Assembly: GCA_947629165.1 (NCBI GenBank)
Contig: CANRCR010000010.1
Coordinates: forward strand, 1-41,794
Reading direction: 5' to 3'
Length of the DNA: 41,794 bases
Source of the DNA: an uncultured Bacilli bacterium
GTDB taxonomy: Bacteria; Bacillota_I; Bacilli_A; RF39; UBA660
Below the pieces are notes generated by a model, which saw only the letters and a program-made list of their open reading frames with translations, made no database searches and was not told the origin of the DNA. This document shows, in pieces, positions 1 to 41,794 of the stretch. Positions within the stretch are counted from its first letter, which is position 1. Each line of letters opens with the position of its first letter. Made by a program: the position numbers and the translations under genes.

Positions 1-132
1 AAATTTAGAAATCTCGTGTCTTTTTGTTGTGCATATAATATCACAAAATTTTATTCTTGACAAATCTTAGAATGTCACTTTTGTTAAGGATAAAAAATAT
101 AAAGAAATGTTATATTAGATATTCTTTCCTTA

Positions 133-141
133 TGTTATAAT
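133..141 (+). promoter_or_regulatory. Extended -10 promoter of the giant-protein gene
   Basis: A TGTTATAAT element (TGn plus a perfect TATAAT at 136-141) lies 33 bases before the start codon. The -35 region (around 113-118, TATTAG) is poor, as is common for extended -10 promoters. A separate TTGACA at 57-62 has no good -10 at the right distance. Apart from these, bases 1-132 show nothing I can name. Confidence 0.6.
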
Positions 142-174
142 TGTAATAGGATATGACAGTAGGAGTTGAGATAG

Positions 175-3100
175 ATGCCAGAACAAATGACGATTGAACA
201 CTTTAATGATTTAAAAGCCAAGATGCAAAAGATTTTTGAAGACGCTGAAAATTATTCAGTAGCACATTCGCGTGACATGGATTATGATGAGGATAAGTAT
301 ATTGAAACTGTAAAAACTACTTATTTTGATTTGCAAAAGTTATTGGCTTCTTGTGATCTAAGTGCTATCCCTTTTGAAAATTGGGAAGGCATTTATTTGA
401 TGGCAGATAAAGAACATCCGCTCGATTTTTCAGGTACGAGAGCGAATATTGATTTTAATCTCATTCAATTTGATATTGGTGAAGGAACAAAAACAAATTT
501 TCAAAATTGTAAAGTTCGAAACATTTCTTCTCTTTTTTATTACGATGAACATACTTTTAGTAGAGATGTTATGGAAGCAAATCCTACTTTATTTTTACTT
601 GGTGATTTTCCAGATACTATTAAAAGTAAATTTTATTCTTTTAAAGCGGAAGCTGATTATAGTATTCAGGATTTAGCTACTTTATCCGCTCAACAAATAA
701 AAGAATTACAGACCAAACGTAACTTTTCTTTTCACTGGCAAGATAAAAATATAATTAATCTTTTGGGTTTAGATAAAGCACTTGAATTATATCATTATTC
801 GGAAGAGGTTTATGAAGAATTAGAAGGATTATTAAATGGAAAGTATGCCCGTTATAGAGGGGATTCTCGTTATGTTCTTTCGAACGATGAATTGTTAGAT
901 CAAATAAAAAATTGTCCTCGGATGGAAGATGCTAGGGATTTATTATATAATGAGTTAAAAATGCGCATTTATACCTCCAATTCTGATATATTAAGTGATG
1001 ATTTTTCAGAGAACTTAAGAAAGGTGCTATCTCCTTTATTTTATATAACAAAAGACGATCACTTTGATTTGATTTCTACGCGTCTTTGTAGGCGCCTTCT
1101 CGCTTTAGAAGATATCATTGCTCATCCCGAAGTTTTAAAAGATGTTCCGGTAGAATATTTTTTATGGGATATAAATTTAAAAAACTATGGTAAGTCGTTG
1201 GGATATGGTAAGATAGGGGAAATAATTGAGGCTAATCTTGAATTTTTAAAAGATATTCCTGAAGCGGATGAAAGCATTGTTTTACCTTTCTTACGCGGTG
1301 ATTCTATCGAAGAAGTCTTCAATCAAAGTGCGGATGTTGCTGATACTGATTTTATGCAAGAGTCAGTTCCTCTTGTCAAAGCGCTTAAAGATCAATTGGG
1401 AAATGAAGAAGCTTGGCGTTATATGATTCAATATAAAAAATATATTGATTGTTTTACTTCTTATTATTCCCATATTCGTATTCCTTTTCCAATTACAAAA
1501 GATAATTTAGTTCAAGCTTTAGAAGATAAGGTGTATGAAGTAATTACACAAAATCGAATGGAATATAGTGAAAATTTACCGCCTCATTTTAAGGAACGTT
1601 TTAAGGAATTATTTCTCGGTAAAGATGTTCCGGCGAAAATAAAAACAGATTTTTATAAAAGAAAAATTAATCCTTCTTATCTCTTTTATAACCCATCTTG
1701 CATTCCTTTTCTTTTAGACACGAATTTACATAGTATGATACGTACCAATATACAACTATGCACTCCTGGAGCAATGGATGCTCAAGGGCAGATAGTTCCA
1801 CAATCTCTAGACTTTATGGATGAATACGCTTCTCGGTACGGACAAGAAAAACTTTTACAGTTACTTGCTAAATACGGAGATGCTTTAACGGATATTTCGA
1901 TTTTTAGTTTCCATGATGAGATAGAGGATATCGATCAAATTGAAGCATCTATAAAACGATCCATTTACAATAAAATTATGGGAGGAAATTACTTTTATGC
2001 TTATTTGGAAAATTGCCCAGATTTTGTAAAAGATTATCCTGAACTTTTTATCGATTTTGAAAAAATACCGAATATTCCTCAAGCAGAATGTGAAAGATTA
2101 AAAAAGGCTTTTTACGGTGGACAACTTGCTTATGATGATATTAAAAAATATCCTATATTGATCGAGGTATTAAAGGATAAGGAATTACGTGTTGCTTTCA
2201 GCAAAGCAGGGAACGGTTACCGTAATGCAAGAGATCTATTAGGTGGCGAGTTTGGGTTAACTATTAGTAGCCATACTCAAAAAAATAGTGATTTAGCATT
2301 ACTTGAAGCTTTTGGTAGCAAAAAGTTTTTGTCGTTATGTGTTACCTATGGAAGATATATGGACGGTATCGAAAGTCAACTAAGAAAAATGATTGCTTTT
2401 GTCGATGGAAAATATGTACCTCTTCCATCCGATACAACGGATACTAATAAAAGTTTAAGTTTTGAAGATATTACTGAGAAAATCGAAGAAATTATTGCAC
2501 GAGAATGTAAAAGTGGGAATATTCTTTATGGTGAAGATGCTCCAGACTTTTTAAAAGAAAGTCATCCAGAATTATTTTTAAGTGAAGATGCACCAGAAGA
2601 ATTAAGAAAATACTTTTATAGTCAAACTTATTCATTAGTTTTGGATTTTGAAGTTTTAAAAGAACACAAGGATTGGTTACCTTATTTAAAGGATAAAGCT
2701 ATATTGACCGCTCTTTTAAAAAATGGGAGTATTAAACCGCAATTACAACAATTCATTGAAAGTTTTGGAGAAGATAAAGTCCTAAAATTAGGTATAAACA
2801 GGGCTGAGACTGTAATGAAGATGCTTACTTCAAAACAAGTGAGTCTAATGAAGACTTGGTATGATAAAACAGGTGGAAAGTTTATTCCAGATTATGTCGT
2901 AATGCAAAATTTTCCTTTGGATGAAGTTGATAAGTTTTTAGTTTCTGGTGTTAGTTGGAGTAATTTAATGCGGATTAAAAGTTATGCCAATACTGCCGAG
3001 GGAAGAGATGCAATGTTAAGGATGGCCTATTCTTTTGGTGTTTTTGATAGTGATCAAAGAGGTACTAAAAAATTACAAGATTTACTTACTGGTATACCTC

Positions 3101-4875
3101 GTAAAATTGATGCGGAATATAGTTATATTTTAGAACAATTTGATTTAGCTAAACGTCAAAATGACGAGGGATTTACTTCGGATTTGGGTTCCAAAATGGA
3201 AAACTTTATCGAAGTTTTAAAAAGTGAAAAGGTGGCAATCGATTTAACTAAAGATATCTTTGCCCAAATATATCGCAAGAATGAAGATGGTTCATATACT
3301 TTAACGATAAGTCCCCAAAGTTATCCGAAAACGGCTAGGGAGATTCGTGCTCTTATAGAAGAGAATAAGGAATTTCCAATTTTGTCTGCCGAGAAGGCTC
3401 ATCGTTATTTAGGAGGCTTTAGATTAACGTATGATTCAGATTTTAGAGAATTCTTTTTAGCAAATATCGATAGTATTCTAGTAAATAAAGATTATCTCGA
3501 TACTATTTCTGAAATCCAAAGACGTTTTAAAGAGATTAAATCTACTTATAGTAATGTACATTTAACATTACAACTGGCCTTTAATCATGTTAAAGATAAT
3601 CGTTTTGAAAATGTTAATGTTGGAAATGAAAGTGTTGCTAGAGTAGCTACCATGGTGTCCGAAATAGAAAATGGAGAAAAATATACTCAAGAAGATTTTG
3701 AGGTTTTGCAAAAAATATTTAATTACGGAAAACAAAGAGTATTTAGTAGTATCCCGAGAATTGAAGGGCAACGGGGTAAATATAGTTATGAGATGTTACG
3801 GCTGGATGATGCTATGGCATTGGGAATAGGACATTTAACTGATTGTTGCCAACATTTGGGTGGACCTGCTGAAGTTTGTATGGAACATAGTATGGTCGAT
3901 AAAAATGGTCGTGTCTTTGTGGTTTATGATGAAGAAGGAAATAGAGTGGCTCAGAGTTGGGTATGGCGGAATAAGGATATTATATGTTTTGATAATATTG
4001 AAATTCCAAATAAAGCTTTTGCAAGAGCACAAAAAAGTGATTCTCTTGATGGTAAGAAAAAGTTAACTGATGACATTTATGGCCTTTATAGACAAGCTGC
4101 ACATGAATTAATGGAAATAGATGCTCAAACTTATAAAGAACTTTTGGAAAGTGGTAAAATAACTCAAGAACAGTATGATGGATTAAGGTTAGGTAAAGTA
4201 ACCGTTGGTTTGGGTCATAATGATATTGCCGAATCTTTGAAAGAAAAGGCTCCTCTTGATACCAGTGCTCCGGCAAGTCCTGAACCTTTTGAACCACCAG
4301 TAAAATTGTACCACAGTCTTTATTTAGACGATTCTAGGACGCAGTTTATTTTGGAAGAACGTGAAGGCCGGGTAAATTATAATGGAGAAACACTTCCAAT
4401 TTATCATGATGACTATTTAGAACGTGATGATTCTAAATTTACCAAAACGGAATTAAAGACTTTAAAAAGTTTGGAGTTAGTAACTAAAGAAAATCCTTAT
4501 TATTTTGAAACACAATTATCTGATCAAGTTGATTCAGAACACCTTGTTTCGGCGTTAGCTATAAATTATAATTTGAATCCTTCGACGACAAGAGTTATTG
4601 TACATCCTAATTTTGCTATTATCTATGATACGGATGCTGATCGAGTTCGTATAGGGGATTTGCTATTTAATACTAGAATTGATAATGGCGAGCAACAGAT
4701 GGATATCGAGGATAAAGTCGTGATGCAAATGAGACTGGCTTTAGATCAAATTGGTGCTGATAAAGAAGTGGATATTTCTAGTTTGAATGAAAAGCAAAAA
4801 GGTATGTATGCCAAAGCAAAAAGTTTAACCGAAGAAGATTTCGATGTTGAAAGGGGACTTAGTCATGGAAAATAA
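175..4875 (+). CDS. Giant repeat-containing protein of unknown function with a conserved C-terminal Cys/Trp domain
   Basis: I do not recognise a named family for this 1566-residue protein. It has no signal peptide or membrane helix, so it is probably cytoplasmic. A motif of the form (h)P-(E/T)-LF-l-x-(d/e)-xP-xxl+xxFY recurs near residues 135-155, 474-494, 617-647 and 798-819, and weaker relatives are seen elsewhere, so much of the chain seems built from a degenerate repeat of roughly 150-200 residues. Near the C-terminus comes a different, well-formed domain: LTDCCQ at 1221-1226, SWVWRN at 1261-1266 and CFDNIEIP at 1271-1278. Its layout (Cys/His motif, short strand, then R/S-W-x-W and a D-N-x-E end) reminds me of the PcfJ/GNAT-like domains of mobile-element proteins, but this is only a resemblance. 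A Pro-rich linker near 1361-1377 precedes a last globular part. The start ATG has AGGAG at 161-165. The stop overlaps the next gene by 11 bases, suggesting translational coupling. Confidence 0.85.
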   Translation: MPEQMTIEHFNDLKAKMQKIFEDAENYSVAHSRDMDYDEDKYIETVKTTYFDLQKLLASCDLSAIPFENWEGIYLMADKEHPLDFSGTRANIDFNLIQFDIGEGTKTNFQNCKVRNISSLFYYDEHTFSRDVMEANPTLFLLGDFPDTIKSKFYSFKAEADYSIQDLATLSAQQIKELQTKRNFSFHWQDKNIINLLGLDKALELYHYSEEVYEELEGLLNGKYARYRGDSRYVLSNDELLDQIKNCPRMEDARDLLYNELKMRIYTSNSDILSDDFSENLRKVLSPLFYITKDDHFDLISTRLCRRLLALEDIIAHPEVLKDVPVEYFLWDINLKNYGKSLGYGKIGEIIEANLEFLKDIPEADESIVLPFLRGDSIEEVFNQSADVADTDFMQESVPLVKALKDQLGNEEAWRYMIQYKKYIDCFTSYYSHIRIPFPITKDNLVQALEDKVYEVITQNRMEYSENLPPHFKERFKELFLGKDVPAKIKTDFYKRKINPSYLFYNPSCIPFLLDTNLHSMIRTNIQLCTPGAMDAQGQIVPQSLDFMDEYASRYGQEKLLQLLAKYGDALTDISIFSFHDEIEDIDQIEASIKRSIYNKIMGGNYFYAYLENCPDFVKDYPELFIDFEKIPNIPQAECERLKKAFYGGQLAYDDIKKYPILIEVLKDKELRVAFSKAGNGYRNARDLLGGEFGLTISSHTQKNSDLALLEAFGSKKFLSLCVTYGRYMDGIESQLRKMIAFVDGKYVPLPSDTTDTNKSLSFEDITEKIEEIIARECKSGNILYGEDAPDFLKESHPELFLSEDAPEELRKYFYSQTYSLVLDFEVLKEHKDWLPYLKDKAILTALLKNGSIKPQLQQFIESFGEDKVLKLGINRAETVMKMLTSKQVSLMKTWYDKTGGKFIPDYVVMQNFPLDEVDKFLVSGVSWSNLMRIKSYANTAEGRDAMLRMAYSFGVFDSDQRGTKKLQDLLTGIPRKIDAEYSYILEQFDLAKRQNDEGFTSDLGSKMENFIEVLKSEKVAIDLTKDIFAQIYRKNEDGSYTLTISPQSYPKTAREIRALIEENKEFPILSAEKAHRYLGGFRLTYDSDFREFFLANIDSILVNKDYLDTISEIQRRFKEIKSTYSNVHLTLQLAFNHVKDNRFENVNVGNESVARVATMVSEIENGEKYTQEDFEVLQKIFNYGKQRVFSSIPRIEGQRGKYSYEMLRLDDAMALGIGHLTDCCQHLGGPAEVCMEHSMVDKNGRVFVVYDEEGNRVAQSWVWRNKDIICFDNIEIPNKAFARAQKSDSLDGKKKLTDDIYGLYRQAAHELMEIDAQTYKELLESGKITQEQYDGLRLGKVTVGLGHNDIAESLKEKAPLDTSAPASPEPFEPPVKLYHSLYLDDSRTQFILEEREGRVNYNGETLPIYHDDYLERDDSKFTKTELKTLKSLELVTKENPYYFETQLSDQVDSEHLVSALAINYNLNPSTTRVIVHPNFAIIYDTDADRVRIGDLLFNTRIDNGEQQMDIEDKVVMQMRLALDQIGADKEVDISSLNEKQKGMYAKAKSLTEEDFDVERGLSHGK

Positions 4876-5866
4876 TATTGATACCATTATTGCGAATGCT
4901 TTGATTGTTAATAAAGATATCTTAGCTAAGAACATTGAGGTCATTATTCAGCAATTGAAGGTGGCTTTTGACAAGAATAAAGAAGTAATCGTTCAGACTA
5001 ATGAAATTGATAAGAAAAAAGACAATGGCTTTATTATGGATTTTGGTATTATCGATAATTTGTTTCAAAGTATTCGAGGAGAAGCGTTACGTTATGGTCA
5101 AGTAACCCTTTCTCAAAAAGATGACGAAAAGAAAATTATTTATGGCAAGCAAATAATGGATAAAGGTAATGTTATTGTTGTAACCGATGGTAATCCCTAT
5201 GTTTTAATCGAAATGATTTTAAAAAATATTTTAGTGGGTAATACAGTGATATTTGTAGATCAAGGTTATATGTATGGAACGAATCGCCTTATTATTGAAA
5301 TTACACAAAGTGTTTTGGAACGTTTAGGTGCTCCTAGATATTTGATTCAAATATATAATTCTGAAAATTTCGATGAAGTGTTTGCTAATTATGCTAATAT
5401 CGATTTGGTTGTTTGTGTTGGAAGTCGCTCTTTACAAAATTTAGTGCTTACGAAAAGTAAAAATGAAACCATTGTGAGTGGTTATGAAAACTTTGATTTA
5501 TATATCGAAGATACGACACATATCGAATTTTTAAAGAAGATTATGGAAACCGGATTACCGGTTCAGGTTTATATTCAAGAAGATCAAGAAGTGGACTTTG
5601 ACGAAGCGATTCGTGTAGCGGATATCGAGGAAGCAATTGCACAGATTAATTATAATGGAAATAAATATAGCGTCGCTATTTTTACACAATCGGCGGATCA
5701 TGCTTCCCAGTTTATTCGAGAAGTTAAATCAGCGATTGTGACCGTGAATACGAGTCCAACGATCGAACGAATAATCGATATTAAACAAACAGATTTAATG
5801 AATGAAAAAACAGTTATTTATCCGATGAGTTTTAAATTCGAAGATCATCTTGAAATCCCTTCTTAA
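4865..5866 (+). CDS. ProA/aldehyde-dehydrogenase-superfamily-like protein, probably catalytically dead
   Basis: This is a 333-residue protein that resembles gamma-glutamyl phosphate reductase (ProA, usually about 415 residues) in its C-terminal half. The stretch QINYNGNKYSVAIFT (260-274) followed by a V-x-x-N-T-S segment (about 292-297) matches the ProA pattern HIN-x-x-G-S-x-H-S-x-x-I-x-T and the N-A-S motif. The middle (LVVCVGSRSLQNLV) resembles the ProA VIPRGS region. The place where ALDH-fold enzymes carry the nucleophilic Cys is here METGLPVQVYIQED (227-240) with no Cys, so I infer a pseudoenzyme or a changed chemistry. I chose the ATG at 4865 because GGGGA lies 8 bases before it; an upstream ATG at 4844 lacks this. 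The gene overlaps the end of the giant gene and probably forms an operon with it. No proB is visible nearby, which argues against proline synthesis. Confidence 0.75.
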   Translation: MENNIDTIIANALIVNKDILAKNIEVIIQQLKVAFDKNKEVIVQTNEIDKKKDNGFIMDFGIIDNLFQSIRGEALRYGQVTLSQKDDEKKIIYGKQIMDKGNVIVVTDGNPYVLIEMILKNILVGNTVIFVDQGYMYGTNRLIIEITQSVLERLGAPRYLIQIYNSENFDEVFANYANIDLVVCVGSRSLQNLVLTKSKNETIVSGYENFDLYIEDTTHIEFLKKIMETGLPVQVYIQEDQEVDFDEAIRVADIEEAIAQINYNGNKYSVAIFTQSADHASQFIREVKSAIVTVNTSPTIERIIDIKQTDLMNEKTVIYPMSFKFEDHLEIPS

Positions 5867-5879
5867 TAAGTGATTATAA

Positions 5880-5908
5880 TTGACAAAGACCCCCTTAAGT
5901 GATAAAAT
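5880..5908 (+). promoter_or_regulatory. Sigma-A-type promoter interleaved with a terminator
   Basis: TTGACA (5880-5885), a 17-base spacer and TAAAAT (5903-5908) form a good housekeeping promoter for the 5935 gene. The -10 box lies in the loop of the hairpin 5889-5928, which itself looks like the terminator of the preceding gene. Confidence 0.75.
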
Positions 5909-5932
5909 ATTAAGCACTTTTAGGGGGTTTTT
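5889..5932 (+). terminator. Hairpin terminator overlapping promoter and RBS of the next gene
   Basis: ACCCCCTTAAGTG (5889-5901) is a near-perfect inverted repeat of CACTTTTAGGGGGT (5915-5928), followed by a T run to 5932. It sits 23 bases after the ProA-like gene and fits an intrinsic terminator. The right arm also supplies AGGGGG (5922-5927), the ribosome-binding site of the following ATG at 5935. Confidence 0.65.
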
Positions 5933-5934
5933 AT

Positions 5935-7002
5935 ATGAAGATTAATCGAACCGATAGGAATGATATCGATGATCTTAAAGTACTTTCTTCATGGAAAGGA
6001 ATATTTTTAACGCGAAGAGGAGAGCATGTAGCATTTTATCGAGGACCACATCAAGAGGATTACACTTTCGCATTTCCTAAAAAAGATTTTACAATGACTT
6101 TTAATTCGTATCCGATGGGAAATTTTAATACGCAAAAAGTGGAACGTGTTTTGAATCGGTTTGTGCATCAAATTGTAGGACGGTATCTTTTGAGTGAAGA
6201 TTATACCTATCTTCCTTCGGATTTTATTAAAGTTCAAGAAGATGGTACCGCTCAAATTACGATTCATTCGGATTATGGGAATGGTAATTTAATTATTACG
6301 CGCACGAACAAAAACGCAACCATTACATTTCAAGGAAATGATACGCACACATTTGGAAATAATTTTAACATTTTAACGAGCAGTAAAGACTATGCTGGAT
6401 ATGTCGAGGAATTCGGGAAACTTTTTAATCAATTGATGTCTATTTCTAATCAATCAACGGAAGAGAAAAAGATTACTTCTTGCGACCCACGTTTTTTTGT
6501 TCAGGTCGAAGAGAATGGCGCAGGATTTCAAAAAGACGGACACGGTTTGGCATTTTTTCAACCTTACCGTGGATCGGATCTTATTTTCCATATGAAAGGA
6601 TATGACGATACCATCGTAATTGAGAAGAATGGTGGTACGGCAGAAGCACGCACTTATGAACTTTTGGAAGAGACCATTTATTCGCTCTTTGCTGGAGCGG
6701 TTTTAGATGGGAAAGAATCTTTTTCGAGACTTTCGCAAGATTTTATTAATTTAAAAGAGAAGAAAATTACGTGGCATTCAGAAGCAACTAACCAAAGTAC
6801 GATGGAACTTTTGTATTCTCCTAGTGATATCCGGATACATATTTCTTCTTTAAAGGAAGAAAATGTGGTCGGTTTTACGAATGTCATTGTCGGTTTTGGA
6901 GGTTCCCGTTATCAACATCATTATCGTAGTTTTACCCGTCTTTTAGAAAATCTTCAAAATACTTTTTCAACGAGTGAAAAAGGAAAAACTTATCATAAAT
7001 AA
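5935..7002 (+). CDS. Internally duplicated protein of unknown function, paralogue A
   Basis: This 355-residue soluble protein belongs to no family I recognise. It consists of two related halves of about 165 residues. The N-terminal half carries LPSDFI (93-98) followed by ITIHSD (108-113). The C-terminal half carries LSQDFI (266-271) followed by ITWHSE (278-283), with a similar beta-rich surround and a terminal helix (EEFGKLFNQLM versus RSFTRLLENLQNTF). The next gene is a clear paralogue in the same order. AGGGGG 8 bases before the ATG supports the start. The two genes are separated by 20 bases and are probably cotranscribed. No catalytic motif is evident; a binding or structural role is possible, but that is only a guess. 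Confidence 0.85.
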   Translation: MKINRTDRNDIDDLKVLSSWKGIFLTRRGEHVAFYRGPHQEDYTFAFPKKDFTMTFNSYPMGNFNTQKVERVLNRFVHQIVGRYLLSEDYTYLPSDFIKVQEDGTAQITIHSDYGNGNLIITRTNKNATITFQGNDTHTFGNNFNILTSSKDYAGYVEEFGKLFNQLMSISNQSTEEKKITSCDPRFFVQVEENGAGFQKDGHGLAFFQPYRGSDLIFHMKGYDDTIVIEKNGGTAEARTYELLEETIYSLFAGAVLDGKESFSRLSQDFINLKEKKITWHSEATNQSTMELLYSPSDIRIHISSLKEENVVGFTNVIVGFGGSRYQHHYRSFTRLLENLQNTFSTSEKGKTYHK

Positions 7003-7022
7003 TATAATTAGAGGCGCTTTTT

Positions 7023-8117
7023 ATGAATCAAAAATATGAAAATATGGAACGTAGGAACAATCCGACAACGATTGAAATCGTAAAAAAACAAAATAGCAAA
7101 TTTTTTCTTATCAACGATGGGAAAAACAAATTCCTTTTGGGACGCGATATCAAGGGAAATTATTACTTTGATTTACAAAGTGATACTTCTTTCTTTGTTT
7201 TACCGCTTCATCCTTTTATGTACTATGTGCAAGAGAAGCTTACAGGATATGTTTTTGATTTCTTTAAATGTTGTTTAGGTCGTTCTATTTTAGATGATGC
7301 TTATTCGTCGATGCCTTCCGATTTTTTAGAAGTTAATCCGAATTCTGGTCAAACTTATCTGTTACTTCATTCCGATACTACTTCGAACGATTTAATGTTA
7401 TCGTATCATCCGGACGACTTTGATCATCTTTATTTCATTGTTACTTCTCGAAATAAATCTTTAAATGAAGGGAATCGTATTGTTCTTACGAGAGAGGGAC
7501 CTTATCGTGCTTTTATCTCTTCGTTTGATGACCTTTTTAATCATTTTGATTATTTTTTAGATCCGGAAGTGGAAATAGAACAACCCCTTCCAGATTCTCA
7601 TTTTAAGGTTACTTCGACTTCCAATTTAAAGACGTTTCAAAAGGACGATAAAAAGTTTTCTCTTTATACGGATAGTCAAAGGGATTATTACTTTATATCG
7701 GATAATACCCATCCACTTTTTTCGATGGATCTTTGCAAGATGGAAAGCGGAACATCAGAAAGAGCAGTTTATGACCATTTTAATACTTTAATGGAGCGCA
7801 TCTACGGACAAGTGATTATGGAGGGGAGTTTTCGTGCACGTCGTTATCCGGATGAATTTCTTATTCCGCATCAGAAAGCGATTCTTTGGAAACACGACGA
7901 TGGTTATAACCAAGCTTTACGCCTAACGCATGGAAAGGATGTCATTCATCTTTCGATTGGACCGTATTCTTTGGATAAACCGCTTCATACCATCGACGAT
8001 GTACGAATTTGTGCTTCGGGTAGTTCGTATCGATCACAGTATCTTAACTTTGCACAATTGTTTCATGAAATTGATCAAACTTTTCCTGATACAAGTAAAA
8101 AAACGTATACTAAATAA
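7023..8117 (+). CDS. Internally duplicated protein of unknown function, paralogue B
   Basis: This 364-residue protein is a tandem paralogue of the preceding gene. Its N-terminal half has MPSDFLEV (97-104) followed by LLLHSD (113-118), and its C-terminal half has YPDEFLIP (275-282) followed by AILWKHDD, matching the PSDF...hHSD core of paralogue A. The C-termini also match: GSSYRSQYLNFAQLF here against GSRYQHHYRSFTRLL there, then a Thr/Lys-rich tail ending in TYTK versus TYHK. GAGG lies about 9 bases before the ATG. Function unknown; there are no membrane segments and no signal peptide. Confidence 0.85.
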   Translation: MNQKYENMERRNNPTTIEIVKKQNSKFFLINDGKNKFLLGRDIKGNYYFDLQSDTSFFVLPLHPFMYYVQEKLTGYVFDFFKCCLGRSILDDAYSSMPSDFLEVNPNSGQTYLLLHSDTTSNDLMLSYHPDDFDHLYFIVTSRNKSLNEGNRIVLTREGPYRAFISSFDDLFNHFDYFLDPEVEIEQPLPDSHFKVTSTSNLKTFQKDDKKFSLYTDSQRDYYFISDNTHPLFSMDLCKMESGTSERAVYDHFNTLMERIYGQVIMEGSFRARRYPDEFLIPHQKAILWKHDDGYNQALRLTHGKDVIHLSIGPYSLDKPLHTIDDVRICASGSSYRSQYLNFAQLFHEIDQTFPDTSKKTYTK

Positions 8118-8129
8118 GATAACTTTACA

Positions 8130-8151
8130 GTGGCCTTAGGGCCTCTTTTTT
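8130..8151 (+). terminator. Short GC-rich intrinsic terminator
   Basis: GGCC (8132-8135) pairs with GGCC (8140-8143) around a TTAG loop and is followed at once by a C and six T. The stem is short, so strength is uncertain, but the position just after the paralogue pair fits. Confidence 0.55.
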
Positions 8152-8207
8152 AGACGGTATAAAAAATTTTACTTTTGTTCATAATAGAAATAGAAACCTT
8201 GATTTTA

Positions 8208-8236
8208 TTGACAAAATAAAGGATTTGTGGTATAAT
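8208..8236 (+). promoter_or_regulatory. Perfect consensus promoter with extended -10
   Basis: TTGACA (8208-8213), exactly 17 bases, then TATAAT (8231-8236) preceded by TGG, giving TGnTATAAT. This is the strongest promoter by consensus in the window. It would start transcription near 8243 and leave an untranslated leader of about 134 bases before the ATG at 8377. Confidence 0.9.
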
Positions 8237-8242
8237 GTAGCC

Positions 8243-8376
8243 GTTCTTTTAACAAGAGAGCAAAACTTATTCGAACGTGTCAAGTAGGATAAAAAAACCG
8301 GCGAATAATTTGACAAAGGGATGTTATGTGGTTAGAATAGTTAATTGTCCCGTGAAAATTAAGGAGTGTATTTAAA
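8243..8376 (+). promoter_or_regulatory. Structured 5' leader with pseudoknot-type pairing
   Basis: The region has no ORF. TTATTCG (8267-8273) is complementary to CGAATAA (8302-8308). TGTCAA (8278-8283) is complementary to TTGACA (8310-8315). The order A-B-A'-B' is that of an H-type pseudoknot. GACAA (8312-8316) could instead pair with TTGTC (8345-8349), and GGGA (8318-8321) with TCCC (8348-8351), so two exclusive folds are possible. I do not recognise a known riboswitch class. The RBS AAGGAG lies near 8360-8365. Confidence 0.4.
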
Positions 8377-9066
8377 ATGTTTTATGATATGACACAAGCA
8401 ATTCAAGCATGTGAGGAGGAACCTCTGCTGATCTTTGAAGCAATGCGCGAAGGTCACTTTGATTTAGTAAATTGCTTGTTAAGTAAAAAACACGTATCTA
8501 TCAATACGGTCGATGAACACGGTGACGATGTATTATCGAACTTATTGAAATACGGTGAATACGATCTTGTCTTAAAATTCATGAAAGATAAGAGTTGGGA
8601 TGTAAATCATCAAAATAATGAAGGCGATACTTTTGCTCATATTTTAGTTTCTATCGACTATAAAAAAGTAGCTAGTATCATTCAAAAGTTAAAAAAATTG
8701 AAAGATTTCATGCCTAACATTAAGAATAATAAAGGAGAGACCATCTTAGATAAGTCCATCAATGATCACTACATATATACGACAGTTAAAATATTGGAAG
8801 ACGAGCGATTTAATAATATCGATATCGTATCTTTTAAAAACTTGTACGATACCTATATTAAAACAAATAATTACGGGAAATATTCGCGTCTTTCAAACTT
8901 AGAAATAATTGTTGATAACTTGGAGGATAAAGAATTATTACCTCGTATGGAAAAAGTGATTAAGTTTGTTCATATGAACTTCGATGTTGTAAAAGAAGAA
9001 ATATTCCATAATAAAAAAGGAACGATGGATGAATTAATCAATCAGTTGTTAAAAGAGAGTATTTAA
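8377..9066 (+). CDS. Ankyrin-repeat-like protein
   Basis: This 229-residue soluble protein has an N-terminal half built from ankyrin-like helical pairs: FEAMREGHFDLVNCLLSK, then VNTVDEHGDDVL-type and NHQNNEGDTFAHILV-type turns, then NIKNNKGETILDKSI. Three to four repeats fit residues about 15-135; the C-terminal part is helical and unassigned. Ankyrin repeats mediate protein-protein contact; the partner is unknown. The gene has its own very strong promoter and a long leader, and it is closed by a terminator whose stem includes the stop codon, so it is a single-gene unit. AAGGAG precedes the ATG at a 10-12 base distance. Confidence 0.8.
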   Translation: MFYDMTQAIQACEEEPLLIFEAMREGHFDLVNCLLSKKHVSINTVDEHGDDVLSNLLKYGEYDLVLKFMKDKSWDVNHQNNEGDTFAHILVSIDYKKVASIIQKLKKLKDFMPNIKNNKGETILDKSINDHYIYTTVKILEDERFNNIDIVSFKNLYDTYIKTNNYGKYSRLSNLEIIVDNLEDKELLPRMEKVIKFVHMNFDVVKEEIFHNKKGTMDELINQLLKESI

Positions 9067-9077
9067 TACTCTTTTTT
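9051..9077 (+). terminator. Intrinsic terminator overlapping the ankyrin-gene stop codon
   Basis: AAAAGAGAGTA / TACTCTTTTTT form a symmetric hairpin around TTTAA, with the TAA stop (9064-9066) inside it, followed by a T run. Confidence 0.75.
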
Positions 9078-9078
9078 G

Positions 9079-9107
9079 TTGCGGGATTTTTTATTCCATA
9101 TTATAAT
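9079..9107 (+). promoter_or_regulatory. Promoter of the miaB-ricA unit
   Basis: TATAAT (9102-9107) with a weak TTGCGG (9079-9084) 17 bases upstream, directly after the preceding terminator and 14-26 bases before the likely starts of miaB. The transcript leader would be very short. Confidence 0.5.
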
Positions 9108-9120
9108 AAGGAAGATGGAA

Positions 9121-10590
9121 ATGGGTGATAACATGCAATTACCAAACTATAAAGAAGCAAAGCATCGTGGAAAAGAAAACGTCGAAAAAGAGACGTATTC
9201 GTTTGATGATACGTATCGTTCTCTCGGAAAAGGAAAGACTTATTATGTAAAAACATATGGTTGTCAAATGAACGAACACGATACAGAGAATATTAAAGCG
9301 ATGCTTGAGCAATTAAGTTTTACAGAAATCGATTCCTATGAAAAAGCGGATTTAATTTTATTAAATACATGTTCTATTCGTGAAAATGCACATAATAAGG
9401 CATTTGGTATGTTAGGTAGAATTAAACATTTAAAACAGGAACGACCTAATCTTATCGTTGGAGTATGCGGATGTATGGCTCAAGAAGAAGGCGTTATCGA
9501 TTCGATTATGAAACATTATCGTTTTGTGAATTTTGTTTTTGGAACACATAATTTACATCGTTTACCGGAAGTATTACATAAGGCAATGACGGAACAAAAA
9601 CAAGAGATCGAAGTTTACTCTAAAGAAGGGAACATCATCGAAGATATGCCTGTCAAAAGAGCTAATTCTTTTAAAGCGTATGTCAATATTATTTACGGTT
9701 GTGATAAATTTTGTACGTATTGTATTGTTCCTTATACAAGGGGTAAACAACGGAGTAGAGCGAAGGAAGATATCTTAAGTGAAGTACAAGTCTTGGTTCG
9801 AGATGGCTATCAAGAAGTGACTTTATTAGGTCAAAATGTAAATGCTTATGGAAAAGATTTTCATAATGGCTATGGACTTGCTTCATTGTTAGAAGATGTG
9901 GCCAAAACAGGAATTCCTCGGGTTCGTTTTATGACGAGTCATCCTTGGGATTTTACCGATGATATGATCGATGTCATTGCCAAGTATCCGAATATTATGC
10001 CTAGTATTCATTTACCGGTGCAATCGGGAAGTGACCATATCTTAAAATTGATGGGAAGACGTTATACCAAAGATACTTATTTAACTTTATTTCATAAAAT
10101 GAAAGAACGGATTCCAGGGGTATCGATTTCGACCGATATTATTGTCGGTTTTCCAGGTGAGACAGAGGAAGATTTTCAAGAGACGCTCGATCTTGTGCAC
10201 ACTTGCAAATTCGATAATGCTTTCAGTTTTGTTTTTTCGAAGCGTGAAGGAACGCCGGCTGCAAAATTAGAAGATGCCACTTCGGAAGAAGAAAAGAACG
10301 AGCGACTTTATCGTTTAAATGATGTCTTGAATCAATATTTTTTAGAAAATAATCAAAAATTAGTAGGAAGTATCGTTCCAGTATTGGTCGAAGGAAAAAA
10401 TGCTTCCTTAAAAACATCGTTATATGGATATACTGATACCAATAAATTGATCAATTTCGATGGCGAAGAAGACTTAATTGGAAAAATTGTTTCTGTACGT
10501 GTTACGGAAAGTAAAACGTGGAGTTTAGATGGAACCCTTGTTGAAGGAACAGATAAAGAACGAAGTGCAAGCACTTGTTCAAACCATTAA
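9121..10590 (+). CDS. miaB: tRNA-2-methylthio-N6-isopentenyladenosine synthase MiaB
   Basis: Radical-SAM methylthiotransferase that adds a methylthio group to i6A37 of tRNAs reading UNN codons. The N-terminal UPF0004 domain is seen as KTYGCQMNEHDTEN with the cluster cysteines of LLNTCSIRENA and VGVCGCMAQEE. The radical-SAM CxxxCxxC is CDKFCTYC, its first Cys at residue 194. A TRAM domain ends at KTWSLDGTLVEG. Length 489 residues against about 509 in B. subtilis, and the N-terminal MQLPNYKEAKHRGKENV lines up with the Bacillus protein. I place the start at 9121, 8 bases after AAGGAAG; ATG 9133 is an alternative, and an upstream TTG (9076) is unlikely because it lies before the RBS and promoter. 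The last residues (ERSASTCSNH) are read from the overlap with ricA. Confidence 0.96.
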   Translation: MGDNMQLPNYKEAKHRGKENVEKETYSFDDTYRSLGKGKTYYVKTYGCQMNEHDTENIKAMLEQLSFTEIDSYEKADLILLNTCSIRENAHNKAFGMLGRIKHLKQERPNLIVGVCGCMAQEEGVIDSIMKHYRFVNFVFGTHNLHRLPEVLHKAMTEQKQEIEVYSKEGNIIEDMPVKRANSFKAYVNIIYGCDKFCTYCIVPYTRGKQRSRAKEDILSEVQVLVRDGYQEVTLLGQNVNAYGKDFHNGYGLASLLEDVAKTGIPRVRFMTSHPWDFTDDMIDVIAKYPNIMPSIHLPVQSGSDHILKLMGRRYTKDTYLTLFHKMKERIPGVSISTDIIVGFPGETEEDFQETLDLVHTCKFDNAFSFVFSKREGTPAAKLEDATSEEEKNERLYRLNDVLNQYFLENNQKLVGSIVPVLVEGKNASLKTSLYGYTDTNKLINFDGEEDLIGKIVSVRVTESKTWSLDGTLVEGTDKERSASTCSNH

Positions 10591-10879
10591 ACAGGACAAA
10601 CTTTATCAAACTTATCTCCAATTAAGTGAAAAGATGAGGCAAAATGATACGATTATGGAACTGATCGATGCAATTAAAAAAATGCAACGACAAATCGTCC
10701 GTGGAAATCTTTCGAAAGAAGAAATCGATGCCCTCGAAGAAGCCATTAAAGAAAAAGAAAAAGCGTTAGAAAGTTATCCTTTATATTTAGATTTTATCGA
10801 AGTACAAAAAGAATTAGATGGACTCTTTCAACTCATTCGAAATACTATTACTACTTATTTTGATGAGAAGACTTCTTAG
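10529..10879 (+). CDS. ricA: YlbF/YmcA-family protein, likely RicA
   Basis: Small 116-residue all-helical protein of the Com_YlbF family. In B. subtilis RicA (YmcA) works with RicF and RicT in an Fe-S-bearing complex that directs RNase Y to mature polycistronic mRNAs and affects sporulation, competence and biofilm. Helical heptads such as MELIDAIKKMQRQIVRG and EEIDALEEAIKEKEKALES fit the family. Order miaB-ymcA-cotE is the B. subtilis order, which is the main reason for choosing RicA over the sister protein YlbF. It starts inside miaB (62-base out-of-frame overlap) with GTGGAG at 10518-10523. Starts further downstream (TTG) cannot be excluded. Confidence 0.85.
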   Translation: MEPLLKEQIKNEVQALVQTIKQDKLYQTYLQLSEKMRQNDTIMELIDAIKKMQRQIVRGNLSKEEIDALEEAIKEKEKALESYPLYLDFIEVQKELDGLFQLIRNTITTYFDEKTS

Positions 10880-10891
10880 TCTTCTTTTTTT
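10866..10891 (+). terminator. Intrinsic terminator after ricA
   Basis: AGAAGAC (10866-10872) and GTCTTCT (10879-10885) form a perfect 7-bp stem with loop TTCTTA, followed by Ts to 10891. The stop codon lies within it. Confidence 0.8.
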
Positions 10892-10902
10892 GTGCTTTCT
10901 TT

Positions 10903-10908
10903 TTGACA
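10903..10908 (+). promoter_or_regulatory. -35-like TTGACA before cotE
   Basis: A perfect TTGACA lies 45 bases before the cotE start, but the matching -10 is poor (GCATAG or TAGATT). In B. subtilis cotE is read by sporulation sigma factors, so the element could be fortuitous or part of a different promoter type. AGAGGAGGGA at 10940-10949 is a strong ribosome-binding site. Confidence 0.35.
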
Positions 10909-10953
10909 CAAAAAATGGGTTTATCGCATAGATTAAACTAGAGGAGGGATAAG

Positions 10954-11487
10954 ATGGCAACATTTAAGGAAATTGTTACAAAAGCAGTTATCGGCAAGGG
11001 TAAGAAAACCTTTACTTCGACCAATACGATTAAGCCTGAAATTGTACCTACGACAGTTTTAGGATGTTGGGTGATCAATCATAATTTTGAAGGCGTTAAG
11101 AGTGGCGACAAGGTTCGAATTGATGGTAGTTTCGATGTCAATATTTGGTATTCTTGTGAAGATGATACCAAAACAGAAGTGGTACGACAACACAACACCT
11201 ATTCCGAAACGGTTCAAGTACGTCGCCGTGTAGCATCCGATACCGTGAATGAAGAAGTTATTGTTCGAAGCCTTGCACAACCGACTTGTACAAAGGCAGA
11301 AATTGTCGACGGCGTAATTCAGTATACCATCGAAAAAGAATTAGGTATTGAATTAGTAGGAGATACCAAAGTAAAAATTGCAATCGACGAAAATGAAGAC
11401 CCTTGGGACGAAATTGAAGATAATAACGAAGATCAAATCGACAATGAAATCGATCAACAAGTAAAAGAAGATTATTTACAAGCATAG
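10954..11487 (+). CDS. cotE: Outer spore coat morphogenetic protein CotE
   Basis: CotE organises the outer coat of Bacillus endospores in the mother cell. This 177-residue protein follows the Bacillus protein closely: FKEIVTKAVIGKGKK at the N-terminus, TIKPEIVPTTVLGCWVINH, then FDVNIWYSCEDDTKTEVV, a KAEIVDG/ELVGDTKVKIAI core and an acidic tail (DENEDPWDEIEDNNEDQID) as in B. subtilis CotE (about 181 residues). It sits where B. subtilis has it, after miaB and ymcA. mutS, next in Bacillus, is not present. No signal peptide is seen, in keeping with a cytosolic mother-cell protein. This is the only sporulation-specific gene in the window, so whether the organism still sporulates cannot be decided here. 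Confidence 0.9.
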   Translation: MATFKEIVTKAVIGKGKKTFTSTNTIKPEIVPTTVLGCWVINHNFEGVKSGDKVRIDGSFDVNIWYSCEDDTKTEVVRQHNTYSETVQVRRRVASDTVNEEVIVRSLAQPTCTKAEIVDGVIQYTIEKELGIELVGDTKVKIAIDENEDPWDEIEDNNEDQIDNEIDQQVKEDYLQA

Positions 11488-11526
11488 AAAAATTACGGAT
11501 TACTTATGTAATCGTAATTTTTTTAT
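11488..11526 (+). terminator. Intrinsic terminator after cotE
   Basis: AAATTACG-G-ATTAC pairs with GTAATCGTAATTT around TTAT (13 bp with one bulge), followed by a T run. Confidence 0.85.
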
Positions 11527-11544
11527 GATGTTAACAAAAAAAGG

Positions 11545-11573
11545 TTGACAGGGTATCTTTTTATCCGTATAAT
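11545..11573 (+). promoter_or_regulatory. Consensus promoter of rpsP-khpA
   Basis: TTGACA (11545-11550), a 17-base spacer, TATAAT (11568-11573): perfect boxes, suited to a ribosomal protein operon. Confidence 0.9.
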
Positions 11574-11603
11574 AGGATTAGTTTAAATGAATGGAGGGAA
11601 ATC

Positions 11604-11870
11604 ATGGCAGTTAAATTAAGACTTACACGTATGGGAGCAAAGAAACGTCCTACTTATCGTATCGTAGCAAGTGATTCACGTGCTAAAAGAGATGGCGAAT
11701 ATATCGAATTAGTAGGAACTTATAATCCTATTATGAATGAAACCAATATTAAAGAGGAAGTTGCTCTTAAATGGTTACATCAAGGTGCAGAACCAAGTGA
11801 TACAGTTCGTAACTTACTAAGTAAAGCAGGTATCATGAAGAAATTTGCAGAAGAGAAACAAGGTAAATAG
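11604..11870 (+). CDS. rpsP: 30S ribosomal protein S16
   Basis: S16 binds 16S rRNA early in 30S assembly. The 88-residue sequence starts [19 protein letters not shown] and contains [15 protein letters not shown] and GTYNP, all hallmarks of bS16 and of normal length (about 90). A GGAGGGA ribosome-binding site lies 7 bases upstream. It is followed after two bases by khpA, as in Bacillus, but rimM, trmD and rplS, which usually complete this operon, are not here. Confidence 0.98.
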
Positions 11871-11872
11871 CG

Positions 11873-12121
11873 ATGGATTTAGTTACATTAACAGAAGAAA
11901 TTGTCAAATCGTTAGTTGCTGATCCGGATACGGTTTCGGTGAAAGAATTCGAATCAGAAAATGAAAATGAATTGTTGATTCAAGTTCTTGTTCAAGAAAG
12001 CGATATGGGACGGGTCATCGGAAAAGCTGGAAAAGTTGCGAATGCCATCCGTACTTTAGTCCAAGCGAGCAGTTTCTTACAAGATAATAAAAAAGTAAAA
12101 ATAAATATTGATAGTTTTTAA
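11873..12121 (+). CDS. khpA: KH-domain RNA-binding protein KhpA
   Basis: An 82-residue single KH-domain protein (YlqC/KhpA). It binds RNA and in Gram-positive bacteria acts with KhpB in cell division and elongation control and in sRNA binding. The GxxG loop is seen in GRVIGKAGKVANAIRTLV; typical length is 75-82. Position directly after rpsP is the conserved Firmicutes location. The start is two bases after the rpsP stop, with AAGGTAAA inside rpsP as a weak RBS, suggesting coupling. Confidence 0.95.
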   Translation: MDLVTLTEEIVKSLVADPDTVSVKEFESENENELLIQVLVQESDMGRVIGKAGKVANAIRTLVQASSFLQDNKKVKINIDSF

Positions 12122-12145
12122 GAGACTTAGATCTCTTTTTTTTTA
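12120..12145 (+). terminator. Intrinsic terminator after khpA
   Basis: AAGAGA and TCTCTT pair around CTTAGA, followed by a long T run. Confidence 0.75.
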
Positions 12146-12177
12146 CTTTTTTTGTCATTTTTCTTCGGGTAAATTAG

Positions 12178-12206
12178 TTTACAAATAGGCCTTATTTTAC
12201 TATAAT
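12178..12206 (+). promoter_or_regulatory. Promoter of uppS-cdsA-rseP
   Basis: TTTACA (12178-12183), a 17-base spacer, TATAAT (12201-12206), 24 bases before the uppS start. Confidence 0.8.
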
Positions 12207-12229
12207 ATTTTTATAAGGAGAGATTGTTT

Positions 12230-12937
12230 ATGGACAAAGCAAATCCTTATCATATTGGAATTATTATGGATGGAAATGGACGATGGGCAGAGGAACGAGG
12301 ACTATCTCGCAGTCGTGGTCATCGCGCCGGCGCCAATACGTTAAAAAAACTCTGTCAACATGTGGTCGACTTAGAGATACCTTATTTGAGTGTGTTTGCT
12401 TTTTCGACCGAAAACTTTAAAAGAGCGAAAACGGAAGTTCAATATCTCATGAATCTTTTCGTTGAACTTTTTAAGAAAGAATTGGACTTTTTAATTGAAG
12501 ATGGCGTCAAGGTGGTCTTTTCTGGAAAAAGGGAACCTTTACCACCTCGCGTTTTGAAAGCGATGGATGAAATCGTTCAAAAAACTTCTTCCAATACGAA
12601 ATGTGTATTTAATGTCTGTCTCAATTATGGGGGAAAAAGTGAAATTGTCGATATGACTAAAAACGTAGTTCAAAAAGTTCAAAACGGAGAACTATCGCTT
12701 GAAGATATCGATGAAGAAGTTATTGATGCGAATTTGTATCAGCCGTTACCTCCAATCGATTTGGTCATTCGGACGAGTGGGGAATTACGGATCAGTAATT
12801 TTATGTTATGGCAAAGTGCCTATGCCGAATTTTATTTTCCAAAAAAATATTTTCCGGATTTTGGACCGGAAGATCTCGATATAGCGATTGAAGAATTTCG
12901 TAAAAGAAATCGTCGTTTTGGAGGTGTTAAAAAATGA
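12230..12937 (+). CDS. uppS: Undecaprenyl diphosphate synthase (cis-prenyltransferase)
   Basis: Condenses isopentenyl diphosphate with farnesyl diphosphate to make C55-PP, the lipid carrier for peptidoglycan. Family motifs are complete: HIGIIMDGNGRWA (catalytic Asp14), HRAGANTLK, FAFSTENFKR, IRTSGELRISNFMLWQ (Arg181) and YAEFYFPKKYFPDF. Length 235 residues, slightly shorter than the 250-260 usual. ATG 12230 was chosen because AAGGAG (12215-12220) lies 9 bases upstream; a TTG at 12224 is too close. The stop overlaps the cdsA start by 4 bases. Confidence 0.97.
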   Translation: MDKANPYHIGIIMDGNGRWAEERGLSRSRGHRAGANTLKKLCQHVVDLEIPYLSVFAFSTENFKRAKTEVQYLMNLFVELFKKELDFLIEDGVKVVFSGKREPLPPRVLKAMDEIVQKTSSNTKCVFNVCLNYGGKSEIVDMTKNVVQKVQNGELSLEDIDEEVIDANLYQPLPPIDLVIRTSGELRISNFMLWQSAYAEFYFPKKYFPDFGPEDLDIAIEEFRKRNRRFGGVKK

Positions 12938-13734
12938 AAAATAGACTTTTAGGAGCTTTTCTATTAATTGCCATTTTATTACCTTTGCTTCTTTTAGGAG
13001 GTATTTACTTTTCACTTGCAGTTGCCTTTCTTGCTGTCATGGGAATGTATGAGTTAATTTGTCTACGGAATACGCATAAGAATTTACCTCTTTTAGTCGA
13101 AGTGATTGCTTATCTCTTGGTGTTCTATCTTACTTATAATCAGTACGACACCACGACCTTTGTTTTAAATCTCGATTATCGTATTTTATCTTTTTTAATC
13201 TTTACTTTCTTCTTACCGGTACTGATGATTGCCGACAACGAACGTTACAATTTAAATGATGCCTTTTTCCTTTTTGGATCGACCATTTTTATTGGACTTT
13301 CTTGTAATCTTATTATTTTAATTCGAAATTATTCCTTAAATTATCTGCTTTTCTTGTTTGTGATTACCATAATGACCGACACGTTTGCATATATTAGTGG
13401 TAGTTTGGTAGGAAGACATAAACTTTGTCCTGAAATTTCACCAGGAAAAACAGTCGAAGGTTTAATCTTTGGAACTTTGATGGGTGTCATCAGTTCTTGT
13501 CTCTTTTATCTTACGGTAATTGATCCATCGATTTCACTTGTCTCTTTACTTATTGTTACAGTAACTTTGTCCCTCGTTGGACAATTAGGAGATTTAGTTT
13601 TCTCATCGATTAAACGTCATTATCATAAAAAAGATTTTTCTAATTTAATTCCAGGACACGGCGGTGTCTTAGATCGATTTGATAGTATTATTTTTGTTGC
13701 TTTGGCAGCGATTATCTTTTTACCAATGCTCTAG
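12934..13734 (+). CDS. cdsA: Phosphatidate cytidylyltransferase
   Basis: Integral membrane enzyme that makes CDP-diacylglycerol from phosphatidic acid and CTP, the branch point of phospholipid synthesis. 266 residues with about eight hydrophobic segments. The CDS signature is clear: SPGKTVEGLIFGT, then SLVGQLGDLVFSSIKR and a HYHKKDFSNLIPGHGGVLDR tail. ATGA overlap with uppS indicates coupling. In most relatives dxr follows; here rseP follows directly. Confidence 0.97.
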   Translation: MKNRLLGAFLLIAILLPLLLLGGIYFSLAVAFLAVMGMYELICLRNTHKNLPLLVEVIAYLLVFYLTYNQYDTTTFVLNLDYRILSFLIFTFFLPVLMIADNERYNLNDAFFLFGSTIFIGLSCNLIILIRNYSLNYLLFLFVITIMTDTFAYISGSLVGRHKLCPEISPGKTVEGLIFGTLMGVISSCLFYLTVIDPSISLVSLLIVTVTLSLVGQLGDLVFSSIKRHYHKKDFSNLIPGHGGVLDRFDSIIFVALAAIIFLPML

Positions 13735-13752
13735 AAGGAGATCTGATTAATC

Positions 13753-14805
13753 ATGCAATTTCTTTTAACATTATTTTATTTTATATTAATTTTAGGAGTT
13801 ATCGTTTTAGTCCATGAATTCGGGCATTTTATCTTTGCTAAAATCTTTGGTATTTATGTCTATGAGTTCTCGATTGGTATGGGGCCAAAACTTTACGGAT
13901 GGAAGAAAAAAGGTGGCGAGACCGATTATTCGATTCGTTTAATTCCTATTGGAGGATACTGTTCTTTGGCAGGAGAAGGAAACGATGAAGATGGAAAACT
14001 TCCTCCAGAACGACTTTTACAATCCAAACCGGCATGGCAACGTTTTTTAGTAATGTTTTTTGGTGCCGGAAATAACTTTATTTTAGCTATCTTACTTTTG
14101 TTTGTTATTGCGCTTATTTGGGGTGCTCCATCGACGGTTCCGAAACTAACGGCCGTGGAGGAAGGTAAACCCGCTTACGAGGCAGGATTAAGAACTGGCG
14201 ATATTATTACTAAAATCAATAATCAACGAACGGATACGATCGACGATGTTTCGATTTATATTCAACTTGCCGATAAAGATAAACCAATTCAGTTTGAAGT
14301 AAAAAGAGAAGATGGATCGACGGCTACAATCGAGGTAGTTCCTTATCAAGAAGAGGTACAGAAAACGACTGTTTACCGAATTGGGGTCGAGTTAGCGGCC
14401 GAAATGCGTCACGATATCGGATCTATTTTCGGTTATACGTTTGTTAAAACCGGAGCTCTTTTTAAGCAAATGTTTATTACTTTAGGAGGTCTTTTTACTG
14501 GTAAGATAGGTGTTTCTCAACTCAGTGGTCCGGTCGGCATCTACAGTATTGTCGGAGAACAGGCTTCTCAAGGATTCGAAAACATTCTTTATTTGATTGC
14601 TTTGTTAAGTGTAAATGTAGGATTTATTAACTTACTTCCACTTCCTGCTTTCGATGGTGGTAGAATCTTATTCCTTATTATCGAAAAGATTAAAGGAAGT
14701 CCGGTAAAACCAGAAACTGAGAATTTAATTCACAATATCGGATTCTTTCTCTTACTTGCTTTAATGCTCTTTATTACTTGTAACGATGTTATCAAATTAT
14801 TTTAG
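13753..14805 (+). CDS. rseP: Site-2 intramembrane zinc metalloprotease RseP/RasP
   Basis: Membrane protease that cuts anti-sigma factors, signal peptides and other membrane proteins within the bilayer. HEFGH at 21-25 is the HExxH zinc site in the first membrane helix. A PDZ domain follows (VEEGKPAYEAGLRTGDIITK), and the second active-site part is NLLPLPAFDGGRILF with Asp301. The length of 350 residues is in the range of short RseP forms (420 in B. subtilis). GAAGGAGA precedes the ATG. It ends the uppS operon, closed by the terminator just after the stop. Confidence 0.96.
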   Translation: MQFLLTLFYFILILGVIVLVHEFGHFIFAKIFGIYVYEFSIGMGPKLYGWKKKGGETDYSIRLIPIGGYCSLAGEGNDEDGKLPPERLLQSKPAWQRFLVMFFGAGNNFILAILLLFVIALIWGAPSTVPKLTAVEEGKPAYEAGLRTGDIITKINNQRTDTIDDVSIYIQLADKDKPIQFEVKREDGSTATIEVVPYQEEVQKTTVYRIGVELAAEMRHDIGSIFGYTFVKTGALFKQMFITLGGLFTGKIGVSQLSGPVGIYSIVGEQASQGFENILYLIALLSVNVGFINLLPLPAFDGGRILFLIIEKIKGSPVKPETENLIHNIGFFLLLALMLFITCNDVIKLF

Positions 14806-14832
14806 AAACTTTTCATAAAGTTTCTTTTTTTT
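14805..14832 (+). terminator. Intrinsic terminator after rseP
   Basis: GAAACTTT (14805-14812) and AAAGTTTC (14817-14824) form a perfect 8-bp stem with loop TCAT, followed by T8. Confidence 0.85.
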
Positions 14833-14854
14833 AGAAAAAAGAAAAATTTCAGGT

Positions 14855-14860
14855 TATAAT
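14855..14860 (+). promoter_or_regulatory. -10 element of priA
   Basis: A perfect TATAAT lies 33 bases before the priA ATG. No good -35 is seen (TAGAAA or TTTAGA in the expected place). Confidence 0.5.
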
Positions 14861-14892
14861 GATTATAGATTACTTGAAAGGAGGAACCTTTT

Positions 14893-17064
14893 ATGATTGC
14901 ACAAGTACTCGTTGAACTTATGAACAAAAATGTGGATAAAACTTTTGATTATTTGGTTCCTTCTACGATGCAAGATAAGATTACTGTCGGAATACGTGTT
15001 AAAGTTCCTTTTGGGAATCGCACTTTAGAAGGTTTTGTCTTATCCCTTTCTAACGATAGTAACTATCAAAAACTAAAATCAATTATCGAAATCGTCGATG
15101 ATACGATTGTTTTAAATGAAGAATTACTCGATTTAGGAAAACAGTTAAAAGAACGTACTTTAGCTACTTTAATCAGTTGTTATCAAGTGATGTTACCGAA
15201 AGCTTTAAAAGCAAAAGAAGGAGTCGTTGTACCGATTCGTTACGAAAAAATGATTTCTTTGAAAGCATCTGTTCCAAAAGATATCGCCTTTTCTAGTAAG
15301 CAACAGCAAATTATTACCCTTTTAGAAAAGGGTGCTTGTTCTAAAAAAACATTACAAGCCATTTCTTCGAGTAGTGTCGAGACCTTATTAAAAAAAGGAA
15401 TAATTACCGAAGAAAAAGTAGAACGTTACCGGTTGATGGAAGATGCCGTTAAAGCACCGCGTTATCCTTTGACAGAGGAACAACAAAAGGTGGTCAATCA
15501 AGTGTTAGCAAAGCGAAATCAGTTTGTTCCTTTCTTATTACATGGGGTGACTGGAAGTGGCAAAACGGAAGTCTACATGGAAATTATCGAAACGTTTTTA
15601 AAAGAAGGGAAAACGAGTATTGTTTTAGTTCCCGAAATTTCGTTAACTCCTCAGATTGTAAAAAGATTTCGCGCTCGTTTTGGATCGGTTGTAGCAATTT
15701 TACATAGCCGTTTGAGCGAAGGCGAAAAATATGACGAATGGCGAAAAATTGCGCGGGGCGAAGTCTCGATTGTGATCGGTGCTCGAAGTGCTATTTTTGC
15801 TCCTTTAAAAAATATTGGAATCATCATTATCGATGAAGAGCATACGGCTTCTTATCATCAAGAAAATAATCCCCGTTACAGTGCCATCGATGTCGCTTTA
15901 ATACGAGGAGAAAAGCATCAATGTCCTGTTCTTCTAGGAAGTGCCACACCTACTTTAGAGAGTTTTGCACGGGCCGAACGGGGAGTTTATCAACTTTTGA
16001 GTCTTCCACATCGAGTTGAAAATCGGCCTTTACCAAAAGTCGTGGTGGTCGATTTAAATCAGACACGAAAAAAAGATTCTTTCTATTTTTCATCTATCTT
16101 ATTATCGAAAATACAAGAGCGTATCGAAAAACAAGAACAAGTGATGTTACTGTTAAACCGACGTGGGTATGCCTCGTATTTATCTTGTCCTCATTGTGGT
16201 TATGTAGTCAAGTGCCCAAACTGTGATATCTCTTTGACGTATCATAAAAATAGTAATACTTTACGTTGCCATTATTGTGGCTATGGAACAAAACTTCCGA
16301 CTACTTGTCCACAGTGTAAGGAATCAGCGATGCGTTCGATTGGTATGGGGACTGAAAAACTCGAAGAGGAACTACAAAAGTTGTTTCCTTCCGTAGGAAT
16401 TGTTCGTATGGATTACGATACGACGAGTCGTAAAGGAGCGCATGAGAAAATAATTGAAGACTTTGCCCAAGGAAAATATCAAATATTATTAGGGACTCAG
16501 ATGATTGCAAAGGGACTCGATTTTCCTAAGGTGACTTTAGTTGGCGTTATCAATGCCGATACCGGACTTAATATTCCTGATTTCCGTAGCAGTGAAAACA
16601 CTTTTCAATTACTCGATCAAGTTGCCGGTCGAAGTGGCCGTGGAACGGTGGCGGGAGAAGTTGTCATTCAGACGTTTAATCCCGATCATTATGCCATTCA
16701 ATATGCTAAAAATCATGACTATCTCGGTTTTTATCAGGAAGAGATGAAAATTCGTAAACAATTAAAATACAGTCCTTACTATTACATGACGCTTGTGAAA
16801 GTAGCAAGTAAAGAGGAAGTAGTTGCTCGAATGGAAATTCAAAAGATCTATCGTTCGCTTGAACGTAATTTAAAATCAAGTATCTTGTTAGGCCCTACTA
16901 GTGCGGGACTATATAAAGTGAATAATATTTACTACTATCAAATTATTATTAAGTATAAAAAAGAAGATGCCTTGTATCCGACATTAACGAAAATTGTCGA
17001 TTATTATAAAAGTAATTCCAAAATTAAAATTATGATTGACTTTCATGCGCGCAGTTTTTTATAG
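14893..17064 (+). CDS. priA: Primosomal replication-restart helicase PriA
   Basis: 3'-to-5' superfamily 2 helicase that reloads the replisome at stalled forks. Domain order: N-terminal 3'-BD (VELMNKNVDKTFDYLVP), winged helix, Walker A GVTGSGKTEVYME (218-230), DEEH box at 314-317, and the zinc-binding insertion with eight Cys (432, 435, 441, 444, 459, 462, 472, 475), then motifs GTQMIAKGLDFPKV and QVAGRSGRG. Length 723 residues, somewhat shorter than the 805 of Bacillus. GAAAGGAGG lies 8 bases before the start. In Bacillus def lies between priA and fmt; here fmt follows with its own promoter. Confidence 0.97.
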   Translation: MIAQVLVELMNKNVDKTFDYLVPSTMQDKITVGIRVKVPFGNRTLEGFVLSLSNDSNYQKLKSIIEIVDDTIVLNEELLDLGKQLKERTLATLISCYQVMLPKALKAKEGVVVPIRYEKMISLKASVPKDIAFSSKQQQIITLLEKGACSKKTLQAISSSSVETLLKKGIITEEKVERYRLMEDAVKAPRYPLTEEQQKVVNQVLAKRNQFVPFLLHGVTGSGKTEVYMEIIETFLKEGKTSIVLVPEISLTPQIVKRFRARFGSVVAILHSRLSEGEKYDEWRKIARGEVSIVIGARSAIFAPLKNIGIIIIDEEHTASYHQENNPRYSAIDVALIRGEKHQCPVLLGSATPTLESFARAERGVYQLLSLPHRVENRPLPKVVVVDLNQTRKKDSFYFSSILLSKIQERIEKQEQVMLLLNRRGYASYLSCPHCGYVVKCPNCDISLTYHKNSNTLRCHYCGYGTKLPTTCPQCKESAMRSIGMGTEKLEEELQKLFPSVGIVRMDYDTTSRKGAHEKIIEDFAQGKYQILLGTQMIAKGLDFPKVTLVGVINADTGLNIPDFRSSENTFQLLDQVAGRSGRGTVAGEVVIQTFNPDHYAIQYAKNHDYLGFYQEEMKIRKQLKYSPYYYMTLVKVASKEEVVARMEIQKIYRSLERNLKSSILLGPTSAGLYKVNNIYYYQIIIKYKKEDALYPTLTKIVDYYKSNSKIKIMIDFHARSFL

Positions 17065-17072
17065 GGTTTTAC

Positions 17073-17101
17073 TTGAATATAAGTTTAAATCTTTATATAA
17101 T
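17073..17101 (+). promoter_or_regulatory. Promoter of fmt
   Basis: TTGAAT (17073-17078), a 17-base spacer, TATAAT (17096-17101), 18 bases before the chosen fmt ATG. Confidence 0.65.
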
Positions 17102-17119
17102 GATAGTGAGTGTGATAAC

Positions 17120-18061
17120 ATGGAAAAAATACGTATTGTTTTTATGGGAACTCCTGATTTTAGTGTTCCTGTTTTAGAAGGATTAATAGAAAATTACGAG
17201 GTAGTAGGGGTCGTAACTCAACCGGATAAAGAAGTGGGAAGAAAAAAAGAACTTACATTTTCCCCGGTAAAAAAAGTGGCTTTGGAGCATCATATTCCTG
17301 TTTTACAACCGCTTAAGATACGTCTTGACTACGATGCAATTTTGGCTTTAGAGCCATCGCTTATCGTCACTTGTGCTTATGGACAAATTATTCCCAAAGC
17401 CTTACTCGATTATCCGAAGTATCATTGTGTTAATGTCCACGCTTCTTTACTTCCTAAATTAAGAGGAGGAGCACCGATTCATCATGCAATTATCGATGGG
17501 TATAAGGAGACCGGAGTTACCATCATGTATATGGCAGAACAAATGGATGCTGGAAATATTATTGTCCAAGAAAAAACTTCGATTACGGAAGAGGATACGG
17601 TAGGAACCTTACATGATCGTTTAAGTATTATGGGAAGAAATCTTTTATTAGCAACCCTTCCTTCTATTGTTAATGAAACGGCACTATCGATTCCACAAGA
17701 CGAAAGTGAAGTTACGTTTGGTTATAATATTAAAAGAGAAGAAGAATGGGTTACTTTCGATCAATCGAATAGAGTGGTCTTTAATCACATCCGTGGACTC
17801 AATCCTCATCCAGGCGCATACGCTTTACTTGACGGAGCAGTGGTTAAGCTTTACGATGTGTCTCAAACTTCTCATCCGGCTAGTGGCACTCCAGGACAAA
17901 TCGTTGCGGTAGCACCCGAGGGAATCGAAGTGGCGACACAAGATGGAACACTATTGATTCATACGGTTCAGTTTGCGGGAAAAAAGAAAATGACGGTAAA
18001 AGATTATTTAAACGGAAGTAATAAAGAAGCGTTACTTCATAAAATATTTAATCAAGAATAA
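17120..18061 (+). CDS. fmt: Methionyl-tRNA formyltransferase
   Basis: Formylates initiator Met-tRNA using 10-formyl-THF. KIRIVFMGTPDFSVPVLEGL opens the formyltransferase fold. The folate/catalytic loop is NVHASLLPKLRGGAPIHHA with its Asn and His, and YMAEQMDAGNI carries the catalytic Asp. The C-terminal OB-like domain ends at residue 313 (usual about 315). ATG 17120 is preceded only by a weak GTGA-type RBS, but the family N-terminus begins here; an in-frame upstream start near 17036 would overlap priA and the promoter and is rejected. Confidence 0.96.
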   Translation: MEKIRIVFMGTPDFSVPVLEGLIENYEVVGVVTQPDKEVGRKKELTFSPVKKVALEHHIPVLQPLKIRLDYDAILALEPSLIVTCAYGQIIPKALLDYPKYHCVNVHASLLPKLRGGAPIHHAIIDGYKETGVTIMYMAEQMDAGNIIVQEKTSITEEDTVGTLHDRLSIMGRNLLLATLPSIVNETALSIPQDESEVTFGYNIKREEEWVTFDQSNRVVFNHIRGLNPHPGAYALLDGAVVKLYDVSQTSHPASGTPGQIVAVAPEGIEVATQDGTLLIHTVQFAGKKKMTVKDYLNGSNKEALLHKIFNQE

Positions 18062-18075
18062 AAGGGGATGTACTT

Positions 18076-18831
18076 ATGCGTAAAAAAGAAAAATCTAATG
18101 CGAAAGAAAAATTACAAGATCCGAAGATAAAAGCTTATATCTTTTTTGGGTTTTATTTTGTTTTCTTCCTTTTTTTAATTATTCTTATCCGGAGTAATAA
18201 CGCGTCTAGGAAACAAAACGACGTACCAAATTCAAGTCCGGATGTTACTGAAAATGAGCCGTCTTCGACGGAAGAGCCAACTGGTTCCGATACTCCTATT
18301 TCTTCAAGTGAAAAAAATTATCAGTATATTTATACGGTGGAAACGGAAAATGGTACGGTTACATACATGGGAAAAGCTTATCAAAATAAAGAGATGTTTA
18401 CTTATGTCCATGGCATGACGGATCATTATTATCGTTTAAATGATCATTTCTTTATCAATACTGGAAACGGTTATGTACCAAGTGATAATCCGTATCTTTA
18501 TTTCAATTATCTCGATATCGATTCAGTAGCATCGTTAATTCGTTACAAAGTCGAGACGAGTAAAGAAGGGGATACGGCGACTTATCTTATTCCTGTTTCG
18601 GATTTGTTAGATATTTATTACCCGGATCATCTTTACAACGGTTTTGTCGTTGATGAAATCGAAGATGATACTTTTCAAGTGACTAAAGAAGGAGATCATA
18701 TTACGAAAGCGGTCTTGTCGTTAGATCACTTTATGTCTTATTTAAACATGGTTCAAATGGATACTACGACCCATCTTACGATCACTTTAGAATTCTATGA
18801 TTTTGGAACTATTACGGATTTTGAAATATAA
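18076..18831 (+). CDS. Single-pass membrane protein with extracytoplasmic domain, unknown function
   Basis: 251 residues: a Lys-rich cytoplasmic start (to about residue 17), one hydrophobic segment (AYIFFGFYFVFFLFLIILI, about 19-37), a Ser/Pro/Thr/Glu-rich linker (about 46-78) and an exported beta-rich domain rich in Tyr and Asp. The positive-inside rule puts the C-terminus outside. There is no Cys after the helix, so it is not a lipoprotein. I do not recognise the domain; a LolA/LppX-like curved sheet is conceivable. It occupies the place where Bacillus has rsmB between fmt and rlmN, 14 bases after fmt, with AAGGGGATG as RBS. Confidence 0.8.
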   Translation: MRKKEKSNAKEKLQDPKIKAYIFFGFYFVFFLFLIILIRSNNASRKQNDVPNSSPDVTENEPSSTEEPTGSDTPISSSEKNYQYIYTVETENGTVTYMGKAYQNKEMFTYVHGMTDHYYRLNDHFFINTGNGYVPSDNPYLYFNYLDIDSVASLIRYKVETSKEGDTATYLIPVSDLLDIYYPDHLYNGFVVDEIEDDTFQVTKEGDHITKAVLSLDHFMSYLNMVQMDTTTHLTITLEFYDFGTITDFEI

Positions 18832-18856
18832 AATATGGTTATTTCCATATTTTTTC
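18831..18856 (+). terminator. Intrinsic terminator before rlmN
   Basis: AAATATGG (18831-18838) and CCATATTT (18845-18852) pair perfectly, followed by Ts. It overlaps the stop codon of the preceding gene. Confidence 0.75.
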
Positions 18857-18866
18857 TTTACACTTT

Positions 18867-18910
18867 TTGACAAATTATACATTTCCTACCTATAGCAACT
18901 ATGGTATAAT
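18867..18910 (+). promoter_or_regulatory. Promoter region of rlmN-prpC-prkC-rsgA-rpe
   Basis: TTGACA (18867-18872) with TATAGC (18891-18896, 18-base spacer), and, closer to the gene, a perfect extended -10 TGGTATAAT (18902-18910). Either or both may be used. Confidence 0.7.
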
Positions 18911-18929
18911 GAGATTAGGAGTGAATTCT

Positions 18930-19955
18930 ATGAAAAGTGTTTATGGAATGACCTTTAACGCGTTAGAAAACTATTTTGTGGAGCATGGTGATAAAAAATT
19001 CCGGGCAACACAATTATACGAATGGCTTTATCAAAAGAAAGTAACTTCTTTTTCAGAAATGACGAATTTAAAAAAAGAAGTAATTGCTTTATTAGAACAA
19101 GATTTTTCGATGGAGCCTTTACAACTTTTAAAAATTGAACGTGATAAAGATGTGAATAAATATCTCTTTGAACTGGAAGATAAGGAACATATCGAAGCGG
19201 TGTTAATGCTTCATGATTATGGCAACAGTATTTGTATCTCTACGCAAGTTGGATGTAATATGGGATGTCATTTTTGTGAAAGTGGAAGGTTAAAAAAAGT
19301 GCGTAATTTGGATGCTAGTGAAATGGTTCGACAAATCCTTTCGGTAGAACAAGATTTGGGAAAAAGAATCAGTCATGTCGTTTTGATGGGAATTGGGGAA
19401 CCTTTCGATAATTATGATCAAGTAGTTTCGTTGATTGAAATTATTAATCACGATAAAGGTTTGGCGATCGGAAGTCGTCATATTACAGTTTCTACTTGTG
19501 GTATTATTCCTAAAATCGAAGCGTTTATGAAATTACCTTATCAAGTTAATTTGGCTATCAGTTTACATGCTCCAAACGATCAACTTCGCAGTCAATTAAT
19601 GCCTATTAATAAAGTTTATCCTTTAGCACAATTATTTCCGGTTTTAAAAGAATATATTGCCCAAACTAATCGACGCCTTACTTTTGAATATATTTTGTTA
19701 GATGGCGTGAACGATACACCGGATTGTGCCAAGGAACTCGCTCAATTACTTCGGGGTATCAATGGCTATGTCAATTTAATTCCATACAATGAAACGAATC
19801 ATTTGGAATGGAAACGTAGTAAAAGTGAAACAATTACGCAATTTTATGATATACTAAAGAAAGAGAAGATAAGTGTGACCATCCGTCGTGAATTCGGATC
19901 GAAAATTAGTGCGGCTTGTGGTCAACTTCGTAGTAAAAAGGAGGATGAAGCATGA
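18930..19955 (+). CDS. rlmN: 23S rRNA A2503 / tRNA A37 C2-methyltransferase RlmN
   Basis: Radical-SAM enzyme methylating C2 of A2503 in 23S rRNA and of A37 in some tRNAs. The cluster motif is C109-x3-C113-x2-C116 (QVGCNMGCHFC). The two methyl-transfer cysteines are conserved at 102 (SICISTQVG) and 330 (SAACGQLRS). GIGEPFDN and the AISLHAPN/LRSQLMPINK segment are diagnostic. 341 residues against 363 in B. subtilis. ATG 18930 has AGGAGTG 7 bases upstream; the open frame continues upstream through the promoter and is not used. It overlaps prpC by 4 bases. Confidence 0.97.
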   Translation: MKSVYGMTFNALENYFVEHGDKKFRATQLYEWLYQKKVTSFSEMTNLKKEVIALLEQDFSMEPLQLLKIERDKDVNKYLFELEDKEHIEAVLMLHDYGNSICISTQVGCNMGCHFCESGRLKKVRNLDASEMVRQILSVEQDLGKRISHVVLMGIGEPFDNYDQVVSLIEIINHDKGLAIGSRHITVSTCGIIPKIEAFMKLPYQVNLAISLHAPNDQLRSQLMPINKVYPLAQLFPVLKEYIAQTNRRLTFEYILLDGVNDTPDCAKELAQLLRGINGYVNLIPYNETNHLEWKRSKSETITQFYDILKKEKISVTIRREFGSKISAACGQLRSKKEDEA

Positions 19956-20695
19956 AATCATTTTATTTGACCGATGCGGGGAAGGTCCGCAGTCATAATG
20001 AGGATAGTGTGATCATCACAAGAAATATGGACAACGATTATCTAATGGCCGTGGCCGATGGAATGGGAGGTCATTCCGCCGGTGAGGTGGCTTCTTCGAT
20101 TGCAATTCAGTATTTAGGAAAACATTTCCAAGATACGTTTTTACACATGGATAAGATGGAAGCGGTCAATTGGTTAAGAGATGCGGTAACTGAAATCAAT
20201 AGTCTTATTTTTGAATATGTTAAAGATCATCCGGAAAGTAAAGGAATGGGAACAACTTTAGTCATTGCTTTGCTTTCAAAAGAATATATTTTATTTGGAA
20301 ACATTGGAGATTCGAGTGGATTTGTCATGAAAGATGGCAAATTACATAAAGTAACTTATGATCATACGTTAGTTAATCTTTTGGTGACCGCGGGAGAACT
20401 TACCGAAGAACAGGCCAAAGATCATCCAAAGAAAAATGTTTTAATGAAGGCTTTGGGCGCTAACGATCCGATCGATATCGATGTCTTTGATTGTGATATG
20501 GGAATCTCAAGTATCTTACTTTGCAGTGATGGACTTACGAATATGTTAGAAGAAGAACAAATTCAAAAAGTTTTGTTAAGTGATTCGGAAATCGAAGACA
20601 AAGTCATTAAGTTGATTCGAAAAGCAAATAATCGAGGAGGAACCGATAATATCTCTGTCGCTTATTTGACACGCGATAAAGAAGGTGAAGCGTAA
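19952..20695 (+). CDS. prpC: PPM-family Ser/Thr protein phosphatase PrpC
   Basis: Metal-dependent phosphatase that reverses phosphorylation by the partner kinase PrkC. 247 residues with the PP2C motifs HNEDS (Asp18), VADGMGGHSAGEVAS (Asp36), GMGTTLVIALL, FGNIGDSSGFVM, CSDGLTNML and GGTDNISVAYL, which together hold the two-metal centre. ATGA overlap with rlmN and a two-base gap to prkC show a tight operon, the standard Firmicutes order. Confidence 0.97.
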   Translation: MKSFYLTDAGKVRSHNEDSVIITRNMDNDYLMAVADGMGGHSAGEVASSIAIQYLGKHFQDTFLHMDKMEAVNWLRDAVTEINSLIFEYVKDHPESKGMGTTLVIALLSKEYILFGNIGDSSGFVMKDGKLHKVTYDHTLVNLLVTAGELTEEQAKDHPKKNVLMKALGANDPIDIDVFDCDMGISSILLCSDGLTNMLEEEQIQKVLLSDSEIEDKVIKLIRKANNRGGTDNISVAYLTRDKEGEA

Positions 20696-20697
20696 TA

Positions 20698-22497
20698 ATG
20701 GTAATAAAGGGGCAAAAAATTAATGATCGTTATATGATCATTCGTAGCATTGGCGAAGGTGGTATGGCAAATGTGTATTTGGCACATGATACGATTTTGG
20801 ACCGCGATGTTGCAATTAAGATTTTAAGAGGAGACCTTGCGAACGATGAAAAATTTGTTCGTCGTTTTCAACGTGAAGCTTTGTCGGCATCCTCTTTGTC
20901 GCATCCTAATATTGTCGAAATGTACGATGTCGGGGAAGATAATGGAACCTACTATATCGTTATGGAATACGTCGAAGGAAAGACGATTAAGCAATTGATT
21001 AAACGTCGTGGTGGATTGACTTTATCGGAATCGATCGATATTATGTTACAACTTACCGATGGAATTTCACAGGCCCATGAGGCGGGTATTATCCATCGTG
21101 ATTTGAAACCACAAAATATTTTAATTCGTGACGATGGTTGTATTAAAATTACGGATTTTGGAATTGCCATGGCTTTAAATAGCACGCAACTTACCCAAAC
21201 TAATTCCGTGATGGGAAGTGTACATTATTTACCTCCTGAACAAGCGAGTGGAAAAGGTTCTAGTTTTCGAAGCGATATCTATTCCATGGGAATTCTTTTC
21301 TATGAATTGTTGACAGGACGTCTTCCATTTAAAGGTGAAAATGCTGTGGAAATAGCACTTAAACATATGCGTGATCCACTTCCAAGTGTTCGTAAGACGA
21401 ATCCTGCTATTCCCCAAAGTGTCGAAAATATTATTATTAAAGCAACGGCTAAAAATCCTAAAAACCGGTATGCCGATGCCAAAGAAATGCGTGACGATTT
21501 GCTTACTTGCATGAATGATGAACGACTCAATGAACCAAAGTACGAGTATCCATTCCCAGAACATGATCCGGAAGATAAAGCACCAGTTAAAAAAGAAAGC
21601 AAGAAGGAAGAAGAAAAAACACCGGTCGAAATTATCGATGAAGAACCTACTACCATTGAAGAAGATGAAGTAGTAGAAAAAACCAATGTATGGATATGGA
21701 TTTTAACGTCTATTTTGGGAGTTATTCTCTTATTTATGGTCATCTTTTTCTTAGTCGTTCCAGCACTTACGGCGGTTCCTAACGTAACGGTTCCGTCAAA
21801 TCTTACCGAACTATCAGTCGATGAAGCTAAATCGAAATTAACTTCGCTCGATTTTGGAGTTGAAGTTATCGAAGAAAAAAATGCACTTGAAGCAGGTAAG
21901 ATTATTCGCGTGGAACCAAATTCAGGAAGTAGTATTAAAAAAGGTAGTAAAGTAACAATTTATGTTTCGTCTGGGCAAAAGACGGTAGTTTTAAAAGATT
22001 ATCGAGGCGAGGATTGTTTTGAGGTACAAAAACAATTGATCGAAGAGTATGGCCTCGATGTGACGGTTGCTACTAGAGCTCCTGGGGAAGAGGATAACTA
22101 TGAAAATAAACTTGCGGTTATCGCTCAAGAACCTGCCGCTGGAACCGAAGTAACGGAAGGCGACAAAGTGACGCTTTATCGCGCTGAAGAATATGATAAA
22201 TATCCAGATATGGTCGAAGAAGGATGGACACTCGATCAAGTAAATGCTTTCTGTGAACAGTATCATTTAAAACTTCAAATTACTTACGAAGAAAGAAGCG
22301 ATTATACTCCTGGAATGATTTGCAAACAATCACGTGAGGCGGGAACTACACTTACGAAAGGAACTGAAAATAATCCTATTCCTTTCGGTATAACGATTGC
22401 TAAAGAACCGAGCGATATCGGTAAACCATCGGAGGAAGAAGATCCTACAAAAGAATTACTTCCTGATGGTGATAAAGAAGAAACAAAAACGGAATAA
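20698..22497 (+). CDS. prkC: Membrane Ser/Thr kinase with PASTA domains PrkC
   Basis: Hanks-type kinase that senses peptidoglycan fragments and controls wall growth and, in Bacillus, spore germination. Cytoplasmic kinase domain about 10-275: glycine loop GEGGMANVY (19-27), Lys41, HRDLKPQN (133-140, Asp135), DFG at 153-155 and SVHYLPPEQASG in the activation loop. An acidic/Lys linker leads to one membrane helix (about 332-356), then three extracellular PASTA domains (about 359-426, 427-497, 498-575) and an acidic tail. 599 residues is close to the 648 of B. subtilis. Confidence 0.97.
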   Translation: MVIKGQKINDRYMIIRSIGEGGMANVYLAHDTILDRDVAIKILRGDLANDEKFVRRFQREALSASSLSHPNIVEMYDVGEDNGTYYIVMEYVEGKTIKQLIKRRGGLTLSESIDIMLQLTDGISQAHEAGIIHRDLKPQNILIRDDGCIKITDFGIAMALNSTQLTQTNSVMGSVHYLPPEQASGKGSSFRSDIYSMGILFYELLTGRLPFKGENAVEIALKHMRDPLPSVRKTNPAIPQSVENIIIKATAKNPKNRYADAKEMRDDLLTCMNDERLNEPKYEYPFPEHDPEDKAPVKKESKKEEEKTPVEIIDEEPTTIEEDEVVEKTNVWIWILTSILGVILLFMVIFFLVVPALTAVPNVTVPSNLTELSVDEAKSKLTSLDFGVEVIEEKNALEAGKIIRVEPNSGSSIKKGSKVTIYVSSGQKTVVLKDYRGEDCFEVQKQLIEEYGLDVTVATRAPGEEDNYENKLAVIAQEPAAGTEVTEGDKVTLYRAEEYDKYPDMVEEGWTLDQVNAFCEQYHLKLQITYEERSDYTPGMICKQSREAGTTLTKGTENNPIPFGITIAKEPSDIGKPSEEEDPTKELLPDGDKEETKTE

Positions 22498-22506
22498 GGA
22501 GAACAA

Positions 22507-23346
22507 ATGCAGGGACAGATTGTAAAAATAATTAGCGATTTACATTTTGTAAAAGCGAACGATACCGTTTACGAGTGTAAATGTCGTGGAAAATTTCGAA
22601 ATCAAAAAATCATTCCTTTAGTAGGGGATGAAGTTTTGTTTGACGAAAAAGAGAAATGGATTACGGAGATATTACCTCGTAAGAACGAGTTACTACGTCC
22701 CCCTGTAGCTAATATCGATCAAGGATTTATTATTACGAGTGTGAAGCATCCTCAATTTTCATGTAACTTATTAGATAAATTAATCGTATTAATGGAACGA
22801 TCAAAAGTCGTTCCTATCCTTTGTCTTACAAAAATGGATTTATTAAGTCCGGAAGAACAAAAGGAAATTAGAACTATTCTAAAATATTATCATCATTTAG
22901 GTTATACGGTTTTGGAAAATACTGAAATCGATGCTATCAAAGCTAAATTTAAAGGAAAGACGAGTGTTTTTACCGGTCAAACGGGAGCAGGGAAGTCGAC
23001 ACTTTTAAATCGGCTTGATCCTAATTTATCATTAAAGACCGGGGAAATTTCACTTGCCCTCGGTCGTGGTAGACATACGACACGGCACGTGGAACTTATT
23101 GCTTTATTTGGAGGAAAAGTACTCGATACTCCGGGCTTTTCTGCCTTGGATTTCAGTGGATATAGCAAAGAAGAAATACGGGACGCATTTATCGAATTTA
23201 AAAAATATCCTTGTAAGTATCAAGATTGTATGCATTTAAAAGAAGATCATTGTGCTGTAAAAGAGGCCTTACAAGAAGGTAAGATTTTACCGAGCCGTTA
23301 CGAAACCTATCAGAAGTTGATTCAAGAAGTGGAGGTATCCAAATGA
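22507..23346 (+). CDS. rsgA: Ribosome small-subunit GTPase RsgA (YjeQ)
   Basis: Circularly permuted GTPase that checks late 30S assembly. N-terminal OB fold, then the permuted G motifs: TKMD (108-111, G4) comes before TGQTGAGKST (156-165, G1) and LDTPGFSALD (G3). The C-terminal zinc knuckle has Cys236, Cys241, His243 and Cys249. 279 residues, slightly shorter than the usual 290-300. AAGGAGA precedes ATG 22507. It overlaps rpe by 4 bases. Confidence 0.97.
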   Translation: MQGQIVKIISDLHFVKANDTVYECKCRGKFRNQKIIPLVGDEVLFDEKEKWITEILPRKNELLRPPVANIDQGFIITSVKHPQFSCNLLDKLIVLMERSKVVPILCLTKMDLLSPEEQKEIRTILKYYHHLGYTVLENTEIDAIKAKFKGKTSVFTGQTGAGKSTLLNRLDPNLSLKTGEISLALGRGRHTTRHVELIALFGGKVLDTPGFSALDFSGYSKEEIRDAFIEFKKYPCKYQDCMHLKEDHCAVKEALQEGKILPSRYETYQKLIQEVEVSK

Positions 23347-24035
23347 AAAAAGAAGTAAAAAAAGTAAAAGAGAAAAAATCAATCAAAAAAGAACAAAAAG
23401 TAGTTCCTAAAAAGATTTCTGTTTCTTTTTTAAGTAGTCCTCATATTGCTCGTGATTTAGAAAAATTAAATTTGACGGATGTCGATTTTATTCATGTCGA
23501 CTTCATGGATGGAAAGTTTGTCCGACAAAAATCTTTACCTTTTAAAGAATTAAAAAATATTTATCGTTATACTTCGAAACGACTCGATGTACATCTCATG
23601 GTAAATAAACCGAAAAAATTTATTAAAAAGTTTGCTACTTTAAATACGGCTTATATCACTTTTCATGTCGAATCGTTAGAAAATATCGATGAGTTAATCG
23701 ACCTTGTACATGGCTATGGTATTAAGTGTGGACTAGCACTTAATCCGGATACAGAAATCGATTCACTCGATCCTTATCTCGACAAACTTGATTTAGTTCT
23801 TGTAATGAGTGTCTTTCCGGGAAAAGGGGGACAGGAGTTCATTTTAGATACGGCTTTAAAAGTAGTTCAGTTGAAAGACAAAATCGAAAAGTTAAAACTA
23901 GATACGATTATCGAAGTTGATGGAGGCATCAATTTAGAAACCAAAGATTATGTTTCGGATGCTTCGATATTAGTGAGTGGATCTTACGTTATTCAAAGTG
24001 ATCAATTTCAAGAAGCGATTACTTCGTTACGATAA
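23343..24035 (+). CDS. rpe: Ribulose-phosphate 3-epimerase with a Lys-rich N-terminal extension
   Basis: Interconverts ribulose-5-P and xylulose-5-P in the pentose phosphate pathway. TIM-barrel motifs: VSFLSS, DFIHVDFMDGKFV (metal-binding His and catalytic Asp), RLDVHLMV, FHVES and IIEVDGGIN (second Asp). The usual VNPGFGGQ loop is here VFPGKGGQ, an unusual change next to the active site. Some 22 residues, mostly Lys/Glu/Val (MKKEVKKVKEKKSIKKEQ), precede the barrel; there is no better internal start, so the extension appears real. It ends the rlmN-prpC-prkC-rsgA-rpe operon as in Bacillus. Confidence 0.92.
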   Translation: MKKEVKKVKEKKSIKKEQKVVPKKISVSFLSSPHIARDLEKLNLTDVDFIHVDFMDGKFVRQKSLPFKELKNIYRYTSKRLDVHLMVNKPKKFIKKFATLNTAYITFHVESLENIDELIDLVHGYGIKCGLALNPDTEIDSLDPYLDKLDLVLVMSVFPGKGGQEFILDTALKVVQLKDKIEKLKLDTIIEVDGGINLETKDYVSDASILVSGSYVIQSDQFQEAITSLR

Positions 24036-24044
24036 AGGGCACAA

Positions 24045-24077
24045 AAAAAGACAGGGCTTTAAGCTGCTGCCTTTTTT
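24045..24077. terminator. Bidirectional terminator between rpe and rpmB
   Basis: AAAAAGACAG and CTGCCTTTTT flank GGCTTTAAGCTG. On the minus strand the one odd pair is a G-U wobble, so the hairpin is a slightly better terminator for rpmB than for rpe; both strands end in T runs. It overlaps the last codons of rpmB. Confidence 0.75.
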
Positions 24078-24244
24078 TCTGATTTTCTTAAAGTTCTTTT
24101 CTCACGTGCCGACATTCTTACTTTAGAACCATCTTCTAAACGAACTACTTGTAAGTTTAATCCTTGTTTATGACGAGTAGCACGTAATGAGTGAGAACGA
24201 CGATTTCCAAATGATGGACGACGAGTAGTTGCATTTACAGCCAT
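24059..24244 (-). CDS. rpmB: 50S ribosomal protein L28
   Basis: 61-residue bL28, usual length 62. It begins MAVNATTRRPSFGNRRSHS with HKQGLNLQVVRLEDG and a SAREKRTLRKS tail, a typical Firmicutes form without zinc cysteines. On the minus strand AAAGGAGG lies 7-8 bases before the ATG. It is convergent to rpe, as it is located near rpe and prkC in Bacillus too. Confidence 0.96.
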   Translation of the reverse strand: MAVNATTRRPSFGNRRSHSLRATRHKQGLNLQVVRLEDGSKVRMSAREKRTLRKSEKKAAA

Positions 24245-24282
24245 GTCTTTTTCCTCCTTTGATACAAATACTTGCGTCTATA

Positions 24283-24311
24283 ACTTTATCATAAACTCTC
24301 GAATAAGTCAA
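24283..24311 (-). promoter_or_regulatory. Promoter of rpmB
   Basis: Read on the minus strand: TTGACT (24311-24306), a 17-base spacer, TAAAGT (24288-24283) with a TG one base upstream (extended -10). It is 39 bases before the start codon. Confidence 0.7.
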
Positions 24312-24360
24312 ATAAAAACTGAAAATATTGGTACAAATTTAGTTAAAACGAACTGTTTTG

Positions 24361-24369
24361 TGTTAAAAT
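24361..24369 (+). promoter_or_regulatory. Extended -10 promoter of dnaE
   Basis: TGTTAAAAT gives TGnTAAAAT, 24 bases before the dnaE ATG. The -35 (around 24341-24346) is poor. Confidence 0.5.
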
Positions 24370-24393
24370 AATTAAAAAGGAGCGTGATTAAAC

Positions 24394-27333
24394 ATGTATA
24401 CCCCGCTTTATGTAAAAACAACCTATTCATTATTGTCCAGTTTGATTACGATTCCTCAACTTGTATCTTTTTGTAAAAAACATAAGATTCCTTCGGTAGG
24501 TATTTGTGATAATAATTTATCTTATGCGATGGAATTTCTTGATGCTTGTAAAAAAAATGATCTTTATCCTATTTTAGGATTAGAAGTGTTGCTCGATGAT
24601 AAACCGGTTTTAGTCTATGCTAAAAATTATCATGGTTATCAAAATTTAATGAAATTATCGACCATACAAAGTGATGGTGCTATTACAATTGATACTCTTC
24701 AAAAACATCTTTCCGATACGAAAGTCGTTTTACCTTTTATAAGTGCCGATTATCATACCTTATTTGATAAAAGTGTTGATCTATCGATTGGTTATACGAA
24801 TAAGGAAGAAGAGAAACAGGCTTATTTATGGACAAAGAAAGTCGTTTTTTTACCCGAAATTTTATATTTAGAAGAAAGTGATAAAAAATATCTTCCTTAT
24901 CTTTGGATGATTCGGGATGGAAAGACGATTTCCGATGCTAGTTATACCATACAAGGACTTCATCATTTACTTCTTGATTCGCTCGATACCTATACCGATA
25001 ATCAAGGAATTGTTTCTAGTAACGAATTTCGGCAACAATGTAGTATTACGTTTCCTAAAGCCGAATTGTTACTTCCTATATACGATGTGAAAGATGCGCC
25101 TAATCAGGAAGTTTATCTATCGAAACTTGCTCAACGAGGACTTGAAAAACGGTTGCAAGGAAAAGTTACCCCTCCTTACAAAGAACGTTTAAAATATGAA
25201 CTTCAAGTAATTTTTGACATGGGTTTTTCAAATTATTTTTTAATCGTTTATGACTTTATTAAATATGCCAAACGAAAAGGAATTTTAGTTGGTCCTGGAC
25301 GGGGAAGTGCAGCGGGAAGTTTAGTTGCCTATGCTTTAGGAATTACCGAAATTGATCCGATTCATTATCAATTATTATTCGAACGTTTTTTAAATCCTGA
25401 ACGTATTACGATGCCCGATATCGATACAGATTTTCCAGATATATATCGGGATGATGTAATCGATTATGTCACTCAAAAATATGGTTCCAAACGTGTAAGT
25501 GGAATTGTTACGTTTGGTACGTTAGGAGCCAAACAAGTTATTCGAGATGTCTCTCGCGTACTCAATATTCCGCTTTATAAAGTGGATATGCTTTCGAAAT
25601 ATATTCCTTCGATGACCAAGGATAAATTAGCCGATATTTATCAAAAAAATGATAAGTTTCGTCTTTTACTTGAAGAAGATGAATCTTTGATGAACATGTA
25701 TCAAATTGCGCTTCGTTTTGAAGGATTTCCTCGGCATACTTCGAGCCATGCGGCAGGAATTATTATGTGTCAAAAAGATTTGGACGAGGTCGTTCCTTTA
25801 ATTAAAAGTGATCATGGTTATTTAACGGGTTATTCGATGGAATATTTAGAGTCGTTGGGATTACTTAAAATGGACTTTTTAGGAATTAAAAATTTAACGA
25901 CGATTATGCATATCATCGAAGATATTCAAAAAGGAGAAGGGGTAACGATCGATTTTAATCAGATTCCACTTTCTGACCAAAGGACTTTACAATTATTTCA
26001 AGAAGCTAATACAACCGGTATCTTTCAATTTGAATCTACCGGTATGAAAAACTTTTTACGTCAATTGAAACCTTCTTCGTTCGAAGATATTTTTGCTGCT
26101 ATCGCTTTGTTTCGACCGGGTCCTGCTACCAATATTCCTTCTTATATTAAACGAAAACATAACGAAGAAGCAATTACTTACTTGGATCCTTGTTTAAAAC
26201 CAATTTTGGAACCGACCTATGGCATTATTGTCTATCAGGAACAAATTATGCAAATTGCCGTTTTGTTAGCGGGTTATTCCATGGGAGAAGCCGATCTTTT
26301 AAGACGTGCAATGAGTAAGAAAAAGATGGATATTTTAAAAGGGGAAGAAGATAAATTTATTCGTCAAAGTGTCGAACGAGGATACGACCGGACGATGGCG
26401 AAACAAGTATTCGATTTGATTTTGAATTTTGCGAACTACGGATTTAATCGTGCACACTCGGTTGCCTATTCGCTCGTTGCCTATAAAATGGCGTATTTAA
26501 AAGCTTACTATCCTAAATATTTTTTTGCTAATCTTTTAACGGGCGTCATTGGAAGTGAAGTAAAGACAAAACAATATTTGGACGAAGCGAAAAAGAATCA
26601 TTTAGTGTTATTAAAACCGGATATTAATTTGAGCCAAGATCATTATTTGGTCGAAAAAGAAGGTATTCGTTTCCCGCTTAGTCATATTCGTAATGTCGGA
26701 GTGGTCGCTAGTCAAGCCATCTTAACGGCACGTGGAAATACTCCTTTCCAAGATATTTATGATTTTTTTGCGCGTGTTAATAATCGCAGTATTACAAGAA
26801 AGACGATCGAATCTTTAATCGATGCTTCTTGTTTTGATTCGTTTGGTTATAATCATCGGACCTTATTTCAGAATTTAGATGCGTTATTAAATTATGCTGA
26901 ATTAGCGAAAGATTTAGATCCTACCTTTCTTTTAAAACCGGAAATGGAAATTTTCGATGAATTTTCGAAAGATGAATTGATGTATCGTGAAAAAGAGTTG
27001 TTTGGTTTTTATTTATCGAATCATCCTGCTAGTTTTCAACGTACTAAATATTTGGAAGCGATTCCAATCGAAGCTATTCCACAGCACTTTAATAAACGGA
27101 TTGAGACCATCGTAATGATTGATCAGGTTCGCATTATCGAAACTAAAAAGAAAGAAAAAATGGCTTTTCTATCTGGTAGTGATGAGACCGGTTCTATGGA
27201 TTTTACGTTATTTCCTAAAACGTATCAACTTTATTCGGAAATTGATCGGGGGAAACTAGTAAAAATTAAAGGAACGGTCGAAAAAAGATTAAATAAATAT
27301 CAGGTCGTTGTTCAAACGATAGAAATATTGTAA
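24394..27333 (+). CDS. dnaE: DNA polymerase III alpha subunit DnaE
   Basis: In bacteria with PolC, DnaE extends RNA primers before handing over to PolC. Family-C motifs are intact: GPGRGSAAGSLVAYALGIT, then MPDIDTDFPD with catalytic Asp342 and Asp344, and KMDFLG with Asp494; NYGFNRAHSVAYS and the helix-hairpin-helix follow, and an OB fold ends the protein (IDQVRIIETKKKEKMAFLSG). The N-terminal PHP domain is degenerate: the HxH of the family is replaced (LYVKTTYSLL) and TDHG is ICDNN, so no PHP activity is expected. 979 residues, shorter than the 1115 of B. subtilis. AAAAGGAG precedes the ATG. Confidence 0.97.
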   Translation: MYTPLYVKTTYSLLSSLITIPQLVSFCKKHKIPSVGICDNNLSYAMEFLDACKKNDLYPILGLEVLLDDKPVLVYAKNYHGYQNLMKLSTIQSDGAITIDTLQKHLSDTKVVLPFISADYHTLFDKSVDLSIGYTNKEEEKQAYLWTKKVVFLPEILYLEESDKKYLPYLWMIRDGKTISDASYTIQGLHHLLLDSLDTYTDNQGIVSSNEFRQQCSITFPKAELLLPIYDVKDAPNQEVYLSKLAQRGLEKRLQGKVTPPYKERLKYELQVIFDMGFSNYFLIVYDFIKYAKRKGILVGPGRGSAAGSLVAYALGITEIDPIHYQLLFERFLNPERITMPDIDTDFPDIYRDDVIDYVTQKYGSKRVSGIVTFGTLGAKQVIRDVSRVLNIPLYKVDMLSKYIPSMTKDKLADIYQKNDKFRLLLEEDESLMNMYQIALRFEGFPRHTSSHAAGIIMCQKDLDEVVPLIKSDHGYLTGYSMEYLESLGLLKMDFLGIKNLTTIMHIIEDIQKGEGVTIDFNQIPLSDQRTLQLFQEANTTGIFQFESTGMKNFLRQLKPSSFEDIFAAIALFRPGPATNIPSYIKRKHNEEAITYLDPCLKPILEPTYGIIVYQEQIMQIAVLLAGYSMGEADLLRRAMSKKKMDILKGEEDKFIRQSVERGYDRTMAKQVFDLILNFANYGFNRAHSVAYSLVAYKMAYLKAYYPKYFFANLLTGVIGSEVKTKQYLDEAKKNHLVLLKPDINLSQDHYLVEKEGIRFPLSHIRNVGVVASQAILTARGNTPFQDIYDFFARVNNRSITRKTIESLIDASCFDSFGYNHRTLFQNLDALLNYAELAKDLDPTFLLKPEMEIFDEFSKDELMYREKELFGFYLSNHPASFQRTKYLEAIPIEAIPQHFNKRIETIVMIDQVRIIETKKKEKMAFLSGSDETGSMDFTLFPKTYQLYSEIDRGKLVKIKGTVEKRLNKYQVVVQTIEIL

Positions 27334-27339
27334 GTTGTT

Positions 27340-27380
27340 AGAAGAAATCAAAAATAATTGAAATGATTTCTTCTATTTTG
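27340..27380 (+). terminator. Hairpin after dnaE, interleaved with the pyk promoter
   Basis: AGAAGAAATCA (27340-27350) and TGATTTCTTCT (27364-27374) are perfectly complementary (11 bp), followed by ATTTTG. The T run is imperfect. The loop contains the -35 box of the next promoter. Confidence 0.6.
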
Positions 27381-27386
27381 TATAAT
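27358..27386 (+). promoter_or_regulatory. Promoter of the pyruvate-kinase-like gene
   Basis: TTGAAA (27358-27363), a 17-base spacer, TATAAT (27381-27386). The spacer is occupied by the right arm of the dnaE hairpin. Confidence 0.8.
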
Positions 27387-27412
27387 GAAATTAGATAATG
27401 GGAGGTTTTCTT

Positions 27413-28828
27413 ATGAAAAAGACTAAAGTCGTTTGTAGTATTGGACCTAGTTCCAATAGTATGGAAGTTTTAAGAGAAATGATCAAAAAAGGAATGGATG
27501 TAGCTCGTTTTGATTTAGGAATGCTTCCTTATTCTTTTTGTTCAGAAACGATCGATAAAATTCATAAATTAGAAGATGAACTTGATTGTACGGTGGGAAT
27601 TCTCTTTGAAAACCGAGGACCGGAATTACGTCTTGGTACTTTAAGTAATGGAAAAATCGTTTTACAGGAAGGCGATTTGGTTTCGATTACCGGTGATTCG
27701 GTAGTAGGAACGAAAGAAAAGATTTCCCTTAATTATCCTAATTTGTTAGAGGATGTCAAAATAGGAATGGAACTACTTTTCAATAGTGGACGCGTACGTA
27801 TCAAGGTACAAGAAAAGAAAGAAGACGCTCTTGTAGGAATCGTCGAAGAAGCGGGTGCTCTTTTTAGTCACGATTCGGTACATATTCCTAAACTGGATTA
27901 TTCGCTCGACTATTTAAGTTTAAAAAATAAAGAAGATGTTTTATTTGCTATCGAAGAAAATGTTGACTTTTTAGCTTTATCATTTGTTCGTAATTCGAAC
28001 GATGTTTTAGATGTTACCGATTTGTTAATCGAAAAAGGAAACGATCATATTCAACTAATTACCAAGATTGAAAATGAATTTTGTTTAGAAGATTTAGAAC
28101 ACATTATCGAATTATCGGATGGTTTGATGATTGCTCGAGGAGACTTGGGAGTCGAGATGCCAATCGAGAAGTTACCGGGTATTCAAAAAAGCGTCATTGC
28201 GCAAATTCATCAAGCAAATAAACTAGGACTTATCTCTACCGAAATGCTTGCTTCGATGGAAAATCAAAAACGGCCAACTAGAGCCGAAGTGAGTGACGTT
28301 TACAATGCGGTCATGGATATGGCAGACGCCGTTTGTTTAGGACGGGAGACAGCGGTTGGAAAGTATCCTGTTATCTCTATTGAGACGATGGTAAATATTA
28401 TCGAACAAGCCGAAAGTGAAATGGATTACGATCAAATCTTAAAAGAAATAAGAAGAAATGAAAAACCGGATGTTACTTCCTCGATTGCTCATGCGGTCGT
28501 GGATATCAGTAATCGACTTGAGGCAAAGGCTATTATTACAGCTACGAATTCGGGATATACGGCTAAAAAAATTAGTCGCTTTCGACCAAGCTGTCCGGTC
28601 ATTGCTACTTCTCCTGAAAAAGACACCGTTCGGAGCCTCGTTCTTCATTACGGGGTTATTCCAAAATTATCTCATCAGTACGACTCGACCGATGAAATTG
28701 TAAAACATTGTGGCGATATTGCCAAAGAATTACTTTCACTTAAGAAAAATGATCATTTTATTATTACCGGAGGATTTCCTGCGAGCTTACAAAATACAAA
28801 CTTTATGCGGGTGGAAGAAGTTATTTAA
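27413..28828 (+). CDS. Divergent pyruvate kinase
   Basis: 471 residues with the pyruvate kinase layout: an A domain starting TKVVCSIGPSSNS, a B domain (about 70-160), and MIARGDLGVEMP, RPTRAEVSDVYNAV and a C-terminal domain. The catalytic Lys (KIEN, Lys218) and the T of STEML are kept. However, the K+ and substrate loop RxNFSHG is RFDLGML (32-38), DTKGPE is ENRGPE (66-71), and MLSGETA is CLGRETA, so usual K+ ligands (Asn, Ser, Asp, Thr) are replaced. I infer a second, K+-independent or altered paralogue, possibly regulatory; a normal pyk may exist elsewhere, so I give no symbol. The start is the ATG after GGGAGG (27400-27405). Confidence 0.85.
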   Translation: MKKTKVVCSIGPSSNSMEVLREMIKKGMDVARFDLGMLPYSFCSETIDKIHKLEDELDCTVGILFENRGPELRLGTLSNGKIVLQEGDLVSITGDSVVGTKEKISLNYPNLLEDVKIGMELLFNSGRVRIKVQEKKEDALVGIVEEAGALFSHDSVHIPKLDYSLDYLSLKNKEDVLFAIEENVDFLALSFVRNSNDVLDVTDLLIEKGNDHIQLITKIENEFCLEDLEHIIELSDGLMIARGDLGVEMPIEKLPGIQKSVIAQIHQANKLGLISTEMLASMENQKRPTRAEVSDVYNAVMDMADAVCLGRETAVGKYPVISIETMVNIIEQAESEMDYDQILKEIRRNEKPDVTSSIAHAVVDISNRLEAKAIITATNSGYTAKKISRFRPSCPVIATSPEKDTVRSLVLHYGVIPKLSHQYDSTDEIVKHCGDIAKELLSLKKNDHFIITGGFPASLQNTNFMRVEEVI

Positions 28829-28909
28829 TTTCATTTAAAAAAAATAGAAATTCGTTTTCAAATACAAACAAGATATGATATATTTATATGTAGATAGGGA
28901 AGTGATACC

Positions 28910-29743
28910 ATGAAATTAAATTTTTGTGTAAATGATTATGTACTTACCTGGAATTTACTTTTTGGCCCTGCTATTTCTGAAGAAAGTTATCAATTTAAAC
29001 AAAAACTTTGGAAAACTTACAAAAAACAGTACAACGCTTTACAAAATGAAAATAAATTAATGTTAAAAGATCTTAAGAATTTTATTCCGGATGACGATAC
29101 TATATATAATTTTGTCTTTGAATCTTCGCTTTTTGAAGATTTGAAAAAACAAGCTGAAAAACATCGGGAGTTTCTATTACAAGTATGGGATGAGTACAAG
29201 AAAAATGTACTTATGTATCTTAAAGAAATTGTCCGTTTTCCGTACGACTCTTATCGAATTGTCGTAGTACATCCGAATATGGATACCGTTTATTACGATT
29301 TGGAAAACGAAGAAAAGAATATTGTTTGGGGAAGAAAAAACGATAAAAAAAATGGACTTGCTTCCTTGGTAAGTATTCTTTATGCCGTTACGCGGTATCA
29401 GGTTGGAAATGTGTATAAAGAAAATAAAGAAATAACGCAAGCAGTACTCGAATTAGCTATTAATAACGAACTTTATACGCGTTTAAATGGAAAGAGTAAT
29501 TATTTATCCGGGGATCCTTCGTTAGGGTTTTTAAAAAGACAGATTTATCCTTACTGGTTGATGTATTTAGGAGCCGAACAAGACGATATGACAAGTTATA
29601 TGATGCGTGATAAAATCGCTTTTGATATCGAACATTATCCCGTGGAAGAAAATTTAAAGAAATTAGATTTAAAAGGATTTATCGAATTTTGTATTCGTAA
29701 TCAAAAACATATTTTAAGAATTAATCAATTAGAAATTATCTAA
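28910..29743 (+). CDS. Protein of unknown function, 277 residues
   Basis: I do not recognise this protein. It is soluble, rich in Lys, Tyr and Asn, with no signal peptide. The N-terminal half is strongly helical (about 20-105, charged, coiled-coil-like). A beta segment follows (YRIVVVHPNMDTVYYDLENE, about 122-141), then a helical C-terminus with the striking stretch LELAINNELYTRLNG and RQIYPYWLMYLGAEQDD. No classical catalytic motif is seen. AGGGAAGTGAT lies before the ATG. It lies between pyk-like and polC with its own intergenic spaces on both sides; a TATGAT at 28874-28879 may be its -10. Confidence 0.8.
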   Translation: MKLNFCVNDYVLTWNLLFGPAISEESYQFKQKLWKTYKKQYNALQNENKLMLKDLKNFIPDDDTIYNFVFESSLFEDLKKQAEKHREFLLQVWDEYKKNVLMYLKEIVRFPYDSYRIVVVHPNMDTVYYDLENEEKNIVWGRKNDKKNGLASLVSILYAVTRYQVGNVYKENKEITQAVLELAINNELYTRLNGKSNYLSGDPSLGFLKRQIYPYWLMYLGAEQDDMTSYMMRDKIAFDIEHYPVEENLKKLDLKGFIEFCIRNQKHILRINQLEII

Positions 29744-29774
29744 AGGATTTCATGTTTTAATGAAGTCCTTTTAT
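29744..29774 (+). terminator. Intrinsic terminator before polC
   Basis: AGGATTTCAT and ATGAAGTCCT pair (one G-U) around GTTTTA and are followed by TTTTAT. There is room for only about 15 bases before polC, so it may act as a partial terminator; no separate polC promoter is obvious. Confidence 0.6.
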
Positions 29775-29790
29775 ACGAGGAGGATTTTGG

Positions 29791-32700
29791 ATGGACGAGA
29801 AGATAAAGATTTTGTTAGAACAGATTAAATGGACGGACGAAGATCTTTTAAAACATTTTCAAACTGCCGTGTTAAAAAATGTTATCGTCCATCAAAAAGA
29901 TGAGAGTTGGTCGTTTGTAATCGAATTCGATGAGAATTTGGATTGTGATTTTTATTTGCAATTAGAACAAAAAATGAATGAAGGATTTGCTTCGATAAAA
30001 AAGACACGACTCGAGATTGTTCCTCGTAAGGAAGATACGAGTAAGATTCCATCGTACTTTGAAGCGACGTTAGAAAAAGTAACGCCCCTTTTAAGTGTGG
30101 CTATGAATTTTAAAGATAGTTTAGTGGAAAACGATGGACAGTATCAAATTGAAGTACGTAATCAAGCTGAGTATCATCAAGTAAATAGTATTTTAGAAGC
30201 AATTAATTACTGGTATCGTTGCTATGGCTTTTCGCATCCTTTTACAGTCGTTTTAAATGAAGAGAAAAGAGCTAAGACAGTCGAAGAAATCGAAGCCGAT
30301 ACCAAAGAAATTCCGGTGGAAAAGATTGTTGAAAAGAAAAAAGAAGTGGAAGCCAAAACTCAGAAAAGCGGTGGAAAAGTTTACCGAAAAGGTTCCAAAG
30401 AAGAAAATCCCGATTGTATTTTAGGCAGAACTATTAAAGATACACCGGTTTCAATTCAAGGATTAATCGGTGAAGATAACGATGTTACCGTCGAAGGATA
30501 TGTTTTTGGGGTCGATTATTTCGAATCGAGTAAATCGGACTTTAAAATCATCACTTTAAAGATAACGGACTACAGTGACAGTATTTATTGTAAAGTCTTT
30601 GTGCGCGATCAAGAAGAATATTTACGGTTATCGAAAGCCCTAAAGACAGGAAGTTGGCTTTTGATACGAGGCTATACAAAAAATGATTCTTTTGCGAAAG
30701 AACTCGTTCTCAACGCACGCGATATCATGAAAGTAAACAAAGAACAAGAAAGTGTTACGGATACAGCGAGTGAAAAAAGAGTCGAATTGCATGCGCATAC
30801 CAAAATGAGTCAAATGGATGGGGTCATGGACGAAGTGGCTTACGTCAATCAAGCGATTCGTTTCGGTCATCGTGCTTGTGCCGTGACGGATCATAACGGA
30901 TGTCAGGCTTTTCCACATGTCTTTAACACGGTTACGGCTTACAATAAAGGGAAAGAAGAAAAAGATAAATTCAAAGCAATTTATGGCTGTGAATTGACAA
31001 TGGTTGACGATTCGGTTGACATTGTTTTACGTGGAACGGATGATAAATTTTTTGAAACCACTTTCGTTGTATTCGATTTTGAAACGACGGGATTTAATGC
31101 CGGCGGAGGCGATTCGATTATCGAAGCCGGAGCTGTTAAAATATTAAATGGAGAAATCGTCGATCGCTTTGACGAATTGATTAATCCGGGAAGAAAACTT
31201 CCTCCAAAGATTACGGAAGTTACTAATATTACCGACGAAATGCTCGAAGGAAAACCTTCGGAAGAAGAAGTTATCAAACGGTTTGTCGAATGGGTAGGCG
31301 ATTTACCGATGGTTGCCCACAATGCTAAATTTGATGTGTCTTTCTTAGAAATGGCTTATAAAAAATATAATTTAGGTACTTTTAAAAACTGTGTAATCGA
31401 TACATTAAAACTTTCTCAAACTCTCGATAATACTTTTGCTCGGCACAGTTTAAGTGCTCTTGTAAAACGTTACGATGTACCTTGGGACGAAGATGCCCAT
31501 CACCGTGCCGATTATGATGCGGAAGGAACGGCCTTGGTATTTCATAAAATGTTAAAAAAGATGAATGCCAATAATTTCGAAACGATTCTCGATCTTAACC
31601 GATTAGTTTCCAAAGAAGAAATTTATAAATACGGTGTTACGCATCATATTAATTTATTAGTTAAAAATAAAACAGGACTTAAGAATTTGTTTCGTATTAT
31701 CTCTTTAGCGAATACGAAATATCTATATAAATTTCCAAGAATTCCACGAAGTGAACTCGAACAGTTAAGAGAAGGAATTCTTATCGGAAGTGGATGTTAT
31801 GAAAGTGAAGTCTTTAAAGAAGCGCGAAGTAAAGCGGATGAAGAATTAGTTAATATTATTAACTTTTATGACTATGTCGAGGTACAACCTCCTGATTGTT
31901 ATACGCATTTGTTACAGATGCATGACTTTGACTCTTCGCAAGAAATTCTCGATCATATTAAGAAAATTGTGCGAACGACTCGTGAAGCAGGGAAGTGGAT
32001 GGTTGCTACTGGAGATGTTCATCAGTTATTAAAAGAGGATAAGATTTATCGTGAAATAATCGTTAATCAAAAAGTTCCAGGAGGTGGAAGACATCCTTTG
32101 GCACGGAATGAGATTACGGAAATACCAAGTCAACATTTTCGAACAACTAACGAAATGCTTTCGGATTTTGCCTTTTTAGGTGAGGATTTAGCACATGAAA
32201 TCGTCGTAACAAATCCAAATAAAATTGCCGATCTTGTCGATATTATCGAAGTTATTATCGATACGGGAGGAATTCCTTTCTCTCCTAAAATCGATAAAAG
32301 TGTCGAGACAGTAACCGAACTAGTATTTGGAAAAGCTACTTCTTGGTATGGAGATCCACTTCCTTATAATATTTTGGAACGAATCAGTAAAGAACTTTAT
32401 GGAGATGGTATCTATGAAGCAACTCGTTATTTCGTCGAAAAAGAGGGAAAGTATTCGGATGAGTCATTAACCAAAGAGACTTTCAGTCGTTTGCAACAAA
32501 CTTTATTAAAGGGATTTGATGAAGTAAAAGCCGTTATTAATCAATATCTTTCGCAAACGGTCGAAGGATTTTCTTCCATGGACGATAAAGAACAAGAAAA
32601 ACTCCGAAAGAAAAAACTAGGAGGCGTTATCGGTGGTGGCTTCGACGTTATTTACCTCATCGCTCAAAAATTAGTAAAACACTCGAACGATGAAGGATAC

Positions 32701-34416
32701 CTCGTTGGTAGCCGTGGTTCGGTCGGTTCTAGTTTCGTTGCTACGATGATGGGAATTACGGAAGTAAATCCACTTCCTGCCCATTATTTGTGTCGAGACT
32801 GTCATTATTCGGAATTTAATGATGAAGAAGGGAAACCTTATGGACTTCGTTACTCGAGTGGTTACGATTTACCTAGTAAAGAATGTCCGCATTGCCATAA
32901 GATGTTAGCCAAAGAAGGACAGGATATGCCTTTTGCTACGTTCTTAGGATTTAATGCCGATAAAGTTCCCGATATCGATTTGAACTTCTCAGGTGATAAT
33001 CAGGCGAGTGCGCATGCGTATACGAAAGTTCTTTTCGGAGAAGATAATGTTTATCGTGCTGGAACGATTGGTACGGTTGCCGATAAGACCGCTTTTGGTT
33101 ATGTAAAAGGTTACTGTGAAGATAAAGGAATATTAAATATGCGTACGGCCGAAGTGGAAAGAATTGCCATGGGTTGTACGGGTGTTAAACGAACGACTGG
33201 TCAACATCCTGGCGGAATTGTTGTTATTCCAGGTTACATGGATGTCTTCGATTTTACCCCTTTCCAATATCCTGCCGACGATCCTGCTAGTGAATGGCGT
33301 ACGACCCATTTCGAATATCATGCCATCGACCAAGATGTTTTAAAACTCGATATTCTCGGTCACGATGATCCGACGGTGTTACGGATGCTTCAGGATCTAT
33401 CGGGAATCGATGTAACGACTTTGCCGTTCGACGATAAAAAGATTTATTCGCTCTTATCGAGTCCTAAAGAATTAGGCGTTACCGAAGAACAGATTATGTG
33501 TCCAACCGGTACGTTAGGACTTCCTGAATTAGGTACGCGTTTTGTTATTCAAATGCTCGTAGAGACCAAACCTTCTACTTTTGCAGGATTAGTTAAAATA
33601 TCTGGATTATCGCATGGAACCGATGTATGGGCAGGAAATGCAAGTGAGTTAATTAAAAACAATGTTGTTCCTTTCGATGAAGTTATCGGATGTCGTGACG
33701 ATATCATGGTAAGTCTTATGAACTGGGGAATGGAACCTTTACGTGCCTTTAAAATCATGGAACATGTCCGTAAAGGAAAAGCTTCTAAAGATCCAGAAAC
33801 GTGGGCTGGAATGGTCGAAGATATGCGCAAAGCAAAAGTTCCGGAATGGTACATTGAATCTTGTCATAAGATAAAGTACATGTTCCCTAAAGCACATGCT
33901 TGTGCGTATGTTATGAGTGCTTTACGTATTGCCTGGTTTAAACTCTATCAACCGATTAATTACTATGCCGCTTTCTTTTCGATTCGTGTCACGGATTTTG
34001 ATATCGAAACTATGATTAAAGGATACGATGCGATTCGTGAAAAATTATTGTTACTTCAAACTAAGGGATTCGAAGCAAGTAATAAAGAAACCGCTATTAT
34101 CGAAACTTTAAAAGTAGCGCTCGAAGCAACTGCCCGTGGAATTCATTTTGGAATGCTCGATTTGAATAAGAGTGGAGCTAGTAACTTTGTCATTGATACA
34201 GAACATGAAAATACTTTAATTCCATCGTTTAGTACTATCGATGGATTAGGAGGAACGGTTGCGCAAACGATTGTCGAAGAGCGTGAAAAACGTCCTTTCT
34301 TAAGTATTGAAGATTTCCAAAAGCGTGGAAAAGTTTCGCAAACTTTAGTAGATAAAATGCGACTTATGGGTATTTTGGACGAATTACCTGAATCTAGTCA
34401 AATGACTTTATTCTAA
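29791..34416 (+). CDS. polC: DNA polymerase III PolC-type alpha subunit
   Basis: Main replicative polymerase of low-GC Gram-positives. Order of domains: N-terminal domain, OB fold (about 210-310), PHP domain with intact HAH at 334-336 and TDHNGCQAF, a DEDD 3'-5' exonuclease inserted in the PHP domain (FDFETTG, Asp429/Glu431), the polymerase core with zinc finger Cys1001, Cys1004, Cys1032, Cys1035, and VPDIDLNFSGD with Asp1061 and Asp1063. The C-terminus SSQMTLF is the clamp-binding-like end. 1541 residues against 1437 in B. subtilis. GAGGAGG precedes ATG 29791. Confidence 0.98.
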   Translation: MDEKIKILLEQIKWTDEDLLKHFQTAVLKNVIVHQKDESWSFVIEFDENLDCDFYLQLEQKMNEGFASIKKTRLEIVPRKEDTSKIPSYFEATLEKVTPLLSVAMNFKDSLVENDGQYQIEVRNQAEYHQVNSILEAINYWYRCYGFSHPFTVVLNEEKRAKTVEEIEADTKEIPVEKIVEKKKEVEAKTQKSGGKVYRKGSKEENPDCILGRTIKDTPVSIQGLIGEDNDVTVEGYVFGVDYFESSKSDFKIITLKITDYSDSIYCKVFVRDQEEYLRLSKALKTGSWLLIRGYTKNDSFAKELVLNARDIMKVNKEQESVTDTASEKRVELHAHTKMSQMDGVMDEVAYVNQAIRFGHRACAVTDHNGCQAFPHVFNTVTAYNKGKEEKDKFKAIYGCELTMVDDSVDIVLRGTDDKFFETTFVVFDFETTGFNAGGGDSIIEAGAVKILNGEIVDRFDELINPGRKLPPKITEVTNITDEMLEGKPSEEEVIKRFVEWVGDLPMVAHNAKFDVSFLEMAYKKYNLGTFKNCVIDTLKLSQTLDNTFARHSLSALVKRYDVPWDEDAHHRADYDAEGTALVFHKMLKKMNANNFETILDLNRLVSKEEIYKYGVTHHINLLVKNKTGLKNLFRIISLANTKYLYKFPRIPRSELEQLREGILIGSGCYESEVFKEARSKADEELVNIINFYDYVEVQPPDCYTHLLQMHDFDSSQEILDHIKKIVRTTREAGKWMVATGDVHQLLKEDKIYREIIVNQKVPGGGRHPLARNEITEIPSQHFRTTNEMLSDFAFLGEDLAHEIVVTNPNKIADLVDIIEVIIDTGGIPFSPKIDKSVETVTELVFGKATSWYGDPLPYNILERISKELYGDGIYEATRYFVEKEGKYSDESLTKETFSRLQQTLLKGFDEVKAVINQYLSQTVEGFSSMDDKEQEKLRKKKLGGVIGGGFDVIYLIAQKLVKHSNDEGYLVGSRGSVGSSFVATMMGITEVNPLPAHYLCRDCHYSEFNDEEGKPYGLRYSSGYDLPSKECPHCHKMLAKEGQDMPFATFLGFNADKVPDIDLNFSGDNQASAHAYTKVLFGEDNVYRAGTIGTVADKTAFGYVKGYCEDKGILNMRTAEVERIAMGCTGVKRTTGQHPGGIVVIPGYMDVFDFTPFQYPADDPASEWRTTHFEYHAIDQDVLKLDILGHDDPTVLRMLQDLSGIDVTTLPFDDKKIYSLLSSPKELGVTEEQIMCPTGTLGLPELGTRFVIQMLVETKPSTFAGLVKISGLSHGTDVWAGNASELIKNNVVPFDEVIGCRDDIMVSLMNWGMEPLRAFKIMEHVRKGKASKDPETWAGMVEDMRKAKVPEWYIESCHKIKYMFPKAHACAYVMSALRIAWFKLYQPINYYAAFFSIRVTDFDIETMIKGYDAIREKLLLLQTKGFEASNKETAIIETLKVALEATARGIHFGMLDLNKSGASNFVIDTEHENTLIPSFSTIDGLGGTVAQTIVEEREKRPFLSIEDFQKRGKVSQTLVDKMRLMGILDELPESSQMTLF

Positions 34417-34429
34417 ACGAGGTGATTAT

Positions 34430-35167
34430 ATGCAACCGATCGGATTTCTCGATTCGGGATTAGGTGGAATTTCTGTTTTAAAAGAAGTTCATGCCTTGCT
34501 TCCGCAAGAAGATTATTATTACTATGGGGATTCACTTCATCATCCCTACGGAGAAAAAAGTGAAACAGAGTTGTATAATATTGTAAATGATGCTGTAAAA
34601 CACTTGTTAAGTAAGAATTGTAAACTAATTGTCGTTGCCTGTAATACTGCAACGACGATGGTTTTACCTAAAATACGTTTAGCTTATCCTCAAATTGCTT
34701 TTGTGGGAACTGAACCGGCGATTAAAGTAGCCCATGATTATTATCCTCATAAAAAGGTTTTAGTTTTGGCAACGCAAGGAACCATCGAAAGTGAACGACT
34801 TCATAATCTTCAAGCAACTTATCCCGTGGATGCCACTTTTCTTGCTTGCCCTCGATTAGCTCCGCTTATTGAAAAAGGAGATCAAGTAGAAATACAAGAC
34901 TATCTTACCCAAGAATTAACTCCTTATCGCGGAAAAGTAGAAGTCGTCGTTTTGGGATGTACTCATTATGTGTTTGTCAAAGATCTCATTCAAAAAGTAC
35001 TTGGACCCATTACCTTTGTGGATGGAAATCAAGGAATTGCTCAACGTGTAAAATATTTGCTTGAAAAAGAAGCCTTACTTACTTCTCAAAAAACGGGAAG
35101 TGTTACGATTGTCAATAATTTAAATACTGAAATGGAAAGACGAAGTTTGGAACTATTCCAAAACTAA
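34430..35167 (+). CDS. murI: Glutamate racemase
   Basis: Makes D-Glu for peptidoglycan. Catalytic cysteines are Cys71 (VACNTAT) and Cys177 (LGCTHY); the phosphate/substrate loop is GFLDSGLGGISVL and YYGDSLHHPYGEKS is kept. 245 residues, a little shorter than the usual 260-270. It starts 13 bases after polC with GAGGTGAT as RBS, so it may be cotranscribed with polC. Confidence 0.95.
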   Translation: MQPIGFLDSGLGGISVLKEVHALLPQEDYYYYGDSLHHPYGEKSETELYNIVNDAVKHLLSKNCKLIVVACNTATTMVLPKIRLAYPQIAFVGTEPAIKVAHDYYPHKKVLVLATQGTIESERLHNLQATYPVDATFLACPRLAPLIEKGDQVEIQDYLTQELTPYRGKVEVVVLGCTHYVFVKDLIQKVLGPITFVDGNQGIAQRVKYLLEKEALLTSQKTGSVTIVNNLNTEMERRSLELFQN

Positions 35168-35201
35168 TCTTTCTTTTTTTTATCTTTTTTACGGGTATTA
35201 T

Positions 35202-35231
35202 TTGTCTTTCTCAAAGAAGACGTGCTATAAT
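35202..35231 (+). promoter_or_regulatory. Promoter of the hydrolase-murF-ddl unit
   Basis: TTGTCT (35202-35207), an 18-base spacer, and a perfect TATAAT (35226-35231) preceded by TGC, an extended -10. Confidence 0.65.
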
Positions 35232-35247
35232 TAAATTGGTGAATCCT

Positions 35248-35967
35248 ATGACAATTGAGATTGGAAATATTCGAACAAATTACATACAATATGGTGAAGG
35301 AAAAGACATCGTATTACTTCATGGATGGGGACAAAATATTGAGATGATGCAACCTTTAGGCGATCGATTAACCTATTTTCGTATTACCATTTTAGATTTA
35401 CCTGGATTTGGTCATTCGAGTGAACCGGATTCTGTTTGGACAATCGAAGATTATGCTTCTTTTCTTCATCAGTTTTTATCCGAATTAAAAATAAAAAAAC
35501 CAATTGTTATCGGTCATTCTTTTGGAGGACGGGTTGCTATCTGTTATGCGGCATCCTATCCCGTTTCGAAAGTTGTTCTTTTTGGAGCACCTTGTATCAG
35601 AGAAAATCAAACATTAACGACAAAGCAAAAATTTTTAAAAACCGTTAAAAAACTTCCTGGAATGACCGGATTAAGTAATTTTGCTAAAAAACATATCGGA
35701 TCTACAGACTATCGGCAAGCAACTCCAAGAATGCGCGATATATTAGTTCAAGTTGTAAATCAGGATTTAAGTGATAAAGCTCAAAAAATTTCGGTACCTA
35801 CGTTACTAATTTGGGGAAATCAAGATGAGGCGGCGCCTTTAGAAGATGCCCAAAAGTTAGAGAAACTATTACCCGATGGAGGACTTGTCGTTTTGGAAGG
35901 ATGTACCCATTATGCTTATTTAGAGGCGTTAAACCGTGTCGTTTCTATTTTAGAACAATTTTTATAG
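35248..35967 (+). CDS. Alpha/beta-hydrolase-fold protein
   Basis: 239 residues. Oxyanion segment LLHGWGQN near residue 28, nucleophile elbow GHSFGG with Ser91, acid Asp193 (GNQDEAAP) and His221 (GCTHYAYLE) form a complete triad, so it is likely an active hydrolase of the MhpC/YbbA type. The substrate is not evident. ATG 35248 is preceded by GGTGAA; upstream TTG/GTG codons at 35236-35239 fall on the RBS. It is followed after 10 bases by murF and may be part of a wall-synthesis operon, but a wall role is only inferred from context. Confidence 0.88.
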   Translation: MTIEIGNIRTNYIQYGEGKDIVLLHGWGQNIEMMQPLGDRLTYFRITILDLPGFGHSSEPDSVWTIEDYASFLHQFLSELKIKKPIVIGHSFGGRVAICYAASYPVSKVVLFGAPCIRENQTLTTKQKFLKTVKKLPGMTGLSNFAKKHIGSTDYRQATPRMRDILVQVVNQDLSDKAQKISVPTLLIWGNQDEAAPLEDAQKLEKLLPDGGLVVLEGCTHYAYLEALNRVVSILEQFL

Positions 35968-35977
35968 GAGGTAGTTT

Positions 35978-37591
35978 ATGTTTTATTTATACCTTGCCAT
36001 ATTTTTAATTATTTTAATCTATTACTTTACGAAAACGAGAAGAGCACTTCATATGTTACAACAGAATTTATACAACGAGAATTTACGTTATTTGAAGTGG
36101 CTATTCAAAAATTTAAAAACTGCTTTTTGGCATCTCGACTTATTAGGAATTCTTTTAATTATTCCACTTTTCTATTTAAAAAGTGACATTTTATGTAATA
36201 TTTTATTAATTCTTATTGCGGCATTTTATATCGTTTGTGAATATCGTACTATTATGCACGGAAAAAATGATCAGAATAAGAAACCTTTGGTAACGACGGC
36301 TCGAATTAAACGGTTGTGGGTTACTTTGTTAATCTTTTATATGATTCCACTCGTTTTAACTTATGTTTTATTAGAACGTGCGGCTTTATTTTTACTTGTT
36401 ACTTCGATTTTAGTTGTGTTTAGTTATGTACTTGTTTATTTTGCTAATATTATTAACTATCCGATTGAACGACTCGTAACACTTCATTTTGCCCATAAAG
36501 CAAAACGTAAATTAAATCAAATGAATCATTTGAAAGTAATTGGTATTACTGGTAGTTATGGTAAGACGAGTAGTAAAAATATTTTAAATGATATTTTAAG
36601 TGTTAAATATATTAGTCGTCCGTCTCCTAAAAACTTTAATACTTATAATGGACTTATGATTACGGTTAATAATTATCTCGATAAGTTCGATGAAGTTTTT
36701 ATTGCTGAAATGGGCGCCTATACGCGTGGCGATATTAAAATATTGTGTGATTTAGTGCATCCTAAATATGGTATTTTAACGACGATTGGAACTGCTCATC
36801 TATCTTCTTTTGGAAGTGAAGAGAACATTCAAAAAACAAAATTTGAATTAATTGAATCCTTACCGGAAGATGGCGTTGCTGTCCTTAACCGGGATGATCC
36901 GAAACAAGTTGATTATCCTCTTCAGAATAAAGTTCGTAAGATATGGATTGGTATCGAAAATGATGAAGCGGATCTCTGTGCTAAAAATATTCGTTGTACC
37001 AATAAAGGAACTTCATTTGATCTCTATGTAAAAAGTCGAAAAGAAACCTATCCTTTTGAGACCAAGTTATTAGGTTCTCACAGTGTATATAATATTTTGG
37101 CAGGAATTGCCCTTGGACTTGAGTTTGGAATTCGAATTCAAGAATTACAAAATGCTGTTCGGAAGGTAAAGACCGTAGAACATCGTCTCGAACTTAAAAA
37201 ATTAGGTCCGATGTATCAAATTGATGATGCTTATAATTCGAATCCGGTCGGTGCTAAAATGGCTTGTGAAGTGTTAGGCATGATGGATGGAACGAAAGTA
37301 GTTGTTACCCCTGGAATGACTGAACTAGGTAAAAAAGAAGCCGAGTACAATCGTACTTTTGGAAAACAAATTGCCGAAGTAGCCGATTATGTTATTTTAG
37401 TCGGTAAGAAGCATACTGAACCGATTTATGAAGGTTTAATTGAAAGTGGTTTTAAGAAAGAATATATTTACCGATTAAATGATGTTCGAGAAGCTTATCC
37501 GCTCGTAAATCAATTGAAAGAAAAAGGACAAGATATTTATGCTTTATTTGAAAATGATTTACCGGATAGTTTACTTACAAATGAGGAGTGA
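35978..37591 (+). CDS. murF: MurF-type Mur ligase with an N-terminal membrane domain
   Basis: Adds D-Ala-D-Ala to the UDP-MurNAc-tripeptide. The Mur ligase part starts near 185: P-loop GITGSYGKTS (189-198), FNTYNGLMITVN, EMGAYTRGDIKIL and TIGTAHLSSFGSEENI are MurF-like, followed by HRLELK and a DDAYNSNP motif and the C-terminal Rossmann domain. Before it lie about 180 residues with several hydrophobic helices (about 2-17, 51-88, 109-155), an extension not found in Bacillus MurF (about 457 residues). This would tether the enzyme to the membrane. The next gene, ddl, supplies its substrate. AGGAGG lies before the ATG. Confidence 0.9.
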   Translation: MFYLYLAIFLIILIYYFTKTRRALHMLQQNLYNENLRYLKWLFKNLKTAFWHLDLLGILLIIPLFYLKSDILCNILLILIAAFYIVCEYRTIMHGKNDQNKKPLVTTARIKRLWVTLLIFYMIPLVLTYVLLERAALFLLVTSILVVFSYVLVYFANIINYPIERLVTLHFAHKAKRKLNQMNHLKVIGITGSYGKTSSKNILNDILSVKYISRPSPKNFNTYNGLMITVNNYLDKFDEVFIAEMGAYTRGDIKILCDLVHPKYGILTTIGTAHLSSFGSEENIQKTKFELIESLPEDGVAVLNRDDPKQVDYPLQNKVRKIWIGIENDEADLCAKNIRCTNKGTSFDLYVKSRKETYPFETKLLGSHSVYNILAGIALGLEFGIRIQELQNAVRKVKTVEHRLELKKLGPMYQIDDAYNSNPVGAKMACEVLGMMDGTKVVVTPGMTELGKKEAEYNRTFGKQIAEVADYVILVGKKHTEPIYEGLIESGFKKEYIYRLNDVREAYPLVNQLKEKGQDIYALFENDLPDSLLTNEE

Positions 37592-37597
37592 TGATTT

Positions 37598-38812
37598 ATG
37601 AAAATTAAAGTAGGTGTAATTTTTGGTGGAGAAAGTGTGGAACACGAAGTAAGTATTATTTCAGCCATTCAAGCAATGAATAAAATGGATTCTGAAAAAT
37701 ACGATATTGTTCCCATTTATATTACAAAAGATCGGGAATGGTATACTGGAGAGGTTCTTAAAGATATCGAGACTTTCCGCGATATGGATTTGGTAAAACG
37801 ATATGCAAAAAATGTCGTACTTTATCATCGAAATGGAAATTTTGTACTTCAATCGAAAGGATTCTTTAAACGGTTAGTTAACGATATTGATATTGCTTTC
37901 CCAATTGTACATGGAACCAATGTAGAGGATGGCGTACTTCAAGGTTACTTACAATCGATTGGAATTCCTTTTGTGGGAAGTGATATCTATGCTTCCGTTG
38001 TCGGTCAAGATAAAGTGTACATGAAACGTATTTTTGATGGAGAAAAGTTACCTTTAACACCTTATGTATGGTTCTATGATAGCGAGTATTTAGAAGATGA
38101 AAATCACATTATTGAAATGGTTGAGAAAAATTTAAAATATCCGGTTATTGTAAAACCCGCTACTTTAGGTAGTAGTATTGGAATTCATCCTGCACACGAT
38201 GAAAAAGAATTAAAAGAAGCGCTCGATGATGCTATTCAATACGACCATAAATTATTAGTCGAAGAAATGGTACAACATTTAACCGAAGTTAATATCAGTG
38301 TTCTTGGTAATTACGAAAATGCTTCTACTTCTGAAATTGAAGAAGTAATTCCGGATAAAGATTTCTTAACTTACGAAGATAAATATCTATCTAGTAATGG
38401 TAAAAAAGGATCGAAATTTAAATGTTCTAAAGGAATGGTTTCTACGAATCGTTTAATTCCTGCTTCTATTAGTGATAAGTTAAAAGAAGAGGTACGTAAA
38501 GTAGCCCTTCAAGCGCATCGTGCTCTTGGTAGTAGTGGCGTTTCTAGAATCGATTTCTTAGTCGATAACAAAGCTAAAAAAGTCTATATTAACGAAGTTA
38601 ACAGTATTCCGGGTTCACTTGCATTTTACTTATGGGATCCGATTGGTAAAGATTATACGGAATTGTTAGACGACATGCTAAGTATTGCTGTTAAAGATTA
38701 TAAGAAACGGATGAGTAAAACGCATTCATTTGATAGTAATATCTTAAGTGGTTATAGTGCCGGAAGCAAAGGACTTAAAAGTCTCAAGGGAGTAAAAGGT
38801 AAATTACATTAA
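37598..38812 (+). CDS. ddl: D-alanine--D-alanine ligase
   Basis: ATP-grasp ligase making D-Ala-D-Ala. Motifs: VGVIFGGESVEHEVSIISA, the QSIGIPFVGSDIYAS segment, PVIVKPATLGSSIGI, LVEEMV, SGVSRIDFLVD and YINEVNSIPGSLAFYLW. 404 residues; the family usually ends near 350-370. The extra C-terminal tail (YKKRMSKTHSFDSNILS, then a Gly/Ser/Lys-rich GSKGLKSLKGVKGKLH) is basic and probably disordered. It starts 6 bases after murF with GAGGAGTGAT as RBS, so the two are coupled. Confidence 0.95.
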   Translation: MKIKVGVIFGGESVEHEVSIISAIQAMNKMDSEKYDIVPIYITKDREWYTGEVLKDIETFRDMDLVKRYAKNVVLYHRNGNFVLQSKGFFKRLVNDIDIAFPIVHGTNVEDGVLQGYLQSIGIPFVGSDIYASVVGQDKVYMKRIFDGEKLPLTPYVWFYDSEYLEDENHIIEMVEKNLKYPVIVKPATLGSSIGIHPAHDEKELKEALDDAIQYDHKLLVEEMVQHLTEVNISVLGNYENASTSEIEEVIPDKDFLTYEDKYLSSNGKKGSKFKCSKGMVSTNRLIPASISDKLKEEVRKVALQAHRALGSSGVSRIDFLVDNKAKKVYINEVNSIPGSLAFYLWDPIGKDYTELLDDMLSIAVKDYKKRMSKTHSFDSNILSGYSAGSKGLKSLKGVKGKLH

Positions 38813-38828
38813 TTATTTATTCCAAAAA

Positions 38829-38856
38829 AAAAGAAATCAAATGAAGATTTCTTTTT
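38829..38856. terminator. Bidirectional terminator between ddl and the HExxH gene
   Basis: AAAAGAAATC and GATTTCTTTTT flank AAATGAA; T runs occur on both strands. It lies at the convergent end of ddl and the minus-strand gene. Confidence 0.8.
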
Positions 38857-39772
38857 ATTTGAAAGTACAATTTTCATTAAAACGATTTCCTAGTTTCATC
38901 AATTCTAGAACCGTTTCTTTTAATCTTTTATGACGTAGGTAAGCCCATCCTTTTTTGGCTTGCTCTTTTTCGGCTAAATCAGTTAATTTTGTTAATAGTT
39001 CAATTAAAGTGGTATAACCTTGTTCATTTCCATAGATTTGATTGAACCAGGTTGGGATTTCTTCAATTTCGCCATTAATTCGAAGATTTTCTAAAGTGGA
39101 TAAAAAAGTTTTGTTCTCGAGTAATATTCGGGTTGCAAAGGTATGTAGTTGATAAGCATCCGAAGTATATTTACCATCGATGGAATTTTTTATGGCATAT
39201 AGTGTATTTTGTAAATTTCGATCCGTAATTTCTTCGAGTGAGAAAGAAGCCATAATTCGAATAATTTCTTCGGTTTGTCGCGTGTTAATTATTTCTTCTA
39301 AAATATAACTATCTTCTTTTTTTAAAGGTTTTAAGTCTTCTTTTTGATATACTACTTTCGTAAGTCCGGTTCTTAACCAAAGATACGTATCATCAAAAGT
39401 TATTTCGTTACGATAGGCATTGATGGCATGATTCATTTCGTGAACTAGATTATCGATTAATTGCATTAAAGGGATATGATCATATCGATTTAAATAAATA
39501 TGTTTTGTCGTTTCATAACCATGCTCGGTAAGTCTAGGAAAACTCGCATAGAACGCTTGGGTAATCGGATCTTCTTTTCCGGTAATAAAAATAGGAATAT
39601 TACGAAAGCATTCAATAATAAAATTTTCTTTTTGATAACCGTATTTTAAAACAAAAGCAGGTACAATTAAATAGAGTAGGTGCTTTATATTATCCGGATA
39701 AGTATACTTTGCACTGATTTCATCAATAAAAGGTTCATATTTATCTAGTAAAAGGGAAAGATTTTCGTTCAT
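38855..39772 (-). CDS. Putative zinc metallopeptidase-like protein (HExxH), unknown family
   Basis: 305 residues with HEMNH at 111-115 in a LIDNLVHEMNHAINAY helix, the classical HExxH zinc motif; Glu159/160 in LEEIINTRQTEEI is a plausible third ligand of gluzincin type. I do not recognise the family. There is no signal peptide and no membrane helix, so it may act in the cytoplasm. TAATAAGGAGG on the minus strand before ATG 39772 fixes the start. It is a single-gene unit, convergent with ddl and divergent from the tRNA genes. Confidence 0.8.
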   Translation of the reverse strand: MNENLSLLLDKYEPFIDEISAKYTYPDNIKHLLYLIVPAFVLKYGYQKENFIIECFRNIPIFITGKEDPITQAFYASFPRLTEHGYETTKHIYLNRYDHIPLMQLIDNLVHEMNHAINAYRNEITFDDTYLWLRTGLTKVVYQKEDLKPLKKEDSYILEEIINTRQTEEIIRIMASFSLEEITDRNLQNTLYAIKNSIDGKYTSDAYQLHTFATRILLENKTFLSTLENLRINGEIEEIPTWFNQIYGNEQGYTTLIELLTKLTDLAEKEQAKKGWAYLRHKRLKETVLELMKLGNRFNENCTFK

Positions 39773-39790
39773 AAGGACCTCCTTATTATT

Positions 39791-39819
39791 AGTTTAATCA
39801 AAAATAACTTCTTCTACAA
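39791..39819 (-). promoter_or_regulatory. Possible promoter of the HExxH gene
   Basis: On the minus strand TTGTAG (39819-39814), 17 bases, then TAAACT (39796-39791), 18 bases before the start codon. Boxes are imperfect. Confidence 0.45.
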
Positions 39820-39846
39820 GTTAAATTCTGTTTTTTCTATAAGGTA

Positions 39847-39877
39847 TTGACAAGGAGTAGACTTTTTGTGTTATAAT
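39847..39877 (+). promoter_or_regulatory. Promoter of the tRNA genes
   Basis: TTGACA (39847-39852) and a perfect TATAAT (39872-39877) with TG one base upstream (TGTTATAAT). The spacer of 19 is long, which the extended -10 can offset. Confidence 0.7.
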
Positions 39878-39903
39878 TAACCATGTAACCAAAGGGTTAT
39901 ATC

Positions 39904-39979
39904 GGGCTGTTAGCTCAGTTGGTAGAGCAACTGACTCTTAATCAGTGGGTCTAGGGTTCGAATCCCTAACAGCCCACCA
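39904..39979 (+). tRNA. tRNA-Lys (anticodon CTT)
   Basis: 76 bases including encoded CCA. Acceptor GGGCTGT/ACAGCCC is perfect; D-arm TAGCTCAGTTGGTAGAGCA; anticodon stem ACTGA/TCAGT with loop CTCTTAA gives CTT, reading AAG. The T-arm has GGTTCGAATCC. Confidence 0.97.
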
Positions 39980-40016
39980 TGAGAAAACAAGGATAGTAAA
40001 TATCCTTTTTCTAATT

Positions 40017-40101
40017 GCGAGGATGGCGGAATGGTAGACGCGCTACTTTGAGGTGGTAGTGGCTTATGGCCGTGGGAGTTCAAGTCTCCTTTCTCGCACC
40101 A
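40017..40101 (+). tRNA. tRNA-Leu (anticodon GAG)
   Basis: 85 bases including CCA, with the long variable arm of class II tRNAs. Acceptor GCGAGGA/TTCTCGC has one G-U. The anticodon stem CTACT/GGTAG with loop TTGAGGT gives GAG, reading CUC and CUU. T-loop GTTCAAGTC. Confidence 0.93.
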
Positions 40102-40111
40102 TAGAGATTGA

Positions 40112-40131
40112 AAATCGCCCCTTTGCGATTT
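40112..40131 (+). repeat. Hairpin between tRNA-Leu and its terminator
   Basis: AAATCGC (40112-40118) and GCGATTT (40125-40131) are perfectly complementary around CCCTTT. No T run follows, so it may be a processing or protective structure of the tRNA transcript. Confidence 0.45.
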
Positions 40132-40144
40132 AAAAATATAGGTT

Positions 40145-40172
40145 CATAACATTTGATGTTATGGGCTTTTTT
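40145..40172 (+). terminator. Terminator of the tRNA transcript
   Basis: CATAACAT (40145-40152) and ATGTTATG (40156-40163) with loop TTG, followed by GGCTTTTTT. A second small palindrome TTGCCTAGAGGCAA lies just downstream at 40175-40188. Confidence 0.75.
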
Positions 40173-40188
40173 CATTGCCTAGAGGCAA

Positions 40189-40531
40189 ATTATTACGAAA
40201 ACGACCATAGAATAATTAACTTTTTCCTATGAAATTAAAAACAAACTAAAAATAAAAGTTAGTAAAGCAATTTTAAATATTCAATTTTTATAATGATTAA
40301 AAAACGGGTTGTCAAACAAATGTTCTTATTGTATAATTTTCTTATCAGAGAGGTTAAAACGCAAGAGAGTAATATTATTTTATGTAAAACTGTAGGTTAC
40401 CGAGTAAACTCTAAAAAGCAACAAAATTTAGAAAACGTGCTAATTGCTTATATTTGACATAAAATATAAAAAGTAAACTAATATTAGGTTAAAAACAAAA
40501 AATTATAGATATATTTTGCAAGAGGAGGAAA
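40189..40531 (+). promoter_or_regulatory. Intergenic region before the KilA-N gene with promoter
   Basis: 343 bases of AT-rich DNA. TTGTCA (40309-40314), 17 bases, TATAAT (40332-40337) is a good promoter. A second TTGACA lies at 40454-40459 with TAATAT 19 bases later. Transcription from the first would leave a leader of about 190 bases. A 45-codon frame at 40320-40457 has no RBS. Nothing else recognisable is seen. Confidence 0.6.
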
Positions 40532-41347
40532 ATGATGCTAGAGTTAAAAGTAGATAATCAAATTATTAATTATACTAAAATAAATGATGAGGATTATATT
40601 TCTATTACAGATATGCTTAAGTCAAAAGATGGAGATTTTTTTGTATCTGATTGGCTTAGGAATAGAAACACTATTGAATTTTTAGGAATTTGGGAGGAAC
40701 TTCATAATCCTAGTTTTAATTACGGCGAATTCGCCATAATTAAAAGTCAAGCAGGTTTAAATAGTTATAAGATTAGTGTTAAAGAATGGGTTAATAAAAC
40801 TAATGCTATTGGGATAATATCAAAAGCTGGAAGATATGGTGGAACATATGCACATAAAGATATTGCTTTTGAATTTGGCATGTGGATTAGTCCAAAATTT
40901 AAATTATTGTTAATCAAAGAGTTTGAAAGGCTAAAACAAGAAGAACAAAAACAGCTAGGATGGAGTGCTAAAAGGGAATTATCTAAAATTAATTATAAAA
41001 TTCATACTGATGCAATTAAAAATAATTTAATACCGCAAAAATTAAGCAAAGATCAAATAAATTTTGTTTATGCTGAAGAAGCTGATGTATTAAATATGGC
41101 ATTATTTGGAATGACAGCAAAAGAATGGCGAGAAAAGAATAGTAATTTAAATGGTAATATGAGAGATTACGCTTCTATTGATGAACTTATATGTTTAGCA
41201 AATTTAGAAAATTTAAATTCAGTATTTATTAATTATGGATTAACTCAAGCTGAAAGACTTGAGCGATTAAATAAAATTGCTATTTCTCAGATAAAAATAC
41301 TGTCAGAAAATAATACTAAATATTTAAATAATAGTGAAAAAAGTTAA
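40532..41347 (+). CDS. KilA-N domain protein
   Basis: 271 residues. The N-terminal 140 residues match KilA-N domains, DNA-binding modules of phage and mobile-element proteins: YISITDMLKSKDG, VSDWLRNRNTIEFLGIWE, KISVKEWVNKTNAIGI and GGTYAHKDIAFEFGMWISP (110-118 hold the DIAFEFGMW core), then KEFERLKQE. The C-terminal part (KRELSKINYKIHTDAIK, then a conserved ALFGMTAKEWREKN region) is typical of the proteins with this module in Firmicutes prophages. It uses many ATA, AGA and AGG codons, unlike the CGT-rich housekeeping genes. AGAGGAGGAAA is a strong RBS. It lies after the tRNA genes together with a RhuM remnant, so I infer a mobile-element residue. Confidence 0.92.
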   Translation: MMLELKVDNQIINYTKINDEDYISITDMLKSKDGDFFVSDWLRNRNTIEFLGIWEELHNPSFNYGEFAIIKSQAGLNSYKISVKEWVNKTNAIGIISKAGRYGGTYAHKDIAFEFGMWISPKFKLLLIKEFERLKQEEQKQLGWSAKRELSKINYKIHTDAIKNNLIPQKLSKDQINFVYAEEADVLNMALFGMTAKEWREKNSNLNGNMRDYASIDELICLANLENLNSVFINYGLTQAERLERLNKIAISQIKILSENNTKYLNNSEKS

Positions 41348-41355
41348 CATGTTAT

Positions 41356-41694
41356 TTGATAGCCATTATAGGTTATACCGCAGCAGAACTTATATATGAA
41401 AAAGTAGATTCTAATAAAGAACATCACGGACTTACAAATTGGAAGCGTTCTCCAAATGTTAAAATTATGAAATATGATATAGGTATTGCTAAAAATTATT
41501 TAAATGATAAAGAAATTAAAAAGTTAGAAAGTTTGACAACATTATTTTTAGACTATGCTGAAGATATGGCAAATGGGCAAAACTCACCAAGTAGATACCG
41601 AACTCGGAAAATTCGAGTAGGAATAGAGAACGTACTTGATAAAAGTGCGTTTTTATGTTATTATATATTTGTGCATGATACTTGCATAAAATAA
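41356..41694 (+). pseudogene. RhuM-family remnant
   Basis: The central region (41371 to about 41575) reads GYTAAELIYEKVDSNKEH-HGLTNW, then a VKIMKYDIGIAKNYLND segment and a LTTLFLDYAEDMA end, which matches the C-terminal core of RhuM proteins (TAAEIIY..D..K..MGLT.W, D..IAKNYL...EI..L......LDYAE..A). Full RhuM proteins have some 170-200 residues before this block, missing here, and the sequence after AEDMA diverges. No good RBS precedes it; the open frame begins just after a TAA at 41329. So it is a 5'- and 3'-truncated copy, next to the KilA-N gene. Confidence 0.75.
41628..41656 (+). terminator. Hairpin with T run in the RhuM remnant
   Basis: AACGTACTT and AAGTGCGTT pair (one U-G) around a short loop and are followed by TTTT. 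It lies inside the 3' part of the open frame, which suggests the frame after about 41580 is not original coding sequence. Confidence 0.6.
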
Positions 41695-41695
41695 A

Positions 41696-41772
41696 AAGGG
41701 AAGACTTAACTTTGCCAAGTTGAGTACTTGCCCTTAAGTGGTAAGCACTTAATCTATGCTAGATTGAGTGCT
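41696..41772 (+). repeat. Three overlapping inverted repeats at the right edge
   Basis: Hairpin 1: 41696-41712 with 41717-41735, 17 pairs with two single-base bulges and a TGCC loop. Hairpin 2: AGCACTTAATCTA (41744-41756) with TAGATTGAGTGCT (41760-41772), 13 pairs with one G-T, followed by ATTTCTTT. An alternative 7-bp stem TTAAGTG (41734-41740) with CACTTAA (41746-41752) would compete with both. It may be a terminator pair, an end of a mobile element or a small structured RNA; the window ends too soon to decide. Confidence 0.6.
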
Positions 41773-41794
41773 ATTTCTTTATACATAGAATCAT

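Follow-up and report, generated by a model that had tools for sequence, protein, structure and literature searches.

The window (the whole stretch of 41,794 nucleotides that was analysed) belongs to contig C10 of a 1.09-Mb assembly, and this contig begins with the open reading frame of a giant protein of 1566 residues. The observation of the earlier note holds; the frame is intact, being open from ATG to stop. It is followed by a second gene, which encodes a ProA-like protein, and by a hairpin terminator that closes this two-gene unit. The features of the unit are as follows.

175..4875, + strand: gene of the giant protein, 1566 aa, intact ORF from ATG to stop
343..519, + strand: conserved N-terminal module, residues 57-115 (DLS.IPFE.WEG...DFS.T.ANIDF)
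550..645, + strand: PELF/FY block 1, residues 126-157, degenerate (unit HMMs)
1003..1101, + strand: PELF/FY block 2, residues 277-309, degenerate (unit HMMs)
1576..1734, + strand: PELF/FY block 3, residues 468-520 (unit HMMs)
2008..2190, + strand: PELF/FY block 4, residues 612-672 (unit HMMs)
2536..2703, + strand: PELF/FY block 5, residues 788-843, nearest to the consensus (unit HMMs)
3697..4374, + strand: GNAT-like TxCCQ / QSWVWRN / CFDNIE domain, residues 1175-1400, to the conserved Y.D...Q
3841..3852, + strand: DCCQ motif, residues 1223-1226 (C1224, C1225)
3955..4002, + strand: strands SWVWRN (1261-1266) and CFDNIE (1271-1276), with W1262, W1264, R1265, C1271, D1273, N1274 and E1276
4865..5866, + strand: partner gene, ProA-like pseudo-enzyme, likely start ATG at 4865, ribosome-binding site aaggggac
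5885..5932, + strand: strong hairpin terminator with a T-run at the end of the unit (-20.3 kcal/mol, z -4.5)

Sequence searches of Pfam, NCBIfam, PHROGs, PADLOC and the PDB named no part of the giant protein, which agrees with the previous statement that no named family has this architecture. The PADLOC models gave no match to a known anti-phage defence system, and the weak Pfam and NCBIfam matches that did appear (PhaR, FGAR-AT linker, RED_C) lay far under their cut-offs and were treated as chance. A search for published work on PcfJ-like proteins of phages and on giant repeat genes returned nothing relevant, and a second copy (paralogue) of the giant was searched for in the genome of the window and not found.

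The PELF/FY motif had been described as recurring in at least four copies. Here, we built an HMM for each suspected unit from 31 relatives and ran it against the rest of the protein with its own unit masked. Five PELF...FY blocks were recovered above the level of 500 shuffles, and the comparison of the protein with itself thus revealed a consistent repeat. The best cross-unit scores were 53, 36, 32 and 20 bits, in comparison to at most 7.9 bits for the best of the 500 shuffles; the two N-terminal blocks were weaker (best approximately 14-20 bits). Successive copies are spaced by about 150-200 residues, and the consensus reads roughly P-E-L-F-L-x-x-D-A-P-E-E-L-K-x-x-F-Y, about 15-20 residues, then I/L-P-Y-L-x-x-K. 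The long helical repeat scaffold that had been proposed is also found in the AlphaFold model of residues 1-1059, which is almost purely helical (pLDDT 80.8, pTM 0.51). The giant thus has helical units repeated beyond chance, as a solenoid scaffold does. Assignment of residues 1-1059 to a known solenoid class was rejected, with no PDB match below E 0.07.

The ProA-like partner and its coupling to the giant

The listed ORF of the partner begins at 4844, and a start at the ATG at 4865, which has a good ribosome site, gives an overlap of 11 nt with the giant gene. The same overlap is the commonest one in relatives, in which the partner usually overlaps the 3' end of the giant by 11-62 nt. Neighbour clustering placed a ProA-like partner of about 340 aa next to the end-domain family in 46 loci. 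This coupled pseudo-ProA, as well as the replacement of the end domain by a nucleotidyltransferase that we describe below, was not part of the earlier note.

The partner is akin to the proline-synthesis enzyme gamma-glutamyl-phosphate reductase ProA (TIGR00407) over ProA positions 82-234 and 324-371, with a score of 54 bits that lies under the curated ProA cut-off of 289-317. We aligned 41 partners with two genuine ProA proteins. The segment of the catalytic Cys (CNxxE) was deleted in all 41 partners and, in comparison to ProA, their C-terminal substrate region was shortened. The partner is best explained as a derivative of ProA (aldehyde-dehydrogenase superfamily) that kept the first, cofactor-side half and lost the catalytic half. 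Searches of 36 genomes of the same family gave no ProA above the cut-off, and the only ProA matches in the genome of the window are to the partner gene.

Other subfamilies of the end domain adjoin ankyrin proteins, a short protein of cold-shock-like type or a protein of 222-491 aa (cluster 2), so that members can evidently do without the ProA-like protein. At L111:3815-5290 and at eight further loci, a partner of another subfamily carries the conserved block IDISNKDKAEVLA.LYN...P.G.G..QYDPTPM...YN.DN..GLAQ. Pfam gives no match for this partner, and its block recalls what we take to be a common phage or plasmid protein.

Conservation and predicted fold of the end domain

The motifs DCCQ, SWVWRN and CFDNIE, which had been assigned to a compact domain towards the C-terminus, all fall within one compact conserved domain at residues 1175-1400. 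In an alignment of 86 relatives, which takes in cyanophage and Parcubacteria proteins, C1225 and G1219 are invariant (86/86), while the conservation of W1262, W1264, C1271, D1273, E1276 and P1194 is 96% or higher, the first five of these being kept in 83-85 relatives. A Pfam scan of the end region in the 86 members named no part of it and gave no GNAT match, and the Pfam families listed for these members do not include PcfJ (PF14284).

The AlphaFold model of residues 1060-1566, made with the 86 relatives, is confident, with a pLDDT of 91.5 and a pTM of 0.89. When it was compared with the PDB by Foldseek, the top fifty matches were GNAT enzymes and GNAT-fold Fem transferases, including VipF, NatD, RimI, GCN5, SpeG, RibT and FemX, with a probability of up to 0.99; these matches are borderline, with E values of at least 5.6e-3 and none below 1e-3. 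No described family was found over the full length of the giant. A likeness to the GNAT superfamily (NatD, RimI, GCN5, SpeG, VipF, RibT) is suggested by the predicted order of strands and helices as well as by the best Foldseek matches. However, the GNAT pyrophosphate loop [QRK]xxGx[GA], which follows strand 4, is present in 0 of the 86 relatives. A canonical acetyl-CoA-using GNAT was rejected on this ground, and for the same reason catalysis by the end domain may be absent. We know of no GNAT counterpart of the Cys/Trp/Asp/Glu motifs of the domain.

The end had also been compared to PcfJ. In the Foldseek search against viral models (BFVD) one phage protein matched at 6e-11, and PcfJ-like phage proteins took ranks 2, 4 and 15 at borderline E values of about 1e-2 to 6e-2. 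The PcfJ-like family resembles the end domain in a strand, a helix and a Cys followed by a hairpin of strands in which polar residues are conserved, and in both cases the domain stands at the end of longer proteins. Homology to PcfJ was nevertheless rejected by profile comparison, which was not significant (hhalign probability 0.1%, E=0.52). Since the PDB E values are borderline, the acetyl-CoA loop is absent and the PcfJ profile match is not significant, we call the end domain only "GNAT-like". On its predicted structure, it is a GNAT-like domain of an undescribed family, and an established member of neither GNAT nor PcfJ.

These results bear on two explanations. According to the first, the giant would be a divergent PcfJ-type mobile-element protein that helps plasmids or phages to spread or to be maintained, as the ranks among the viral models, a single aligned stretch that pairs the strand-helix-Cys of both families and the relatives in cyanophages might suggest. 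We consider this quite unlikely in view of the profile comparison; moreover, conjugation or phage genes do not recur beside the bacterial loci, and no match was found in 72,556 plasmids. The second is a serious rival to the sensor-effector pair that we favour below. In it the GNAT-like module would be non-catalytic and bind a ligand or a protein, and the pair would regulate metabolism, e.g., as a sensor of glutamyl or NAD(P)H status in a lineage that has lost ProA. The loop missing from 86/86 relatives speaks for this possibility, as does the mostly housekeeping chromosomal context, and the partner, having no catalytic Cys in 41/41 cases, would itself be a binding protein. However, the conservation of Cys, Asp and Glu suggests a chemical role, and a metabolic regulator fits poorly with the patchy presence, the change of site and the PolC-discordant identity reported in the next section; overall, we regard it as rather unlikely.

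Relatives, end-domain exchange and distribution

The named relatives come from RF39-like Bacilli and Clostridia, mostly of rabbit, ruminant and chicken gut, and from one Parcubacteria contig; the RF39 placement is one that we presume from their names, among them Ca. Faecimonas and Ca. Coprosoma. End-domain members range from about 420 to 1874 aa and, at L103:4174-6132, a DUF4116-repeat ORF (Clostridia) directly precedes a separate CCQ end-domain ORF and a ProA-like gene. Thus, it is the scaffold that varies, and the end domain is retained.

The end can also be exchanged. Among 146 relatives the PELF unit was found in nine genomes, four of which have it with the CCQ end domain and four in giants that end in a nucleotidyltransferase, the ninth being a weak partial match. 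Like nucleotidyltransferases of the OAS/CCA/CD-NTase type, the sister giants have GST-RGT-PGDGDFD and a third Asp, and all three acidic residues are invariant. Their nucleotidyltransferase gave weak SMODS and oligonucleotide-cyclase matches and no PDB profile match. Unlike the known types, it is joined to a PELF solenoid, and a CBASS context was not seen. The PELF giants with a catalytic-looking nucleotidyltransferase are the following.

L034:4900-9819: PELF giant with catalytic-looking nucleotidyltransferase
L040:3852-8435 (-): the same architecture
L041:5359-9468: the same architecture
L042:4761-9581 (-): the same architecture
L060:10244-14680: the same architecture

The module at residues 57-115 is common to the giant of the window and the nucleotidyltransferase-type giants of L034 and L060. 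At L060, a CCQ giant is directly followed by a ProA-like gene and this, in turn, by the nucleotidyltransferase giant, which shares this N-terminal module. A conserved unnamed domain (KGIG...SD.TPLD.D; HYGIRTGF) precedes the nucleotidyltransferase in such giants and might be an enzyme in its own right. The end domain was also seen in cyanophage proteins of 643-697 aa (L051:4573-6666, which is Microcystis phage MaMV-DC ORF68L, and L052-L057), and it may serve a separate function in the virus.

Within the family of the window genome, the end domain occurs in 107 of 386 genomes (28%), with up to six copies each, and when genomes were drawn evenly across the phylum, the six positive ones were all from that family. 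In the congeners G001 and G002 the giant was matched remotely or not at all. G001 and G003 have the genes that lie downstream in the window (one or two members of a paralogous family, an ankyrin gene and MiaB) and lack the giant at that place; G003 has its own unit on a different contig, with the caveat of a contig binning error. Between G000 and G003, PolC is 84% identical and the C-terminal part of the giant 53%, while between G000 and G065, which is of another genus, the values are 60% and 56%, respectively. This discordance with PolC, together with the absence from the site, indicates that the unit was transferred horizontally or was repeatedly lost and gained. The unit behaves as an accessory gene. 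An ordinary fast-evolving housekeeping scaffold, which mostly housekeeping neighbours and intact ORFs might indicate, is hard to reconcile with a gene missing from most relatives, including the congeners G001 and G002; its natural absence suggests that loss is tolerated without a growth defect, and we find this explanation very improbable.

A link to mobile elements, suggested previously, was not borne out by the neighbours, although the unit stands at different sites in congeners. Housekeeping genes predominate among those adjoining it, and families of defence or mobile elements do not recur beside the loci, no neighbour family being found in more than two of them; a defence-island or prophage context was therefore rejected. 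In the window, two adjacent paralogues (5935-7002 and 7023-8117; 23% identical, E 2e-17) have no family assigned. A small ankyrin-repeat protein at 8377-9066, 84% identical in congeners, belongs to a conserved neighbourhood outside the unit of the giant, and one or two members of the paralogue family adjoin the ankyrin gene in G003 and G001 as well. Both the ankyrin gene and the paralogous pair were rejected as members of the unit, since they lie near MiaB in congeners that lack the giant at that site. Further away, at 40532-41347, the window encodes a KilA-N domain protein; proteins with this domain are often phage-derived.

A possible sensor-effector pair

The earlier note saw in the giant a candidate effector or surveillance protein, and we infer a role of this kind. 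One form of it would be an exported effector directed against the animal host or competitors. Many effectors are giant repeat proteins whose ends vary, some subfamilies have ankyrin partners, and the bacterial sources with a stated origin are mostly animal gut or rumen. However, no signal peptide was visible by eye at the N-terminus of the giant, secretion genes were not seen nearby and the partner has a cytosolic metabolic fold, so we give export little chance.

The reading that we prefer, and hold tentatively, is a modular intracellular sensor-effector pair, encoded by an accessory unit of two genes that RF39-like gut Bacilli and certain Clostridia carry. The product of the first gene would be a cytoplasmic alpha-solenoid of variable length, formed in this clade by PELF/FY repeats, with the GNAT-like domain at its C-terminal side. 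The solenoid would recognise a target or trigger, and the GNAT-like domain, in which Cys, Asp and Glu residues are conserved, would be the acting part, possibly through catalysis. The pseudo-ProA may bind the giant in cis as a regulatory subunit that senses NAD(P) or another ligand, and the pair may act against phages, plasmids or competitors. A scaffold of variable length, an exchangeable end, a pseudo-enzyme, tandem copies, patchiness and phage relatives are together what would be expected of a sensor-effector conflict unit. A bolder proposal is a new class of modular intracellular conflict system, spread among genome-reduced gut bacteria, in which a unit of two or three genes would join exchangeable solenoid sensors either to a Cys-dependent GNAT-fold effector that an NAD(P)-binding pseudo-ProA restrains or to a signal-making nucleotidyltransferase; we consider this conceivable but doubtful.

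The family has no match in Pfam, NCBIfam, PHROGs or PADLOC, yet it is present in more than a quarter of the sampled genomes of an uncultured gut lineage with reduced genomes. The unit costs its host about 5 kb in a genome of 1.1 Mb, and the family has relatives in phages. With a dead metabolic enzyme as the partner and an end that is swapped for a nucleotidyltransferase, the sensor-effector hypothesis is directly testable.
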